Below, in pieces: positions 1 through 64,000 of a stretch of 64,000 nt of DNA. Location: positions 62,001-126,000 of the forward strand of contig JACPOC010000025.1 of assembly GCA_016185125.1 (NCBI GenBank). Reading direction: 5' to 3'. The number at the start of each line of letters is the position of its first letter. Position 1 is the first letter of the stretch. Both the position numbers and the translations under genes were made by a program. This stretch comes from Bacteroidota bacterium. GTDB taxonomy: Bacteria > Bacteroidota > Bacteroidia > B-17B0 > Aurantibacillaceae. The notes below the pieces were generated by a model. That model saw nothing but the letters and a program-made list of their open reading frames with translations. It was not told where the DNA came from and ran no database searches.

Positions 1-1
1 A

Positions 2-2143
2 CAATTGGAGGAAGTGGAAGTTACCGCCGAACAAGAAGATAGGAATATTAAGAGCGTAGAAATGGGTGTTTCGCGGCTTGATATTAAGCAAATAAACAAA
101 ATTCCCGCTTTATTTGGCGAGGTAGATGTGGTGCGCGTAATTCAATTGCTCCCGGGGGTTACAACGGTTGGAGAGGGCGCAAGTGGTTTTAATGTTCGCG
201 GAGGAAATATTGATCAGAACCTGATTTTATTGGACGAAGCTCCGGTTTATAATTCCTCCCACTTGTTCGGATTTTTTTCAGTGTTTAATCCGGATGCGGT
301 TAAAGATGTAAAGCTTATAAAGGGGGGAATTCCCGCACAATACGGAGGAAGGGTTTCTTCTATTCTCGACATCCGAATGAAAGAAGGTAACAGCAAAAAG
401 CTTACTGTGTCGGGAGGCATAGGAACCATCTTTAGTCGCTTAAGCATAGAAGGCCCTATCATAAAAGACAAAATGAGTTTTATAATTGCCGGGCGAAGAA
501 GCTATATAGATGCTCTACTGAAACCATTTTTAAAAAGCACCAACCCGCTTAAAAATTCTCAATTTTATTTTTATGATCTTACAGCAAAGATTAATTACCG
601 TATTAATGAAAAAAACACGGTGTTTGCAAGTGGCTATTTTGGCCGCGATGTTTTTGGGTTAAGTGTTTTTGGCTTTAACTGGGGCAATGCTACGGGTACC
701 GTAAGATGGAATCATATTATAAACAACAAACTTTTTATGAATGTTACGGGTTGTTACAGCAACTATAATTATTATCTGGAATTTAAATTGCAACAACTTA
801 ATCAGAGTTTTAAATGGAAAAGTAATATTATAAACTACAGCATAAAACCTGATTTTACATACTATGCCGATAGTAAAAATACAATTCGTTTTGGTATGCA
901 GGCGTTGATGTATGATTTTTTACCTTATAACGCCGTCGGGCAATTTGAGCAGGGTTCAAGTGTAACATTTAAATCTGCTAAACGTTATGGCATTGAATAT
1001 GCAGTATATGCAGGCAACGAAAATAAAATTCTTCCGAGATTAACTTTAGAATACGGCCTACGCATTAGCACCTACCAATATTTAGGAAAGGGAAAAGCTT
1101 ACTATTACGGAGATACACTTTTAAACGAACCTTTGCCTTTAGATTCGATAGCAAACTTTAAAAACGGACAAATAATAAAATCTTACGTTAATCCTGAGCC
1201 GCGTTTTTCTTTAAACTATGTGATTAATTCTCAAAGCTCATTTAAAGCAAGTTATAACAGAATGGCTCAATATCTTCAACTCATCAGCAATACAGCGGCC
1301 AGCACACCTCTTGATGTTTATACCATTGCTTCCAATAATTTAAAACCCCTTATTGCTGATCAGGGAAGCTTTGGCTACTTCCGTAATTTTAAAGATAATA
1401 TGTTTGAAACATCCATTGAAGTGTATTACAAATATTTACAAAACCAACTGGATTATGTGGACAACGCAAATTTATTTATTAATGAAACTGTTGAAGGTGA
1501 ATTGCTGCAAGGCTTAGGCAGGGCTTATGGCGCAGAGTTTTATATAAAAAAGAATAAAGGAAAACTAAACGGCTGGATAAGTTATACGCTTAGTAAAACA
1601 GAGCGTTTAATGAGGGGAATAAGTAATGATGATTGGTTTCTTAGTCGATACGACCGCACCCACTGCTTAAACACCAGTGTAAATTACGATCTTACAAAAC
1701 AATGGAATTTATCCGCTAATTTTGTTTATTTAAGCGGAGTTCCTGCCTCTTTCCCCAACTCAAGAATTCAAATTCAGAGTTATAATATCCCTTACAACAC
1801 CGATAATATCCGCAACAATTACCGCATTACACCCTATCACAGGCTCGATGTTGGCGCTACTTACAATGTTAATATGGAAAAGCACTGGGTGCGTAAATCA
1901 AAAAGGCGCGCTAAACTTTACCGCATTATTGGAAAAGATACCGATAACATTGATATTCCACGAAAAATTTTTAGAAACCATGAAAGTTCCTGGGTGTTTA
2001 GTGTATACAATGTTTACAACCGACGGAATGCTTTCAGTATTTTCTTTAGAACCAAAGGCGACATGCCAACGCAAACAGAGGCCGTGCGTTTTTCAGTTAT
2101 CGGCTCTGTTGTTCCTGCAATTACTTATAATTTTAAATTTTAA
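2..2143 (+). CDS. TonB-dependent receptor (5' partial)
   Basis: This is the C-terminal part (about 712 residues) of an outer-membrane TonB-dependent receptor that imports a ligand across the outer membrane. The reading frame is already open at base 2, so the signal peptide and any N-terminal carboxypeptidase-regulatory-like domain lie upstream of the window. The plug domain is clear: GFNVRGGNIDQNLILLDEAP near residue 60, then the conserved KLIKGGIPAQYGGR segment. The rest is aromatic-rich beta-barrel ending in a typical terminal strand (AITYNFKF). A DUF4249 lipoprotein starts 2 bases after the stop, a common Bacteroidota pairing. The substrate cannot be told from sequence. Confidence 0.93.
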   Translation, partial: QLEEVEVTAEQEDRNIKSVEMGVSRLDIKQINKIPALFGEVDVVRVIQLLPGVTTVGEGASGFNVRGGNIDQNLILLDEAPVYNSSHLFGFFSVFNPDAVKDVKLIKGGIPAQYGGRVSSILDIRMKEGNSKKLTVSGGIGTIFSRLSIEGPIIKDKMSFIIAGRRSYIDALLKPFLKSTNPLKNSQFYFYDLTAKINYRINEKNTVFASGYFGRDVFGLSVFGFNWGNATGTVRWNHIINNKLFMNVTGCYSNYNYYLEFKLQQLNQSFKWKSNIINYSIKPDFTYYADSKNTIRFGMQALMYDFLPYNAVGQFEQGSSVTFKSAKRYGIEYAVYAGNENKILPRLTLEYGLRISTYQYLGKGKAYYYGDTLLNEPLPLDSIANFKNGQIIKSYVNPEPRFSLNYVINSQSSFKASYNRMAQYLQLISNTAASTPLDVYTIASNNLKPLIADQGSFGYFRNFKDNMFETSIEVYYKYLQNQLDYVDNANLFINETVEGELLQGLGRAYGAEFYIKKNKGKLNGWISYTLSKTERLMRGISNDDWFLSRYDRTHCLNTSVNYDLTKQWNLSANFVYLSGVPASFPNSRIQIQSYNIPYNTDNIRNNYRITPYHRLDVGATYNVNMEKHWVRKSKRRAKLYRIIGKDTDNIDIPRKIFRNHESSWVFSVYNVYNRRNAFSIFFRTKGDMPTQTEAVRFSVIGSVVPAITYNFKF

Positions 2144-2145
2144 CA

Positions 2146-3030
2146 ATGAAAAAATCAGTTCTATTCACCCTAGTAATATGTATTATTACTTTTTTTACTT
2201 CCTGCGAAGATGTTATTCAAATAAAGTTAGATGAAGGATCAAAGCTTTATGTAATTGATGCCTTTGTAAATAATTTACGGGAAGATCAGAAAATACGCGT
2301 AATTACAAATGATAACTACTTCAGCAATAAAGAAGCTCCTCCCGTTACAAACGCCTTGGTTATATTGGAAGATGCAACAACAGGGCAACAGTACACGTTT
2401 AATTATCAATCTAACGGTTATTACGTTTATCCAATTACTGCATTAGATACAATAGCAAAACTTAACCATAATTACCGTTTAAAAGTTACCATAGAAGGGC
2501 ATACCTACACCTCAACCGCGGCTCAAAAAAGAACCGCCATATTAGATACCATTATAGCAGGAATTGATCAAGGCGCAGGATTTGGCCCCGCATCAAAAGA
2601 TTCTGCTTATAACTGCTTATTATATGCGCGCGATATAGCGGATAATAAGCCGGATTATTACTGGATAAAAACATTCAGAAACGATACTTTGTTTGCCGGT
2701 TCAGGTGAAATTAATATTTGCATAGATGGCACGGGTGGCGTGGTAATTGATGCTCCGCAGGATACGATCAAATTTACACCACCCTCTACTTTGTTGAGTT
2801 TTAAGCAATATAAAAAATATAACACGTGCAAAGTTCAAATTCATTCACTTTCACGCGAAAATTATTTTTTCTTTATTCAAATGCAATTACAAATTAATAA
2901 CGGCGGCTTGTTTGCCACTACACCCGAAAACGTAAAAACAAATATAATTACACCGGAAGGAGCCCGCACAAAAGCAGTAGGCAGATTTAACATGGCAAGC
3001 GTTGTTGAAAAGAAAATTATTGTAAAATAA
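2146..3030 (+). CDS. DUF4249 family lipoprotein
   Basis: The protein (294 aa) begins with a lipoprotein signal peptide, a hydrophobic stretch ending FFTSC with the cysteine at about residue 20. The text after it (IQIKLDEGSKLYVIDAFVNN, then ALVILEDATTG) is characteristic of DUF4249. Members are encoded beside TonB-dependent receptors and are presumed surface or periplasmic partners of the barrel. The ATG follows the receptor stop by 2 bases, so the pair is one operon. The ligand and mechanism are unknown. Confidence 0.88.
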   Translation: MKKSVLFTLVICIITFFTSCEDVIQIKLDEGSKLYVIDAFVNNLREDQKIRVITNDNYFSNKEAPPVTNALVILEDATTGQQYTFNYQSNGYYVYPITALDTIAKLNHNYRLKVTIEGHTYTSTAAQKRTAILDTIIAGIDQGAGFGPASKDSAYNCLLYARDIADNKPDYYWIKTFRNDTLFAGSGEINICIDGTGGVVIDAPQDTIKFTPPSTLLSFKQYKKYNTCKVQIHSLSRENYFFFIQMQLQINNGGLFATTPENVKTNIITPEGARTKAVGRFNMASVVEKKIIVK

Positions 3031-3053
3031 TTTAAATGAATGCTCTGATAGCC

Positions 3054-3539
3054 TTACTTTAAATGCTTTTTAATCTCTTCTGTAATATGAAGAACTGCCG
3101 GGCAAACCAGTGTATTTTTAAGTGTAAGGTCTAATACCTGGTGCATCTTTTTTCGATTGGTGTGAGGATATTCGCGGCAAGCGTTTGGACGATCTTCATA
3201 AATGGTGCAATAATTATCTCCATCTAAAAAAAAACAAGGGACTTGTTTTAAAACATAGTCCCCATCAGCATCCAGGTTAAGATATTTATCAATAAACTCA
3301 CCCGTTTTCAAGCGGCAGGCTTTGGCGGCCCTTTCAATATCGCGCTGATAAAATATGGGAGAAGTTGTTTTACAGCAATTAGCACATTTTAAACAATCAA
3401 TATTCTCAAAAGCCTCGTCATGCGCTTTATGGATTACCTCATCAAGATTTTTTGGCGATTTTAATTTAAGGCGGCGGTAGAAATTTTCATTCTCCTTTTT
3501 AAGTCGCAACGCCCGTTGATTGAATTTTGAAATGTCCAC
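3054..3539 (-). CDS. YkgJ family cysteine-cluster protein
   Basis: A 161-aa cytoplasmic protein with the YkgJ signature CxxCxxCC (C49, C52, C55, C56), followed by further cysteines in VPCFFLDGDNYCTIYEDRP and NACREYP. The family is predicted to bind zinc or an Fe-S cluster; its biochemical role is not established. Start is GTG. It is separated from bTHX upstream by a strong terminator, so it is probably transcribed alone. It converges with the DUF4249 gene. Confidence 0.85.
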   Translation of the reverse strand: MDISKFNQRALRLKKENENFYRRLKLKSPKNLDEVIHKAHDEAFENIDCLKCANCCKTTSPIFYQRDIERAAKACRLKTGEFIDKYLNLDADGDYVLKQVPCFFLDGDNYCTIYEDRPNACREYPHTNRKKMHQVLDLTLKNTLVCPAVLHITEEIKKHLK

Positions 3540-3571
3540 ACTGATCCTTCTCTCTCTTTAATAATTAACGT

Positions 3572-3602
3572 AAAAAAAAGCTGTCGGTTACTGACAGCTT
3601 TT
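3572..3602 (-). terminator. intrinsic terminator downstream of bTHX
   Basis: A perfect 10-bp stem (AAAAGCTGTC / GACAGCTTTT) with a 7-base loop is followed, reading leftward, by a run of eight T on the minus strand. It lies 3 bases beyond the bTHX stop and would end that transcript before the YkgJ gene. Confidence 0.85.
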
Positions 3603-3605
3603 ATT

Positions 3606-3767
3606 TTATTCAGCTTTTTTTGCGGCTTTTTTTGCGGCTTTTTTAGGAGCGGCTTTTTTAACGACCTTTGCAACTGTTTTCTTCACGGCCTTTTTCTTCG
3701 GGCGCTTAACTCCGAAAGAACCGATATGAATTTTTCCACGCTTACTTTTTTTATCACCTTTTCCCAT
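3606..3767 (-). CDS. 30S ribosomal protein THX (bTHX family)
   Basis: A 53-aa very basic protein that starts MGKGDKKSKRGKIHIGSFGV, the bTHX signature, and ends in a Lys/Ala-rich tail (KKAAPKKAAKKAAKKAE). bTHX binds at the top of the small ribosomal subunit. The frame is open 16 codons further upstream to a GTG, but the conserved family N-terminus fixes the ATG at 3767. The alanine-lysine tail is longer than the conserved core and low-complexity, similar in style to the tail on HemD nearby. Confidence 0.85.
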   Translation of the reverse strand: MGKGDKKSKRGKIHIGSFGVKRPKKKAVKKTVAKVVKKAAPKKAAKKAAKKAE

Positions 3768-3823
3768 AAGAAATAATTTATTTATTCCGTAAAAGTAAAA
3801 AATTATCTTTACCAATCAAACTA

Positions 3824-4192
3824 TTGGCCAATACCTTTCATAAACAAGAGCGCTTATGCAGCAAAAAACAAATAGATCTTTTGTTCAGCAAAGGTAAATC
3901 ACAACTCACTTATCCTGTTAAAATCATTTTTATTGATACGCCCGTTGCCCTGCAATTCCCTGCCCAGGCCATGTTTGTTGTTCCAAAACGTCAGTTTAAA
4001 AAAGCGCACGACCGTAATAAATTAAAACGAAGGATGCGGGAAGTGTACCGCTTAAATAAAAAAATTATTTATGGTACACTACAGGCAAATGGCAAGAAAA
4101 TAATCGTTGCATTTATTTACGTAGGAAAAAAAATAGAAGAATTTCCTGTAATAGAAAAAGCCATGTTAAAACAAATAACTTTATTGGGTTAA
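3824..4192 (+). CDS. rnpA: ribonuclease P protein component
   Basis: The protein subunit of RNase P, which with its RNA trims the 5' leader of tRNA precursors. The 122-aa length is typical and the RNA-binding signature is clear: KKAHDRNKLKRRMREVYR around residues 59-76. The start is TTG, as no ATG occurs before the core; a near-consensus -7 box (TATCTTTA, 3804-3811) lies 12 bases upstream. The stop abuts the hemD stop with no gap. rnpA is not next to rpmH, which is about 29 kb away. Confidence 0.93.
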   Translation: MANTFHKQERLCSKKQIDLLFSKGKSQLTYPVKIIFIDTPVALQFPAQAMFVVPKRQFKKAHDRNKLKRRMREVYRLNKKIIYGTLQANGKKIIVAFIYVGKKIEEFPVIEKAMLKQITLLG

Positions 4193-5296
4193 TCAGCGTT
4201 TGTTTGCCTCTTTGATATAGGCATCCAATGCGCCTGACATACTGGGATTTTTAGGATTAGGGGCAAATATATCGAGCCTGTAACCCATTTCTTTTACCAT
4301 TTGCGCGGCCGTATGGCCAAACGCAGCAATACGGGTTGCGCCTTGCTTAAAGTTTGGGAAATTAGCTTTTAAAGATTTAATACCCGCAGGGGTAAAGAAA
4401 ACCAAAATGTCAAATTCTGAAAGGGATTTCATGTCGCTAAGATCAGCGCTTACAGTTTTATAAAAAATTCCTTTGGTGTAATTCAGTTTTAATTCATCTA
4501 AAAATTCAACAATTTGTTCTTTATGTACATCACTAACCGGCAATAAAAACTTTTCATCTTTATTTTTTCTGATAACATCTACAAGATCAAGCATTGTACC
4601 TTGGCCAAAAAATATTTTGCGCTTACGGTACTGTATGTATTTTTGCAAATAATAAGCTGTTTGTTCGTTAATGCAGAAGTACTTCATTCCTTCCGGCACT
4701 GTAACGCGCATTTCATTACACATTTTAAAATAATGATCTACTGAAAGTTTACTGGTTAAAATAACGGCACCATGCTCTAAAATATCAATACGCTGAGCCC
4801 TGAAATCTTGTGAGGTTAACCCTTCAACCTTTATAAACTGCCTGAAATTTAAACTCAGGTTATGTTTGCGAGCCATATCAAAATATGGGTTTTTATCAGT
4901 ATCAACAGGCTTTGGCTGAGATATAAGCAGGGTTTTAACTTTAGTTTTTGGCAAATTACTAACTTCAATTATTGGTGGCGGAGGCAGAGTTAAAAGTGCT
5001 TTTTTTGAAGATTTACGAGTGCGTTTAACAGGTAAAGCAAATTCAGCGCTTGGGGCAATAACTTTATTTACTATTTGCTTTTTTTGTTTGGTTATTTTTT
5101 CGGTAGGTGCCTTAACCGATTTTGGTTTAAATTGCTTAATAGTGGCTTTTTTAGCAAGTTTCTTTTTTTTCTTTTTAGGAAAAGTTTTAACCGCGGCCTT
5201 TTTGCTTTTAGATGGAGCGTGCTTTAATTTTATTTTCGATTTACCGGCGGGGTGCTTTACCGCAGCTTTCTTAGCCATCTTTTTTTTTGCTGCCAT
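4193..5296 (-). CDS. hemD: uroporphyrinogen-III synthase with long basic N-terminal tail
   Basis: Converts hydroxymethylbilane to uroporphyrinogen III in tetrapyrrole synthesis. The C-terminal 260 residues are HemD-like: VKTLLISQPKP at the first strand, GAVILTSKLSVDHYF, then ILVFFTPAGIKSL and RIAAFGHTAAQMVKEMGY. The first 100 or so residues are a separate low-complexity tail rich in Lys, Ala and Pro, like histone H1 tails. The ATG at 5296 is preferred over a TTG two codons upstream. It ends a leftward run mutY-YceI-DUF5777-DUF4271-hemD. The catalytic domain call is firm; the tail's role is unknown. Confidence 0.85.
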   Translation of the reverse strand: MAAKKKMAKKAAVKHPAGKSKIKLKHAPSKSKKAAVKTFPKKKKKKLAKKATIKQFKPKSVKAPTEKITKQKKQIVNKVIAPSAEFALPVKRTRKSSKKALLTLPPPPIIEVSNLPKTKVKTLLISQPKPVDTDKNPYFDMARKHNLSLNFRQFIKVEGLTSQDFRAQRIDILEHGAVILTSKLSVDHYFKMCNEMRVTVPEGMKYFCINEQTAYYLQKYIQYRKRKIFFGQGTMLDLVDVIRKNKDEKFLLPVSDVHKEQIVEFLDELKLNYTKGIFYKTVSADLSDMKSLSEFDILVFFTPAGIKSLKANFPNFKQGATRIAAFGHTAAQMVKEMGYRLDIFAPNPKNPSMSGALDAYIKEANKR

Positions 5297-5313
5297 ATTC
5301 AACGTAAGCTAAA

Positions 5314-6039
5314 TTAAAATGTTTCAATTATAAATTTTACCATCACCAGCGGGGGCAAAATTTCTAAAGCGCAAAAATATACAAAAATTTGTAATAATCC
5401 TACCTTATGCTCAATCAACCCAAACACCACGCCTCTATACCATTTAAAAATTTGCGACGCAATTAAAATAACGCTGGCCATTGATAAAAACACCACCGGA
5501 TTTAAACGACTCCACTCTGCTAAAATTAAACAAGGAAATAAAAATATACCAAACGTTTGGCTGATAACAAAAGAACTATAAACAAATTCAGGAATGAGTT
5601 TGTTATCGTTTAAAGTTACTGCAAGTAGTTTGTTAAGAAGCCCTTTTACAGAAAAGAAAATAATAGTAGCAGTTAAAAGAAAAAAAAACCGGCTCAGATG
5701 GCTGCTTTCAACTAAAACCAGATTATAAACCATATTAATTTTATATACAAAAAATGTAAGGTTTAAAAGAAAAAATATGCTTAACAAAACTGAGTAAAAC
5801 CGAAAAGGATTAAACTCCTCCCGTTCCAACTGCCTCCAGGATTGAAAATTAAAACAGGCCTGCATGAGCTTAATAACTTTAGGATAAGAGGTAACTTTTA
5901 TAAGGATAAGTAAAGCAAAAGATACTAATAAAAACACCGATGGCCATATAAGTTGAACGCCCTGTTTTATTTCAGGAGAAATATGCTGTTTTGATAAAAG
6001 ATGATTACTGAATATGTGAGTGTAGATGTTTGAAATCAC
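5314..6039 (-). CDS. DUF4271 integral membrane protein
   Basis: A 241-aa inner-membrane protein with about six hydrophobic spans (for example LIWPSVFLLVSFALLILIKV near residue 30 and FRFYSVLLSIFFLLNLTFF near 80) and a conserved short soluble stretch FQSWRQLEREEFNPFRFYS. Sequence and position directly upstream of hemD match the Bacteroidota family DUF4271, whose function is unknown. It sits 3 bases after the DUF5777 stop. Confidence 0.8.
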   Translation of the reverse strand: MISNIYTHIFSNHLLSKQHISPEIKQGVQLIWPSVFLLVSFALLILIKVTSYPKVIKLMQACFNFQSWRQLEREEFNPFRFYSVLLSIFFLLNLTFFVYKINMVYNLVLVESSHLSRFFFLLTATIIFFSVKGLLNKLLAVTLNDNKLIPEFVYSSFVISQTFGIFLFPCLILAEWSRLNPVVFLSMASVILIASQIFKWYRGVVFGLIEHKVGLLQIFVYFCALEILPPLVMVKFIIETF

Positions 6040-6042
6040 TTT

Positions 6043-6993
6043 TTAAAGTGTGAATACCCGCGAAATACTGAAACCAAATTTAACCTGTCCATTCTGCCAA
6101 GAATCGTTGGTGTAAGGAATAAAATTATTCTCTATTAAACCCGAAGCGTTTGTAAAAAATAAACTGAATACGTGACCCCCTGTTTCTAATTCAACTCCTA
6201 ACGAAAGTGGGTTTTTTGAATTTGTATTATTGGTGAAATAAGGCGTAGCGTTATAAAAATAATCGCCAATAAAACTGCAACGTCTGGTTAATTTTATTCT
6301 GCCTCCAAAACCAATGGTTACAAATCCGTTTACATCTACAGCATTATTCTGGGTGTTTACCCTTTCTTTAATAAAGTTACGATACATATAACCCGGCAAT
6401 AATTCAAGAGATAACCAATCGTTAATTTTGCTTGCTATTATCAATTGTGTAAAATAATTTACTCGATGTAATTCCTTGGTTTCAAAATCTTTTAAAATGC
6501 CTGAATAAATTTCGGATGTTGGCGCATGAGAATATCCAATATCACTAAAAATTGCCATTGAAACAGGAATAGAAAAATCGGTTTTTTGCTGTAAAAAACG
6601 CCATTTTAAACTTCCGTCTACAAGCTTATTTAATCTGCTTCTGCCAATGCCAATGGTTATATTATCTGTTAAACCGTAATCAAAACTGTTTCTGATATCG
6701 GAAACATTATCAAAGCCAAGAAAGGTTTGAAACGTACCGTTAATTGGATTGGGATTGGTAGCATCGTAAATATTACCAAAGCGGTGACTGATTCTAAAAT
6801 CCAGATGCTTTTTCTTTACAGGCTCGGTGGTTAAAGCATTACCCAAACGGTACGTTTTAAAAGTGGCAAAAACTTTTTGAGAGGTTTCGGGTTTACCATC
6901 ATCTACAATGCTTAAAAGATCATCCTGCGCAAAAGAAAAATCAGCAAAGCCAACTATTGAAATTATAAGAAGTGCGTTTTTAAGGAATATCAT
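6043..6993 (-). CDS. DUF5777 family beta-barrel protein
   Basis: A 316-aa secreted protein with a signal peptide ending SFAQ, followed by RISHRFGNIYD and repeated aromatic beta strands (FGFSISRVF at the C-terminus), consistent with an outer-membrane barrel of the DUF5777 family. It lies 16 bases after YceI in a leftward run. DUF5777 and YceI genes are often neighbours in Bacteroidota, which suggests a shared envelope or respiratory role; this is inference. Confidence 0.75.
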   Translation of the reverse strand: MIFLKNALLIISIVGFADFSFAQDDLLSIVDDGKPETSQKVFATFKTYRLGNALTTEPVKKKHLDFRISHRFGNIYDATNPNPINGTFQTFLGFDNVSDIRNSFDYGLTDNITIGIGRSRLNKLVDGSLKWRFLQQKTDFSIPVSMAIFSDIGYSHAPTSEIYSGILKDFETKELHRVNYFTQLIIASKINDWLSLELLPGYMYRNFIKERVNTQNNAVDVNGFVTIGFGGRIKLTRRCSFIGDYFYNATPYFTNNTNSKNPLSLGVELETGGHVFSLFFTNASGLIENNFIPYTNDSWQNGQVKFGFSISRVFTL

Positions 6994-7009
6994 ACTCTTG
7001 AAGAGAAAT

Positions 7010-7600
7010 TTATTGTTTCTGATAAGGCTCTAAAATAGTGTTAACATCAATATCAACCACTTCCGCAATATTTTTAACGTATAATGATGGCACCTGAATA
7101 CCATAATCGGCCACTTTAATTTTAAACTTACATTTTATAGTAATTTCATCTCCTTTTTTTGTAACGGTTCCTGCATAAGTTTCGTCCTTGGTAACGCCAT
7201 GCATTTCCATTTTACCTGTTACTGTAACTTTGTTTTCGCCATCCTTGGTATAATCTATTTTCTCATTTATTTTCCCTTTAAAAATTGCGTTTCTATAAGG
7301 GTAAGTTACCACGCCGGAAGCATTTGTCACTTTTTTGTTTGTCTCCATGTAATTCTCATTAAAATGTTCTTCCATAAGCGCATTTTTAAATTTAAAATTT
7401 TGAATGGTTAAACGCACCTGAATATCGTTTGTATTCGTATTCATTACAACAATGGCGCCTTTATTGGTGGCATCAATATCTTCTAACGGAGATTTTGAGT
7501 AAAAAGAAATAACCGTGCCGCCTTCTTTTGCTTTGTAAATCTGCGCTTTAAATACCGAAACCGCAAGCATTAAACCAAAAGCTAAAATTATTTTTTTCAT
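7010..7600 (-). CDS. YceI family periplasmic protein
   Basis: A 196-aa exported protein with signal peptide MKKIILAFGLMLAVSVFKAQ. The remainder has the YceI lipocalin-like pattern: IQVRLTIQNFKFKNALMEEH, then MEMHGVTKDETYAGTVTKKG and CKFKIKVADYGIQVP. YceI proteins bind polyisoprenoids or related amphiphiles in the periplasm. It sits 16 bases after mutY and 16 before DUF5777 in the same direction. Confidence 0.87.
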   Translation of the reverse strand: MKKIILAFGLMLAVSVFKAQIYKAKEGGTVISFYSKSPLEDIDATNKGAIVVMNTNTNDIQVRLTIQNFKFKNALMEEHFNENYMETNKKVTNASGVVTYPYRNAIFKGKINEKIDYTKDGENKVTVTGKMEMHGVTKDETYAGTVTKKGDEITIKCKFKIKVADYGIQVPSLYVKNIAEVVDIDVNTILEPYQKQ

Positions 7601-7616
7601 AATTAAGGAATATTAT

Positions 7617-8684
7617 TCAAAAATAAGATATTTCATCTAATTGGCAATCATTTAGGAATTTTTCTATCAATCTTGGAAACGCGAGATTTTTTAAAGAGTT
7701 TAACGCGCTTGTTTGAACCGGAGCCTTAAATATATTTTTTGTAAAAATAACATAAAATTTTGCATGAAGATGCTGATGACTCAATACATGCTTGTATGAT
7801 TTTGACTGATGTAAAAGGCTGAAATGATTTCCCGCAACATTTTTAAATGACGGATGTTTGAAAAGATCTTTTTCTTTTATCTCCTTTTCAGATTCAATCA
7901 ACGGAAATTCATACAAACCCTTCCAAATATCATTTGCGGCGCGTTTATTAATGATCACATTTTTCTTTTTATCCACCGCCACCACATAAGTAAAATAGCG
8001 CTTCCTTACTTTGGTCTTTTTTGCTTTTACAGGAAGCTTATCTACTATTTCATTATTAAAAGCAAAACATTTTTCTTTAAAAATGCAATCAGGGCATTTG
8101 GGATGAATAGGTTTACACCACTGCGATCCAAATTCCATAATGGCCTGGTTATGCCGTGCCGGATTTTTACAATCCAATAATTCTTCAGCCAGTTTAAAAA
8201 ACTCCTTTTTCCCCTCCGAACTATCAATTGCTGTTTCAATGCCAAATAAACGGCTTAATAAACGGTACACGTTTCCATCTACCACCGCGTGAGGTTGGTT
8301 ATAGGCAAAACTGGCAATAGCCGCCGCGGTATAATCCCCAACTCCTTTTAGTTCTTTCAGGCTTTTATAATCGCCCGGAAAAACACCCTGTTGCTCGTTT
8401 ACAATTTGCTTGGCGGTTTCATGCAGATTTCTGGCCCGGGAGTAATAACCCAATCCCTGCCAATCTTTAAGTACCTGGTCTTCAGTAGCTTCAGCCAAGT
8501 TTTGAACCTGGGGATAATTTTGTGTAAACCTCAGATAATAACTTAACCCTTGCGCTACTTGAGTTTGCTGTAAAATTATTTCAGATAACCATATTTTATA
8601 GGGGTCCGTTTCCTGCCTCCAGGGAAGATCGCGCCTGTGTTTCTCGTACCATTTTTGTAACCCCCTGCTAAACCAACTTTCCAT
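7617..8684 (-). CDS. mutY: A/G-specific adenine DNA glycosylase
   Basis: Removes adenine mispaired with 8-oxoguanine. All hallmarks are visible in 355 aa: catalytic Glu35 in LSEIILQQTQ, helix-hairpin-helix LKGVGDYTAAAIA (about 112-124), catalytic Asp136 in VVDGNV, and the 4Fe-4S loop C190-x6-C197-x2-C200-x5-C206. The C-terminal half is the NUDT1-like 8-oxoG recognition domain. A near-consensus box (TAATTTTA) precedes the ATG. It diverges from the HU gene and leads the run to hemD. Confidence 0.96.
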   Translation of the reverse strand: MESWFSRGLQKWYEKHRRDLPWRQETDPYKIWLSEIILQQTQVAQGLSYYLRFTQNYPQVQNLAEATEDQVLKDWQGLGYYSRARNLHETAKQIVNEQQGVFPGDYKSLKELKGVGDYTAAAIASFAYNQPHAVVDGNVYRLLSRLFGIETAIDSSEGKKEFFKLAEELLDCKNPARHNQAIMEFGSQWCKPIHPKCPDCIFKEKCFAFNNEIVDKLPVKAKKTKVRKRYFTYVVAVDKKKNVIINKRAANDIWKGLYEFPLIESEKEIKEKDLFKHPSFKNVAGNHFSLLHQSKSYKHVLSHQHLHAKFYVIFTKNIFKAPVQTSALNSLKNLAFPRLIEKFLNDCQLDEISYF

Positions 8685-8749
8685 TTATTTGTTAAAATTA
8701 CAGCTATTTATAAAAACTAAAAAAAATTTCCAATTCTTAATATTAATAG

Positions 8750-8757
8750 TATCTTTG
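8750..8757 (+). promoter_or_regulatory. -7 box (TATCTTTG) of the HU promoter
   Basis: An exact match to the Bacteroidota TAnnTTTG -7 element, 46 bases before the HU start codon. No clear TTG -33 element lies at the usual spacing. This would give HU-TPR-COX24 a real 5' untranslated region, unlike many other genes here. Confidence 0.6.
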
Positions 8758-8803
8758 CCTCCCATTTTAAATTACAATTAATTGATTTTAAACAATTTGT
8801 AAG

Positions 8804-9118
8804 ATGACTAAAGCAGATATAGTTAACGAAATTTCAGAAAAAACAGGCGTCGAAAAAATGGCTGTACAAGCTACCGTTGAAGCCTTTATGAAAACCATTC
8901 GTAATTCCATGATTGAAGGTAAAAATGTGTATTTACGCGGATTTGGCACCTTTGTGGTTAAAAAACGCGCTGAAAAAATTGGACGCAATATTTCTAAGAA
9001 TACAACCGTGGTAATACCCGCGCATTTTATACCCGCTTTTAAACCTGCCAAAACGTTTTCTGACAGAGTTAAGCGTAATGTAAAAACCGCTGAGCCTGAG
9101 CCTAAAAACATTCATTAA
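8804..9118 (+). CDS. HU family DNA-binding protein
   Basis: A 104-aa nucleoid protein of the HU/IHF family: MTKADIVNEISEKTGV at the N-terminus, the LRGFGTFVVKKRAEKIGRN strand and arm near residues 45-63, then VVIPAHFIPAFKPAKTF. It bends DNA as a dimer. The C-terminal 12 residues are a short Pro/Glu-rich extension. It is divergent from mutY and leads HU-TPR-COX24-rng on the plus strand. Confidence 0.95.
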   Translation: MTKADIVNEISEKTGVEKMAVQATVEAFMKTIRNSMIEGKNVYLRGFGTFVVKKRAEKIGRNISKNTTVVIPAHFIPAFKPAKTFSDRVKRNVKTAEPEPKNIH

Positions 9119-9123
9119 TAATA

Positions 9124-9942
9124 ATGAGTGCTAAAAAAACTCAATTAGTTTTAATTGCAGGCGCTTTACTATTATTCGTTCTTTTATTTATTGCACCAAA
9201 AATTGCGCCTAAGCACAGTGAAGACGACGGCCACGGCCATTCTTCCCCACAAAGTAAGATTAATGAAAACGCTAATCTGAATGTGTATGTAAGCATGGCT
9301 CTGAAAAACCTGGAACCTTCGCAAAAAACAAAAGTTGAAAACCTAATTGCGACTAAAAAAACAGATAGTGTTTCGGTTTTTTGGGATAAAATGAAGCGGC
9401 CCGATCTTGCTTCGGTTTACGCTGAGCAACAGGCTGTTACAACAAATAAAGCACAAGATTGGTTTAAAGCAGGAAACCGTTATTATTATTCTGTTCAGTT
9501 TACCCAGGATAAAACGGAAGTGCCCATACTTTATCAATGCGCCATTCGTTGTTTTTCTAAAGGCTTGCAGTTAGATCCCGGCAACACAGATGCCAAGATC
9601 ATGCGCGCTTCCTGCTATGTAGAAGGAACCGCTGATCCCATGCAGGGAATAACACTACTAAAGGCCATTGAAAAAACGGATAGTAACAACGTTAAACTTC
9701 AATTAAACTTCGCTTTCTTTTCAGTAAAAAGCGGACAGTTAGATAAAGCCATTGTAAGGTTTAATAAAGTACTGGCAATTGACAGTAATTATATTGAAGC
9801 TTACCTGCACCTTGCAGATTCTTACGAACAGCAGGGCAAAACAGATAAAACAATTGAGGTGCTTCAAAAATATTGCAGCAAAACCAATGATGCCACGGCA
9901 AAACTGGAAATAACAAAATATATACAACAATTAAGAAAATAA
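9124..9942 (+). CDS. membrane-anchored TPR protein
   Basis: A 272-aa protein with one N-terminal membrane anchor (LVLIAGALLLFVLLFIAP, about residues 8-25), a His/Asp-rich linker (HSEDDGHGHSS) and C-terminal tetratricopeptide repeats, best seen in LDKAIVRFNKVLAIDSNYIE and AYLHLADSYEQQGKTDKTIE. TPRs mediate protein-protein contacts, here probably in the periplasm. It follows HU by 5 bases and precedes RNase G. The function is unknown. Confidence 0.85.
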   Translation: MSAKKTQLVLIAGALLLFVLLFIAPKIAPKHSEDDGHGHSSPQSKINENANLNVYVSMALKNLEPSQKTKVENLIATKKTDSVSVFWDKMKRPDLASVYAEQQAVTTNKAQDWFKAGNRYYYSVQFTQDKTEVPILYQCAIRCFSKGLQLDPGNTDAKIMRASCYVEGTADPMQGITLLKAIEKTDSNNVKLQLNFAFFSVKSGQLDKAIVRFNKVLAIDSNYIEAYLHLADSYEQQGKTDKTIEVLQKYCSKTNDATAKLEITKYIQQLRK

Positions 9943-9966
9943 ATTAACCATTAAAAACATCGTTTT

Positions 9967-10056
9967 ATGCCAAGCGGAAAGAAAAGAAAAAGACATAAAA
10001 TGGCGACTCACAAACGTAAAAAGCGTTTACGTAAGAATCGTCATAAGAAAAAATAA
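9967..10056 (+). CDS. 29-aa AURKAIP1/COX24-domain basic protein
   Basis: A very short gene read directly from the DNA: MPSGKKRKRHKMATHKRKKR followed by LRKNRHKKK and TAA. This matches the COX24/AURKAIP1 domain peptides annotated in Bacteroidota, related to mitochondrial ribosomal mS38 and actinobacterial bS22, so it is probably a small-subunit ribosomal protein. It lies between the TPR gene and rng. Gene finders easily miss it because of its length. Confidence 0.82.
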   Translation: MPSGKKRKRHKMATHKRKKRLRKNRHKKK

Positions 10057-10083
10057 TCTGTAAAAAGATTGTTTAACACTGCC

Positions 10084-10117
10084 ATACCGGAGAAGCGTAA
10101 CTCTTCCGTTTTGGTAT
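10084..10117 (+). terminator. possible imperfect hairpin after the COX24 gene
   Basis: ATACC (10084-10088) pairs with GGTAT (10113-10117), and the enclosed GGAGAAG / CTCTTCC segments pair imperfectly. A T-rich stretch follows. This could end the HU-TPR-COX24 transcript, but the stem is imperfect. Confidence 0.3.
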
Positions 10118-10220
10118 TTACTTTTATTTAAAAAAGCCCTAAAGCTACTCTAATACAAACCTGAGTACTTTGTGCCGCTTTTTAATAAATAATATTTTAA
10201 TAAACTAAAAATATTTAAGC

Positions 10221-11777
10221 GTGAGTTTTGAATTAATTATTAATTCCACGCCTAACGAAGTTGTAATTGCACTATTAAACGATAAGCGTCTTGTTGAGCT
10301 TCATCGCGAAAAAAATAATTCTCAATTTGCGGTAGGTGATATTTACTTAGGCAGAGCTAAAAAGGTTATGACAGGCCTTAATGCTGCTTTTATAGATGTA
10401 GGATACGAAAAAGATGCCTTTCTGCATTACCTTGATCTTGGTCCCCAGGCAGAATCTCTTATAAAATACGTTGAGCACAGCCAAAACGGCAAACAAAACG
10501 TAAGCAACCTCATGTACTTTAAAAATGAGCCCGATATTAAAAAAGACGGCAAAATTAATGAAGTCATAAAATCGGGGCAGGCCATGCTTGTTCAGGTGGC
10601 TAAAGAACCTATTAGCGCCAAAGGACCAAGAATTACCACCGAAATTAGTTTAGCAGGAAGGTATTTAGTTTTAATGCCTTTTTCCGATAAAATTTCGGTA
10701 TCCTCAAAAATTAAAAATTACGAGGAAAAACACCGCTTAAAAGAATTAATGCAAACCATTAAACCAAAAAACTTTGGGGTAATTGTACGCACCGTTGCCG
10801 AAAATAAACCGGTAGCAGATCTTGAAAGCGATCTTAATGACCTTATTAAACGCTGGGAAGATTGTTTTAACACCCTAAAAACAGCCCAGCCTCCTTTACG
10901 CTTATTAGGCGAGGTGGATAGAAGTAACGCTATTTTACGCGATTTTTTAAACGCTTCGTTTAACGCCATTCATGTTAGCGATAGTAAATTGTACGAAGAT
11001 CTTAAATTCTACATGCAATCCATTGCGCCCGATAGAATTGATATTTTAAAATTATACAACGGTAAACTTCCAATTTTTGATGCCTTTGGTGTAGAAAAAC
11101 AAATTAAAAGTTTATTCGGAAAAACTGTACACATGAAAAGCGGTGCTTATTTGGTAGTTGAACATACCGAAGCCCTGCACGTATTTGATGTAAATAGCGG
11201 AAACCGCGCCAAGAGCGACAGTACCCAAGAACAGAACGCCATGGATGTTAACATGGAGGCCGCTAAAGAAGTGGCGCGCCAGTTAAAACTGCGCGATATG
11301 GGCGGCATTATTGTGGTTGATTTTATTGATTTACACAGTCCCGAAAACCGTAAGCTTTTGTTTGATAAGCTGAAGGAAGAAATGAAAAGTGATAGGGCAA
11401 AGCATAACATTTTGCCGCCAAGTAAATTTGGCCTTATTCAAATTACCCGTCAGCGTTTACGCCCCGAAGTTAATGTAGAAGTTCTTGAAACCTGCGCCAG
11501 TTGCGGCGGAACAGGAAAAGTACAACCAAGTTTATTATTTGTAGATCAGATTGAAAATACTTTACGTTTTATTATTAAAGAACAAAACGAAAAGAAAATT
11601 ACACTCAATGTGCATCCTTATATTGAAGCCTATATTTTACAAGGAGGCATGTTCCGTAACCGCCAGTGGAAATGGTATTACGAACATAAGCAATGGGTAA
11701 AAGTTCAGCCAATGAACAGTTACGCCTTTATGGAATTTAAATTTTTGAATAAAGACGGAGATGAGATTGTGGTGTAA
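10221..11777 (+). CDS. rng: ribonuclease E/G family protein (RNase G)
   Basis: Endoribonuclease that processes rRNA and mRNA. The 518-aa length and lack of a C-terminal scaffold fit RNase G. Visible parts are the S1 domain (GDIYLGRAKKVMTGLNAAFI, about 40-59), the catalytic region (VFDVNSGNRAK and GGIIVVDFIDLHSPENRK) and the zinc-link cysteines in CASCGGTGKV. Start is GTG. It stands downstream of HU, TPR and COX24, an order kept in many Bacteroidota. Confidence 0.93.
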   Translation: MSFELIINSTPNEVVIALLNDKRLVELHREKNNSQFAVGDIYLGRAKKVMTGLNAAFIDVGYEKDAFLHYLDLGPQAESLIKYVEHSQNGKQNVSNLMYFKNEPDIKKDGKINEVIKSGQAMLVQVAKEPISAKGPRITTEISLAGRYLVLMPFSDKISVSSKIKNYEEKHRLKELMQTIKPKNFGVIVRTVAENKPVADLESDLNDLIKRWEDCFNTLKTAQPPLRLLGEVDRSNAILRDFLNASFNAIHVSDSKLYEDLKFYMQSIAPDRIDILKLYNGKLPIFDAFGVEKQIKSLFGKTVHMKSGAYLVVEHTEALHVFDVNSGNRAKSDSTQEQNAMDVNMEAAKEVARQLKLRDMGGIIVVDFIDLHSPENRKLLFDKLKEEMKSDRAKHNILPPSKFGLIQITRQRLRPEVNVEVLETCASCGGTGKVQPSLLFVDQIENTLRFIIKEQNEKKITLNVHPYIEAYILQGGMFRNRQWKWYYEHKQWVKVQPMNSYAFMEFKFLNKDGDEIVV

Positions 11778-11831
11778 CCTTTTATAGGTTTTTTGAAGAA
11801 GAGGTTTTCTCAAAAGCCTGAGTTTGTCGTC

Positions 11832-11852
11832 ATTCTGAACTTATTTCAGAAT
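11832..11852. repeat. REP-like hairpin
   Basis: A perfect 8-bp inverted repeat, ATTCTGAA / TTCAGAAT, with a 5-base loop, preceded by GTC. It resembles a short palindromic repeat that I recall as recurrent between genes in many Bacteroidota (the GTCATnCTGAACTT type). It sits 54 bases after the rng stop and may act as a 3' stabiliser or terminator. Copy number elsewhere in the genome cannot be seen here. Confidence 0.55.
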
Positions 11853-11883
11853 CAGTTTAGCACAGGCCTTCAGCATCTGCTCT

Positions 11884-12329
11884 GCGTTGTTTAGCTCAAA
11901 CTAAGCGTTGTTTAGTTCAAACCAAGCGTTGTTTGGCCTCCAAAGCCAAACTTTTGTTGGGAACACCCCAACCTTTAGCCTTTTTACCCCGCATTTTGGG
12001 CGCTGTTACTAAAATTTTAACCCGCGCACCTAAAATTTTAATGCTGCTGCCTAAACAGCGGGTGTTTTTACCTAAACGCCGCAGTATAAACAAGCGTTGT
12101 TTAGCTCAAACCAAGCGTTGTTTGGCCGTGCAAGCCAAACTTTTAGTGGGAACACCCCAACCTTTAGCCTTTTTACCCCGCATTTTGGGCGCTGTTACTA
12201 AAATTTGAACCCGCGCACCTAAAATTTTAATGCTGCTGCCTAAACAGCGGGTGTTTTTACCTAAACGCCGCAGTATAAACAAGCGTTGTTTAGTTCAAAC
12301 CAAGCGTTGTTCGGCCGTGCAAGCCAAAA
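11884..12329. repeat. 189-bp tandem repeat, two full copies plus partials
   Basis: Two complete units (11903-12091 and 12092-12280) and the first 49 bases of a third (12281-12329) repeat with a period of exactly 189 bases and only a few substitutions. A further 19-20-base piece (GCGTTGTTTAGCTCAAAC) precedes unit 1. Each unit holds several dyads: GTTTGGC-N7-GCCAAAC, GTTGGG-N5-CCCAAC (weaker in unit 2), two copies of the palindrome TAAAATTTTA, and ACCCGC paired with GCGGGT about 30 bases on. One frame stays open through unit 1 (start 11933) but hits TGA in unit 2 at a single-base difference, so I do not call a gene. The rest of the 885-base gap holds the hairpin at 11832 and a gene remnant at 12473. 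Confidence 0.85.
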
Positions 12330-12472
12330 TTTTACCATACACACCCAAACACCCGGCTTTTATGCGCAAAAAAATTAACAAACATTAGTGTTTATCTTGC
12401 TTTTATTATATATTTACTATATAAACGCATGAAGCGGTGATTGAATTTTAATTCTATCTGATACAAATATAG

Positions 12473-12583
12473 CGTAGAACTCTTGAAAAACTAGAAGAAG
12501 CGTATTTATATATTTTTCAGCTGGAAGAGAAACTAAACTTGATGGCTGAAAAAATAAATAAATTAGAACAAAAACAAAATTAA
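12473..12583 (+). pseudogene. remnant of a coiled-coil C-terminus
   Basis: Directly after an in-frame TAG, 36 codons read RRTLEKLEEAYLYIFQLEEK and on through MAEKINKLEQKQN to a TAA. This heptad pattern resembles the coiled-coil C-terminus of Bacteroidota tail-fibre-like or intramolecular-chaperone proteins. There is no plausible start codon before the coiled coil, so it looks like the decayed tail of a lost gene. The family assignment is from memory and weak. Confidence 0.35.
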
Positions 12584-12662
12584 CCACCTGTGATAGCGAT
12601 ATGCCTATTTTTTTATCAGCAAAAGCAATCTCTAAATCGTTCTACATTTAACACCAAACACA

Positions 12663-14051
12663 ATGAAAAAACTCCTACTCATCATTAGCCTATTTGCACT
12701 TACTGCAAATGCCCAATACACCAAGTTGTTTGATTTTTCAACCACCGATGGTTACTTTCCCTACGGTTCCTTAGTAAGCGATGGCACCTATTTGTATGGC
12801 GTTACCTTCCAAGGCGGCACTGGTAACTATGGCACGGTATTTAAACTGAAAACAGATGGCACGGGTTACACAGTGCTGCACCACTTTTTGGGAGGAACAG
12901 ATGGCGGCAATAGCCGCAGTTCCCTTATATACGATGGCGCCTTCCTGTACGGTACAACCGCAACCACTGTATTTAAATTAAAAACAGACGGCACAAACTA
13001 TAGTGTATTGCATAATTTTACAGGCAGCCCAGATGGCAGTGTAAGTTACAGCTCTTTATACAACGACGGAACTTACCTTTATGGTACATGTGTTTCCGGC
13101 GGCAGCGTAACCGCTAACCCGGGCGGAACCGTATTTAAAATTAAACCGGATGGCACTAATTATTTAACCATACACTCCTTTACCGCTAATGGTGTTATGC
13201 TATCTACTCCATCCACCCCATACGCGGGTGTAACCAGCGATGGCACCTACCTTTATGGCACATTATTTTTTGGAGACCAAATTAGTGGGCACATGGCTTC
13301 CATCTATAAGCTTATGCCCGATGGTAGTAATTTCAGTACCATCTCCTGTAGCAATAGTACTTATACCGGTGTTGCCCCTCAAGGCGATTTAACCTACGAT
13401 GGCACTTACTTATATGGTACTTTAACTCAAGGCGGAGCCTTTAATGAAGGGGCATTATTTAAAGTAAAACCTGATGGTAGTGGACTTACTAAACTTTTTG
13501 ATTTTAATTATAATAATAATAATAATGGTTTAAGTCCTGTGGGTAGTTTAGTTATTGTTGGAAATTATTTATATGGTTTAACATATGCTAGCACTATATA
13601 TAGAATAAAGCCTGATGGTACCGGCTTTATGGTTTTATATAATTTTTCTGGGAGCAATGGCGATACACCCTATGGTTCTTTAATAAGCGATGGTACCTAC
13701 CTATATGGAATGACAAATTCAGGTGGAACAAACAATAAAGGAGTAATTTTTAAATATAATTTTACTACCGTGGGCAGCAATGAATTAAAACCCGACAACT
13801 ATCGGGATAAAAACTTTAAAATATATCCCAATCCCGTCACAGATGTTTTAAGGATAGAAAGTGAAAATCAAAATATAACAGAGGGTCTGGAATATAAACT
13901 GTTCACTATTGTAGGGCAGGTAGTGGTTAGCGCCAAAGTAAAAGAGCATAATATGCCCACAATAAATCTAAAGGAGCTGCCTACGGGTATTTATTTTATA
14001 CGATTTAATTACAAGGGTCAATTAGTAACCAAAAAAATCATAAAAGAGTAA
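12663..14051 (+). CDS. T9SS-secreted GloVer-repeat protein
   Basis: A 462-aa exported protein with signal peptide MKKLLLIISLFALTANAQ, then about eight repeats of roughly 40-50 residues of the form SDGTYLYGVTFQGGTGNYGTV followed by FKLKTDGTGYTVLHHF, the tandem GloVer pattern, probably a propeller-like fold. The C-terminal 75 residues are a type A sorting domain (FKIYPNPVTDVLRIE, LPTGIYFIRF, KKIIKE), so it is exported by T9SS and cleaved or anchored at the surface. Function is unknown. A near-consensus -7 box (TACATTTA) lies just upstream. Confidence 0.88.
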   Translation: MKKLLLIISLFALTANAQYTKLFDFSTTDGYFPYGSLVSDGTYLYGVTFQGGTGNYGTVFKLKTDGTGYTVLHHFLGGTDGGNSRSSLIYDGAFLYGTTATTVFKLKTDGTNYSVLHNFTGSPDGSVSYSSLYNDGTYLYGTCVSGGSVTANPGGTVFKIKPDGTNYLTIHSFTANGVMLSTPSTPYAGVTSDGTYLYGTLFFGDQISGHMASIYKLMPDGSNFSTISCSNSTYTGVAPQGDLTYDGTYLYGTLTQGGAFNEGALFKVKPDGSGLTKLFDFNYNNNNNGLSPVGSLVIVGNYLYGLTYASTIYRIKPDGTGFMVLYNFSGSNGDTPYGSLISDGTYLYGMTNSGGTNNKGVIFKYNFTTVGSNELKPDNYRDKNFKIYPNPVTDVLRIESENQNITEGLEYKLFTIVGQVVVSAKVKEHNMPTINLKELPTGIYFIRFNYKGQLVTKKIIKE

Positions 14052-14219
14052 AACAATAAACACAAGCTCCCAACAGCACCAATATTAAAAAGAGTTTTTA
14101 ATGATATTGTTTAGTTTTTAATGTGATTCTGCTATCAAAAAACTAATAACTGAACCTAAAAACCACACATAACCATGCCATTTTACACGGGCAAAGTTAA
14201 CGAGCAAAATAAACTGCTA

Positions 14220-14477
14220 TTAAGGTTTTTCCTTGTCAATCTCCTTTTTAATTTCTTGTATATGTTCATTAACCTGCTCGCTGATGCCGCTGGTGCTGTT
14301 GTGAATATCTCTTTTTATACCATCTGTTGCGTCTTTAAATTCGCGCATACCTTTCCCCAGTGTCCTGGCAATGTTAGGAATACCTTTTCCGCCAAATAGC
14401 AATAAAATTACAAAAATGATCATCACCACTTCTCCCCCACCCAAGTTGAGAAATAATATAAACTGCATTACATTCAT
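14220..14477 (-). CDS. tatA: twin-arginine translocase TatA/TatE family subunit
   Basis: An 85-aa Tat pore subunit: one membrane helix (GGGEVVMIIFVILLLFGGKG, about residues 13-32), the conserved hinge and amphipathic helix IPNIARTLGKGMREFKDA, and a charged tail. It would build the pore that moves folded, twin-arginine proteins across the inner membrane. Its ATG overlaps the TGA of a 36-aa membrane ORF (14474-14584), an ATGA junction that implies translational coupling. tatC is not in the window. Confidence 0.92.
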   Translation of the reverse strand: MNVMQFILFLNLGGGEVVMIIFVILLLFGGKGIPNIARTLGKGMREFKDATDGIKRDIHNSTSGISEQVNEHIQEIKKEIDKEKP

Positions 14478-14584
14478 TTTTTTCCTGCCCTCATAAATTT
14501 ATAAACTACAATGCCTCCGCCAACAAATACTATCGCTATAAAAACAATAATAAAATAATCTCCGCCTTCAAGAGCTTGTTTCAT
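14474..14584 (-). CDS. 36-aa single-pass membrane protein coupled to tatA
   Basis: Read directly from the minus strand: MKQALEGGDYFIIVFIAIVF, then VGGGIVVYKFMRAGKK and TGA. It has one membrane helix (about residues 10-28) and a basic tail, giving an N-out/C-in prediction. Its stop overlaps the tatA start (ATGA), and it begins 18 bases after the aspartoacylase-like gene, so it fits an operon rimK - hydrolase - this - tatA. It is shorter than common gene-calling limits. I do not recognise a family. Confidence 0.6.
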   Translation of the reverse strand: MKQALEGGDYFIIVFIAIVFVGGGIVVYKFMRAGKK

Positions 14585-14602
14585 GTTCTATTACAAAGAT
14601 AA

Positions 14603-15553
14603 TTAATCTCCTTCAATTCCTAAATGAATTAATGCGTCGCCCTCATTTACCACCGGTTGATTATTGGTTCCAACAATGTAGCCATCCACATTACTGATAA
14701 TTTTATTCTCAATATCGCCAAAGGGATTGCAGATTACCCCTAATAAATCACCTTTTAAAACAAAAGCGCCGTTCCGCGCGTTCATGTGAAACAAGCCGCT
14801 ACTATTGGCCCTGACCCAAGTTCCTTTTTTTATTTTTACTGAAGTGTTATAAGGAAGATCCAGATCGATCATTTTATACGATTTCATTAAACGCAAACAT
14901 CCGTTTACTCCTTCATTAATGGCAAGATAATCAAAACGCATACTTTCACCGCCCTCGTAAACAAGAATAGGCTTGTTCTTTTTTGAAGCTTCGTGCCTGA
15001 ACGTGCCTTCACGATAAGCGCTGTCAATGATCAAAGGCGCAGAGAATTTTTCAGCAAGTGCCACATTTTCTTCAAACTCAAACACACAACGCAACTGTGG
15101 GTAATTATTAATTTTTGCTCCTCCGGTATGAAAATCCACACCAAAATCAATAATTGGTAAAATATGTTTCATCAAATCGTATGCAATTCTGCTTCCTAAC
15201 GATCCATTTTTTGTTCCGGGAAAACAACGGTTAAGGTCACGTCCGTCCGGCAGATCGCGGCTGCCATATAGAAAGGATACAATATTAATAACAGGAATAG
15301 CAATTAAAGTTCCGCATTTAAGATTTTGTACCTCTTCTCTCGATATGATTTTTCTTACAATTTCAATACCGTTGGTTTCTTCGCCATGCATTCCGGCGCT
15401 AAAAAGCACGGTTGGCCCTTTGTGTTTTGAATGCACCACATGCACCGGAATTTCAATCTGTGTTTTTGTATGAAGTTCGTAGGAATTGAGGATGATGGTT
15501 TTGCTTTCTCCCGGTTCAACCCTTTGCTTATTTATGGTAATGGTAGCTTGCAC
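14603..15553 (-). CDS. succinylglutamate desuccinylase/aspartoacylase family hydrolase
   Basis: A 316-aa zinc carboxypeptidase-fold amidohydrolase. The metal ligands are visible: H56 and E59 in SAGMHGEETNG and H142 in DFHTGG; the substrate-binding RDLNRCFPG is at about 105-113. Family members remove acyl groups from N-acyl amino acids. It lies 9 bases after rimK in the same direction, so a likelier job is trimming or processing RimK products (glutamate-linked amides) than arginine catabolism, since no ast genes are present; this is inference. Start is GTG. Confidence 0.9.
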   Translation of the reverse strand: MQATITINKQRVEPGESKTIILNSYELHTKTQIEIPVHVVHSKHKGPTVLFSAGMHGEETNGIEIVRKIISREEVQNLKCGTLIAIPVINIVSFLYGSRDLPDGRDLNRCFPGTKNGSLGSRIAYDLMKHILPIIDFGVDFHTGGAKINNYPQLRCVFEFEENVALAEKFSAPLIIDSAYREGTFRHEASKKNKPILVYEGGESMRFDYLAINEGVNGCLRLMKSYKMIDLDLPYNTSVKIKKGTWVRANSSGLFHMNARNGAFVLKGDLLGVICNPFGDIENKIISNVDGYIVGTNNQPVVNEGDALIHLGIEGD

Positions 15554-15562
15554 AAATAATTA

Positions 15563-16459
15563 TTATTCGCCCGGTTTACTAAATTCATTACGCTCCACAT
15601 ACTCAATTATTTTTCCGGCAATATCAATTCCGGTTGCACCTTCAATGCCCTCAAGTCCGGGAGACGAATTCACCTCCATTACTAACGGCCCGCGGCTTGA
15701 CTGTAAAAGATCAACACCTGCAATGCCCAGTCCCAATTTTTTAGCCGCTTTAATGGCAGTTGAACGTTCTTCATTGCTGAGTTGAATAACGGTAGCGGAA
15801 CCTCCGCGGTGTAAATTACTCCTGAATTCACCTTCCTTTGCCTGACGTTTCATGGCGCCTACAATTTGGCCGTCTACAATAAAAACCCGCAGATCTGCTC
15901 CTTTAGCTTCATGAATAAATTCCTGCACAAGCATATTGGCTTCCAGTTTCATAAATGCTTCCACCACGCTTTTGGCCGCTTTTTGATTTTCTGCAAGAAT
16001 AACTCCTATGCCTTGTGTGCCTTCTAAAAGCTTAATAACGCAGGGAGCCCCTCCAATATTTTCAATTACGCTATCAATGTCTTTATCTTTTGGTGATGAT
16101 GCGAAAGCTGTTTTAGGAATACCCAAACCTGCTCTGGCAAGAATTTGAAGACTCCTCAATTTATCACGAGATCGCACTAAAGCTTGTGATTCTACGGCTG
16201 TAAAAATCTTCATCATTTCAAACTGACGCACAACCGCGCTTCCATAAAATGTGGCGCTTGCCCCTATTCGGGGTATTACGGCGTTTACATCGGTTACCTC
16301 TTTTCCGTTAAAATAGATATGCGGCCTTCCCTGTTCAATAACCAACACGCATTTCATGTGGTCAAGCAACAACATTTCGTGGCCTCTTTTTTCACCGGCC
16401 TCCATTAAACGTTTTGTGGAGTATAAATTTTTATTTCTGGAAAGTACTGCGATCTTCAT
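15563..16459 (-). CDS. rimK: 30S ribosomal protein S6-L-glutamate ligase
   Basis: An ATP-grasp ligase that adds glutamate residues to the C-terminus of ribosomal protein S6 (and makes poly-glutamate in E. coli). The 298-aa length matches E. coli RimK (about 300). Visible ATP-grasp features are [40 protein letters not shown] and [21 protein letters not shown] with the metal-binding Glu and Asn. It is followed by an aspartoacylase-like gene and preceded by a RimB-like protease gene. Confidence 0.93.
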
Positions 16460-16478
16460 CTTATAGCTATTAGAACCT

Positions 16479-16486
16479 TAAAGATA
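16479..16486 (-). promoter_or_regulatory. -7 box (TATCTTTA) upstream of rimK
   Basis: TATCTTTA on the minus strand, one base from TAnnTTTG, ends 19 bases before the rimK ATG. It would give rimK, the hydrolase, the 36-aa protein and tatA their own promoter, separate from the RimB-like gene upstream. Confidence 0.4.
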
Positions 16487-16538
16487 ATTAATTCAAATCA
16501 TTAATATGTTTATGATTTAATATTAATGATTAAATAAA

Positions 16539-17012
16539 TTAAACAGGTTTAAGTACCTTTTTGAGCGCTTTTTTAGCGATGGGAGCCCCCGTGTGTAATT
16601 GGTTAACATCTATAATAAACTTTCCTTTCAGGGGTTTTCGGCCAATTAAAATAGGATAGCGCATATTATCCCGGTTAGAGAGCGAAATAGTAGCTATAAT
16701 ATTTTTTAGCCCAATCTTTAACACCGTTTTAATGATATACCGCTCTTCCATCTCACCAAACGAATTTTTAATTTTTTTTGTTGAAAATTCTGTGAATTTA
16801 AACTCCTTAGCTGGGGAGAGTGGGTCATCAGAAATAGAGAAAATAAGCGTAGGGATATTATCTATAATACTCAATGAAATATCTTCGCAGTGTATGGAAC
16901 AGGTATAAGCACCGGTATCTATTTTTGCTTCCAGTTTTTTAATATTTAAAAGAGGGAAACTCACATACTCCCGTCGTCCTATTAAACGGATAATTGATTT
17001 TTTACTATTCAC
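16539..17012 (-). CDS. RimB-like retropepsin-type ATP-dependent zinc protease family protein
   Basis: A 157-aa protein with the single-domain retropepsin signature AKIDTGAYTCSIH (D32-T33-G34-A35), then the second conserved segment NMRYPILIGRKPLKGKFIID near the C-terminus. The family is annotated ATP-dependent zinc protease but folds as a retroviral-type aspartic protease; in the rimABK group of pseudomonads RimB of this family acts against RimK-dependent glutamate modification. It is directly upstream of rimK here, supporting the same link. Its start overlaps the FAD oxidoreductase gene by 8 bases. Confidence 0.85.
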   Translation of the reverse strand: MNSKKSIIRLIGRREYVSFPLLNIKKLEAKIDTGAYTCSIHCEDISLSIIDNIPTLIFSISDDPLSPAKEFKFTEFSTKKIKNSFGEMEERYIIKTVLKIGLKNIIATISLSNRDNMRYPILIGRKPLKGKFIIDVNQLHTGAPIAKKALKKVLKPV

Positions 17013-18060
17013 TTTTGTATAATTTATAAAATCGTTTAACGTCTGCCTCGTAATTCAAATGTTTTTTTTGCAAATAGAAAAGTACAAAATTTTCTGCAAA
17101 ATAAGGAGCCAGCATAACACCTTTTGTACCCAAACCGTTAAATACAAAAAAATGAGCGTACAACGGATGGCGGCCAATTACAGGCCTTCTGTCAATGGAA
17201 GAGGGCCTGATTCCGGCTTCATGTTTAAGCACAGTATATTCTGAAGTGATCAATTGCTCCAGCTTTTCACTCAGTTCCTTCTTGGCCTTTTGGGTAGGCT
17301 TCTCCGTTAGATCATCCCATTCATAAGTAGCCCCTGTTTTAAAAACATTCTTCCGTGTTTCCATTATAAAAGCGCCCTTATTGAGGATGCATTTATTAAG
17401 TTGAAGTCCGTTTGATTCAATGGTTAAGATTTCGCCTTTAGCCGGTTTCATGGGCACCCAGTTGAAAAAGGGATTGTTTTTTATCAGGTGTCCCTCACAA
17501 AAAATAATGTTTTTAGCAGATACATCTTTATACTTTACCCCTAGGCGCTCTATCTTTAATAAACTGTAGTCGAAAACCTCCTGAATAAAATTTTCCTTAT
17601 AATACACACATGTTTCATTTAAAAAAGTGTTTGTATCAATGTATCCCGATTGTTTTACAAGCCCGTATTCGCCCGAAAAATTGCATCCCTGAAGCACTGT
17701 ATTATCTGCGGAAACAGCGCCTAAAAATTCATCCAATTCGTTTTTTGACTTTTGCAGCCACAACCGCTTTTCTTGTTCCTCAATAAAAGGTTTAATAATA
17801 GGAGAATTAAATAAAAAGGCTTTATTCATCTTTGTTTCACAACCTGAATAAAAACTGTTTAGTAAAGGGATGGTTTGATGTGCCAGCCAACTTGAAGTAA
17901 GGCGTTTAAATACCACAGGATTCCATATTCCGGCGGCAACCAAGGAGGAGCGGCTTAACTCCGGGGAACCAATAACTTTAAAACTAAGCTGATGATTATG
18001 AAAAGTATGCGCTAAAACATTGGCGGCCAATCCCTGCCCTACAATAATAAAATCGATCAT
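17005..18060 (-). CDS. FAD-dependent oxidoreductase (DAO family)
   Basis: A 351-aa flavoenzyme of the D-amino-acid/glycine oxidase type. The dinucleotide fold is at the N-terminus (MIDFIIVGQGLAANVLA), a mid segment AKNIIFCEG marks the second strand, and the C-terminal GIRPSSIDRRPVIGRHP and FNGLGTKGVMLAPYFAENF are typical FAD-contact motifs. The substrate is unknown. It is tightly packed: an ATGA overlap with the barrel gene upstream and an 8-base overlap with the RimB-like gene downstream. Confidence 0.85.
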   Translation of the reverse strand: MIDFIIVGQGLAANVLAHTFHNHQLSFKVIGSPELSRSSLVAAGIWNPVVFKRLTSSWLAHQTIPLLNSFYSGCETKMNKAFLFNSPIIKPFIEEQEKRLWLQKSKNELDEFLGAVSADNTVLQGCNFSGEYGLVKQSGYIDTNTFLNETCVYYKENFIQEVFDYSLLKIERLGVKYKDVSAKNIIFCEGHLIKNNPFFNWVPMKPAKGEILTIESNGLQLNKCILNKGAFIMETRKNVFKTGATYEWDDLTEKPTQKAKKELSEKLEQLITSEYTVLKHEAGIRPSSIDRRPVIGRHPLYAHFFVFNGLGTKGVMLAPYFAENFVLFYLQKKHLNYEADVKRFYKLYKSE

Positions 18061-18683
18061 TTATTATTTTCTGCTCTAACGTGCGGATTGTAATTTTTCT
18101 TAAGACCCCTATAGGCGCCGGAAAAAAACAATATTATTTTAAATCCTGCAATTGCTTGAAATTTACTTACCTCGCCAAAAATCTCAAGGCCAATACCTAT
18201 ATCATAACTTAATTTTGTAATAGCCTGCCCGGAAATGTATAAACCCGGAGCGGCGTAATAAACCGCTACTGACTTGCCGGAAGTATCCAGCCCGCCAATA
18301 ACTCCGGTATAATATGAAAGGCCGGCAAATGCCGCAAGATTAATTTTTGGGGTTTCCTTGCGAAGACCATAACCAAGGTGAGCCTGAATATTATTATTGC
18401 TCAGAAATTGTTCTCCGCTCATTATTATACCCGCTTGAAAATACTGACGTTTAATATGAAAATGGAAATCTACGCCTAATGCCTTTTGCTCTGAAGTACG
18501 CAGACTTGTTTGAAGTATACCACCGCCAAACGTTAGATAATTATTGTGCAGCCTGTAACGTTTTCCCTCATTTAATATCTCTTCCTTTCGGTCGTACTCC
18601 GGCTGTTTCACTGGCGGCTTTTCTACCTGAGAAAAACAAAGGAAGGAATTAAGTAGAATAAATATAAAAAGATAGCGGATAAT
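18057..18683 (-). CDS. secreted barrel-like protein, probable ATT start
   Basis: From the first ordinary start (GTG, 18611) the protein lacks a signal peptide. The same frame continues upstream without a stop and encodes IIRYLFIFILLNSFLCFSQ, a textbook Bacteroidota signal peptide ending FSQ, beginning at ATT (18683-18681) just after an in-frame TGA. An exact TATCTTTG box ends 4 bases before that ATT. I therefore call 208 aa from ATT. The mature part has alternating beta strands and aromatic residues (LTFGGGILQTSL, FHFHIKRQYFQAGII) like an outer-membrane barrel. No family recognised. Its stop overlaps the oxidoreductase start (ATGA). A sequencing error is the main alternative. Confidence 0.65.
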   Translation of the reverse strand: MIRYLFIFILLNSFLCFSQVEKPPVKQPEYDRKEEILNEGKRYRLHNNYLTFGGGILQTSLRTSEQKALGVDFHFHIKRQYFQAGIIMSGEQFLSNNNIQAHLGYGLRKETPKINLAAFAGLSYYTGVIGGLDTSGKSVAVYYAAPGLYISGQAITKLSYDIGIGLEIFGEVSKFQAIAGFKIILFFSGAYRGLKKNYNPHVRAENNK

Positions 18684-18687
18684 TTTT

Positions 18688-18695
18688 CAAAGATA
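18688..18695 (-). promoter_or_regulatory. -7 box (TATCTTTG) of the barrel/oxidoreductase unit
   Basis: An exact TAnnTTTG match on the minus strand, 4 bases before the proposed ATT start. It would place transcription initiation at or next to the start codon. On the other strand a near match (TATTTTTA, about 18718-18725) precedes the divergent lipoprotein gene. Confidence 0.6.
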
Positions 18696-18731
18696 CTTAG
18701 AATATCATGTTTTTTTACTATTTTTATATTA

Positions 18732-19223
18732 GTGCGGATAATTATTTTATACTCATTAATCACGGTATATTTATTTACGGCTTGTGTAGGCCCGGTAAAT
18801 GAAAGCTCCCATAAACCCGAAACCGGCATAAAATGGTTTGAAGGTAATTTTGAGTTCTCCACCGAAAATGGGCTTTACAGGGAATTCTGGAAAAAAAAGA
18901 ATGATAATGAATACATTGGCAAAGGCTATTTTTTAAATAAAAACGATACGTCTTTTTTAATGCGCATGCGCTTATTTAAGGAAGATGAAACCATAAAAAT
19001 GGACTATAATGTAAGGGGGCAAAATTCAGGAAAAGACGTTCAATTCGCATTAACTAAACATGAAAAAAACATGTTCGTTTTCGAAAATCCATTTCGCGGA
19101 TTCCCCTCTATAATGCAATACAAGCTATTGGGCGATACTGCCATTAACATTGTGGAGCGTGGATTCGAGGATAATAAAGATATAGTTCAAGACTTTACGA
19201 TCTACAGAATAAAATCAGATTAA
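18732..19223 (+). CDS. DUF6265-like lipoprotein
   Basis: A 163-aa protein starting GTG with a short lipoprotein signal (ILYSLITVYLFTAC, cysteine near residue 16). The mature part, GIKWFEGNFEFSTENGLYREF then KKKNDNEYIGKGYFLNKNDT and FVFENPFRGFPSIMQYKLLG, resembles the DUF6265 lipocalin-like family. Function is unknown. Its last 4 bases overlap the end of the MBL hydrolase gene on the other strand. Confidence 0.7.
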   Translation: MRIIILYSLITVYLFTACVGPVNESSHKPETGIKWFEGNFEFSTENGLYREFWKKKNDNEYIGKGYFLNKNDTSFLMRMRLFKEDETIKMDYNVRGQNSGKDVQFALTKHEKNMFVFENPFRGFPSIMQYKLLGDTAINIVERGFEDNKDIVQDFTIYRIKSD

Positions 19224-19855
19224 AAAAAAGGATTCGTTGCCTTTTCATGTCCTATAGTGGTTGCCGAACCGTGACCGCTATAAACTTTTACATCACCGGG
19301 CAACACGAATAATTTTTCACGAACCGATTTTAAAAGCGTTTCATGATTCCCCATGGGAAGATCGGTTCTGCCAATGCTACCTGCAAACAAAACATCGCCG
19401 CTTATTAATATTTTATTTGCTTCATTATAAAAAGAAATGCTCCCGGGAGAATGTCCGGGTGTAAACAAACACTCGAAAACATACTCACCTAAATTGATTT
19501 TGTCTCCGTCATTTATAAATTTTATTGGAGCCGGAGACTGCTCACAGTTAACACCATACATTTGTCCGCTTTGCGTCATCCGGTCAATAAAAAACAAATC
19601 TTCTTTATGAACTTCCGGCAGTAATCCATAATTATCAAAAATATATTTATTTCCAAGAACATGATCAATGTGCGCATGCGTTAAAAGAAGGCGGCTAAGC
19701 TTTAATTTTTTTCCGGAGATAAAATTGCTGAGCTGTTCATTCTCGGAAGACGTATAATTTCCCGGATCAATAATAAAGGTTTCTCCTTTTTCATTGTAAA
19801 CTAAGTAAGTATTTTGCTGAAACGGATTAAAGCAAAAATATTTTAGGTAAAGCAT
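19220..19855 (-). CDS. MBL-fold metallo-hydrolase (glyoxalase II-like)
   Basis: A 211-aa cytosolic hydrolase with the dinuclear metal motif THAHIDH (H60, H62, D64, H65), then FTPGHSPGSISF with the third histidine, GDVLFAGSIGRTDLP with the bridging aspartate, and the C-terminal YSGHGSATTIGHEKATNPFF. This is the compact glyoxalase II-like subgroup. It probably cleaves a thioester, but the substrate is not known. It starts 6 bases after the amidohydrolase stop, so the two are co-transcribed. Confidence 0.9.
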   Translation of the reverse strand: MLYLKYFCFNPFQQNTYLVYNEKGETFIIDPGNYTSSENEQLSNFISGKKLKLSRLLLTHAHIDHVLGNKYIFDNYGLLPEVHKEDLFFIDRMTQSGQMYGVNCEQSPAPIKFINDGDKINLGEYVFECLFTPGHSPGSISFYNEANKILISGDVLFAGSIGRTDLPMGNHETLLKSVREKLFVLPGDVKVYSGHGSATTIGHEKATNPFF

Positions 19856-19861
19856 TTTAAT

Positions 19862-21013
19862 TTAACTTAAATTTTTTATAAAATTAATGTTGTTATTATT
19901 CAACTCTAAAAGATTAAGCCCTGTGTTTTTACCGTTAATAAAGGTTCCAAATATATTGGAAAGGTTAAGTGCTTTAGCGGGAATTGAGGTGGCGCTTCTT
20001 AAAACTTCTTCCAAAGTAAACACACCGCTTTTGAGCAGGTAATTGGCTTCGTTTATAATGGATAATTCCGTATTGCTTGCCAAGCTATCGGTTCCCAGAC
20101 ACACTTTATCTTTTTCCGATTTAAATAAATTAAAATCAGGCAAACAATCTTCAATATAAATATTAGCAGAAGGGCAAAAACACCAGAAAATATTTTTAGA
20201 ACTCGCTGTGGCAATATCTTCTTTACTGGTAAACGTATTGTGCACTAAAATAGTCTGTTGGTCACTTAAAGAAGGTATAAAATATTCCAGACTGCTTTTC
20301 ATTGGTGCCTTAAACCAGCTAAGATCCATTTGCAGTAATTCGTAAAGCTCCTGAAATCCATTTTTTTCCCCGTAAAAAAATTTCGTTTCTTCTTCACTTT
20401 CCTGATTGTGAATGGAAGCAGGAAAATTATTTTCGATATTAAATTCAGCTATTTTTTGAATGAGTTTAAAGGAGGTACTGTAAGGAGCGTGAGGAGTTAA
20501 GCTTCCACGAAGTCCATGTTTTTTTAATTGATCATAAAGCAGCATTCCCGCCTCGTAAGATAAAGCGGCCTTTTCAGGGTGCAATCCAAGCAATTCAATA
20601 AATGAATGATAAACTATTTTGCTGTTAGTTTTCATTTCAAAACTATCCGCGGTATTGCAAATATCGCCAACAGCCACAATGCCATTGTTCCACATCGCAT
20701 GGTCGGCCGCTAATAGTTTTTCTTTTATTTCTTCCCTGTTGGCTGTAGCGCGTTGAAAAATTATTTGCTTCCCAAAGCCCGGCAAGCCTGTTTTTTGAGG
20801 AATTTTATTCTTAAGATGGCTTAGCTCTGTGTGACAATGAGTATTTACAAAACCGGGCGTTATAACACCTTCTAACTTTTCAATTTTATCAGAAGGCACT
20901 AAACCATCATCACTAATTTCTATGAGTTCACCCTTATCGCCGATAATAAGTACAGTAGACCCATCGAGTAAACTACGGCCATTAAATACTTTATCTGCCT
21001 GTAAATAGCGCAT
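19862..21013 (-). CDS. amidohydrolase family protein (deaminase-like)
   Basis: A 383-aa metal-dependent hydrolase of the cytosine deaminase/chlorohydrolase group: ITPGFVNTHCHTELSHLKN with the HxH pair near residue 60, SLTPHAPYSTS, ASIHNQESEEE, ILVHNTFTSKEDI and the metal Asp in VCLGTDSLASNTELS. Candidates are aminodeoxyfutalosine, guanine or thio-adenosine deamination; the sequence alone does not decide. The ATG at 21013 is chosen over a codon five residues upstream because MRYLQADKVFNG is a normal family start. It diverges from rlmN. Confidence 0.85.
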   Translation of the reverse strand: MRYLQADKVFNGRSLLDGSTVLIIGDKGELIEISDDGLVPSDKIEKLEGVITPGFVNTHCHTELSHLKNKIPQKTGLPGFGKQIIFQRATANREEIKEKLLAADHAMWNNGIVAVGDICNTADSFEMKTNSKIVYHSFIELLGLHPEKAALSYEAGMLLYDQLKKHGLRGSLTPHAPYSTSFKLIQKIAEFNIENNFPASIHNQESEEETKFFYGEKNGFQELYELLQMDLSWFKAPMKSSLEYFIPSLSDQQTILVHNTFTSKEDIATASSKNIFWCFCPSANIYIEDCLPDFNLFKSEKDKVCLGTDSLASNTELSIINEANYLLKSGVFTLEEVLRSATSIPAKALNLSNIFGTFINGKNTGLNLLELNNNNINFIKNLS

Positions 21014-21068
21014 GTGTAAATTTATCAAATTATCCCTTCGTTTTAGGTATCTTTACATATTAAATTCA

Positions 21069-22127
21069 ATGGCTAAAAAAGATATAAGAGCCCTTTCATT
21101 AAATGAACTAAGCGCTATTTTTAAAGAGATAGGCGAGCCGGCATTTCGTGCCAAACAAGTGTTTGAATGGCTTTGGAGCAAAAGCGAAACGGATTTTAAT
21201 CAGATGTCGAACCTTTCTAAAAAATTGCGCGATTATCTGGAAGAGAACTTTACAATTAATGCCGTTCAAATTCATGATCTGCAGGTAAGCGAAGACCGAA
21301 CCATAAAATGTGCCATGAAGTTACATGACAATTATGTAGTGGAAAGCGTGCTTATACCACACGAAAACCGAATGACTGCGTGCATTTCCTCTCAGGTTGG
21401 CTGCAGCCTTACCTGTAAGTTTTGTGCTACCGGCAAATTAAAACGTATGCGTAACCTAAATGCAGATGAAATTTACGATCAGGTGGCATTGATAAAAAAA
21501 ACTGCAGCTGAAAAATATAACGCTCCTCTTACTAATATTGTTTACATGGGCATGGGCGAGCCTTTACTTAATTACAACGAAGTTCTTGAATCTGTTGAAA
21601 AAATTACCAGTCCCAAAGGGCTAGGAATCTCACCCAAAAGAATTACTGTTTCAACTGCCGGTGTGGCAAAAATGATAGTGAAATTAGCTGACGACAATGT
21701 AAAATTTAATCTTGCTCTTTCCCTTCATGCCGCCAATGATGTAAAAAGAAATTACATCATGCCTATTAACGAAACCAACTCCTTACAAAATCTGGCCGAT
21801 GCCCTGATATACTTCACTGAAAAAACAGGCAACATACCTACCTTGGAGTATATTGTATTTAAAGACTTTAATGATACACTGAACGATGCGCAGGAACTGG
21901 TTGATTTTTGCAAACAAGTTAGAGGCAAAGTAAACATCATTGAATATAACCCTATAGACGGCGGGGAGTTTCAGCAAACTTCAGGCAATCGCCTAAGAGC
22001 TTTTACCGATTATCTGGAAGCGCATGGCATTATCTGCAATGTTAGAAGAAGCCGTGGTAAAGACATTGATGCGGCCTGCGGGCAATTAGCCAATAAAAAT
22101 AAATTGGCGGCACAACAATTAAAATAA
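21069..22127 (+). CDS. rlmN: 23S rRNA/tRNA adenine-C2 methyltransferase
   Basis: A radical-SAM enzyme that methylates A2503 of 23S rRNA and A37 of some tRNAs. The cluster motif is CSLTCKFCATG (CxxxCxxC), followed by NIVYMGMGEPLLNYNEV and the C-terminal VRRSRGKDIDAACGQL with the catalytic cysteine. The ATG at 21069 gives 352 aa, a normal length; the frame is open further upstream, but the near-consensus box TATCTTTA (21048-21055) lies between, supporting this start. Confidence 0.96.
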   Translation: MAKKDIRALSLNELSAIFKEIGEPAFRAKQVFEWLWSKSETDFNQMSNLSKKLRDYLEENFTINAVQIHDLQVSEDRTIKCAMKLHDNYVVESVLIPHENRMTACISSQVGCSLTCKFCATGKLKRMRNLNADEIYDQVALIKKTAAEKYNAPLTNIVYMGMGEPLLNYNEVLESVEKITSPKGLGISPKRITVSTAGVAKMIVKLADDNVKFNLALSLHAANDVKRNYIMPINETNSLQNLADALIYFTEKTGNIPTLEYIVFKDFNDTLNDAQELVDFCKQVRGKVNIIEYNPIDGGEFQQTSGNRLRAFTDYLEAHGIICNVRRSRGKDIDAACGQLANKNKLAAQQLK

Positions 22128-22145
22128 AACTTATATTTAAGCTTT

Positions 22146-23120
22146 GTGTCTAAAGCTATCGACGATATAAAATTACCTGTTGCGCCACACATGGCCGCTT
22201 TTGAAGAAAAATTCAAAGGGGCGATGAAAAGCTCAGTTCCTTTACTAGATAAGATTACCAACTATATTGTAAAACGCAAGGGAAAACAAATTCGCCCCAT
22301 GTTTGTTTTTTTAAGCGCGCAAAATGTTGGCGAAATTAACGAAAGTACTTATCGCGCCGCAGCTTTGATTGAACTATTGCACACCGCCACCCTGGTGCAT
22401 GATGATGTTGTTGATGACAGCAACGAGCGACGCGGATTTTTTAGCGTTAACGCCTTATGGAAAAATAAAATTGCTGTTTTAATTGGCGACTTTCTACTAA
22501 GTAAGGGCTTACTGTTATCGTTGGAGAATGATGATTTTCATATTCTAAAAATTGTAAGCACCGCGGTAAGGGAAATGAGCGAGGGCGAACTGCTTCAAAT
22601 TGAAAAAGCGCGTAAGCTGGATATATCTGAAGAAATATATTTTGAGATCATTACCAAAAAAACTGCCGCTTTAATTGCGGCCTGTTGTGCGGCCGGTGTA
22701 GCATCTATAACAAATGATGCCAAGCAAATAGGGCTTGCAAAAGAATTTGGAACACTTACAGGTATTGCTTTTCAGATAAAGGACGATCTCTTTGACTTTG
22801 GAACGGACGATATTGGCAAACCTACCGGCATTGATATTAAAGAAAAAAAAATGACGCTCCCTCTAATTTACGCGTTGAATAAAAGCCCGTGGATTGAAAA
22901 AAGAAAGATCATCAACATCATTAAAAATCACAATGAAGAAAGTGAGCAAGTGAATAAGGTGATTGATTTTGTACATGCCAAAGGGGGTATTGATTATGCC
23001 ACTACTATAATGCATGAATATAAAATCAAGGCGCTTGCTGTTTTAAAACAATTACCTGCAAACGCAGCCAATAAAAGTTTAGAAAATCTATTAGTATATG
23101 CTATTGAACGTAAAAAATAA
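22146..23120 (+). CDS. polyprenyl synthetase family protein
   Basis: A trans-prenyl diphosphate synthase (324 aa) that makes the long isoprenoid chain for menaquinone or a related lipid. First aspartate-rich motif LVHDDVVDD (D86, D87, D90), GKQIRPMFVFLSAQN upstream, and second motif IKDDLFDFGTDD. The short residues before the first motif fit a long-chain (octaprenyl-type) synthase, but chain length is not proven. Start is GTG, 18 bases after rlmN. Confidence 0.93.
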   Translation: MSKAIDDIKLPVAPHMAAFEEKFKGAMKSSVPLLDKITNYIVKRKGKQIRPMFVFLSAQNVGEINESTYRAAALIELLHTATLVHDDVVDDSNERRGFFSVNALWKNKIAVLIGDFLLSKGLLLSLENDDFHILKIVSTAVREMSEGELLQIEKARKLDISEEIYFEIITKKTAALIAACCAAGVASITNDAKQIGLAKEFGTLTGIAFQIKDDLFDFGTDDIGKPTGIDIKEKKMTLPLIYALNKSPWIEKRKIINIIKNHNEESEQVNKVIDFVHAKGGIDYATTIMHEYKIKALAVLKQLPANAANKSLENLLVYAIERKK

Positions 23121-23123
23121 GTC

Positions 23124-23633
23124 ATGTTAAAAATCAATTTCTCCCTACTTTGCATTTTATTAATTGTTGGCTCCTGCGGCACATCCACTCAGGTTGAAAA
23201 CCCCTTATCTGAAGAAGATAAAAAAGTAAGAGATTCACTCTCTAAAATAGAACAAAAACATAAAGTAGATTCCTTAAAGGGTGTCAATCCTTTGTTAATA
23301 ATGCCCCCCGATAGTAATTATACAGGAGATTACGCAGATAAATATCCGGGAGGGATTATCAAGTTCAAAGGATTTTTTAGGTTTGGAAAAAGACACGGGC
23401 AATGGATGTCGTTTTACCCCACAGGTATTTTATGGAGCGAAATGCATTACGATAAAGGGCTACGCCAAGGGCCAAATATTACTTACTATGAACATGGGTC
23501 AAAACGTTATGAAGGTTATTATAAAAACGATAATCGCGATAGTGTGTGGTGCTATTACGATTCTATTGGAAATTTAGCCGAAAAGGTTTTATTTAAAAAC
23601 AATGCTGTAGTTAAAAAGTTGCCTTTGAAGTAA
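23124..23633 (+). CDS. MORN-repeat lipoprotein (YwqK-like)
   Basis: A 169-aa protein with lipoprotein signal ending LLIVGSC (cysteine near residue 18), a charged linker, and three or so MORN-type repeats: GFFRFGKRHGQWMSFYPTG, ILWSEMHYDKGLRQGPNITY, RYEGYYKNDNRDSVWCYYDS. Such repeats form extended beta hairpins; database names call them toxin-antitoxin YwqK, but there is no toxin partner here. It lies 3 bases after the polyprenyl synthase. A longer MORN protein is encoded nearby at 24764-26497. Confidence 0.8.
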   Translation: MLKINFSLLCILLIVGSCGTSTQVENPLSEEDKKVRDSLSKIEQKHKVDSLKGVNPLLIMPPDSNYTGDYADKYPGGIIKFKGFFRFGKRHGQWMSFYPTGILWSEMHYDKGLRQGPNITYYEHGSKRYEGYYKNDNRDSVWCYYDSIGNLAEKVLFKNNAVVKKLPLK

Positions 23634-23654
23634 GGGTGTAAATGTGTTTGTAAA

Positions 23655-23670
23655 TTCTTATCGATAAGAA
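23655..23670. other. 16-bp perfect palindrome TTCTTATCGATAAGAA
   Basis: A perfect inverted repeat centred on ATCGAT, 21 bases after the MORN lipoprotein stop in the 228-base gap before the next, convergent gene. It could be a regulator site, a weak hairpin or chance. The rest of this gap holds nothing I can name. Confidence 0.4.
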
Positions 23671-23861
23671 AATTGAAAGAAACTTTTTTCTACTACCAGT
23701 AACGGTTACGTTGCCATAATTTCATTTTTATTTCTTCGATGCTTTTATTCATTTTCCACAGGAATTATTCCCCGAACAACATTCCTACAAAATAAATGTT
23801 CTTGATGCAGATAATGTAAAGAGAATATTTTTTTACACGAAGCGAATTTTTTAAAAACAAA

Positions 23862-24692
23862 CTATATCCCTGAAATCAATTTTTTTCGTAAAGCAGCAAC
23901 TGTTGTTTGAATATCTTGAATGGCACTTGCGTCAAACTTATTTAAGTCAACTGCCGTTTGGTAATTTGTTTCAAGAACCTTAAGATCGCTTATTAGAAAC
24001 TTTGCTTTTTCATCAAGGCCGGAAGCTTCCAGCATAATCACCAAGTTTTTTAATGATTCTCTTTGCTCTAATATTGTTTTTACCACTTCTTTTGAATTAG
24101 TACTTTTTGCAATACCACAGGACACATATAATCCTTCAATCCAAGAGCCGGTAAGAATAACAGATGAAGTAGCAGGCCGATTGTTTACTTTAAGTATCTC
24201 ATCCGCTTTTTTAAAAGCGCCGGTAACCACTTCAAGCGTAGAATCCTTATTTTGTTTATTAGCTTCCATCCGGTCAAACATTTTTTGATCAAAAGCATTG
24301 CTAACACCAAGATCACCTGCTAAAATATTAACGCATTTTAAAAACACCATGCTTTCCTGCGTTTGATCGAAAGAACTTGCAATGGTAAGATCTGATCCAT
24401 AAATACCCAAGTTAGCGGCTTTAGTAAATTCAACGGTGTATTTGTGTACAGAATTAGGGTCGTTTAAAAGATCAGGATTGTATTCTATTTTCTGCTCTTC
24501 AATTAATTTTAAAATCGCGCTACGATCGGGCATTGAATTAAATACATTTTGCGCATTTAATTTAGTTTCAAGAACCGCCTGTTTAGTTTCCAGTTCTGCT
24601 ATTAAAGTTTCATCCGCTTTTTCGCCACTACCGCAAAAAGAAAAACTTAAAACAACAAAAAGCAAAATAAATGGTTGTAATAGTTTAGTCAT
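23862..24692 (-). CDS. hypothetical lipoprotein
   Basis: A 276-aa protein of unknown function. The signal peptide MTKLLQPFILLFVVLSFSFC places the lipobox cysteine at residue 20. The mature part is helical (AELETKQAVLETKLNAQNVF; later LDEKAKFLISDLKVLETNYQ) with a serine-rich middle. The frame is open 20 codons further upstream, but an exact -7 box (24712-24719) lies between, so the ATG at 24692 is the start. It is convergent with the MORN lipoprotein. Confidence 0.8.
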   Translation of the reverse strand: MTKLLQPFILLFVVLSFSFCGSGEKADETLIAELETKQAVLETKLNAQNVFNSMPDRSAILKLIEEQKIEYNPDLLNDPNSVHKYTVEFTKAANLGIYGSDLTIASSFDQTQESMVFLKCVNILAGDLGVSNAFDQKMFDRMEANKQNKDSTLEVVTGAFKKADEILKVNNRPATSSVILTGSWIEGLYVSCGIAKSTNSKEVVKTILEQRESLKNLVIMLEASGLDEKAKFLISDLKVLETNYQTAVDLNKFDASAIQDIQTTVAALRKKLISGI

Positions 24693-24711
24693 TATTGTAT
24701 TGTTTGAGAGA

Positions 24712-24719
24712 CAAAAATA
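24712..24719 (-). promoter_or_regulatory. -7 box (TATTTTTG) of the lipoprotein gene
   Basis: An exact TAnnTTTG match on the minus strand, 19 bases before the ATG at 24692. It falls inside the longest open frame and so decides the start codon. Confidence 0.6.
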
Positions 24720-24763
24720 CTTATGTGTTTTTGTGTGATTATACTGATTCATACAAATATATA

Positions 24764-26497
24764 CTATTTTTTTATTCCATTTTCATAGTGCATACGGTTT
24801 ATTTCCTTACCGCTTTTATCGTAAAAAATCCATTCGCCATCGGGTACACTTTGTAGTTTTCCCTTGCGCCGATCTTTAATAATGGTGTAATTGCTAACCG
24901 ATTGCAGCTTAGTATTGGTGTAATAGCTCACACTTTTTCCGGAAAGTTTTCCGTTTTTAAAATTTTGTACCCGGTTAATTCCGCCGGTTTCGTAAAAATA
25001 AGTCCAACTGCCATGCTGATGGCCTTTTCGGTATTTTCCTTTGGTATCTACAAAATTTCCTTTTTCAAACCATTGGGTATAACCTCCGTGTTTAATACCA
25101 TTTACATAACTGCTTTCTTCGCGTGGCTGACCGGTTTCATAATAGTAATTCCATTTGCCTGCACGTTTTCCTTTTTTATTATACTTTCCTATATAATTTT
25201 GTTTGCCATTTACAAACCAACCTTGCCACAAGCCTGTTAGCTGGCCATCGGTAAAACTTCCTTCATCTTTCTTGGCGCCGGTATCCCACCAACTCATCCA
25301 TAAGCCATTTTCCTTTCCATTTACGTAATTACCTTCTTGTAATTTTTTTCCATTCTCCCACCAAGTTGTCCATATTCCTGTTTTAATCCCATTCTCAAAA
25401 TTACCAAGTTTCCATTTTTCTCCGCCTTTATAAAAATAGTTCCATGACCCGCTTTGTTTGTCGTTTAAAAAATTCCCTACGCTTTCTATCTTACCGTTAG
25501 AATAATAATAGGTCCATTTATCTTCTCTAAGATCATTTTTAAGAGTGCCTGCCATTTCCATAGCACCATCTTCTCTATAAAATTTCCAGAATCCGTTTTT
25601 CTTATTATCCGCAAAATTTCCTTCGCTTTTTATTTTATGATTTGTATAATACGAAGAATAATATCCGTTCAATAATCCATTGCGATAATTAGCTTCATAA
25701 TCCAGCTCGCCATTAGGGTGAAAAAATCGCCAAGTGCTGTCCTGCAAACCGTTTTTATAAATGCCCATAGCTTTAACCACGCCGTTAGTATAGTTGGCGG
25801 TAAGGCTTCCGTTTCCGTTTGTTATCAATTGTTTCCCTTTTGTATCCCATAGATCTAAGAGATATAAAACACTATCGCGGTATTCTTTAAAAAATTTTTT
25901 ATTTCCGTTTTCATAAAACTCTTCCCATTTATCGCAGGGTTTTCCATTACAAAAATGTTGAATAGCCGACACCTTGCCATTTTTAAAATACGATTCTACT
26001 TTTCCTGTACGCTTATCTTTTTCAAAAGTACCTTTGCTTTCTATTTGTCCATTATCAAAAAAATAGATCCATTCACCTTCCTTTTTTCCGTTCACAAAAG
26101 GTTCGCGACTTTTTACGGAACCATTGTCGTGATAGGCTGTCCAGATGCTGTCGGGTAAATTGTTATAATACTTGGTTATTTGCGCAGTTTTGCCCGACTT
26201 AAAATAATAAATGTTGGTGCCCCATTTTTTTCCTTTAAAATAGTGTTCCACCGCTTTTTTTCTCCCGTCCTCGTAATAGATGGTCCAGATACTGTCCTCC
26301 TTACCATCCAGGTAATAACCCTTACGGCTAAGGTTTCCTGATTTGTAAAATTCCATGTGCGCACCGTTAGGCATGCCTTTGTAATAATCTGTTTCTGATT
26401 TTAATTGTGTTTGTTTGTCGTCGTAATATTCTTTTTTTAATTGCGCTGTAAATGTAAAACTCAGAAGCATAAAAAGAACAAGGGTTAAAAATCGCAT
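24764..26497 (-). CDS. secreted protein made of MORN repeats
   Basis: A 577-aa exported protein: signal peptide MRFLTLVLFMLLSFTFTAQ, then about 24 repeats of roughly 22-24 residues of the form GKKEGEWIYFFDNGQIESKG filling the whole mature chain. The repeats have the YxNGxxxGxWxxYYxNG pattern of MORN/YwqK families and should form a long beta-hairpin array. No catalytic domain, anchor or T9SS tail is seen. A near-consensus box (TAACTTTA, 26502-26509) ends 4 bases before the ATG. Function is unknown; a structural or surface scaffold is plausible. Confidence 0.85.
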   Translation of the reverse strand: MRFLTLVLFMLLSFTFTAQLKKEYYDDKQTQLKSETDYYKGMPNGAHMEFYKSGNLSRKGYYLDGKEDSIWTIYYEDGRKKAVEHYFKGKKWGTNIYYFKSGKTAQITKYYNNLPDSIWTAYHDNGSVKSREPFVNGKKEGEWIYFFDNGQIESKGTFEKDKRTGKVESYFKNGKVSAIQHFCNGKPCDKWEEFYENGNKKFFKEYRDSVLYLLDLWDTKGKQLITNGNGSLTANYTNGVVKAMGIYKNGLQDSTWRFFHPNGELDYEANYRNGLLNGYYSSYYTNHKIKSEGNFADNKKNGFWKFYREDGAMEMAGTLKNDLREDKWTYYYSNGKIESVGNFLNDKQSGSWNYFYKGGEKWKLGNFENGIKTGIWTTWWENGKKLQEGNYVNGKENGLWMSWWDTGAKKDEGSFTDGQLTGLWQGWFVNGKQNYIGKYNKKGKRAGKWNYYYETGQPREESSYVNGIKHGGYTQWFEKGNFVDTKGKYRKGHQHGSWTYFYETGGINRVQNFKNGKLSGKSVSYYTNTKLQSVSNYTIIKDRRKGKLQSVPDGEWIFYDKSGKEINRMHYENGIKK

Positions 26498-26549
26498 AAG
26501 GTAAAGTTAACCCGCATAACGCTAAAGAATAGTATAGGTTACAGGTTTT

Positions 26550-26786
26550 GTGAACAATTTTTTGGTTGAAAAGTTCAAGCAAGCATTACAAAATTTGCTT
26601 ACTGAAGGTAAATATTCAGCTAAAAACACTTTAAAATTTGCAAATGAATTAGATAAGTTAATTCGTGAAATCACTTCAGAAAGCAAACTTCAGAAAAAAA
26701 TATTTGATGAGTATTGGAAAGAAAAATTCGGAGAAATATATAATGAAAAGGCTATAGTCGCAAAATCTCAGACAAAAATGTTTTGA
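26550..26786 (+). CDS. small hypothetical protein
   Basis: A 78-aa Lys/Glu-rich, probably all-helical protein (VEKFKQALQNLLTEGKYSAK, then NTLKFANELDKLIREITS), with a GTG start. It lies alone between the divergent MORN gene and convergent dusB. The phrase ANELDKLI recalls the SQELD motif of Spo0E-like phosphatases, but those are Firmicutes proteins and the match is too short to rely on. It could be spurious, though codon content looks like its neighbours. Confidence 0.5.
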   Translation: MNNFLVEKFKQALQNLLTEGKYSAKNTLKFANELDKLIREITSESKLQKKIFDEYWKEKFGEIYNEKAIVAKSQTKMF

Positions 26787-26844
26787 TAGATTGAGTGAGT
26801 CCAAATATATCAATATGAATAATTATTGAAAGAAAAACCGACTC

Positions 26845-27834
26845 TCATCCAACCAACACCGGCATCTGCGCTACCTCATCCAGCACATTTAATATTTCAG
26901 CGGAAGACAATAAAGACACTAATTTGGTGCGCGATTCTTTGAAATTAGGAATACCTCTGAAATAGTTCGCGTAATGACTGCGCATTTCAATCGTTCCCAG
27001 CTTTTCGCCTTTCCATTCAACCGATTTTAATAAATGAGCTTTACACACTTCCACACGGTTTTTAATTGTTGGCGCAGGAAGACGTTCTCCGGTTTTAAAA
27101 AAATGTTTTACTTCGTTAAAAATCCAAGGATTACCAATGGCGGCACGGCCAATCATAATGCCATCCACACCATAACGGTTTTTATATTCTAAAGCTTTTT
27201 CAGGACTATCAATATCGCCATTTCCAAAAATGGGAATTTTTATACGCGGATTATTTTTTACCTCCGCAATATGCTCCCACCTTGCTTGGCCTTTATACAT
27301 TTGCGCCCGCGTTCGCCCGTGTATGGCAAGTGCCTTAATACCAACATCTTGCAAGCGTTCAGCCACTTCCATAATGTTAATGCTTGTATCATCCCAACCT
27401 AAACGGGTTTTAACCGTTACAGGCAAATTAGTTGATTTTATAACTGCCGTTGTTAAACGCACCATCAAATCAATATCTTTTAACACACCCGCTCCCGCGC
27501 CTTTGCAAACTACTTTTTTTACAGGGCAGCCAAAATTAATATCCAGAATATCAGGCTGAGTTGCATCTACAATTTTAGCGGAAAGAGCCATTGCTTCTTC
27601 ATCGCCTCCGAAGATCTGAATTCCTACGGGACGTTCATAATCAAAAATATCCAGTTTTTTTCTGCTCTTGATCGCATCACGTATTAATCCTTCGCTGCTG
27701 ATGAACTCCGTGTACATCAAATCAGCTCCGTATTGTTTACACACATAACGGAATGGCGGATCGCTTACATCCTCCATAGGAGCAAGCAATAAGGGAAAAT
27801 CCGGTAATTGAATATGGTCGCCTATTTTAATCAA
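26845..27834 (-). CDS. dusB: tRNA-dihydrouridine synthase
   Basis: An FMN enzyme that reduces uridine in the tRNA D-loop. Family signatures: FPLLLAPMEDVSDPPFRYVC at the N-terminus, DILDINFGCPVKKVVCKGAG with the catalytic cysteine, LAIHGRTRAQMYKGQARW and FGNGDIDSPEKAL. Length 329 aa. Start is TTG at 27834; this is supported by an exact -7 box ending 5 bases upstream and by the normal family N-terminus MIKIGDHIQLPDFP. Confidence 0.94.
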   Translation of the reverse strand: MIKIGDHIQLPDFPLLLAPMEDVSDPPFRYVCKQYGADLMYTEFISSEGLIRDAIKSRKKLDIFDYERPVGIQIFGGDEEAMALSAKIVDATQPDILDINFGCPVKKVVCKGAGAGVLKDIDLMVRLTTAVIKSTNLPVTVKTRLGWDDTSINIMEVAERLQDVGIKALAIHGRTRAQMYKGQARWEHIAEVKNNPRIKIPIFGNGDIDSPEKALEYKNRYGVDGIMIGRAAIGNPWIFNEVKHFFKTGERLPAPTIKNRVEVCKAHLLKSVEWKGEKLGTIEMRSHYANYFRGIPNFKESRTKLVSLLSSAEILNVLDEVAQMPVLVG

Positions 27835-27839
27835 GGCCG

Positions 27840-27847
27840 CAAAGATA
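27840..27847 (-). promoter_or_regulatory. -7 box (TATCTTTG) of dusB
   Basis: An exact TAnnTTTG match on the minus strand, 5 bases before the TTG start, which predicts a leaderless or nearly leaderless dusB mRNA. It lies between the 21-bp repeat array and the gene. Confidence 0.6.
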
Positions 27848-27925
27848 CGTAATTTACAGCTTTGTATTTTTGAGGAATTAGATCCGCATATACAGATTTT
27901 TCCGATACATAAGATGCCTTTATGG

Positions 27926-28213
27926 GATAGAGACTAAGGTTTTCTCGATGCAGACGATGGTTTTCTCGATGCAGACATAGGTTTTCTCGATACAAAAGAT
28001 GTGCTTCTCGATACAAAAGACGACCTTCTCTATTCAGATGATGCTTGTCTCTATCAAGACGATGGCTTTCTTGATACAGAAGATGGTTAGCTCTATCGAG
28101 ACGATGGTTTTCTCGATACAGACGAAGGTTAGCTCTATCGAGACGATGGGCTTCTATATAAAGGCTCTTCTCTATACAGATGATGGTTGTTTCTATCGAA
28201 AAAGTGATTTTTC
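27926..28213. repeat. 21-bp tandem repeat array (minisatellite)
   Basis: Eleven consecutive units keep an exact 21-base period from 27926 to 28156, each close to GATACAGACGATGGTTTTCT plus C. A shortened 16-base unit (28157-28172) and two more diverged units follow to about 28213; a weakly similar stretch precedes it from about 27904. Because 21 is a multiple of 3, open frames run through it on both strands, with heptads such as FSIQKTT on plus and LYRENLC on minus. These have no sound starts or family and I do not call them genes. The remaining 100 bases to the next gene hold nothing clear. Confidence 0.88.
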
Positions 28214-28321
28214 GGGTTTACGAGTGCTTTATATTCTACAGGATTACAAATCTTACGAAACGCGTTGGCTTGAAAACTTAAGGATGGCATAAAATTAGTA
28301 TATTTAAAAATAAAGCGCATT

Positions 28322-29653
28322 TTGAAAAAAGTCATTATCTTATTTTTAATTAGCGTATCATTTGTAATACATTCTCAACAGTTGGATTGGATGCAAACTG
28401 CCCATTATGAATGCACAACTGATCCTCAAGGAATGGATGTCGATATATTCGGTAATATCTATATCTGTGGTAATTATGGCATTTCTCCCGGAGGAAACTC
28501 CAGCGGAACTAATGGTTATTTTATACAAAAGTATTCTCCGGCAGGCACATTGATGTGGGCAGATACCTCTTCCGGAGAGTCTTGGGGTGTAACGGGTCGC
28601 GGAGGCGTTGTGTGCGACCCAATTGGTAACGCTTATTTTTCCGTACGAGTAATGGGGAGTGATAGTATTCGGATAGGTAATTTGAAATATCCACCTAGCA
28701 AAATGTACATTATTAAATATAATCCTGGGGGACAAATAATTTGGGTGAAAAGTGAAGTACTCGATCCGTATGGCATGGCGAGAGATGCGCAGGGATTTAT
28801 CTATGTGACAGGTAGCGGTTTTACAAATAAGTACGACCAAATGGGAAATCTGCAGATGACAATTCCCGACGGCTCAACCTATATTTCAATAGATGAACTA
28901 GGGAATATTCATTTGCCGGGGCGCAAATATAGCGCCACAGGTGCCCAAATATGGATTAACTCAGCGTATTATTCATCTGTTATTGCAGCAGATTCGATTG
29001 GAAATACTTACATGTCGAATTTGGCAAGTTGGGGGAATTATAGCTATTTAACAAAGGTAAGCCCCACTGGACAATATTTATGGGGTATTACAGTGCCTTA
29101 TCATAACGGTGGAGCGATAAAGTGTGATAAAAATGGTAATGTTTATGTTACTGGGGAAGATAGTACCGGCATGTTGATTACTAAATATGACAGTAATGGT
29201 AATCTTCAATGGAACTGGCATAAGGCTAATCCTGTTTTAGGTAGCGTTTCTCCTCATTATTATTTTAGTGCTAATGGGGATATCAATTTATATAATGGCA
29301 ACGTTTATTTTTCAGGCTTAAAAAACATGCAGTGTATGGAAACCTTTCTGGTTAAATTAACTGAGCCGGGCTCTACTACTTCACTTTATGAGCATAAGTT
29401 GGATTACTCGATAACTATTTCGCCAAACCCATCCTCCTCCGAATTTTTAATTTCTTTTAAGACTCTGGGCAAGGAATCGCTTACTATAAAAGTTATGGAT
29501 GCGTTGGGTAAATTGCTTTATACAAAAGGGGAAATTTTATTTACCCACCATTTAAAAGAAATTCTTGATTTGAGCCATATTCCAAAAGGCATTTACTTTG
29601 TGCAAATCAATACGGGTAAGGTAAGTGAGGTAAGGAAGATAGTGCTGGAGTAA
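28322..29653 (+). CDS. T9SS-secreted beta-propeller (SBBP-like) protein
   Basis: A 443-aa exported protein: signal peptide KKVIILFLISVSFVIHSQ, then repeats with the pattern DIFGNIYICGNYG, DPIGNAYFSVRV, DAQGFIYVTGSGF, DKNGNVYVTGEDS, typical of SBBP-type propellers. The C-terminus is a type A T9SS sorting domain (SITISPNPSSSEFLISF, IPKGIYFVQINTG, RKIVLE). Start is TTG, with no other suitable codon. Surface location is expected; substrate is unknown. Confidence 0.87.
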   Translation: MKKVIILFLISVSFVIHSQQLDWMQTAHYECTTDPQGMDVDIFGNIYICGNYGISPGGNSSGTNGYFIQKYSPAGTLMWADTSSGESWGVTGRGGVVCDPIGNAYFSVRVMGSDSIRIGNLKYPPSKMYIIKYNPGGQIIWVKSEVLDPYGMARDAQGFIYVTGSGFTNKYDQMGNLQMTIPDGSTYISIDELGNIHLPGRKYSATGAQIWINSAYYSSVIAADSIGNTYMSNLASWGNYSYLTKVSPTGQYLWGITVPYHNGGAIKCDKNGNVYVTGEDSTGMLITKYDSNGNLQWNWHKANPVLGSVSPHYYFSANGDINLYNGNVYFSGLKNMQCMETFLVKLTEPGSTTSLYEHKLDYSITISPNPSSSEFLISFKTLGKESLTIKVMDALGKLLYTKGEILFTHHLKEILDLSHIPKGIYFVQINTGKVSEVRKIVLE

Positions 29654-29691
29654 TTAAAAATTAGGTCAATGTCCCTGCATTCGTCACTCAA

Positions 29692-29724
29692 AGAGATTGC
29701 TTCGCGAAAATGCTCGCAATGACG
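29692..29724. repeat. REP-like intergenic repeat
   Basis: ATTGC and GCAAT flank TTCGCGAAAATGCTC, giving a short imperfect hairpin; the sequence reads as the common environmental-genome repeat type beginning GTCATTGCGAGC on the other strand. A second partial copy (GATTGCTTCGGGAAGC) lies at about 29883-29898, touching the fabH end. The perfect palindrome CCTCGCGAGG is at 29740-29749. Confidence 0.5.
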
Positions 29725-29778
29725 GTTTCTTGTCCACATCCTCGCGAGGGTTTTTCACCCGACGCGATCTCAATTTAG

Positions 29779-29868
29779 AACGCAGATAACACAGGTTTTA
29801 TATGATTTATTAGGGTATAAATTCTCCCCTTAAACTCATGCGCCTTAGCGTCTCCTAAACTCTGCGTT
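29779..29868. repeat. 90-bp intergenic element with 8-bp inverted ends
   Basis: AACGCAGA (29779-29786) and TCTGCGTT (29861-29868) are perfect inverted ends of a 90-base AT-rich stretch. It sits between the two REP-like pieces, so this 246-base gap is built of repeats. No coding capacity is seen. Confidence 0.45.
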
Positions 29869-29899
29869 GAATTGACGGAAAAGATTGCTTCGGGAAGCC

Positions 29900-30901
29900 T
29901 TAAGCTTTCGCTTTGGTATCATAAGCCCATTTCAGATAAATGGCGCCCCAGGTAAAGCCGCCGCCAAACGCGGAAATAATGATGTTATCGCCTTTTTTAA
30001 GTTGATGTTCGTAATCCCACAGTAATAATGGAATAGTACCTGCGGTGGTATTACCGTATCGCTGTATGTTCATTAAAACTTTTTCGGACCCCACGCCCAT
30101 GCGGCTTGCAGTTGCTTCTATAATGCGTTTGTTGGCCTGATGCGCTACCAGATAATTTACATCGTCCGCGGTTAAATTATTTTTCTCCATAATCTTGGCA
30201 CTCACCTCGGCCATGTTGTACACTGCATGCTTAAAAACAGTTTGACCCTCCTGATGCACATAATGCATTTTATTGGTAACCGTATCCATGGAAGAAGGAT
30301 TTAAAGAACCCCCCGCTTTCATGTGCAAATAGTTAACGCCATTACCATCGGCATGTAAAATAAAGTCCTGAATGCCCATTCCTTCATTATTCGGCTCCAA
30401 AAGAATGGCGCCGCAACCATCGCCAAAAATAACACAGGTTGTTCGGTCTTCATAATCAATAATGCGGCTCATCATATCAGCGCCTACAATAACTACTTTT
30501 TTATAACGACCGGTTTCAATAAACTGTGCGCCGGTTGCAAGGCCGTAAATAAATCCGGAACATGCTGCGGAAAGATCAAATCCCCAGGCATTGGTAGCCC
30601 CAATTTTTGCGCAAAGAATGTTTGCGGTTGCAGGAAAAACCATATCGGGAGTAACGGTAGCCAAAATAAGAAGATCTATTTCCGTGGGCTTCATTCCGCT
30701 TTTTTTACAAAGAAGATTTACAGCCTCCACGGCCATATCGGAAGTAGCTTTTTTTGGATCTTTTTCAATATGACGCTGCTGGATACCTGTGCGGGTGGTG
30801 ATCCACTCATCGGTAGTGTCAATTATTTTTTCCAGATCGGCATTGGTAACAATGTTATCCGGTAAAAAACCTGCAACGGCAGTTATGGCAGCTTTTATCA
30901 T
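29900..30901 (-). CDS. fabH: beta-ketoacyl-ACP synthase III
   Basis: Starts fatty-acid synthesis by condensing acetyl-CoA (or a branched acyl-CoA) with malonyl-ACP. 333 aa with the Cys-His-Asn triad: C114 in DLSAACSGFIYGL, His in YLVAHQANKRII, Asn in QRYGNTTAGTIPLLL. The C-terminal SAFGGGFTWGAIYLKW is typical. It overlaps the plsX end by one base and is the last gene of DUF177-rpmF-plsX-fabH. Confidence 0.96.
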   Translation of the reverse strand: MIKAAITAVAGFLPDNIVTNADLEKIIDTTDEWITTRTGIQQRHIEKDPKKATSDMAVEAVNLLCKKSGMKPTEIDLLILATVTPDMVFPATANILCAKIGATNAWGFDLSAACSGFIYGLATGAQFIETGRYKKVVIVGADMMSRIIDYEDRTTCVIFGDGCGAILLEPNNEGMGIQDFILHADGNGVNYLHMKAGGSLNPSSMDTVTNKMHYVHQEGQTVFKHAVYNMAEVSAKIMEKNNLTADDVNYLVAHQANKRIIEATASRMGVGSEKVLMNIQRYGNTTAGTIPLLLWDYEHQLKKGDNIIISAFGGGFTWGAIYLKWAYDTKAKA

Positions 30902-31839
30902 TATTGAAAAACTTGTTTTATTTTCTCATCCAGTTTAACATTCACCATATCTCGCGCAAGCAATAAAACATTTTTAAAAGCCAGGGGAGAAGACCGGCCA
31001 TGACTGATAAGCACATTGGAGTTGATTCCTAAGATGGGAGTGCCGCCGTATCTTTCGTAATTAAATTTTTCGAAATACTCATCCTCGTATTTTCGCTGTT
31101 TAAGCATTTTATAAAAAGCCTCTGAGTTTTTTAAAACAACATTTCCCACAAAACCTTCGCAAACAATTACATCGGCTTTGTCGCTAAAAATATCATCACC
31201 CTCAATGTTTCCTACAAAATTAAAATCCTTTGAATCCTTCATTAAATTATAAGCGGCCTGCGAAACCAAATTCCCTTTTTCGGGCTCTTCCCCAATATTT
31301 AATAAACCTACTTTAGGGTTGTTGATCTTATACATTTCCTTGGCGCAGATAGAACCAAGAATACCAAATTGATACAATACATCGGGCTTGCAATCGGCAT
31401 TTGTGCCTACATCCAATATAATGCCATAGCCTCCGTTTTCTTTAGGAACTATTCCCGTAATACAAGGTCTGATAACACCCGGCACAGCTTTAACGGTAAA
31501 CATAGCGCCAACCAACATAGCTCCGGTATTGCCGGCACTTGCAAAGGCGTTTATTTGATTTTCTTTTAAATGTTTAAAGCCAAGGAAAATGCTGCTGTTT
31601 GGTTTTTGAGAGAAAGCTTTTGTAGGATGCTCGCCCATTTCAATTACTTCAGTTGTATGAACATAATCGAATTGATTGGGATCAATGTTTTTAGAAACGA
31701 AATATTCCTTTGCAGGAATACTGTCGCCGAACAATACCAACTTTACATCGGCAGGAAGTTCTTTGGAAGCTAATATTACGCCTTCCAGGCAATTGTGAGG
31801 GGCGTGATCGCCGCCGGAAATATCAAAACCGATTTTCAT
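30901..31839 (-). CDS. plsX: phosphate acyltransferase PlsX
   Basis: Makes acyl-phosphate from acyl-ACP for phospholipid synthesis. 312 aa, with the N-terminal MKIGFDISGGDHAPHNCLEG, FASAGNTGAMLVGAMF, ILDVGTNADCKPDVLYQFG and VCEGFVGNVVLKNSEAF characteristic of PlsX. It is next to fabH and downstream of rpmF, a widely kept order. An intrinsic terminator lies between rpmF and plsX, so plsX-fabH may also have their own promoter or depend on read-through. Confidence 0.96.
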   Translation of the reverse strand: MKIGFDISGGDHAPHNCLEGVILASKELPADVKLVLFGDSIPAKEYFVSKNIDPNQFDYVHTTEVIEMGEHPTKAFSQKPNSSIFLGFKHLKENQINAFASAGNTGAMLVGAMFTVKAVPGVIRPCITGIVPKENGGYGIILDVGTNADCKPDVLYQFGILGSICAKEMYKINNPKVGLLNIGEEPEKGNLVSQAAYNLMKDSKDFNFVGNIEGDDIFSDKADVIVCEGFVGNVVLKNSEAFYKMLKQRKYEDEYFEKFNYERYGGTPILGINSNVLISHGRSSPLAFKNVLLLARDMVNVKLDEKIKQVFQ

Positions 31840-31906
31840 CTATTCTAAGGCTAAACTTAATTAATAACAGATTACAATAATACAATTTTAAAACCCTATA
31901 AAAAAC

Positions 31907-31934
31907 AAAAAGCAGGTTTTTTGACCTGCTTTTT
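31907..31934 (-). terminator. intrinsic terminator after rpmF
   Basis: An 11-bp stem, AAAAAGCAGGT / ACCTGCTTTTT, with a 6-base loop, lies 19 bases past the rpmF stop; its 3' arm on the minus strand ends in five T. It would uncouple much of plsX-fabH transcription from the DUF177-rpmF transcript. Confidence 0.75.
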
Positions 31935-31953
31935 TAAATATACTAATTAACAA

Positions 31954-32142
31954 TTATGCCTGAGCTTTTTCCATTACTACTTTTCCTTTGTAGTAGAGTT
32001 TTCCTTCAAACCAGTGAGCGCGGTGCATTAAATGCGCTTCGCCTGTTGTGCTGTCTTTTGATATGGTCATAGATGGCGCTTTATAAGTTGCACGGCGAGA
32101 ATCTCTGCGTGAGCGCGATAGTTTTCTTTTTGGATTAGGCAT
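31954..32142 (-). CDS. rpmF: 50S ribosomal protein L32
   Basis: A 62-aa ribosomal protein starting [20 protein letters not shown], the bL32 signature, with [17 protein letters not shown] at the C-terminus. The usual zinc-binding CxxC pairs are absent, so this is a zinc-free form. It lies 11 bases after the DUF177 gene, the standard partner. Confidence 0.95.
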
Positions 32143-32153
32143 GGTTTCTTGTT

Positions 32154-32681
32154 TTAATTTTTATTATTTTTTAATTTATTTAATTGCTCCCACAAGGGGT
32201 TTATCGGTTCTTGTTTTGTTTCGGTACTTATGCTTTTCAATTTATCAAGTGTTTCGTAATCGCATTTATAACTTTCTTCGTCTATTTCGCAGGGCACTTT
32301 ACGCACCGGCAAGGCTAAAATAATGTATTCGTAAATATACTGCGCCACTTCAAACTCAGATTCTCCTTCGGCAATCACCAGAATTTCATCGGTGCTTTCT
32401 TCAGGATTACCATGTTTAATAACAAGGTTTTCGCTGGCTTCAATAGGAAAATCAAAAGCTTTTACGCAGCGGTCGCATTCTATACCCACAGTACCTCTTA
32501 TTTCAAAATTCATTTGAAGCAGGTTATTCTGTTTAGTGAGTATGGCCACAACATGCAAATCTGCACTTTGTATTTCACTGTCTTCAATCGTTTTAAAGAA
32601 CTTATCGGTTACCTCAAATTCAAATTCATGAATTCCAACAGGTAAGCCGGCAAATTGTATTATGTACTGACTTTTACCCAT
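32154..32681 (-). CDS. DUF177 (YceD family) protein
   Basis: A 175-aa protein of the YceD/DUF177 family, which is encoded directly upstream of rpmF in most bacteria and is linked to 23S rRNA accumulation. Visible features are [18 protein letters not shown], then [18 protein letters not shown] and the terminal [11 protein letters not shown]. The frame is open six codons further to a GTG at 32699, but the last base of an exact -7 box falls on that GTG, so the ATG at 32681 is the start. Confidence 0.88.
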
Positions 32682-32698
32682 TCCTTTAAAAAGGGACA

Positions 32699-32706
32699 CA
32701 AAATTA
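32699..32706 (-). promoter_or_regulatory. -7 box (TAATTTTG) of DUF177-rpmF
   Basis: An exact TAnnTTTG match on the minus strand, ending 17 bases before the ATG at 32681. It overlaps the alternative GTG start and rules it out. Confidence 0.6.
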
Positions 32707-32772
32707 CTGTTTTTTAGTTAATATGCAAAAGAATTTCCGCTTTTATCCATGCTAACACCTTTCTACCTAAAT

Positions 32773-32803
32773 AAAAAAAGCCGTCAACTTTCGCAAACGG
32801 CTT
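32773..32803 (-). terminator. intrinsic terminator after rpmH
   Basis: AAGCCGT (32778-32784) pairs with ACGGCTT (32797-32803) around a 12-base loop, with a minus-strand run of seven T beginning in the stem. It lies 20 bases past the rpmH stop. Confidence 0.7.
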
Positions 32804-32823
32804 ATATTATTTAATTTTAAAAA

Positions 32824-32979
32824 CTATTTGTGAGTTTTTTCGCTGCTAACGGTTAATTTTTTACGTCCGCGTGTACGGCGTGCTGCAATTACACGACGGC
32901 CATTTGCTGAAGCCATACGCTCTCTGAATCCATGTTTGTTTTTTCTTTTGCGCTGCGATGGTTGGAAGGTACGTTTCAT
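32824..32979 (-). CDS. rpmH: 50S ribosomal protein L34
   Basis: Read from the minus strand: [20 protein letters not shown], then [20 protein letters not shown] and a short tail [11 protein letters not shown], 51 aa. This is bL34. It is shorter than many gene-calling cut-offs. rnpA, its usual neighbour in other phyla, is 29 kb away. It has its own terminator. Confidence 0.96.
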
Positions 32980-33125
32980 TTCTATATGTGTTAAATGTTA
33001 ATGTATTTTTTAAAATGGATTGCAAATATACGGCCTATTTCTAAACCACACAAATTTTATTATAAAAAACACAAATTTAGCCTCTTTTGATTACAATATA
33101 ATGACACTTAATGGATTTTAAGGCT

Positions 33126-33133
33126 TAATTTTG
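33126..33133 (+). promoter_or_regulatory. -7 box (TAATTTTG) of the ABC exporter
   Basis: An exact TAnnTTTG match ending 9 bases before the ATG at 33143. It overlaps the alternative TTG start at 33131, which is therefore unlikely to be used. Confidence 0.6.
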
Positions 33134-33142
33134 CAAAATACT

Positions 33143-34981
33143 ATGGCAAAACGCGGTGGCAGAGGGGCCGGACCCACAAATTCAGATACAGATGAGCTTC
33201 CTAAGGCTAAATTGAGCTGGGTAAATCTGAAAAAATCATTGCGTTTGTTTTCTTACTTAAAAAGGCAAAAATGGGCTTTTTTAATGGGAATGATGTTTTT
33301 AATAGGAACCGCGGGCATTGGCCTGTTATTTCCCGTAAAAGCAGGAGCCTTATTTGGCTTTTTTGACAATAATCCCGATCATTTAGCGCAAAACCAGGAT
33401 AAATTAGCCCATTTAGGAATTACGCTCTTGGTAATTTTATTGATTCAGGGCGTATTTTCTTTTGGTAGAGTTTACTTTTTTACTCTTGTTACCGAAAATA
33501 TTTTACAAGGCCTGCGCAATGATACTTTTAAGAGGCTGATTCAAATGCCTATGGGTTTCTTTTCTAAAAACCAGGTAACGGAATTAAGCAGCCGCATGGC
33601 AACAGATATAAATGTAATTTCTGAAGCATTTACAATTAATATAGCGGAACTGATCCGTCAAACAATTGTGGGCGTGGGCGGATTAATTTTAATGGTGGTG
33701 CTTACCAAATGGGAAATTGCAAAATGGTTTGTTTTTATTATTCCGCCACTAACTATTGTATCTATTTTATTCGCCAAGAAAATAAGGAAATATTCAAAAA
33801 GCTTCCAAGATAAAATTGCAGAAGCAAGCGTTATTGTTGGAGAAGTACTTTCAGGAATTTCAAACGTAAAAACCTTTACCAACGAAGCTTATGAAATAAA
33901 ACGTTATACTGAAAAAACAACCGACATTAAAAATTTTGGATTTAAATACGGGGTTTTTCGAGGTACTTTTTTTGCTTTTGTAATTACTTTCGTTTTCGGA
34001 ACCGTGTTTTTTATTCTTTACATCATGGTGCAAATGGTAATGAATAACCGTTTAACCTCCGAGCAATTTGGCCAGTTTTTAATGCTTGCGCTTTTTGTGG
34101 CCGGCTCTTTAGGAGGTTTGCCGGAGCAAATTGCTTCCATACAACGCGCATTGGGTGCCACCGACAGAGTGTTTGAATTAATTGACAGCGATATTGAAAA
34201 CATTGAATTTTTAAGTGATAATAGTCCGGCTAAACATTCAAAAGGAGAAATTGAATTTAAAAACGTATCGTTCAATTATCCTACTCGTCCTGATTTTGAA
34301 GTTTTAAAATCTATTTCCTTTAAAGCAAACTCAGGCGAAACTGTAGCCTTAGTTGGAAGCAGCGGCTCCGGCAAATCAACCATTGCTAGTTTAATACTTC
34401 GGTTTTATGATCCGCAATTGGGAAGTATAGAAGTAGACGGAGTAAACAGCAAAGACCTTCAGCTTACGGAGCTTCGCAGACAAATTGCAATTGTGCCCCA
34501 GGATGTTATTTTATTTGCAGGAAGTATTAAAGATAATATTGCCTATGGTAAGCCCAATGCCACTGATGCTGAAATTGAAGAAGCTGCAAAAAAAGCAAAC
34601 GCCTATGATTTTATTATTTCTTTCCCTGATAAATTTTTAACGCTTGTAGGAGAACGAGGCATTCAGCTTTCGGGTGGACAAAGACAACGAATTGCTATTG
34701 CGCGTGCGGTATTAAAGAATCCAAGCATTTTAATTTTAGATGAAGCCACCAGTAGTTTAGACAGCGAAAGCGAGCATTTGGTGCAGGAAGCTTTAGATAA
34801 ACTCATGGTAGGGAGAACAAGTATTGTGATTGCGCATCGTTTATCTACCATTCGCAACGCCGATAAAATTGTGGTTCTTCAAAAAGGAGTAGTTCAGGAA
34901 AGCGGCACGCATCAACAATTGATGTTAAATAACGAAGGCTTGTATCAGAAATTAAATAAAATGCAGTTTGAGTTGAGTTAA
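33143..34981 (+). CDS. ABC transporter, fused permease and ATPase (exporter)
   Basis: A 612-aa half-transporter that should act as a dimer in the inner membrane. A six-helix domain (about residues 50-330) precedes the nucleotide-binding domain: Walker A VGSSGSGKST, Q-loop VPQDVILFAG, signature LSGGQRQRIAIARA, Walker B ILILDEATSSLD and the H-loop IVIAHRLST. It belongs to the MsbA/multidrug/lipid exporter group; the substrate is not known. Its stop overlaps the stop of the HAD gene on the other strand. Confidence 0.93.
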   Translation: MAKRGGRGAGPTNSDTDELPKAKLSWVNLKKSLRLFSYLKRQKWAFLMGMMFLIGTAGIGLLFPVKAGALFGFFDNNPDHLAQNQDKLAHLGITLLVILLIQGVFSFGRVYFFTLVTENILQGLRNDTFKRLIQMPMGFFSKNQVTELSSRMATDINVISEAFTINIAELIRQTIVGVGGLILMVVLTKWEIAKWFVFIIPPLTIVSILFAKKIRKYSKSFQDKIAEASVIVGEVLSGISNVKTFTNEAYEIKRYTEKTTDIKNFGFKYGVFRGTFFAFVITFVFGTVFFILYIMVQMVMNNRLTSEQFGQFLMLALFVAGSLGGLPEQIASIQRALGATDRVFELIDSDIENIEFLSDNSPAKHSKGEIEFKNVSFNYPTRPDFEVLKSISFKANSGETVALVGSSGSGKSTIASLILRFYDPQLGSIEVDGVNSKDLQLTELRRQIAIVPQDVILFAGSIKDNIAYGKPNATDAEIEEAAKKANAYDFIISFPDKFLTLVGERGIQLSGGQRQRIAIARAVLKNPSILILDEATSSLDSESEHLVQEALDKLMVGRTSIVIAHRLSTIRNADKIVVLQKGVVQESGTHQQLMLNNEGLYQKLNKMQFELS

Positions 34982-35694
34982 GGTATATTTAAACTCACTT
35001 CTTCTACCTTATTTTCTTTAAAAGTAAAAAACTTTGTTTCCAAAGCTTGCCGCTCTTTAAGATAGGTTTTGTATTGTGTCGAAGCATTCTTTCTATCCGT
35101 TACTACCTGATTGTAATTATCGTTTAAATAAATCAACAGTTCTGTAACTTCACGAATGGCGTAACTTCCTCCCGGTGAGGCAGTTAAATAATCTACAAGC
35201 TTGTTTTTTGTGCAGTACTCTGCAAAGAGCGGGTTTGCTTTTTGGTTGATCAAAATTCTAACCCCACAAACTTCAGCCACTGAAAGATCAAGCACATCAT
35301 CAAAAAAATAAGCAACTTCATGCGCTTGTATCTTTTCTTGTTCGCAGATATAATTTAAAGCGTCAATTTTATTATTGGCAGCTTTAAAAAAAGAATAATG
35401 AAAACATTCGCGCTTACAAAAATAAAAAGCTGTATCGTTTTTTTCGCCACTAATGATAGCTGAAACCTGAAGTTTACCGTGCTTTAAATAATTTGAGTAA
35501 CGAAGTAAATTTGTACCCATTGAATCCACTTCGCTGAACTCACTGCTTCCGTTGCCGATTTTATTTCCATTATTGAAAACGCCGTCCCAATCGTAAATAA
35601 TGGCTTTGATATTTTGCCATTTGCTTTTCAATTCATCAAAGGGTGTTACAAATTTTCCGCCAATGGCAAGGTATAAGCGTTCGGTTTCAGTCAT
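34978..35694 (-). CDS. HAD phosphatase, KdsC-like
   Basis: A 238-aa HAD hydrolase. Motif I is IIYDWDGVFNNG (D35, D37), the same form as KDO-8-phosphate phosphatase KdsC; a KdsC-like segment VSAIISGEKN and the Lys/Asp region (VAYFFDDVLDLSVAEVCGVR) follow. There is no cap insert, as in KdsC tetramers. About 25 N-terminal and 60 C-terminal residues extend beyond the core. It starts right after a terminator hairpin that follows the transaldolase-CBS gene. The substrate may be a sugar-acid phosphate; this is inference. Confidence 0.8.
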   Translation of the reverse strand: MTETERLYLAIGGKFVTPFDELKSKWQNIKAIIYDWDGVFNNGNKIGNGSSEFSEVDSMGTNLLRYSNYLKHGKLQVSAIISGEKNDTAFYFCKRECFHYSFFKAANNKIDALNYICEQEKIQAHEVAYFFDDVLDLSVAEVCGVRILINQKANPLFAEYCTKNKLVDYLTASPGGSYAIREVTELLIYLNDNYNQVVTDRKNASTQYKTYLKERQALETKFFTFKENKVEEVSLNIP

Positions 35695-35719
35695 AAAAAA
35701 GCCCCGGTTTAAAGGGCTT
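35695..35719 (-). terminator. hairpin with T-run directly before the HAD start codon
   Basis: On the minus strand AAGCCC and GGGCTT form a 6-bp stem with a 9-base loop and then a T-run that runs straight into the ATG of the HAD gene. It ends the transaldolase transcript or acts as an attenuator between the two genes. Confidence 0.6.
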
Positions 35720-35724
35720 ATTAA

Positions 35725-36738
35725 TTAGTTAGTATTTAAATCTTGAATATCCAGCATTCCAACAGGCTTGCCATTATCGGTTACCACAATGGTATCTACA
35801 TGGGTTTTTTTAAATAAAGTATTAGCTTCATTTAACAGAACGTTTCCGTCAATAGTTATCGGCTCACGGAATTCAAGATCGCTTAGTTTTTTGGTTAACA
35901 CATCGCGACCTTTTTCCATTAATAATTTACGGAGGGAGCCGTCGGTAAACACGCCCTTTATACTTCCATCTTTTTTAGTGACAGTAATAGCTCCAAAACT
36001 AAACTCGGTCATTTTAATCAACGCTTCAGTAATGATGGTTTCTTCACTTACAACAGGGTTAACACCATTAATGGCTTCTCTTACTTTCACCATCATTAAG
36101 CGGGTGTCCATAATAAACTGATCGGTTCCTACAGTAGTAAAATTATTTTCAGTGAGTTGCTTTAAAATTTTTAAAGGAACAGTGATGGTATGCACTCCGA
36201 TGTTAATAGCGTTACGAACGTGCTCCGCTGTTCTAACGGAAGAGAACATGATTTTTGTATCGTAATCGTAAAGGTCAACGGCGTCAACGCACTGCTGAAC
36301 CAAAGCCAGCGCATCATGACCCTGATCCTGTAATCGTCCAACCAAAGGACATACGTAAGTGGCTCCTGCCTGCATGGCCATATAAGCCTGCTGCAAAGTA
36401 TAAACCAAATGTACGTTTACTAAGTAACCTTTATCGCGTAACATTTTACAGGCGCGAACACCTTCTAAGGAAACAGGAATTTTAAAAACTGTTTTGGTTT
36501 TATCGAGACCTAAATTTATTTGGCGCTCAGCTTCCGCGAGAACCTCTTCGGCTGTATTGCCTAAAGCTTCAATTTGAAGTACGGGAACGATTTTGCTTAA
36601 TTTTACGATAGTTCCGTCGATATCGGTGATGCCTTCCTTTTGCATAAAAGTTGGCGTAGTGGTTAATCCGTTTAAAAAACCAAGTTTAAAACCTTCTTCA
36701 ATTTCTTTTAAGTTGGCCGAGTCTAAATATAATTCCAT
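35725..36738 (-). CDS. transaldolase/fructose-6-phosphate aldolase fused to a CBS pair
   Basis: Residues 1-220 or so are a TalC/FSA-type transaldolase: MELYLDSANLKEIEEG, LTTTPTFMQKEG, the Schiff-base lysine K86 in TVFKIPVSLEG, and the GVHTITVPLKILKQL end. Residues 228-337 are two CBS modules (FGAITVTKKDGSIKGVFTDG and VDTIVVTDNGKPVGMLDIQD) of the type found at the C-terminus of arabinose-5-phosphate isomerase KdsD. Usual TalC is about 215 aa, so this is a true two-domain fusion. CBS pairs bind nucleotides, suggesting allosteric control. A KdsC-like HAD gene follows after a terminator. Confidence 0.88.
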   Translation of the reverse strand: MELYLDSANLKEIEEGFKLGFLNGLTTTPTFMQKEGITDIDGTIVKLSKIVPVLQIEALGNTAEEVLAEAERQINLGLDKTKTVFKIPVSLEGVRACKMLRDKGYLVNVHLVYTLQQAYMAMQAGATYVCPLVGRLQDQGHDALALVQQCVDAVDLYDYDTKIMFSSVRTAEHVRNAINIGVHTITVPLKILKQLTENNFTTVGTDQFIMDTRLMMVKVREAINGVNPVVSEETIITEALIKMTEFSFGAITVTKKDGSIKGVFTDGSLRKLLMEKGRDVLTKKLSDLEFREPITIDGNVLLNEANTLFKKTHVDTIVVTDNGKPVGMLDIQDLNTN

Positions 36739-36965
36739 AGTTTATTTTGAAAGTGTAAATAAACGCAAAAAAAATGAATATTCATCGTTGGGATATAAAC
36801 AGAAAAGCATGGTTTTCGGTCTTTAAATTTACCATGCAATATAATTTCCCGGCCAAAAAACTGTTTTATAATTAACTCCCTGCCTGTTTTCAAAGCCTTC
36901 CGTCTTGTAAATTTAACAGAAGATAAGCTAAAACCTTTGAAAACAATATCACAGGATTAATTTAC

Positions 36966-36973
36966 TATTTTTG
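36966..36973 (+). promoter_or_regulatory. -7 box (TATTTTTG) of mfd
   Basis: An exact TAnnTTTG match ending 6 bases before the ATG at 36980; a possible TTG lies at 36937-36939 but the spacing is longer than usual. It overlaps the alternative TTG start at 36971. Confidence 0.6.
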
Positions 36974-36979
36974 CAGAGA

Positions 36980-39900
36980 ATGTCTCTAATTAAAAAACTG
37001 GAGGGGATTTTTGATTCTACTGTTACTGAATTAAACCTTAATCAAAACACATGGTTACAAGGTTTGAACGGGTCTTCTTTGTCTTTTTTTATACAATCAC
37101 TTTTTAAATTAACTAATAAGAATATTGTTATCATCGCTTCCGATCAGGAAAAAGCGGCATATTTACTCAATGATATAGAGTCGCTTATCCGTGAAAAAAA
37201 AGTACTGTTTTTTCCGGAAACTTATCGTCAGCCTTATCAAATTGAAAAAACAACCAACGCCAATATTCAGGAACGGACCGAAGTTTTAAACCTAGTTTCT
37301 AAAGAAAATTTTAGCGGCATCGTGGTCACTTACCCCAATGCCCTTTGCGAAAAAGTGGCTCAAAAACTCAAACTAAATCAAAATACTTTACAAATAAGAA
37401 AGGGTGAAAAATTATCCATTGAGTTTATCTCTGAATTTTTGCTCTCTTATAATTTTGAAAATGTTGATTTTGTTTTTGAACCCGGTCAGTTTAGTATTCG
37501 AGGAGGAATTATTGACGTTTACTCTTTTGCTAACGAATCGCCTTACCGGATTGAGTTATTTGGAAATGAAGTGGAGGATATAAAAACCTTTGATCCTGCA
37601 AGTCAGTTATCGAATGGCACATTTGAGTTTATCACTATTATTCCAAACATTAATTCAAGTATTTTTAACGATGAGAAATCAGTTCTTTTAAATTATTTTA
37701 ATTCCCTAAACACAATTCTTTTTTTTGAAGACATAAATTACGCCTACGATCTTTTTGATAAAAAATTTGATAAGGCTCAGCTTGCTTTTGGCAATCACCA
37801 TGGCGAAATAAAGCAGGTTCCTCCTGAAAAATTATACGCTACCGCAGAGGAATTAAAAAGTTATATAAATGCATATCTATGTTTTGAATTCGGAATTTCT
37901 TCAGCAATAAACTCGCAGATAGTTTCCTTTAATCAGCAGCCACAGCCTTCCTTCAATAAAAATTTTGAACTCCTTATAAAAAACCTTAAAGAAAATAACA
38001 GCAAAGGTTATTCTAATTTCTTTTTAACAGATCATGCAAAGCAAGCGGAGAGGCTTATAACAATCTTTAATGACCTTCTTGCAAAAGAACACCGCACTTA
38101 TGATAGCCTAATCAACTACGAAAACATTAACTTGCACGAAGGCTTTATTGATCACACGCTTAAAATAGCTGTTTATACCGATCATCAGATTTTTGAACGT
38201 TATCACCGCTTTAAATTAAAAGAAGCTAAACACAAAAACGCTGAAGCTTTTACTTTAAAGGAAGTTCTCACATTAAACCCGGGAGATTATGTAACGCATA
38301 TAGATCATGGTATTGGGCGCTTTGCGGGTTTGCATAAACTAAACATCAACGGTAAGGAGCAGGAAAGTGTTAAACTCTTATTTAAAGATAACGATGCGTT
38401 ATACGTAAGCATTCACAGTTTGCACCGCATTAGTAAATTCAGCGGAAAAGAAGGCCATGTGCCTAAAGTAGATAAATTGGGAAGCACCTCGTGGGCAACG
38501 CTTAAACAAAAAACTAAACGCAATGTAAAGCAACTTGCCTATGATCTAATAAAACTTTATGCCGAACGAAAAGCTAAACCGGGACATGCTTTTCCACAAG
38601 ATAATTATTTGCAACATGAATTGGAAGCTTCGTTTATTTATGAGGATACACCCGACCAAATTAAAGTAACGGCAGATGTAAAAAAAGATATGGAAAAACC
38701 GCATCCGATGGACAGACTCATTTGTGGTGATGTTGGTTTTGGAAAAACAGAAATCGCAATAAGAGCAGCTTTTAAAGCTGTATGCGATAGCAAGCAGGTG
38801 GCAATTTTAGTTCCCACAACCATTTTGGCTTATCAGCATTTTAAAACATTTAAAGAACGTTTAAAAGATCTGCCGGCCAATATAGATTACATTAATCGTT
38901 TTAAAAGCGCAAAAGATCAAAAGGAAATCGTTAAAAAATTAGCAGAAGGGCGGCTCGACATCATTATCGGCACGCACAAACTGGTTGGTAAAGAAGTTAA
39001 ATTTAAAGATATAGGATTATTGATAATTGATGAAGAGCAAAAATTTGGCGTTGGAGTTAAGGATAAATTAAAAACATTTAAAATTAATATTGATACCTTG
39101 ACATTAACCGCCACGCCTATTCCACGTACACTTCAATTCAGTTTAATGGGTGCGCGAGATCTTTCTGTAATCTCTACACCTCCACCAAACCGTTATCCGG
39201 TGCAAACAGAATTACACAGTTTTAGCGAAGAGCTTATCAGAGATGCTGTAAGTTATGAAATTAACCGGGGCGGCCAAGTGTTTTTTGTCAATAACAAAGT
39301 AAGTAATATAAAAGAAATTGCAGGTATAATTCAGCGTTTGATACCTGATGCCAGAATTGCGATAGGGCATGGCCAAATGGAAGGTGACAAGCTGGAAGAC
39401 GTTATGCTTGGATTTATGGAAGGAGATTACGACGTGCTTGTTGCCACTACTATTATTGAAAGCGGACTGGATATCAGCAATGCCAATACAATCATAATTA
39501 ACGATGCGCAGAACTTTGGATTAAGTGATCTTCATCAAATGCGTGGGCGCGTGGGAAGGAGTAATAAAAAAGCCTTTTGTTATTTGCTCGCTCCCTCACA
39601 AATAAGTTTAACCAGCGAAGCACGTAAAAGACTAAAAGCCATTGTTGATTTCAGCGATCTCGGAAGCGGCTTTCAAATAGCCATGCGGGATCTGGATATA
39701 CGTGGCGCAGGAAATTTATTGGGAGGCGAGCAAAGTGGTTTTATCAACGACATGGGTTTTGACACCTATATGAAAATTTTAAATGAAGCCGTAGATGAAC
39801 TAAAAGAAGAAGGGTGGTATAAAGAACTATCAGGTGAGGAGAATGAAGTTGACAGGTCTGTGTTTTCACGCCAGTTTGTAAAAGAAACAATAGTGGATAC

Positions 39901-40351
39901 AGATTTACATTTATTAATACCGGATACATACGTAAGCAGTTTAACTGAGCGATTATTGCTTTACCGCGAATTGGATAATATAACCAAAGAAGAAGATTTA
40001 AACGTATTCGAAAAAAGCCTTCGAGACCGATTCGGACCCGTTCCACCGGAAGCAATAGAGCTCATTAATGTTTTGCGTTTACGCTGGCAGGCAATGAAAC
40101 TCGGTTTCGAAAAACTTACACTTAAAAATAATAAAATGATAGCTTATTTTGTAAGTAAGAAAAACAGTGATTTTTTTGCAACGCCCATATTTCATAGTTC
40201 TATGAGCTATGCCCATAAACACTCCAATTTATGCGATATTAAAGAACTTAATAATAAACTGTTGCTCACCATTCAAGATGTAAAAACAATAAAACGTGCT
40301 TCAGAAATATTTAATAAAATAGAAAGTTTAATAGTCATACCGCAAAATTAA
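36980..40351 (+). CDS. mfd: transcription-repair coupling factor
   Basis: A 1123-aa DNA translocase that removes stalled RNA polymerase and recruits UvrA. Order: UvrB-like N-terminal part (FSIRGGIIDVYSFANESPYR), RNA-polymerase-interaction domain (LNPGDYVTHIDHGIGRFAGL), helicase core with Walker A GDVGFGKTEIA, DEEQ box LLIIDEEQKFG and TATPIPRTLQFSLMG, then QMRGRVGRSNKKAFCYLL and the C-terminal TRCF domain. The ATG at 36980 is used because the longer TTG start lies inside the promoter box. Confidence 0.97.
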   Translation: MSLIKKLEGIFDSTVTELNLNQNTWLQGLNGSSLSFFIQSLFKLTNKNIVIIASDQEKAAYLLNDIESLIREKKVLFFPETYRQPYQIEKTTNANIQERTEVLNLVSKENFSGIVVTYPNALCEKVAQKLKLNQNTLQIRKGEKLSIEFISEFLLSYNFENVDFVFEPGQFSIRGGIIDVYSFANESPYRIELFGNEVEDIKTFDPASQLSNGTFEFITIIPNINSSIFNDEKSVLLNYFNSLNTILFFEDINYAYDLFDKKFDKAQLAFGNHHGEIKQVPPEKLYATAEELKSYINAYLCFEFGISSAINSQIVSFNQQPQPSFNKNFELLIKNLKENNSKGYSNFFLTDHAKQAERLITIFNDLLAKEHRTYDSLINYENINLHEGFIDHTLKIAVYTDHQIFERYHRFKLKEAKHKNAEAFTLKEVLTLNPGDYVTHIDHGIGRFAGLHKLNINGKEQESVKLLFKDNDALYVSIHSLHRISKFSGKEGHVPKVDKLGSTSWATLKQKTKRNVKQLAYDLIKLYAERKAKPGHAFPQDNYLQHELEASFIYEDTPDQIKVTADVKKDMEKPHPMDRLICGDVGFGKTEIAIRAAFKAVCDSKQVAILVPTTILAYQHFKTFKERLKDLPANIDYINRFKSAKDQKEIVKKLAEGRLDIIIGTHKLVGKEVKFKDIGLLIIDEEQKFGVGVKDKLKTFKINIDTLTLTATPIPRTLQFSLMGARDLSVISTPPPNRYPVQTELHSFSEELIRDAVSYEINRGGQVFFVNNKVSNIKEIAGIIQRLIPDARIAIGHGQMEGDKLEDVMLGFMEGDYDVLVATTIIESGLDISNANTIIINDAQNFGLSDLHQMRGRVGRSNKKAFCYLLAPSQISLTSEARKRLKAIVDFSDLGSGFQIAMRDLDIRGAGNLLGGEQSGFINDMGFDTYMKILNEAVDELKEEGWYKELSGEENEVDRSVFSRQFVKETIVDTDLHLLIPDTYVSSLTERLLLYRELDNITKEEDLNVFEKSLRDRFGPVPPEAIELINVLRLRWQAMKLGFEKLTLKNNKMIAYFVSKKNSDFFATPIFHSSMSYAHKHSNLCDIKELNNKLLLTIQDVKTIKRASEIFNKIESLIVIPQN

Positions 40352-40429
40352 ACAACAAAAGGATGAACAGCATTTATATTCTATTTAACCATAAATCCAC
40401 TAATTATTAAATCCAAATCCATAGTTATT

Positions 40430-41380
40430 TTGTTCGTGCTTTTTGGGTACATTATTCTTCAGTTTATCTGGTGGGAAATTCTTTTGGTAAAACAAACAGG
40501 GCAAATAATTGATGGCAAACAACAGCTTATTGAACTTTCAACATCCAATCATGACTTAATAGACACACAAGTTGCTGAACTTCATAATAAAAAGAAAATG
40601 CAAGTAATGATGGTAGTAGGCGAAGGAACAGTATTTCTACTTTTGCTTTTGTTCGGATTATTTAAAGTAAGAGTTGCACACACTAAGGAGATAGAACTAA
40701 ACCAGCAGCAAAAGAATTTTCTGTTAAGCGTTACGCACGAGTTAAAAACACCTATTGCAGTTACAAAATTGCAATTACAAACCCTTCAAAAGCATACCTT
40801 AAGCCATGAGAAACAGCAGGAATTAATACAACACGCACTACGTGAAACTGAACGCCTTAACTCCTTAATTGACAATGTTCTATTGGCCAACAGATTAGAT
40901 TCCGATGAATATTTTTTCAGAAAAGAAAAAAAGAATGTCAGTCACTTAATAAATGATTTGTTGAAACGTTATTACAAAGATTCGTTAGATAAGAATGAAA
41001 TCGTTGTTGATATACAAAATGAGATTTACCTCAATGTGGATGATCAAATTTTTCCTTCCATCATAATTAACCTGATTGATAATGCTTTAAAATATTCATT
41101 TCAAAAAAAGGCAATATCTGTAGCTTTAAAAGAACATAAAAACAAAATAGTTTTAACTGTTGCTGATGGTGGTTGCGGCATCCATGAAAATGAGAGAGTA
41201 AAAGTTTTCAATAAGTTTTATCGCGCCGGAAGTGAGGAAACCCGCGCCACCAAAGGAACAGGTTTGGGATTATACATTGTAAAATACATCGTTGTAAATC
41301 ATCATGGGAAAATTTTTGTAACTAAAAATGAACCTCAAGGAAGTATTTTTGAAATTCACTTTGATGCTAAAACTATATAA
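40430..41380 (+). CDS. sensor histidine kinase
   Basis: An inner-membrane kinase with two membrane helices (near residues 1-20 and 58-78) around a short periplasmic loop of about 35 residues. The cytoplasmic part has the H box SVTHELKTPIAV, N box IINLIDNALKYS, G1 VADGGCGIHEN and G2 GTGLGLYIVKYI. No response regulator is encoded nearby. From the TTG at 40430 the first helix lacks its basic flank; the frame is open upstream and would add LIIKSKSIVI, so the true start may be an ATT at 40403 or 40406. The gene overlaps the binding-protein gene by 17 bases. Confidence 0.88.
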   Translation: MFVLFGYIILQFIWWEILLVKQTGQIIDGKQQLIELSTSNHDLIDTQVAELHNKKKMQVMMVVGEGTVFLLLLLFGLFKVRVAHTKEIELNQQQKNFLLSVTHELKTPIAVTKLQLQTLQKHTLSHEKQQELIQHALRETERLNSLIDNVLLANRLDSDEYFFRKEKKNVSHLINDLLKRYYKDSLDKNEIVVDIQNEIYLNVDDQIFPSIIINLIDNALKYSFQKKAISVALKEHKNKIVLTVADGGCGIHENERVKVFNKFYRAGSEETRATKGTGLGLYIVKYIVVNHHGKIFVTKNEPQGSIFEIHFDAKTI

Positions 41381-42533
41381 ACATTATTTATATTTTCCGT
41401 TATTCAGCCTCGTATTGCATTCTTGCAATTCCTTGGATGATAATATCCCCAAGCTCAACACTCTGTTTTTTCAAAATCTTAAAAGAAATAGTAATGTAAA
41501 GTATTCGAAAAGATTCAGCATATATAACAACCGTTATATGAAAGTGCTATATTTATTTGGAAGTGCAGATATAAATGACACCTCAGCAACTTACATCATA
41601 GTTAAAGATTCCACAATCAAACTTCTCCCCCGTAAGCGAACTCATGTTTTATATAAAAGATGCAAAAAAATTGCTTCCTTAAGTAGCGTTTATACCAATA
41701 TGCTTTGTGAATTAGGGGAGATAAATAACATAATTGCTATTGAAAATATTGATTATTATACTAACAAACACGTCTTGGAGAAATATCGGACAGGCGCAAT
41801 TTCTGAATTAGTGAAGGCTCCTAAAATGGACATTGAAAAAACCATTAAAATTAATCCGGATATTGTATTTACTTTCGGAATGGGAAAGAATGAACCGGGA
41901 GTAGAAAAAATTTTCCAAGCAAATATTCCGGTTGTTGTAACGGTTGATCATCTTGAGGAAACCCCTTTGGCAAGAGCCGAATGGATAAAATTTTTTGCTG
42001 CCTTTATAAATAAAGAAAATTTAGCCGATTCCATCTTCAATTCCATTGAGAAAAAATACAAAGATTTACAGCATATAGCTTCTACTGCGCAAACCAAACC
42101 AACTGTTTTTACTGAGATTAAATATGGAGAAATTTGGTACGTGCCGGGCGGCAAAAGTTTTGCAGCAACCTTTTTAAAAGACGCGCATGCTAATTACATT
42201 TGGAATAAAAATACGCAAAGCGGCAGTCTTCATTTAAGTTTTGAAGAAGTTTTTACTAAGGCGAAAAACGCTGATTACTGGCTAAACATGGCCATGATCA
42301 ATTCAAAAGCAGAACTTTTGGCTCAGGAAAAACGGTATAGTGAATTTAAAGCTTACAAGAGTGGGCAACTCTATAATAACATTAAACACACTAACAGTAA
42401 AGGGTTTAGTGACTATTGGGAAACAGGAATTGCCCATCCTGAGCGGGTTTTAAGCGACCTTATTTTAATTTTACATCCAAATTTAAAAAATAAAACAAGT
42501 GCGGATTTATATTATTATAAAAAATTAGAATAA
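41364..42533 (+). CDS. ABC transporter substrate-binding lipoprotein (iron/heme/cobalamin type)
   Basis: A 389-aa class III periplasmic binding protein. The ATG at 41364 gives a lipoprotein signal (YLYFPLFSLVLHSC, cysteine at residue 21); the longer frame would hide it. Family features are KIASLSSVYTNMLCELGEIN, DIEKTIKINPDIVFTFG, NIPVVVTVDHLEETPLARAEW and KYGEIWYVPGGKSFAATFL. It belongs with the FecCD permease and ATPase that follow. The ligand could be a siderophore, heme or cobalamin; no riboswitch or Fur-like site was recognised. Confidence 0.88.
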   Translation: MLKLYKHYLYFPLFSLVLHSCNSLDDNIPKLNTLFFQNLKRNSNVKYSKRFSIYNNRYMKVLYLFGSADINDTSATYIIVKDSTIKLLPRKRTHVLYKRCKKIASLSSVYTNMLCELGEINNIIAIENIDYYTNKHVLEKYRTGAISELVKAPKMDIEKTIKINPDIVFTFGMGKNEPGVEKIFQANIPVVVTVDHLEETPLARAEWIKFFAAFINKENLADSIFNSIEKKYKDLQHIASTAQTKPTVFTEIKYGEIWYVPGGKSFAATFLKDAHANYIWNKNTQSGSLHLSFEEVFTKAKNADYWLNMAMINSKAELLAQEKRYSEFKAYKSGQLYNNIKHTNSKGFSDYWETGIAHPERVLSDLILILHPNLKNKTSADLYYYKKLE

Positions 42534-42537
42534 AATT

Positions 42538-43521
42538 TTGAATACCTACACCCGCATAAAGTTTTCTTTACTGATCATTCTGTTTTTAACAGGTGCGATT
42601 TTAAGTATTATATTAGGCGGTAGTGAAGCCAATCTTTCAGATTTTTCATTTGAGAATTTCATATTCTGGCAAATACGAGTTCCAAAAACAATTACCGCTA
42701 TCCTGGCCGGATCCACTCTTTCTATTGCCGGACTAATTTTACAGATTATTTTCAGAAATCCGCTTGCCGGTCCTTATGTGTTGGGAATAAGTTCAGGAGC
42801 GTCTTTATTGGTTGCTGTTACTGTTTTATCAGGCGGAACACTTCAGCTTTTGGAAAGTGATTTTTTTGGCAAAGGAATAATAGTTCTTTCTTCTATTACA
42901 GGAAGCATTCTTGTAACCCTTTTTATTTTGTACCTCTCCAAAAAAGTAAACAGCAATATTCTTTTGTTATTGATTGGCCTCATGATTTCGCAGATCTGTG
43001 GAGCCTTACAGGGAGCATTGGAATACTTCGCGAATCCAAATGAACTTAAAAATTTCGTAGTTTGGGGCATGGGCTCTTTATCTTCAACAACAAACTCTGA
43101 TCTTTTAATTTATATTCCAATCGCTTTTGTATTTCTTGTTGTTACATTACTTTTCACAAAACCTTTAAATGCTTTTCTCCTCGGACAAAGCTATGCTACA
43201 AATGTGGGGGTAAATTATTCTGCCAATCGTTTTTATCTGATATTAATATCTTCTGTGTTAACCGGTATTACTACTGCTTTTTGCGGCCCCATAGCTTTTG
43301 TTGGTATTGCAGTGCCATTATTATCTCGCATAATTTTTAAAACTTCAGATCAAAGCACGCATGTGTTTTCATGTATGCTTATTGGAAGCATTTTACTTTT
43401 ATATTCTGATGTGATTTGCCATACTTTCTCAACCTCTTTTACACTTCCTATAAATATGATCACAACATTTGTAGGAGCACCTTTGGTTATTTATTTACTC
43501 TTTAAAAACAAACAATGGTAG
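42538..43521 (+). CDS. FecCD family ABC transporter permease
   Basis: A 327-aa inner-membrane permease with about nine to ten helices. Family signatures: FWQIRVPKTITAILAGSTLS, GLILQIIFRNPLAGPYVLG, ISSGASLLVAVTVLSGG and CGPIAFVGIAVPLLSRIIF. Start is TTG, 4 bases after the binding-protein gene; its end overlaps the ATPase start by 7 bases. Confidence 0.94.
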   Translation: MNTYTRIKFSLLIILFLTGAILSIILGGSEANLSDFSFENFIFWQIRVPKTITAILAGSTLSIAGLILQIIFRNPLAGPYVLGISSGASLLVAVTVLSGGTLQLLESDFFGKGIIVLSSITGSILVTLFILYLSKKVNSNILLLLIGLMISQICGALQGALEYFANPNELKNFVVWGMGSLSSTTNSDLLIYIPIAFVFLVVTLLFTKPLNAFLLGQSYATNVGVNYSANRFYLILISSVLTGITTAFCGPIAFVGIAVPLLSRIIFKTSDQSTHVFSCMLIGSILLLYSDVICHTFSTSFTLPINMITTFVGAPLVIYLLFKNKQW

Positions 43522-44258
43522 GCACTAATTGCATTTATATAAATGAAGGTTCCTTCGGCTATAATAAAAGTGGTAAAGACGTGGTGGTGCTAAAAAATAT
43601 TAATCTTGAATTTTGCATCGGTGATTTTATTGGTGTAGTAGGCCTGAACGGAAGTGGAAAATCTACATTACTTAAATCGCTTTGCGGCTTATTACCCCTT
43701 TTAAGCGGCGATGTTTTTATTAAGCAAAAACTTCTGTCCGATTTTACAAATAATCAACTTTCTAAACAAGTTTCAATAGTACTTACTGAAAAAATTGGGG
43801 GCTTTAACCTCACCGTTTTTGATGCAGTAGCTGCGGGACAATTGCCATACACTAACCTATTTAATAAACTGGATGCCCATCATTTGGAAATTATTAATCA
43901 CGCAATCAACGTTTGTGGTTTAACAACTCATCGCAATAAATTATTATCCGAACTAAGCGATGGTCTTTTTCAAAAAACAATGATTGCCAAATGCCTGGCT
44001 CAGCAAACGCTTATTATGCTACTAGATGAACCAAGTGCATATTTAGATTATGGCAGCAAACATGAACTGTTTAAACTTTTAAAAACGTTTTCAGAAGAAA
44101 ATAAAAAATGTATTCTCTTAAGCAGTCACGATCTTAACTTTATACTCAAGTATTGCAACAAAGTTTTACTTATTCAAGGTGGTAACGCGCAATTAATTAA
44201 GACCCAAGCCGCAATAGGAAACCCTGTGTTTACTGAACTAAGCGGTGGTTATCTCTAA
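43515..44258 (+). CDS. ABC transporter ATP-binding protein (FecE/BtuD type)
   Basis: A 247-aa ATPase for the importer. Walker A is GLNGSGKST (about 43-51) and Walker B is LIMLLDEPSAYLD, with SSHDLNF as the H-loop. The signature is LSDGLFQKTMIAKCLAQ, where most relatives read LSDGERQK; the Gln/Arg positions are replaced by Leu-Phe, which may lower activity or reflect lineage variation. Confidence 0.92.
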   Translation: MVGTNCIYINEGSFGYNKSGKDVVVLKNINLEFCIGDFIGVVGLNGSGKSTLLKSLCGLLPLLSGDVFIKQKLLSDFTNNQLSKQVSIVLTEKIGGFNLTVFDAVAAGQLPYTNLFNKLDAHHLEIINHAINVCGLTTHRNKLLSELSDGLFQKTMIAKCLAQQTLIMLLDEPSAYLDYGSKHELFKLLKTFSEENKKCILLSSHDLNFILKYCNKVLLIQGGNAQLIKTQAAIGNPVFTELSGGYL

Positions 44259-44306
44259 AACTTACCAATATTTTTAAGAACTATCATTTTATATTCAATT
44301 AAAATT

Positions 44307-44314
44307 TATTTTTG
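44307..44314 (+). promoter_or_regulatory. -7 box (TATTTTTG) of the SET gene
   Basis: An exact TAnnTTTG match ending 8 bases before the SET protein ATG. Confidence 0.6.
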
Positions 44315-44322
44315 CGTCACTT

Positions 44323-44739
44323 ATGGCATTAATAGTAAAAAAATCGCAATTACCAAATTCAGGCAAAGGCTTATACACCACAAAACCAATAAAAAAAGGA
44401 GAACATGTTCTTGAATATTTAGGGGAAATTATTAATTGGAAAGAATACGAAAAACGCGTAAAGGAAAATAAAGACGGGTATCTATTTTTTATAAGCAATA
44501 AGCGATGCATCGACGCTTATTCAACACCACAGCACAAAGCGCGTTACGCTAACGACGCTGCGGGATTAGGCCGAGTGAAAGGCTTAAAAAACAATTGCGA
44601 TTACGAAATAATAGGCGATCAATGTTTTATTCTTGCGAAAAGAGATATTGCTGCGGGGGAAGAAATTTTTGTTAATTATACCAAGGAGTATTGGGATTGT
44701 GTTCGTTATAACATCAAACACGGCTTCCATAAAAAATAA
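44323..44739 (+). CDS. SET domain protein (lysine methyltransferase-like)
   Basis: A 138-aa stand-alone SET domain: SGKGLYTTKPIKKGEHVLEY at the start, RYANDAAGLGRVKGLKNNCD corresponding to the NHSC core region, and GEEIFVNYTKEYWD with the catalytic tyrosine at the end. SET enzymes methylate protein lysines using SAM. The pre- and post-SET zinc modules of eukaryotic enzymes are absent. Its target in this bacterium is unknown; basic-tailed proteins such as HU or bTHX are possible. It has its own promoter. Confidence 0.87.
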   Translation: MALIVKKSQLPNSGKGLYTTKPIKKGEHVLEYLGEIINWKEYEKRVKENKDGYLFFISNKRCIDAYSTPQHKARYANDAAGLGRVKGLKNNCDYEIIGDQCFILAKRDIAAGEEIFVNYTKEYWDCVRYNIKHGFHKK

Positions 44740-44772
44740 TTATTCTACTTAAACTAATTCCCCGATATAATC

Positions 44773-45339
44773 GTGAGCAAATTTTTAATAGTTGGTTTAG
44801 GAAATATTGGGGAGGAGTATACAGAAACCCGTCATAACATCGGATTTAAAATTATCGATCATTTAGCTGCTGAGGCTTCGGTAAAATTCACAAGCGACCG
44901 GCTGGCCGATGTTGCACATTTAAAACATAAAGGCAAACAATTGGTTCTTATAAAGCCAAGCACATATATGAACCTCAGCGGCAAAGCTGTGAATTACTGG
45001 CTTCAAAACGAAAAAATTCCTATTGATAACATGATGGTAATAGTGGATGAACTTGCTTTACCATTCGGAAAAATTCGCATAGGCCCTAAAGGAAGTGATG
45101 GGGGACATAACGGCCTAAAAAGTATTCAGGAAGTTTTAGGAACTTTAAATTATATCAGAATGCGCTTTGGAATCAGTAATGAATTTAACAAAGGTTCACA
45201 GGTTAATTATGTATTGGGCAAATGGAACGATGAAGAATTAAAAACTTTAAACCAGCGCATAAAAATTGCAGGAGATGCCATAAAAGCATTTGCCTTTATA
45301 GGTTTACAAAGATGCATGAATGAGTTTAATAATAAATAA
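44773..45339 (+). CDS. pth: peptidyl-tRNA hydrolase
   Basis: Recycles peptidyl-tRNA released from ribosomes. 188 aa with IVGLGNIGEEYTETRHNIGF (active-site His20 region), KPSTYMNLSGKAVNYW, and GPKGSDGGHNGLKSIQEVLG. Start is GTG. It is 9 bases before holB. Confidence 0.96.
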   Translation: MSKFLIVGLGNIGEEYTETRHNIGFKIIDHLAAEASVKFTSDRLADVAHLKHKGKQLVLIKPSTYMNLSGKAVNYWLQNEKIPIDNMMVIVDELALPFGKIRIGPKGSDGGHNGLKSIQEVLGTLNYIRMRFGISNEFNKGSQVNYVLGKWNDEELKTLNQRIKIAGDAIKAFAFIGLQRCMNEFNNK

Positions 45340-45348
45340 GTATAATTA

Positions 45349-46470
45349 ATGCTGTATAACAAAATAGTTGGGCAGCAAGAAGCCAAAGGCCGTTTACTTA
45401 AAATGGTAAATGAGGCACGTATACCGCACGCTTTGTTATTTAGCGGAAAAGAAGGAAGTGGTAATTTGCCTGCTGCAGTTGCTTTTGCCCAGCATTTATA
45501 TTGCAAGCAGCCTTCAGTAAACGGAGCGTGCGGCACTTGCACCTCGTGTAACAAAGTTTCAAAACTCATTCATCCCGACCTCCATTTTGTTTTTCCCATT
45601 GTAAAAAACAAAGACGTAAAAAGCAGTAGCGATTTAATTAAAGAATTTCGGGAAATCTATTTGCAACAACCTTATATTAGTTTGCATGATTGGTTCATCG
45701 AACTAAATGCAGAAAACAAACAACCCATTATACCGGTTGATGAGTCCAACGATATTTTAAGAAAGTTAAGTTACACGAGCTACGAAGGTTCGTATAAAAT
45801 TATGATTATCTGGCAGCCCGAGAAGATGAATGCAGAAGCTGCGAATAAATTATTAAAGGTACTGGAAGAACCTACCGAGCAAACGATTTTTATTTTGGTA
45901 AGCACACAACCGGATCAATTACTGCCAACTATTATTTCAAGAGTGCAACAAATTCCCTTTTATAATTGCACTGAAAAAGAAATTTCCGATGCACTTATTG
46001 TTGATTACAAGGTTAACGCAGCTGTGGCCTCACAAACCGCAATATTGGCTAACGGCAATTACGGCGAAGCTATTTCATTACTTACTCATAATGATGAAAA
46101 TATTTCTTTCCTTACTAACTTCCAAAGTTTTATGCGTTTAGCTTTTAAATTTGACGGTGGTAAAGCGTTATTATGGATAGACGAAAATGCGGCAGGCGGC
46201 AGAGAAAAACAAAAGCAATTTTTTCAATACGGACTAGAGGTTTTTCGCGACTGTTTAATGTATAATTTTGGCAGCCGTGATTTGATAAGATTAAATGGGC
46301 AAGAAAAGCAATTTTTAGAGAAGTTTGCTCCATTTGTTACACAAAAAAATTACGAACAGCTGGTTGAAGAATTTAACAACAATTATTATTATATTGAACG
46401 AAATGCTAATCCTAAAATTTTATTTATGGATCTCATTTTAAAAACAAATGAGCTGATAAATAGGAAGTAA
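45349..46470 (+). CDS. holB: DNA polymerase III subunit delta'
   Basis: A 373-aa AAA+ clamp-loader subunit. N-terminal IVGQQEAKGRLLKMVNEARI, a degenerate P-loop (LLFSGKEGSGNLPAAVAFAQ), a four-cysteine zinc module (LYCKQPSVNGACGTCTSCNK), and EKMNAEAANKLLKVLEEPTE. The loss of the P-loop lysine is normal for delta' subunits, which do not hydrolyse ATP. It follows pth and converges with the metZ-like gene with a 2-base gap. Confidence 0.92.
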   Translation: MLYNKIVGQQEAKGRLLKMVNEARIPHALLFSGKEGSGNLPAAVAFAQHLYCKQPSVNGACGTCTSCNKVSKLIHPDLHFVFPIVKNKDVKSSSDLIKEFREIYLQQPYISLHDWFIELNAENKQPIIPVDESNDILRKLSYTSYEGSYKIMIIWQPEKMNAEAANKLLKVLEEPTEQTIFILVSTQPDQLLPTIISRVQQIPFYNCTEKEISDALIVDYKVNAAVASQTAILANGNYGEAISLLTHNDENISFLTNFQSFMRLAFKFDGGKALLWIDENAAGGREKQKQFFQYGLEVFRDCLMYNFGSRDLIRLNGQEKQFLEKFAPFVTQKNYEQLVEEFNNNYYYIERNANPKILFMDLILKTNELINRK

Positions 46471-46472
46471 AT

Positions 46473-47639
46473 TTAGGGTAGAGCCTGTAAAATATCCTGT
46501 AAAATATCTTCCTTATTTTCCAATCCTACTGAAATACGAATTAAACCTTCGGTAATTCCTACTGAATTTCTTTCTTCCAAGCTTAATTTGCAGTGAGTAG
46601 ATGAGGCCGGATGTGTGGCTATTGTTCTGGCATCACCAAGGTTGGGAGAGATCTTGATCATTTTAAGTTTATCCATAAATTTTTTACCTGCCTCAAAACC
46701 ACCCTTCAATGAAAAAGTAACAATGCCTCCTCCGCCTTTCATTTGTTTAATAGCAATACTATAATGGGGATGCGATTTTAAAAAAGGGTATTTTACAAAC
46801 TCTAAAGAAGAATAACTTTCTAACTTTGCTGCAATATGCAATGCGTTTTCGCAATGACGCTCCATTCTTAAAGAAAGTGTTTCAAGACTTTTACTTAATA
46901 CCCAGGCGTTAAATGGTGATAAGGATGGCCCGGTGATCCTTCCGAATAAATAAATCTCTTTAATCAACTCCTTTTTCCCCAATACAATTCCACCTAATAC
47001 CCGGCCTTGCCCATCAATGTATTTTGTTGCTGAATGAATAACAATATCCGCTCCGTACTTTATAGGTTGTTGTAAAAAGGGAGTCGCAAAACAATTATCT
47101 ACTATCAACAGTAAATTGTGTTGTTTGGCAATTTTAGAAACAAATTCAAGATCTATTACTTCAATAGCCGGATTAGTAGGCGTTTCAAGGTAAATGATCT
47201 TCGTGTTTCCTTTAATTAAGGCAACAATGGTATCAGGATTATTAATATTAAAATAACTGTGAGAAATATTCCATTTAGGAAAATATTTTGTAAAAATGGT
47301 ATGCGTTGCGCCAAAAACTGAAGAGCATGAAATGATATGATCGCCACTTTTCAATAATGCCGCAAGACTTGTGTAAATGGCCGCCATACCGGAAGCACTT
47401 GCAACACCCGCCTCCGCACCTTCTAATAAACACATTTTACTTACAAACTCATCGGTATTTGGGTTGGTGTAACGCGAATAAATAAAAGCATCACTTTCAT
47501 CGGCAAAAGCGGCGCGCATATCTTCAGCAGTATCAAATACAAAACTGGAAGTTAAATATACTGGAACCGAATGCTCATTATTATGACTGCGTTCATGCTG
47601 CTGACGGATTGCCTGAGTTTCAAAACTTTTATCTTTCAT
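46473..47639 (-). CDS. metZ: trans-sulfuration PLP enzyme (O-succinylhomoserine sulfhydrylase-like)
   Basis: A 388-aa PLP enzyme of the Cys/Met metabolism family: YSRYTNPNTDEFVSKMCLLE, the PLP pocket ASASGMAAIYTSLAALL, IVDNCFATPFLQQP and the Schiff-base lysine in VIHSATKYIDGQGR. It most resembles O-succinyl (or acetyl)-homoserine sulfhydrylase, which makes homocysteine; a cystathionine-related activity cannot be excluded. It is followed in the upstream direction by an OsmC gene 3 bases away. Confidence 0.87.
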   Translation of the reverse strand: MKDKSFETQAIRQQHERSHNNEHSVPVYLTSSFVFDTAEDMRAAFADESDAFIYSRYTNPNTDEFVSKMCLLEGAEAGVASASGMAAIYTSLAALLKSGDHIISCSSVFGATHTIFTKYFPKWNISHSYFNINNPDTIVALIKGNTKIIYLETPTNPAIEVIDLEFVSKIAKQHNLLLIVDNCFATPFLQQPIKYGADIVIHSATKYIDGQGRVLGGIVLGKKELIKEIYLFGRITGPSLSPFNAWVLSKSLETLSLRMERHCENALHIAAKLESYSSLEFVKYPFLKSHPHYSIAIKQMKGGGGIVTFSLKGGFEAGKKFMDKLKMIKISPNLGDARTIATHPASSTHCKLSLEERNSVGITEGLIRISVGLENKEDILQDILQALP

Positions 47640-47642
47640 AAT

Positions 47643-48056
47643 CTAATTTAGAGTTAGTGTATAGCTTATTTTTGCCGTAGGTTCAAGTGTTTTAGACACG
47701 GAGCAATATTTTTCAAGAGAAAGTTTAATTGCACGATCTGCTTTTGCTTTATCTACCTTTCCCGTTATTTTAAAATGCAATACAATGTTTCTGAATAAAG
47801 AATATTCTTCAATTTTTTCACGGTCTCCTCCCACTTCAACTTCAAAAGACTCGATTTCCTGTTTTTGTTTTTTAAGAATTAGTAGAATATCAATGGTACT
47901 GCATCCTCCAACAGCAGCCAACAACATTTGCATAGGCCTGAAGCCTGCATTATTACCGCCAATTTCAGGTGCTGCATCCATTATAAGTTTATTCCCTTCA
48001 GGGTTAACAGCCTCCATTTTAAAATCGTTATCGGTTCGTGTAATTACTATTTTCAT
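47643..48056 (-). CDS. OsmC family protein
   Basis: A 137-aa OsmC/Ohr-like protein: GFRPMQMLLAAVGGCSTIDI with the first reactive cysteine and LSLEKYCSVSKTLEP with the second. Such proteins reduce organic peroxides with two cysteines. Its position 3 bases before the metZ-like gene suggests a sulfur-metabolism or redox link. Confidence 0.9.
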   Translation of the reverse strand: MKIVITRTDNDFKMEAVNPEGNKLIMDAAPEIGGNNAGFRPMQMLLAAVGGCSTIDILLILKKQKQEIESFEVEVGGDREKIEEYSLFRNIVLHFKITGKVDKAKADRAIKLSLEKYCSVSKTLEPTAKISYTLTLN

Positions 48057-48085
48057 GCTTAATAGATAAAACTTTATGTGAATAT

Positions 48086-48706
48086 TTAAACCTCTTCTTC
48101 TTTTCTGAATTTAGGAAGGCTTAAGTTATACTTTATTGCAACTATCCGTATAATAAATATCAGAATCATTGACGATAAGATATTTACAGTCCTGTTATTC
48201 AAAAACACATCCAGACCTATATAAAATAAAGCTCCGGCAAGGCAGGCCGTTGCATACACTTCCTTTTTAAATATCACGGGAATTTCATTTGTCAGTACAT
48301 CCCTTAATACCCCACCCATCACCGCAGAGAACATACCCATGATGGCAGCAATTAATGGATGAATTTGATGGCCAAGTGCTTTTTCGGTTCCCAAAATTGT
48401 GAACATGGCAATACCTAACGTATCAAATAAAAAAAAGGTACGCCTTAACTTAATAAGGGTTTTAAAAAATACACTTGCAATAATTATAGCAGCAATAATA
48501 GAATACATGAAATTTACATCTCTTACCCAAGCTAAAGGATAGCTTCCTAAAAGAATATCGCGCACGCTTCCGCCACCAATAGCGGTAATGAACCCGATAA
48601 ATGTTACTCCAAACCAATCGGGCTTGGATTTATCAGTAGCAGCAAGTGCGCCGGAGATGGCAAAAAATCCGGTGCCGAATATCTCAACAATATATTGCGT
48701 GGTCAT
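48086..48706 (-). CDS. TRIC-type cation channel (UPF0126) protein
   Basis: A 206-aa membrane protein with seven hydrophobic spans in two related halves, each with a glycine-rich motif: GFITAIGGGSVRDILLGSYP and GMFSAVMGGVLRDVLTNEIP. This is the bacterial trimeric intracellular cation channel family. The ion specificity is not known here. An exact -7 box lies 20 bases upstream. Confidence 0.92.
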   Translation of the reverse strand: MTTQYIVEIFGTGFFAISGALAATDKSKPDWFGVTFIGFITAIGGGSVRDILLGSYPLAWVRDVNFMYSIIAAIIIASVFFKTLIKLRRTFFLFDTLGIAMFTILGTEKALGHQIHPLIAAIMGMFSAVMGGVLRDVLTNEIPVIFKKEVYATACLAGALFYIGLDVFLNNRTVNILSSMILIFIIRIVAIKYNLSLPKFRKEEEV

Positions 48707-48726
48707 GTATAAAATATATGCAGTAT

Positions 48727-48734
48727 CAAAATTA
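48727..48734 (-). promoter_or_regulatory. -7 box (TAATTTTG) of the TRIC gene
   Basis: An exact TAnnTTTG match on the minus strand ending 20 bases before the ATG at 48706. Confidence 0.55.
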
Positions 48735-48753
48735 GATTAATTTTTCAAGTGGC

Positions 48754-50082
48754 TTAAAAAAATTTCATTTGTCTGCTTGTGCTCAATGCTTCTTGGTAAA
48801 CCTGCAAAGCTCTGATTCTCGCGGCGGCATGATCGACCATTGGAGCAGGATACTTATTTGTGCCAAACTCAGGAATCCATAGTTTAATATATTTAAAATC
48901 AGCGTCAAATTTTTTCTGTTGTTCTGTCGGGTTAAACACACGGAAATAAGGGGCAGCATCGCAGCCGGAACCCGCCGCCCACTGCCATCCGCCATTATTT
49001 GCACTTAGATCAAAATCATTTAATTTTTTAGCAAAATAAGCTTCGCCCCATTGCCAGTTAATTAAAAGATCTTTTACTAAAAAACTGCTCACGATCATTC
49101 GAACGCGGTTATGCATAAAACCTGTGGCATTCAATTCCCGCATGCCCGCATCTACAATCGGAAATCCTGTTTCTCCATTACACCATTTTTCAAACTCCAT
49201 TTCATTATTTCTCCATGGAATAAATTCGTAATCTTTTTTAAAAGCTTTAGTAGCAACATGCGGAAAATTAGAAAGGATCATCATATAAAAATCACGCCAT
49301 ATCAATTCGTCCAACCAGGTTTCACTCAATACAAGGCTTGCAGACACCAATTCTCTGATACTAACTGTTCCGAAACGCAAATGCACGCTTAATTTTGTAG
49401 TGCCATTAACCGAAGGATAGTCCCGCTGTTCTTTATACTTCTGAATTAACAGTTCATCAATCGTAATTTTATCAATAAATGGAATGTCGGTTTTTTTAAA
49501 TCCTAATTCGTTAAGAGTAATAAAAGAGCCCTGTTTTTGTTTAAGAAAATTTCCGAAATATTTTTTAGTAGGATACGGTTTATGATAAAACTGATTGAGT
49601 TTAGCTTTCCATTTGCGGCTATAAGGTGTAAAAACAGTATAAGGTTTACCGTCATCTTTGGTTATTTCAGTGTTTTCAAAAATACATTGATCTTTAAAGG
49701 TGTGAAAAGAGATGTTTAATGTTTCTAAAAAATCTTTAATCTTAGTATCGCGCTCTATGGCATAAGGCTCATAATCATGATTGGCATAAACATTTTTTAT
49801 ATCATAAAATTTAGTCAGTTGCTGAAATACTTTTTCAGGCGTATCATGAAAAACCATCAAGGAAGAATGAAGTACTTTTAACCCTGAATTTATTTTTTTT
49901 GAAGCCTGATAAATAAAATCTACCCGACGATCATATTTGTCTTCTAATTGAGCAAGAATAGACGTATCAAAAATAAATATAGGAAGCACTTGCTTATTTT
50001 GTTTTAACGCATGATACAACCCGGCATTATCGTTCAAGCGAAGATCTCTTCTAAACCAAAATATTGTAATTGCAGAACTCAT
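48754..50082 (-). CDS. phrB: deoxyribodipyrimidine photolyase/cryptochrome
   Basis: A 442-aa flavoprotein that repairs UV-induced pyrimidine dimers using light. N-terminal antenna domain ITIFWFRRDLRLNDNAGLYH; C-terminal FAD domain with GETGFPIVDAGMRELNATGF, MHNRVRMIVSSFLVKDLLI and DFDLSANNGGWQWAAGSGCD, the class I CPD photolyase pattern. A cryptochrome role is possible but the electron-transfer and DNA-binding segments look intact. Confidence 0.93.
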   Translation of the reverse strand: MSSAITIFWFRRDLRLNDNAGLYHALKQNKQVLPIFIFDTSILAQLEDKYDRRVDFIYQASKKINSGLKVLHSSLMVFHDTPEKVFQQLTKFYDIKNVYANHDYEPYAIERDTKIKDFLETLNISFHTFKDQCIFENTEITKDDGKPYTVFTPYSRKWKAKLNQFYHKPYPTKKYFGNFLKQKQGSFITLNELGFKKTDIPFIDKITIDELLIQKYKEQRDYPSVNGTTKLSVHLRFGTVSIRELVSASLVLSETWLDELIWRDFYMMILSNFPHVATKAFKKDYEFIPWRNNEMEFEKWCNGETGFPIVDAGMRELNATGFMHNRVRMIVSSFLVKDLLINWQWGEAYFAKKLNDFDLSANNGGWQWAAGSGCDAAPYFRVFNPTEQQKKFDADFKYIKLWIPEFGTNKYPAPMVDHAAARIRALQVYQEALSTSRQMKFF

Positions 50083-50190
50083 ATTTGCTTAAACATACTT
50101 CTTAAACACAAAAAAAGATTCATTTTTTTTCAACTTATGCTAACATGCTCAGGTATAAAAACGTAATTTTAACAACAAATTTTTATATCC

Positions 50191-51729
50191 ATGTCAAGTA
50201 ATTTAAGCGAACAAGAAATTTTAAGAAGGCAAAAACTAGTTGAAATACGCGCCCTTGGAATTAACCCATATCCTGCGGATGAATTTAAGGTAAACGCAAA
50301 CGCGCTTGATATTAAAGATAATTATGATAGGGATAAATTAAATTATAAAGATATTTCCATTGCAGGGCGCTTAATGAGTATTCGCGATATGGGCAAAGCT
50401 TGTTTTGCGGTAATACAGGATGTTACAGGCCGTTTGCAAATTTATGTACGCAAAGATGATATATGCCCGGGTGAGGACAAAACATTATATGATCTTCTCT
50501 GGAAAAAATTGATTGATATTGGAGACATTATTGGTGTGCAAGGTTATGTGTTTACCACAAAAACCGGTGAAATTTCTTTACACGTTACTTCTTTAAAAAT
50601 ATTAAGTAAATCCTTAAAGCCGCTCCCGATAGTTAAAACAGATGACAGCGGAAATTCATTTGATGAAGTGAGCGACCCTGAATTTCGTTTCAGGCAGCGA
50701 TATGTAGATCTTATTATTAACCCTCAGGTGCGTGATACCTTTAAAAAACGTACTCAAATTATGAACTCTATAAGAACTACATTAAATGATGCGGGCTTAT
50801 TGGAAGTAGAAACCCCTATTTTACAAAGTATACCGGGCGGTGCAGCAGCCAGGCCTTTTATCACGCATCACAACGCGCTCAATATTCCTTTATATTTAAG
50901 AATTGCTAATGAGTTATATCTTAAAAGGCTTATTGTTGGCGGATTTGAAGGGGTTTATGAATTCGCTAAAGATTTCAGAAATGAAGGAATGGACCGCACG
51001 CATAATCCAGAATTTACTGTTCTTGAATTTTATGTTGCGTATAAAGACTATAACTGGATGATGAATTTTACCGAGCGTCTTCTTGAAAAAGTGGCGACTG
51101 ACCTTTACGGATCCACGCTTATAACAGTAGGCGATAAACAAATTGATTTTAAAGCGCCTTTCAAGCGGGTAACCATGTTTGAGGCCATTCAAGAGCATAC
51201 AGGGATTGACATTAGTAAAATGAACGAAGAACAACTTCGCGAGGCTTGTAAAAAATTGAACATTCATGTAGAAGCAAGCATGGGTAAAGGAAAATTAATT
51301 GATGAGATTTTTGGCGCGAAATGTGAAGGCTCTTACATTCAACCAACATTTATCATTGACTATCCTGAAGAAATGAGTCCGCTTACCAAAAAACACCGTA
51401 CAGTGGAAGGTTTGGTAGAACGCTTTGAATTAATGATAAACGGAAAAGAAATTGCTAATGCTTATTCTGAGTTAAACGACCCTATTGATCAACGCGAACG
51501 CTTTGAAGAGCAATTAAAATTACAGGAGCGCGGTGATGATGAAGCAATGTTTATAGATCATGATTTTTTACGAGCGCTTGAATACGGAATGCCTCCAACA
51601 GCAGGAATAGGAATTGGAATTGACCGTTTAACCATGCTTTTAACCAACAACTCCACCATACAGGAAGTGTTGTTTTTTCCCCAAATGCGGCCGGAGGTAA
51701 AGCCGGAAACGCAGGAAGTCCAGGCATAA
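50191..51729 (+). CDS. lysS: lysyl-tRNA synthetase (class II)
   Basis: Charges tRNA-Lys. 512 aa, class II: N-terminal OB-fold anticodon domain (ISIAGRLMSIRDMGKACFAV), motif 1 NSIRTTLNDAGLLEVETPIL, motif 2 FRNEGMDRTHNPEFTVLEFY, motif 3 GIGIGIDRLTMLLTNN. The C-terminus has a short Glu/Pro/Val tail. Confidence 0.97.
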   Translation: MSSNLSEQEILRRQKLVEIRALGINPYPADEFKVNANALDIKDNYDRDKLNYKDISIAGRLMSIRDMGKACFAVIQDVTGRLQIYVRKDDICPGEDKTLYDLLWKKLIDIGDIIGVQGYVFTTKTGEISLHVTSLKILSKSLKPLPIVKTDDSGNSFDEVSDPEFRFRQRYVDLIINPQVRDTFKKRTQIMNSIRTTLNDAGLLEVETPILQSIPGGAAARPFITHHNALNIPLYLRIANELYLKRLIVGGFEGVYEFAKDFRNEGMDRTHNPEFTVLEFYVAYKDYNWMMNFTERLLEKVATDLYGSTLITVGDKQIDFKAPFKRVTMFEAIQEHTGIDISKMNEEQLREACKKLNIHVEASMGKGKLIDEIFGAKCEGSYIQPTFIIDYPEEMSPLTKKHRTVEGLVERFELMINGKEIANAYSELNDPIDQRERFEEQLKLQERGDDEAMFIDHDFLRALEYGMPPTAGIGIGIDRLTMLLTNNSTIQEVLFFPQMRPEVKPETQEVQA

Positions 51730-51857
51730 TCAGTATTTAAAGAATTATAAATCTTTTTTAAATACTGATTTTTAAAATCACAATGGCTTGTTAGCTTAAT
51801 TGCTTAAAATTTTACAGGGCATTTAAATATTTATGTATTTTTACATAGCTCATCAAC

Positions 51858-52394
51858 TTGAAAATCATTATTAAAATAATTTTACCACTTTTTTTACTTT
51901 TTATTATTTCTTGTCAACCACATGAAAAAAAGGAGACTAAAATAAAGCCAAGAGTTTTTGAGGGCTATCATCCTTTATTGGACGAAATTATAAAAACCAA
52001 ACAAGGCGTTTTTAGAGGCTTAAATCTCAATAGCAAAGCCGATACCATTAAAGTTGTAGAAACGGCAGCGCCGGTGGAGGCCTCGCCCGGTCATCTTTAT
52101 TTTGAATATAAAATAGATAGTCTTACTAATTATTCGATAGATTACACACTTAGTAAAGATAGTTTAGAAGAGATAAACTTACAGGTAAACAGTAACGATC
52201 TGGAGCTCACATCTTATCTTTTTTGCGATTTTAAAGATTATTATGCCAACAAACTTCCTAATCCAACCGAAGATAAAGGATACGTAGTTTACAATTGTTT
52301 TGAAGGGAAAAGAAAACCGTTTGTAGTTTCTCTCAGCGATAACTCTACTCCCACCAAAGGAAAACTGAACATGGTTATTTATAAAGATAAATAA
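51858..52394 (+). CDS. hypothetical lipoprotein
   Basis: A 178-aa protein with a lipoprotein signal KIIIKIILPLFLLFIISC (cysteine near residue 19), starting at TTG. The mature region has a Lys-rich linker and then a beta-strand-rich domain (GHLYFEYKIDSLTNYSIDYT). I recognise no family. A near-consensus box (TATTTTTA) lies about 16 bases upstream. Confidence 0.8.
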   Translation: MKIIIKIILPLFLLFIISCQPHEKKETKIKPRVFEGYHPLLDEIIKTKQGVFRGLNLNSKADTIKVVETAAPVEASPGHLYFEYKIDSLTNYSIDYTLSKDSLEEINLQVNSNDLELTSYLFCDFKDYYANKLPNPTEDKGYVVYNCFEGKRKPFVVSLSDNSTPTKGKLNMVIYKDK

Positions 52395-52399
52395 GTTTA

Positions 52400-53095
52400 T
52401 TAAAAATTTCGGGCAGCAAAAGCTAATGCAATTACCGAAATTTTAACACCCTCAATATCCTTTAATGCTTGCCAGGCCGCCTCAATTGTTGCGCCCGTGG
52501 TTATTACATCATCCACAAGCACTACATGTTTTCCTTTTAGTTTACTTTTATTGGTAATTAAAAAAATACCTTCAACGTTTTCCCATCGCTCATATTTTTT
52601 CTTTTTTGTTTGAGTTGCGGTTTCTTCATGTCGAATCATAGAAGTTATATCCACAAGGATATTTAATGTTTCCGATAATCCTTTAGCAAACCATTCGCTT
52701 TGATTAAAGCCTCTTGATTTTAATTTATTCTTATGCAAGGGTATGGGAACAATAAGATCAAAATCAGTTTTAAATTTATCCTGAATTAATTCTTTTGCAT
52801 ATTGCTGACCAAGAAAAAAAGCCAGTTCTTTTTGATTCTGATATTTTATTTGATGTAAAAGATGTTGTACTCTGCCGCTTTTTTCAAAAATAAAGTAACT
52901 CATTACATGCTTAAAAGGAATTCTACCGGCAAACACTTTGGTTAATTCATTATCGGTATTTTTATGATAATTGCTTCGAGGCAGGCCTATAGAGCACAAG
53001 TTGCAAATATATTCTTCCTGTAGAAATAATAAAATTCCACAGGCTTCACACCTCCGGGGATAAATTAATGACATGAAATCGTTAATAAGTGCCAT
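52400..53095 (-). CDS. comF: ComF family phosphoribosyltransferase-like protein
   Basis: A 231-aa protein with an N-terminal zinc module (RRCEACGILLFLQEEYICNLC) and a C-terminal PRTase domain: DLIVPIPLHKNKLKSRGFNQ and the PRPP loop VVLVDDVITTGATIEAA. ComF is needed for DNA uptake in competent bacteria, with a role in handling incoming single strands. Other competence genes are not in view. Confidence 0.9.
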   Translation of the reverse strand: MALINDFMSLIYPRRCEACGILLFLQEEYICNLCSIGLPRSNYHKNTDNELTKVFAGRIPFKHVMSYFIFEKSGRVQHLLHQIKYQNQKELAFFLGQQYAKELIQDKFKTDFDLIVPIPLHKNKLKSRGFNQSEWFAKGLSETLNILVDITSMIRHEETATQTKKKKYERWENVEGIFLITNKSKLKGKHVVLVDDVITTGATIEAAWQALKDIEGVKISVIALAFAARNF

Positions 53096-53128
53096 ACCTC
53101 AAGCATTAAAAATACAGATTTTACGTAT

Positions 53129-53136
53129 TACTTTTG
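53129..53136 (+). promoter_or_regulatory. -7 box (TACTTTTG) of the coiled-coil gene
   Basis: An exact TAnnTTTG match ending only 4 bases before the ATG at 53141, predicting a leaderless mRNA. Confidence 0.6.
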
Positions 53137-53140
53137 TAGT

Positions 53141-54061
53141 ATGAATGAACAACAAGAAGAAAAAAAGAAAAGAGGCTTTATAATTTGGTGGATTGTAATA
53201 GGTGCACTCCTCACTACAAACGGAATAACGCTTTGGCTTCTTTTAAATGAAAAAACAAAGGTGGTAGATCAAAAAGTTGTAACAGAAACCATTATTGTTG
53301 AAAGGGATAATGTAAAGAAAGATCTTTTACAATTACAGGATGAATTTAAAGGTTTACAGGGAAAAGACGCCATGATGCAAAAAGAAATTGATGAAAAAAA
53401 ACTGCGCATTGAGGAATTAATAATACAAGCCGAAAAGCATAAAGGCGACGCTTACATTATAGCTAAACTTAGAAAGGAAACCGAGAGCCTGCGCGATATT
53501 ATGAAAGGCTTTGTAAGAACCATCGATTCTTTGAATACTCTGAATATAAATTTGGTTGCTGAAAAGAAAACGGTTTTAAAACAATTGGATCAGGAAAAAG
53601 AAAAACAAGATGTTTTAGTAAAAGAAAAAGAAGAATTGAAAACTACCATAGCCAAAGGAAGCATTTTAACATGCTTTAACGTAAGTGCCAAAGCTGTACT
53701 TTATAAGCGCGGAGGAAAAAAAGAAGTAGAAACGAGCAAGGCAAAAAGAATGGAAAAAATTAAAGTAACGTTTAGCTTGGGAGAAAATAAAATAGCCAAG
53801 CCGGGAGAGAAAACTGTTTACATTAGAGTATTAACGCCGGACGGAAAGGAAATGGCTAAAAGTTACGACGACAGCTATAAATTTGTGTTTAATAAAAGTA
53901 ATGGCTATTACGCCGGAAAAGAAACCTTAAATTATTCAAATGTAGAAATTACAGGCGTTACCTATTGCGAAGGGCAGGGAGAATACGTGCCGGGAAATTA
54001 TCAAATAGAAATTACCTGTGACGGTGCAGTAATTGGCAGCAGTAATTTAAAGCTTGATTAA
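53141..54061 (+). CDS. membrane-anchored coiled-coil protein
   Basis: A 306-aa protein: basic N-terminus (NEQQEEKKKRG), one membrane anchor (FIIWWIVIGALLTTNGITLW, about 14-33), a long coiled coil (about 45-175) and a C-terminal beta domain with FSLGENKIAKPGEKTVYIRV and YVPGNYQIEITCDGAVIGSS. The C-terminal part looks like an Ig-like or lectin-like envelope domain that I have seen described as unknown in Bacteroidota. It is likely a periplasmic envelope protein. Confidence 0.8.
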   Translation: MNEQQEEKKKRGFIIWWIVIGALLTTNGITLWLLLNEKTKVVDQKVVTETIIVERDNVKKDLLQLQDEFKGLQGKDAMMQKEIDEKKLRIEELIIQAEKHKGDAYIIAKLRKETESLRDIMKGFVRTIDSLNTLNINLVAEKKTVLKQLDQEKEKQDVLVKEKEELKTTIAKGSILTCFNVSAKAVLYKRGGKKEVETSKAKRMEKIKVTFSLGENKIAKPGEKTVYIRVLTPDGKEMAKSYDDSYKFVFNKSNGYYAGKETLNYSNVEITGVTYCEGQGEYVPGNYQIEITCDGAVIGSSNLKLD

Positions 54062-54064
54062 AGA

Positions 54065-54089
54065 TCGGAGGGTTTTTTAAACCCTCCGA
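54065..54089. terminator. strong hairpin between convergent genes
   Basis: An 11-bp perfect stem, TCGGAGGGTTT / AAACCCTCCGA, with a 3-base loop, sits between the coiled-coil gene and the convergent queA. The T-run is weak on both strands, but the position fits a bidirectional terminator. Confidence 0.65.
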
Positions 54090-54101
54090 GCTTTGAAAAA
54101 A

Positions 54102-55151
54102 CTAAATGATCAACATCGCGTCTCCATAAGAATAGAAACGGTATTTTTCTTTAATCGCTTCTTTGTATGCTTTAGTAACAAGGTCGTATCCGCCAAAAGC
54201 GCTTACCATCATTAACAAAGTGCTTTCGGGCATGTGAAAATTAGTGATCATGCAATTAGCCACACTAAAATCATAGGGAGGAAAAACAAATTTGTTGGTC
54301 CAGCCCACATAAGGGTTTAATTGCCCCGCAGTAGAAACCGAAGATTCAATAGCGCGCATTACGGTAGTACCAACCGCGCAAACCTTTTTCTTTTTTTCTT
54401 TTGCGGCGTTAACCATTTTACAGGTGTCGCTTGAGATCAACACTTCTTCACTTTCCATTTTATGCTTGGTCAAATCTTCAACCTCCACGGTTCTAAAAGT
54501 TCCTAAGCCAACATGCAAAGTAAGCGGCGCAAACTGCACGCCTTTTATTTCCAGCCGTTTTAATAATTCGCGGCTAAAGTGCAAACCTGCTGTTGGGGCG
54601 GCTACAGCACCTTCATTTTTTGCAAACACTGTTTGATATCTTTCAATATCCTCCGGCTCAGCGGCGCGCTTAATGTATTTAGGCAATGGCGTTTCTCCAA
54701 GGTCGTATAGTACTTTACGAAACTCTTCATAACTTCCATCATATAAAAAACGAAGGGTACGTCCGCGTGACGTGGTATTATCAATTACCTCGGCAACCAA
54801 ACTATCATTTTCTCCAAAATATAATTTATTTCCAATACGAATTTTACGGGCCGGATCAACCAATACATCCCATAAACGGCTTTCAGCATTTAATTCGCGC
54901 AATAAAAACACCTCAATTTTCGCGCCGGTTTTTTCCTTGTTCCCGTACATGCGGGCGGGAAAAACCTTTGTATCATTCAGCATCATCACATCGCCATCAT
55001 CAAAATAATTGATAATGTCTTTAAATTTTTTGTGAAAGATTTTTCCGGTAGATCTCTCTAATACCATTAAGCGTGAATCTTCCCTGTTTTTTGCGGGATG
55101 CTCTGCCAACAATTCTTTTGGCAGGTTAAATTTAAATGCAGATAACTTCAT
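54102..55151 (-). CDS. queA: S-adenosylmethionine:tRNA ribosyltransferase-isomerase
   Basis: Makes epoxyqueuosine in tRNA wobble position 34. 349 aa with the QueA pattern: [53 protein letters not shown] and [20 protein letters not shown]. Tgt and other queuosine genes are not in the window. Confidence 0.96.
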
Positions 55152-55415
55152 ATTTTAATTTTTGGTAAGAATACGATTTGAATTTTAAGGAGATTTAAGC
55201 TGAAGAAATGCTTTTAAATCATTATTAAAAAAAAGATCATAATCTTACGGGATTAATGGGTTGCAAAAGTAATATATTTTTTTGTTAATTCAAAGAAAAA
55301 ATAGCTAAAATTGCTTAAACAATGCTTAATCTGTACCTCCCTCAATCTTTTTTTATAACTTTATAGTATATAATGTTGTTAAACGGGTAAAAATTGCCTT
55401 TTAAGGATAACCAAA

Positions 55416-57134
55416 GTGATTTTAAAAAGTAATAATACTTCCTTCAAGCATAAGCTGAAAAAATGGTTTTTCGCCTTAAGCTTGCCCCTTGCTATTTTTG
55501 CAGGATTTTCCTATACTCCCGATTACTTTGAGATAAGTAAGAACCTGGATATTTTTAATGCCCTTTACCGCGAATTAAACACCTCCTATGTGGATGGCAC
55601 CAAGCCCGGCCAGCTCATGAAAACCGGTATTGAAGCCATGCTTCAATCGCTTGACCCATACACAAATTATTACACCGAAAACGATATTGAAGATTTTCGC
55701 ATTATGACCACCGGCGAATATGGAGGAATTGGAGCGTCGGTAAATGATATTAACGGCAAAATAATTATTTCCGATCCTTACGAAGGTTTTACCGCTCACA
55801 AGGCCGGCCTTCGATCGGGTGATCAAATCATTGCCATTAACGGCACTAATGTAGAAGGCAAACGCACCGATGAAATTGGGCCCTTATTAAAAGGACAAGC
55901 GGGCACGCCCCTTAAATTAAAAATAATTAAGGCCGGGCAAAGCGCTTCAACCGAATTTGATTTGGTTCGGGAAGAAATAAAAGTAAAAGCGGTTCCTTAT
56001 TTTTCCATCTTACCCAATGGCGAAACCGGTTATATAAAACTCTTATCGTTTACTGATAATTGCAGTGGCGAAGTAAAGGACGCTTTATTAAATTTAAAAG
56101 GAAAAGGGTGTAAAAATCTGGTGCTTGATCTTAGAGGAAATCTTGGAGGCTTACTTCACGAAGCTGTTAATATTGTCAACTTTTTTATTGATAAAGGACA
56201 GGAAGTTGTTTTTACCAAAGGAAAAATGCCTGATTGGGATAAAACTTATTTAGCGGTTAATAATCCAATTGACACGCAGATTCCTTTAATTGTTTTGGTG
56301 GATGAAAACTCGGCTTCTGCCTCTGAAATTGTTAGTGGCGCTTTACAAGATCTCGACAGAGCCATTATCATTGGTAAAAGAACATACGGGAAGGGTTTAG
56401 TGCAGCAAACAAAAGATTTGGTTTATAATTCCAAAATTAAAATAACTGTTGCTAAATATTATATTCCCAGCGGAAGGTGTGTGCAAGCCTTAGATTATTC
56501 TAATAAGGATGAGGAGGGAAGAGTGGAAAAAGTACCTGACAGTTTGATTACCGCTTTTAAAACCAAGGGCGGGCGGATTGTTTATGATGGCGCAGGCATT
56601 AGCCCCGATGTAAAAACTATTGAAGAATCGTACAGTAATCTTTTAATTTCGCTAATCTCTAAGTATCATATTTTTAATTATGCAACTAACTATTATCTTG
56701 CGCATCCGAAAATTGCGCCTGTTCAGGAATTTACTTTAAGCCCTGCAGAATTTGATGAATTTGCCGCTTTTCTTAAAGATAAAGATTATGGTTATAAAAC
56801 CCGAAGTGAGGTTGAACTTTTAGATTTAAAAACTAACGCCGAAAAGGAAAAATATTTCGCAGATATTAAGCCTGAATATGAGGCGTTGGCAACTAAAATG
56901 AATGCTAATAAAAAAGATGATTTGGTAAAACACCGCGCCGAAATAAAAAAATATTTGGAAGAAGAAATTGCCTCACGATATTATTTTCAGCGAGGCAGAA
57001 TTGAATCTTCCCTAAAAAATGATGCAGATCTTAAAGAGGCTCTAAGATTGATTGCAGACCAAAACAAAGTGAAGATTATTTTAACTACAAGCGATAAACC
57101 TGTAAAGCCTTTTAATATTAAAAAACGTTTTTAG
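55416..57134 (+). CDS. S41 family C-terminal processing peptidase
   Basis: A 572-aa periplasmic serine protease with an N-terminal membrane anchor or uncleaved signal (FALSLPLAIFAGFSY), a PDZ domain (GGIGASVNDINGKIIISDPY, about 100-185) and the catalytic core: Ser in VDENSASASEIVSGALQDLD and Lys in GKRTYGKGLVQQ. The 200-residue C-terminal helical part is larger than in minimal CtpA. Start is GTG. It lies upstream of ferritin. Confidence 0.93.
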   Translation: MILKSNNTSFKHKLKKWFFALSLPLAIFAGFSYTPDYFEISKNLDIFNALYRELNTSYVDGTKPGQLMKTGIEAMLQSLDPYTNYYTENDIEDFRIMTTGEYGGIGASVNDINGKIIISDPYEGFTAHKAGLRSGDQIIAINGTNVEGKRTDEIGPLLKGQAGTPLKLKIIKAGQSASTEFDLVREEIKVKAVPYFSILPNGETGYIKLLSFTDNCSGEVKDALLNLKGKGCKNLVLDLRGNLGGLLHEAVNIVNFFIDKGQEVVFTKGKMPDWDKTYLAVNNPIDTQIPLIVLVDENSASASEIVSGALQDLDRAIIIGKRTYGKGLVQQTKDLVYNSKIKITVAKYYIPSGRCVQALDYSNKDEEGRVEKVPDSLITAFKTKGGRIVYDGAGISPDVKTIEESYSNLLISLISKYHIFNYATNYYLAHPKIAPVQEFTLSPAEFDEFAAFLKDKDYGYKTRSEVELLDLKTNAEKEKYFADIKPEYEALATKMNANKKDDLVKHRAEIKKYLEEEIASRYYFQRGRIESSLKNDADLKEALRLIADQNKVKIILTTSDKPVKPFNIKKRF

Positions 57135-57171
57135 TTGTTGTAAAAATACTATATTTATAAAAATTTATTTT

Positions 57172-57705
57172 ATGTTATCATCCAAAGCCAGTTCATCCTT
57201 AAATAAGCAAATTGAATTAGAAGCTTATTCATCACAGTATTATTTATCAATGGCCAGCTGGGCCGAAACACAAGGTTTAAACGAAGTGTCTACTTTTTTA
57301 TACGAACAAGCCGACGAAGAGCGCATGCACATGCTAAAATTGATCAAGTTTGTAAATGAGCGGGGAGGGCACGGCATTGTACCCGCGTTAAAACAACCTC
57401 CTGTTACATTTAAATCGGTAAAATCGGTTTTTGAGGAAGTATTGAATCACGAAATAAAAGTTACTGAAGAGATAAACGGACTAGTGGAAATTACTCTGAA
57501 AGAAAAAGATTATACAACGCACAACTTTTTACAATGGTATGTAAGCGAGCAGATTGAAGAAGAAGCTTTAGCGCGACAAATAGTAGATAAACTTAAATTG
57601 ATAGGTTCTGATAAAAGCGGGCTTTACTTTTTTGACAGAGATTTAGAATCGATGGCGGCTAAAACTAAATCTGATATTGACAAGGTTAACGGTTCGGGAA
57701 GATAA
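57172..57705 (+). CDS. ftnA: ferritin
   Basis: A 177-aa non-heme ferritin that stores iron. Helical bundle with ferroxidase ligands visible in NKQIELEAYSSQYYLSMASW, EQADEERMHMLKLIKFVNE and WYVSEQIEEEALARQIVDKL. It follows the S41 gene by 37 bases with its own near-consensus box (TATATTTA). Regulation by iron is likely, though no Fur box was recognised. Confidence 0.95.
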   Translation: MLSSKASSSLNKQIELEAYSSQYYLSMASWAETQGLNEVSTFLYEQADEERMHMLKLIKFVNERGGHGIVPALKQPPVTFKSVKSVFEEVLNHEIKVTEEINGLVEITLKEKDYTTHNFLQWYVSEQIEEEALARQIVDKLKLIGSDKSGLYFFDRDLESMAAKTKSDIDKVNGSGR

Positions 57706-57710
57706 TAAGG

Positions 57711-57995
57711 TTACTTCGTAACAAATACAAATACATCTTCATTATCTTTTTTCATCAGATATTTTTCACGCGCAAAAGTTTCAAGACTCTTTTTATTTGT
57801 TTGAAGTTCGTTTAATTCGCGTTTGTTATTTTCAATTTCTGAAATGTAATAATTACGCTCCTTGGCTAATTTATCACACTTTTTAATAAGATTCCACTGC
57901 GTAAAAACATCATTCCTGTCAAAGCACAACAACCAAGTAATAATGGCCATTGTAGTAAAAAAATATTTATTCTTTAAAATTTTAAGTAAAAACAT
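57711..57995 (-). CDS. septum formation initiator family protein (FtsB/DivIC-like)
   Basis: A 94-aa divisome protein: a short cytoplasmic lead, one membrane helix (FFTTMAIITWLLCF, about 12-25) and a periplasmic coiled coil (LAKERNYYISEIENNKRELN), ending FAREKYLMKKDNEDVFV, the conserved REKYLM segment of the family. It is convergent with ferritin. Confidence 0.9.
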   Translation of the reverse strand: MFLLKILKNKYFFTTMAIITWLLCFDRNDVFTQWNLIKKCDKLAKERNYYISEIENNKRELNELQTNKKSLETFAREKYLMKKDNEDVFVFVTK

Positions 57996-58027
57996 TTTAA
58001 CTTTAGTTGTTTAAACAAATTTAAATA

Positions 58028-58120
58028 ATGCGCCTTTTCAAATCATTGAACCTTAAAAAGGTTATTAAACTTAGTCTGTTAGTTTCTTTGATTGCATTGT
58101 TTTCTTTTATTACAATTTAA
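58028..58120 (+). CDS. possible 30-aa membrane peptide
   Basis: An ATG-initiated ORF reads MRLFKSLNLKKVIKLSLLVS then LIALFSFITI and TAA: a basic N-terminus and a single hydrophobic helix. It lies 14 bases before the DUF4296 gene in the 139-base gap after FtsB. It could be a real small membrane protein, a leader peptide or a decayed signal peptide. No family is recognised. Confidence 0.35.
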   Translation: MRLFKSLNLKKVIKLSLLVSLIALFSFITI

Positions 58121-58134
58121 AACCTTTTAAACAG

Positions 58135-58521
58135 TTGAAAACAACTAAATCATTTAAAATTTTGGGCTTTCTGTTGAGTTTGCTCGTTCTACTTGGTTCG
58201 TGCAGCGGAGATAACAAATCCGTTAGTATTCCCGACCATATATTAAGTAAAGAAAAGTATGCAGATGTCTTAGTTTCGCTTGCCCTTACTGAAAGCGCCG
58301 CTAACTTAAATATAAAGAATGTAAAAATAGAAAAACTCGACTCTGCTTATTCCTTTGACCCCTTAAAAGAAAAAAAAATTTCGCGGGCGCAGTTTGATTC
58401 TACTGCTTCGTTCTATTCAGAGCATCCTGATCTTTACAAAGAGGTTTATGACGAAGTATTAAAACGCTTGAGCGAAATGGAATCTAAGAGGAAAGTAATT
58501 ATTGATTCGGTAAAAAAATAA
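58135..58521 (+). CDS. DUF4296 lipoprotein
   Basis: A 128-aa lipoprotein (signal ending LSLLVLLGSC, cysteine near residue 23) with SIPDHILSKEKYADVLVSLA, ISRAQFDSTASFYSEHPDLY and KEVYDEVLKRLSEMESKR, the DUF4296 pattern specific to Bacteroidota. Start is TTG. Function is unknown. The 135-bp inverted-repeat element begins 34 bases after its stop. Confidence 0.87.
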   Translation: MKTTKSFKILGFLLSLLVLLGSCSGDNKSVSIPDHILSKEKYADVLVSLALTESAANLNIKNVKIEKLDSAYSFDPLKEKKISRAQFDSTASFYSEHPDLYKEVYDEVLKRLSEMESKRKVIIDSVKK

Positions 58522-58554
58522 TACTTCTTCGATAAGATAACCTTCCACTTTCTT

Positions 58555-58689
58555 TTAACCACATAGTCATAGGTATGTTTATAAAGTTTACATAGAGGCT
58601 AAGCCTTTAAACATAGCAACCTATGTGCAAAATTTTATTTTTCTATATCATTCTGTTTTTGCATTATTTTTAAGTAGCTATGTGGTTAA
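58555..58689. repeat. 135-bp element with 12-bp perfect terminal inverted repeats
   Basis: TTAACCACATAG (58555-58566) and CTATGTGGTTAA (58678-58689) are perfect inverted ends of a 135-base AT-rich stretch. Inside it, ACATAG and CTATGT form another dyad around CAAC. It has no coding capacity and fills the gap between two convergent genes. It resembles repeats I recall between genes in flavobacteria; it may be a MITE, a REP-type element or a large terminator. There is no target-site duplication beyond the TTAA-like ends that I can be sure of. Confidence 0.75.
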
Positions 58690-58695
58690 ATCGGC

Positions 58696-60201
58696 CTATT
58701 TATTCCCTGATATAAACCCAAACTTTTCGTATTGCCCTTCATTAAAATAAAAAACATCATCGCTTACTGTTTCACTAAAATACAATAGCGGAACCAGATC
58801 AAAATTAGCGTTCTTGTAAATGAGATTTTTCTCTAACTTTTCTTTGGTTTGGTTACCATACGAAACCACATTTCCGCCAAAAAGTCCATTTTGTTTATTG
58901 AATTCATGAAACTTAAATTCCTGGGGAGATACAGGAAAGTTTTTTGAATCTTCCAAAAGATAAAAAACCGGATTGGCATTTTTATTTATTATAATGCACT
59001 CGCCCAAATTTTTAAATCGTGTTCGCCCGCTAAAGTAAAAAGTTTTCCTGGGGACAATGTTTAAGCTGATCAATTCTCCATTCTGAGGATCGATGTTCCA
59101 GCTCAATAATTCTTTATAATAATCCCCGTCCCTCCGCTCTGTTATAAAACACAAGTTGTTATTATTCAAAAAACTTTTTTTATAAGTGTAATTTTTATAT
59201 GCCGCATCTTTATAATTATTACCATCATAAAAAGTGAGTTGCTCTGTAATATTAGGTGGGAAGTTATTCTTCCGTATATACACAACATTGTGCGTGGCAT
59301 TTAACTTTTCAACATGCAAATAAGGTTTTTTGCCAAAATCTTCTTCCACCCCCTGAGCTATAAAAATCACCCCATCCTCCGTACAAACTAAGTGGCTAGC
59401 GTAAACTGTTTCAATTTTATTCATACCTAAAATGTGTTCTGATATTTCTTTTGAATCACTTAATATTTTTAAAACACTAATAGTCCCGTACTCATTAACA
59501 ATAATCACATTCAAATTATCACGGTTTATAACAGTTCGTGATTTGATGTTGTAGTGAATATAGAACAGATCGTTGAAGCTATTAGTTGTAAAGCCATCCG
59601 AAACTTCCGTAATTGAATTCTCGTGAGGAAGTTTTTTAAACCAAACAGGCTTCATGGCTTTAGGATCAAACAATACTGCGGTTTTTTTTGTAATGCCATT
59701 TGGAAGTGAGATAGCTCCCACAATTAAAATATTATTATTGTCTACTTTCGAAAAGATGAATTTTAGTCCTACACCGGGCTCCGCTTCCATGGAACTTAAT
59801 TCTGTAAAGCCGCCCGACTTTCCTAATGTGTCAATCACCTTTAGATAAATGGTATGCTTTTTATTTAATACTTTTTCAAATACAAAATATACTTTGTGAT
59901 TGGATTCAAAAAATAAATAATCCAATTTCTCGTAATCAAACCAGTCTGCATTCACACTGTCCAATCGAAGCGGTGTATAAGCCAACATTGCCGCGTTGGG
60001 CTTACTCCTGCGTTCAATAGTAAAATCATGTACTGCTTTATTATAACGCATTACATGGAAATAAGAAGAATGATTGTTTATAATAGCGATGGGAACATTC
60101 TTTCTTTTTGAGTTGAATGTTTTGCTGAAAATAATGTTGGATTGAGCGGAAACAAAAATGCAACAACAGCTTAATAAAGCGATTATTGCATATTTATACA
60201 T
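58696..60201 (-). CDS. secreted protein of unknown function
   Basis: A 501-aa exported protein with signal peptide YKYAIIALLSCCCIFVSAQ. The mature chain is rich in beta strands and Asn/Lys/Phe (YFHVMRYNKAVHDFTIERRS; VYFVFEKVLNKKHTIYLKVI), suggesting a propeller-like fold, but no repeat is crisp and no T9SS tail is present. I recognise no family. It starts 9 bases after the glmS stop, so it is probably co-transcribed with glmS. Confidence 0.8.
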   Translation of the reverse strand: MYKYAIIALLSCCCIFVSAQSNIIFSKTFNSKRKNVPIAIINNHSSYFHVMRYNKAVHDFTIERRSKPNAAMLAYTPLRLDSVNADWFDYEKLDYLFFESNHKVYFVFEKVLNKKHTIYLKVIDTLGKSGGFTELSSMEAEPGVGLKFIFSKVDNNNILIVGAISLPNGITKKTAVLFDPKAMKPVWFKKLPHENSITEVSDGFTTNSFNDLFYIHYNIKSRTVINRDNLNVIIVNEYGTISVLKILSDSKEISEHILGMNKIETVYASHLVCTEDGVIFIAQGVEEDFGKKPYLHVEKLNATHNVVYIRKNNFPPNITEQLTFYDGNNYKDAAYKNYTYKKSFLNNNNLCFITERRDGDYYKELLSWNIDPQNGELISLNIVPRKTFYFSGRTRFKNLGECIIINKNANPVFYLLEDSKNFPVSPQEFKFHEFNKQNGLFGGNVVSYGNQTKEKLEKNLIYKNANFDLVPLLYFSETVSDDVFYFNEGQYEKFGFISGNK

Positions 60202-60210
60202 TCTTAAAAT

Positions 60211-62055
60211 TTATTCTACTGTAACACTCTTGGCCAAATTCCGCGGCTGATCTACATTGCACCCACGCATAACTGCCGTATGATAAGATAACAGTTGCCA
60301 TGGAATAACTGAAATAAGCGGAACCAATAATTCATCTGTTTCCGGAATTTCAATTGAAATATCAGCCATTTCTTTTACTTCTTTGTCACCCGAAGTGACG
60401 ATGGCAATTATTTTTCCTTTACGGGCTTTCACTTCCTGAATATTACTTACCACTTTTTCGTAATTAGCCCCTTTAGTAGCAATCACAAATACCGGCATCG
60501 CCTCATCTATCAAAGCGATGGGGCCATGTTTCATTTCAGCAGCAGGATAACCTTCGGCGTGTATGTACGAAATTTCTTTTAATTTTAATGCTCCCTCTAA
60601 TGCCACCGGAAAAGATACGCCTCGACCTAAATACAAGGCATTGCTAATATCTTTATACGTGTAAGCAATCTCTTTCATTTGATCGTTCAGCTTTAATACT
60701 TCGTCAATTTTAGAAGGCACAGCTTCCATTTCGTAAAGCAATTGGCGGTAACGGCTTTCGCTTAAAGTACCGCGCACTTTAGCCATGTGAAGCGCCATTA
60801 ACGTTAACACGGTAACTTGGGCAGTAAATGCTTTTGTAGAAGCAACTCCAATTTCAGGGCCTGCGTGCGTATAACTTCCGCCATGCGTTGCACGTGCAAT
60901 TGAAGAGCCAACCACATTACACACACCTAAAACCGTTGCCCCTTTTGATTTTGCCAATTCAATAGCTGCTAAGGTATCTGCGGTTTCGCCACTTTGCGAA
61001 ATAGCAATAACAATATCATCCTGATAAATAATAGGATTTCTGTATCTGAACTCAGAAGCGTACTCCACCTCCACAGGAATTCTGGCCAATTCTTCAAATA
61101 AATATTCGGCAACCAAACCCGCGTGCCAAGATGTACCGCAAGCTACAAATATAATTCGCTTTGCTTTTTCAAATTTCTTTTCGTGATCTACAATGCCGCC
61201 AACCGTTATTAACCCTTTTGAAGTATTTAACCTTCCCCGCATGCTATCTCTTACTGAGCGCGGTTGCTCATAGATCTCTTTTAACATAAAGTGATCATAC
61301 CCGCCTTTTTCGATAGACTCCAGCTCTAAGGTCAATTCCTGAACATAATGAGTTACTTCTTTATCCTTTAGGTTTCTTAAACGTAATTCTTTTCCTCTGC
61401 GAATAATGGCCACCTGCTCATCTTCCAGATAGACCACATTTTTAGTGTATTCAATAATCGGGGAAGCATCGCTGGCAATAAAAAAATCATCATCGCCAAT
61501 ACCAATCACCATCGGACTTCCCTTTTTAGCAGCTATTAAAGTATCAGGATCATTCTTATCCATTACCACAATAGCATAAGCGCCAATTACCTGGTTGAGT
61601 GCGGCAATAACCGCATGACCCAATTTCATTCCTTCGTGTACTTTAATATCCTCGATCAAATGAACAAGAACTTCAGTATCTGTTTGCGATAAAAATGTAT
61701 GTCCGCGTTTTTTTAATCCTTCTTTTATTGCCGCATAATTTTCGATGATGCCATTGTGAATCATCACTATGTTTTGGCTTTGCGAATAATGCGGATGTGA
61801 GTTTACATCATTAGGCTCTCCGTGAGTTGCCCAGCGCGTGTGACCAATGCCTATATTCCCGCCTTTATCTTTGTCTTTAGCAAATTCAAGGAGCTCGCTT
61901 ACTTTTCCTTTTCGTTTATAAACATTTAAATCTCCGGCTTCATTTAATAAAGCAACTCCGGCACTATCGTAACCGCGGTATTCTAATCGCTGAAGACCTT
62001 TTACTATAATTGGATAAGCTTCGCGCTTCCCTATGTATCCTACTATGCCACACAT
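60211..62055 (-). CDS. glmS: glutamine-fructose-6-phosphate aminotransferase (isomerizing)
   Basis: Makes glucosamine-6-phosphate for cell-wall and LPS precursors. 614 aa. The N-terminal Ntn glutaminase begins MCGIVGYIGKREAY with catalytic Cys2, plus GHTRWATHGEPNDVNSHPH and the two SIS domains (VACGTSWHAGLVAEYLFEEL, AISQSGETADTLAAIELAKS, LGRGVSFPVALEGALKLKEI), ending RNLAKSVTVE. A near box TATCTTTA lies upstream. Confidence 0.97.
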   Translation of the reverse strand: MCGIVGYIGKREAYPIIVKGLQRLEYRGYDSAGVALLNEAGDLNVYKRKGKVSELLEFAKDKDKGGNIGIGHTRWATHGEPNDVNSHPHYSQSQNIVMIHNGIIENYAAIKEGLKKRGHTFLSQTDTEVLVHLIEDIKVHEGMKLGHAVIAALNQVIGAYAIVVMDKNDPDTLIAAKKGSPMVIGIGDDDFFIASDASPIIEYTKNVVYLEDEQVAIIRRGKELRLRNLKDKEVTHYVQELTLELESIEKGGYDHFMLKEIYEQPRSVRDSMRGRLNTSKGLITVGGIVDHEKKFEKAKRIIFVACGTSWHAGLVAEYLFEELARIPVEVEYASEFRYRNPIIYQDDIVIAISQSGETADTLAAIELAKSKGATVLGVCNVVGSSIARATHGGSYTHAGPEIGVASTKAFTAQVTVLTLMALHMAKVRGTLSESRYRQLLYEMEAVPSKIDEVLKLNDQMKEIAYTYKDISNALYLGRGVSFPVALEGALKLKEISYIHAEGYPAAEMKHGPIALIDEAMPVFVIATKGANYEKVVSNIQEVKARKGKIIAIVTSGDKEVKEMADISIEIPETDELLVPLISVIPWQLLSYHTAVMRGCNVDQPRNLAKSVTVE

Positions 62056-62115
62056 ATTTTATAAAATTCTGTTAGATAAAAATTCTCATTTTTAACCCAC
62101 TAAAGATACGACATT

Positions 62116-63690
62116 TTATCCTATCATTTGTAGAAAATTAATCTCTTTAGCCGTTAGAAAACGGTGTTTGCCACGCGGAAGATCTTTCTTAGTCAATCCG
62201 GCGAAAATAACCCTATCCAGCTTTAAAACTTCATAACCCAAGTGTTCAAATAAGCGACGAACAACACGGTTTCGGCCGCTGTGAATTTCAATGCCCACTT
62301 CTTTTTTTCCTTCGCCAACAAAAGCAAGATCGTCAGCTTTAATGATGCCGTCTTCTAGTTCAACACCTTCTATCATCGATTTAAAATCTTCTGGCTTTAA
62401 GCCTTTATTTAAACTTACGTGATATACTTTTTTTACGTTATGTTTTGGATGCGTAAGTTTTTTAGTAAGATCACCATCGTTAGTAAATAACAATAGTCCG
62501 GTAGTATTTCTGTCGAGTCTTCCTACAGGATAAATCCGTTCTTTACAAGCGTTATCCACCAGTTCCATCACGGTGTTTCTTTCCTGAGGATCATCCATGG
62601 TAGTGATATAATCTTTGGGTTTGTTCAGTAACAAATAAACTTTGCGTTCGCTTTTAACTGCAGAATCACCGTAAGTAACCGTATCGCCGGGTTTAACCTG
62701 AAAACCCATTTCGGTAATAGGCACTCCGTTAACTTTAACCACTCCGCTTTTTATAAGTGTGTCGGCTTCGCGGCGAGAAGCTATGCCCGCATAAGCCAGG
62801 TATTTATTTAAACGGGTACTTCCATCTGCTTTTTCAGTTTTTCCTTTAGCTTTTTTATCGGGCTTTTCTTTCGAAAATTCTTTTTTATATCCGCCGGAAA
62901 ACTTTGTTCCTTCTTCAAAATCATCGTGCTTTATACGTTTGATATCTGAATCCTGCGCATCAAATTTTTTTCTTAAAGGTTTGCCTGAGCCAAAAGATTT
63001 TTTCTCTTTAAAATCGTTATCTTTTTTAAATCTATCGGGCTTTTCTGAAAATCGTTTTGGTTTTTCGCGATCCGAAAATTTATCATCTTTATTAAAAGGT
63101 TTTTTACTTTCAAAATCTTTCGATCCAAATTCTTTTTTTTCTCCGAAAGAACGGGACGAGCTTTTTTTAAATGTATCTGAATTTCTATATTCCTTATTTT
63201 TTGTGAAAGATCTTCTTGCTTTGTAGCTTTTCTCTTCGCTTTCGCCCTCGCTCTTTTTTACATAAGAACGTTTTTCTCTGAAAGCATCGCCCTCTTTGCG
63301 GGGATAGGACTTTTTTTCATAGCCTCCTTCAGACTTGCTTGAACTATAGGCGCGTTTTTCTTTGAATTCACCTTTATTTTCGCTTTTATCTGCATAAGGC
63401 CTTGCGGATTTTTTTTCGTATCCGCCTTCTTCCTTATCTCTGCCATAAGCGCGTTTCTTTTTAAAATCGTCTTCTTTACCGGAAGAAGAAAAACTGCTTT
63501 TGCCTTTATATCCCGAGGACTTGCCGGAGCCTGTGCTTTTTGCAAAAGGTCTTTTGGATTTAAAACCTTCGCCATCGCCTTTTTCACTGCTGCCTGAAGA
63601 TTTTCTGTCTTTTTTAAATGCTCCGTCTTTTGATTTAAATGGTTTCTTTTTTCCTGAAAAAGAGCCGGAGGGTTTGCTGAATTTACTCAT
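62116..63690 (-). CDS. RsuA/RluB-type pseudouridine synthase with long charged N-terminal tail
   Basis: The C-terminal 235 residues are a complete RsuA/RluB-family pseudouridine synthase: S4 domain STRLNKYLAYAGIASRREAD, catalytic loop with the Asp in VGRLDRNTTGLLLFT near residue 395, and SGRNRVVRRLFEHLGYEVLK. The first 285 or so residues are a low-complexity tail dominated by Lys, Ser, Gly, Phe, Glu and Arg in short repeats (GYKGKSSFSSSGKEDDFKKK; EGGYEKKSARPYADKSENKG), likely disordered and RNA-binding. Typical family length is 230-300. A near box (TAACTTTA, 63695-63702) ends 4 bases before the ATG. Confidence 0.9.
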   Translation of the reverse strand: MSKFSKPSGSFSGKKKPFKSKDGAFKKDRKSSGSSEKGDGEGFKSKRPFAKSTGSGKSSGYKGKSSFSSSGKEDDFKKKRAYGRDKEEGGYEKKSARPYADKSENKGEFKEKRAYSSSKSEGGYEKKSYPRKEGDAFREKRSYVKKSEGESEEKSYKARRSFTKNKEYRNSDTFKKSSSRSFGEKKEFGSKDFESKKPFNKDDKFSDREKPKRFSEKPDRFKKDNDFKEKKSFGSGKPLRKKFDAQDSDIKRIKHDDFEEGTKFSGGYKKEFSKEKPDKKAKGKTEKADGSTRLNKYLAYAGIASRREADTLIKSGVVKVNGVPITEMGFQVKPGDTVTYGDSAVKSERKVYLLLNKPKDYITTMDDPQERNTVMELVDNACKERIYPVGRLDRNTTGLLLFTNDGDLTKKLTHPKHNVKKVYHVSLNKGLKPEDFKSMIEGVELEDGIIKADDLAFVGEGKKEVGIEIHSGRNRVVRRLFEHLGYEVLKLDRVIFAGLTKKDLPRGKHRFLTAKEINFLQMIG

Positions 63691-63704
63691 GTTGTAAAGT
63701 TACG

Positions 63705-64000
63705 TTACTTAACTGAAGGATAAAATGCATCCTCTAAATGTTTTACAGTTATATTGTTATTAATTGATAAAATAGCTATAATATCAAAGCGGCATTCCAG
63801 TTCTATAGTATGAGTTTGAAGATAGTGATTTGCGGCCAACACAAGGAATTTTTGTTTTTTTCTAGTAACAGCCAATTCAGGTTCTCCAAAGGCATCATTT
63901 GCTCTTGATTTAACTTCCACAAAAACAATTGTATTTTGATTTTGTGCGATAATATCAATTTCATATTGTTTATAGCGCCAATTCTTTTCCAATATAACAT
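63705..64000 (-). CDS. YraN family protein (5' partial)
   Basis: The C-terminal 98 residues of a YraN/UPF0102 protein, a predicted restriction-endonuclease-fold nuclease-like protein. The segment EKNWRYKQYEIDIIAQNQNT, then IVFVEVKSRANDAFGEPE, holds the conserved Glu-Asp-ExK positions, and ECRFDIIAIL follows. The frame is open to the window edge, so the start lies beyond base 64000. It ends 14 bases from the pseudouridine synthase gene. Confidence 0.88.
   Translation of the reverse strand, partial: VILEKNWRYKQYEIDIIAQNQNTIVFVEVKSRANDAFGEPELAVTRKKQKFLVLAANHYLQTHTIELECRFDIIAILSINNNITVKHLEDAFYPSVK

Follow-up and report, generated by a model that had tools for sequence, protein, structure and literature searches.

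The window, a stretch of 64,000 nucleotides from a Bacteroidota bacterium, carries between two forward-strand genes a tandem array of short units. The array is followed by a promoter-like box and by the 3' end of a further gene. The features of this locus are as follows:

10221-11777, forward strand: upstream neighbour, an RNase E/G family gene (Pfam PF10150)
11884-12387, forward strand: array of 24 units of 21 bp, the final ones, toward the promoter-like box, degenerate (register layout, TRF, unit count)
11903-12091, forward strand: first 189-bp higher-order repeat (9 x 21 bp)
12092-12280, forward strand: second 189-bp higher-order repeat, 96% identical to the first
12281-12333, forward strand: partial third copy, 53 bp, 89% identical to the reference copy
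12262-12391, forward strand: last units and tail, 127/130 identical to a sister array elsewhere in the genome (array bodies: 66-71%)
12409-12416, forward strand: promoter-like TATATTTA box after the array tail (motif match only)
12473-12583, forward strand: 3' gene remnant, 36 codons and a stop, resembling the end of a 574-aa gene behind the sister array (local alignment)
12663-14051, forward strand: downstream neighbour with a T9SS C-terminal sorting domain (Pfam PF18962)

A 189-bp tandem repeat had been predicted here from the sequence alone, and it is real: TRF and alignment return two full copies that are 96% identical and a partial third of 53 bp (TRF: period 189, 2.3 copies, 95% matches, 11898-12334). 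The original prediction overlooked a strict 21-bp register. Laid out in lines of 21 bases, the sequence at 11884-12387 forms 24 units with zero net shift, and TRF reports a separate 21-bp period at 11884-11934. Since 189 bp is 9 x 21, the longer period is a higher-order repeat whose base unit is 21 bp. Autocorrelation is 0.81 at 189 vs 0.44 at 21 in this array and 0.87 at 210 vs 0.49 at 21 in the sister array; in both, multi-monomer blocks are more alike than their own monomers, as in the higher-order repeats of eukaryotes.

All of the inverted repeats previously named are present in the array, and the region 11700-12700 contains 4 terminator-like stem-loops vs a mean of 1.2 over 50 shuffles. 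Within single units the excess of dyads is genuine and takes the form of strand symmetry: the 21-bp register is symmetric about position 5.5 (P 0.0002 for 40 distinct units; reached by 0/5000 permutations for 19 representative units). Unit positions 1-10 make up a dyad core, YAAANNTTTR, in which a G+C-rich half may stand in for one of the two halves. Units occur in both orientations within one common register, with GCGTTGTTTA-form units being approximate reverse complements of TAAACAACGG-form units (16/21 identical). The stems noticed earlier and the TAAAATTTTA palindromes are parts of this dyad-core pattern. The accompanying claim that loops vary freely and stems stay does not hold in general, as the stems of copy 2 also change (GTTGGG to AGTGGG, TAAAATTTTA to TAAAATTTGA).

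Homologous arrays are found at three loci of the source genome (3.34 Mb, 59 contigs). The sister array begins at about 41975 of contig C32 and consists of 4.3 copies of a 210-bp higher-order repeat (10 x 21), with a 21-bp register that is unbroken across 46 units. Its body is 66-71% identical to that of the window array, and the last units and tail match at 127 of 130 positions. The third locus is a four-unit remnant on the minus strand of the same contig (29441-29520), first found by protein-level cross-match and confirmed at 72.8 bits by a sequence profile that itself includes the remnant sequence; the open frame downstream of it is presumably YggS-like.

Searches of related genomes can be used to place the family. 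All 40 genomes of the genus that were searched have some match to the remnant-inclusive profile at E <= 1, and scores range from 72.8 to 90.2 bits for the seven true copies vs 21.2 bits for the best match among the 39 other genomes. A second profile, built from other units, reached at best 21.0 bits among the other genomes of the genus. Across the class, 3 of 295 genomes, the source genome included, have a profile match at E <= 0.001, and neither of the other two (24.6 and 21.2 bits) shows an array. A 218-base array query had no match in 59 other genomes; two exact array patterns gave 0 matches in species genomes or IMG/VR and blastn of the array gave 0 against phages and plasmids, collections in which the source genome's own records are possibly absent. 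Weak profile or pattern matches in relatives were inspected by eye in part, in batches of 6, 6 and 10 loci (one, L121, was the source genome's real remnant, and one locus was seen twice), and none of those from relatives showed a 21-bp array. The RNase G loci of 29 relatives, scanned for periods of 20 to 210 bp, had none. As judged from these searches, the array family is found in the source genome and not in the sampled relatives. The possibility that had been held against the original prediction, that copies would be found only here, applies to the genome but not to the locus: all copies are confined to the source genome, where they occupy three loci.

The surroundings of the three arrays can be compared in turn. 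Behind the sister array, the tail is followed by TATATTTG, an ATG at position 4995 of the stretch that holds this locus (L009) and a run of 14 C, which is out of frame with a 574-aa open frame starting at 5069. From this arrangement, the 574-aa gene is a candidate for a phase-variable surface gene, controlled by slipped-strand variation of the C run. The 3' gene remnant in the window aligns with the end of that gene at a score of 62 (maximum 33 in 200 shuffles). The remnant array lies about 90 bp ahead of a TATATTTG box. The promoter consensus of flavobacteria is given as TAnnTTTG in one report (PMC9723704); this style of promoter and the T9SS domains point to the Bacteroidota. By these motifs, the array seems to adjoin a promoter at two of the three loci, and a promoter-side role at those two is plausible. 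Of the gene originally behind the window array only the 3' end seems to be left, and the T9SS gene at 12663 may adjoin the array through this loss. As the 3' remnant of a different gene comes after the array tail, the T9SS neighbour is possibly incidental.

Within the 21-bp register, AA/TT steps cluster at positions 2-8 and 14-17, about 10.5 bp apart, the A/T runs thus being spaced at the helical period, as in phased A-tracts. Curvature was predicted with a BMHT wedge model, an AA-only model and the De Santis model, and all values below are predictions. The mean BMHT bend per 105 bp is 126 degrees for the window array and 151 for its sister, vs a window mean of 39, and the BMHT maximum of the whole window (156.5) lies at 12103. 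The AA-only model agrees with BMHT on the curvature of the array, with one place in the window (33309) outranking it; under De Santis the excess is weaker (P 0.03 and 0.06), and five other places in the window rank above the array. Applying the same column permutation to all units lowers the BMHT value to 40 (window) and 46 (sister), and 0/400 permutations were as high as observed in either. Curvature drops as well when only the spacer columns are permuted (P 0.004 and 0.000 under BMHT, 0.07 and 0.03 under AA-only). When the substitutions between the window and sister arrays are redistributed at random, null mean curvatures are 60-82 vs 131-168 observed (BMHT P <= 0.001 and AA-only P <= 0.007, each in 8/8 comparisons). 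Synonymous recoding of a heptapeptide frame, discussed below, lowers the values to 71-95 (BMHT) and 74-98 (AA-only), with P from 0.000 to 0.013. Because both random placement of substitutions and synonymous recoding lower the predicted curvature, AA/TT phasing is, under the BMHT and AA-only models, kept beyond chance between arrays that are about 30% diverged. The suspicion of selection on structure is supported for DNA shape, in the phased AA/TT retained between diverged arrays, and not for RNA. The predicted bend extends to the promoter-like box near 12409 and falls off beyond it. Other strong peaks of predicted curvature in the window are found at 33312, which stands beside or above the array depending on the model, and at 55294.

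The window array is also one of a wider set of arrays with units of similar length:

27926-28149, no strand assigned: second 21-bp array in the window, unrelated in sequence, 10.7 copies, 72% matches (TRF)
L204:18235, L205:8560, L212:6105, L213:16351, L267:8859 and L272:4999: further 20-21 bp non-coding arrays in sampled stretches of the source genome

The second window array lies upstream of a T9SS-domain gene (28322-29653), is open for 128 aa on the minus strand and is not specially curved. Sampling covered 40 stretches of 20 kb from the source genome and 60 from five relatives, hand-chosen rather than random; together with the window and L009 this amounts to 873 kb of the source genome, and to 1.2 Mb of the relatives. 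Arrays of at least 90 bp were counted with TRF and classed as non-ORF when inside no ORF of at least 150 aa. The source genome sample contained 18 arrays, 13 of them non-ORF, and nine of these 13 have 20-21 bp units, as do none of the four non-ORF arrays in the relatives. Six of the nine come from the 40 sampled stretches, and that of L204 is covered by a 136-aa ORF. In 100 short loci of relatives (340 kb), arrays of 12, 36, 51 and 108 bp were found, coding and non-coding unsorted. Units are 21 bp long in five of the nine arrays, 20 bp in two, about 20.75 bp in one (spacings 83/104/187) and about 20.67 bp in the last (spacings 62/124/186/248, the unit being derived by dividing 62 by three). 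By-eye comparison finds the units of the nine unrelated, the window array and its sister excepted.

Two possible rules for this set were rejected. Flanking ORFs are tandem for four of the nine arrays, divergent for two and convergent for two, the left neighbour of L212 being uncertain; given these mixed contexts, with two of nine convergent, placement upstream of promoters is not a rule and a promoter role is not general. Similarly, curvature exceeds that of permuted units in three arrays (window P 0.000, sister 0.000, L205 0.010), is borderline in L212 (0.058) and shows no excess in the remaining five, so it leaves the set unexplained and what the arrays have in common is a unit length near two turns of the helix. 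A general tendency to duplicate stretches of 20-21 bp was rejected as well, because two-copy repeats outside arrays show no excess at this length. Bacterial intergenic minisatellites are mostly treated as single oddities or as typing markers. Where the arrays of one genome are unlike in sequence but agree in a unit close to two turns, the thing copied or selected would seem to be helical phase itself. A further unusual trait is the presence, in a bacterium, of higher-order repeats built from 21-bp monomers. Other non-coding arrays of the source genome include L206:10773-11181 (137-bp units, 3.0 copies) and L273:14540-14756 (95-bp units, 2.3 copies). The array-adjoining genes L205:8965-9567 and L267:9707-10309 encode 200-aa proteins that are alike by eye and have no Pfam match.

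We favour, with a probability of roughly one half, the reading that the feature is a non-coding, helically phased, curved minisatellite with a 21-bp unit, one of a lineage-specific set, to which a function can be assigned only by inference. Each unit would span two helical turns with an A/T patch per turn, so that small bends sum and some 500 bp become strongly curved. Whole units would be gained through slippage or unequal exchange, and those out of helical phase would not be retained. Where the array lies next to a promoter, the bend could offer RNA polymerase or a nucleoid protein a platform for wrapping and thereby tune the next gene. That phase rather than sequence would be kept fits both the mixed 20/21-bp spacing of the sibling arrays and the conserved curvature of the window family.

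The main rival is neutral expansion, in which slippage or unequal exchange amplified a chance sequence, the 20-21 bp length reflects the copying mechanism and nothing is selected. This is possible, if on balance unlikely. In its favour, the copies are confined to one genome, gene contexts are mixed, most sibling arrays are not specially curved and the locus is not conserved in 29 relatives. However, phased AA/TT is kept beyond random placement between arrays that are 30% diverged, and two-copy repeats outside arrays lack the 20-21 bp excess. The tail that is 127/130 identical beside a promoter-like box also speaks against neutrality, though recent conversion could explain it. Neutral growth by two-turn steps would account for the set, yet it leaves the retained phasing of the window family unexplained. 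It is rather doubtful, in our estimation, that a process measuring two helical turns, such as a DNA-bound protein filament or a step in copying or repair, builds and maintains many non-coding 20-21 bp minisatellites of mostly unrelated sequence in this lineage, some of which have been tuned to curved DNA beside promoters.

Alternatively, the units may be sites for a dimeric DNA-binding protein, with the core YAAANNTTTR presented on one helix face every two turns. Curvature could then be a by-product of a conserved dyad site. The strand symmetry about position 5.5, the two unit orientations in one register (16/21 identical as reverse complements) and the constant 21-bp spacing would all be expected of such sites, and the protein-binding array of the original prediction may be of this kind. 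The core half-sites, however, are highly variable (TAAA, CAAA, GCG, CCG), and the A/T patch of the spacer is phased too, as seen in the spacer permutations above. With sibling arrays that differ in sequence, and with no candidate for the cognate protein, we consider the explanation improbable.

A decayed coding repeat is very unlikely. One frame, with its codon start at register position 2, encodes heptapeptides of the form K/R-x-L-[A/G]-x-x-P, as 21 is divisible by three; between the arrays, synonymous and conservative changes in this frame are more frequent than expected. In the best of four comparisons (unit 2 vs c1), P is 0.007 for synonymous and 0.003 for conservative changes; in the remaining three, P is 0.06-0.41 and 0.01-0.06, respectively. 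The mirror frame on the opposite strand gives a similar but weaker signal (BLOSUM P 0.03-0.11). Internal stops interrupt the heptapeptide frame once in the window and seven times in the sister array, and the two open pieces of the array that were searched against Pfam matched no family. Two sibling arrays have higher-order spacings that are not multiples of three (83/104/187 and 62/124/248 bp), and others have 20-bp units. A coding repeat was rejected on the in-frame stops and the mirror-frame signal.

A structured RNA built on the three stems of the original prediction is scarcely credible. Folding of the window array is close to chance on the plus strand (z -1.4) and when folded as DNA (z -1.1), with 13/100 shuffles as good in each case, and is better on the minus strand (z -2.4, 1/100). 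The sister array folds well (z -5.6, 0/20 shuffles as good), but its units occur in both orientations and can pair trivially. Over six repeats, the three stems have 88, 56 and 67% of cells paired; the percentage paired is reached by 1/500 shuffles and the covariation score by 19/500. However, a change on both sides is seen in only 1/19 stem pairs, the sister array disrupts stems 2 and 3, and sliding the partners 1 or 3 columns upstream gives covariation scores higher than those of the real stems. Rfam has no match to the array at the gathering threshold. The RNA proposal was rejected because of the near-chance window fold, the broken stems and slid structures that score equally or higher. A CRISPR array was also rejected, as the units are contiguous, without unique spacers or an Rfam match.

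The further suggestion of a site used by a mobile element finds no backing at the three loci, which have no shared leader and no terminal inverted repeat; the matches between their leaders and the inverted matches from end to end both stay within the 95th percentile of 200 shuffles. The nearest systems in print, among the matches listed, are the BrickBuilt MITE (PMC4596501), A-tract periodicity (PMC3940949) and the sabA rheostat (PMC4081817). BrickBuilt of Porphyromonas gingivalis is described as a minisatellite MITE of 23-nt repeats that has 19 copies, with inverted-repeat ends and a constant leader and tail, its flanking segments having promoter activity (PMC4596501). Judged against that description, the window array is alike in being an intergenic, single-species run of short direct repeats without spacers in a member of the Bacteroidota, with a tail behind. 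It differs in its 21-bp units and higher-order repeats, and a MITE of this type was rejected because the common leader and inverted ends are absent and there are three loci rather than many copies. Phased A-tracts in prokaryotes are reported as a weak genome-wide signal tied to curvature and nucleoid-associated proteins (PMC3940949). As described there, A/T runs stand in helical phase, which they also do here, though in a tandem array with a 21-bp unit. The T-tract at the sabA promoter of Helicobacter pylori is reported as a homopolymer of variable length whose regulatory effect was shown experimentally (PMC4081817). Like it, the array described here is an intergenic repeat, seemingly beside the promoter of a candidate surface protein, and would act, as the sabA tract does, through DNA structure and axial alignment; the array is known from sequence alone.

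Among the matches listed from the open-licence literature, no title reports higher-order repeats in bacteria or prokaryotes, and no description of a set of arrays with units of about two turns was found. In eukaryotic satellite DNA, diverged monomers are grouped into longer, more similar higher-order repeats. The window and sister arrays are organized in the same way, with 9 or 10 monomers per block, but within about 0.5-1 kb of a bacterial intergenic region. Between the RNase G gene and the window array, at 11830-11855, lies a small imperfect inverted repeat (ATTCTGAA...TTCAGAAT), which we take to resemble REP-like intergenic repeats.
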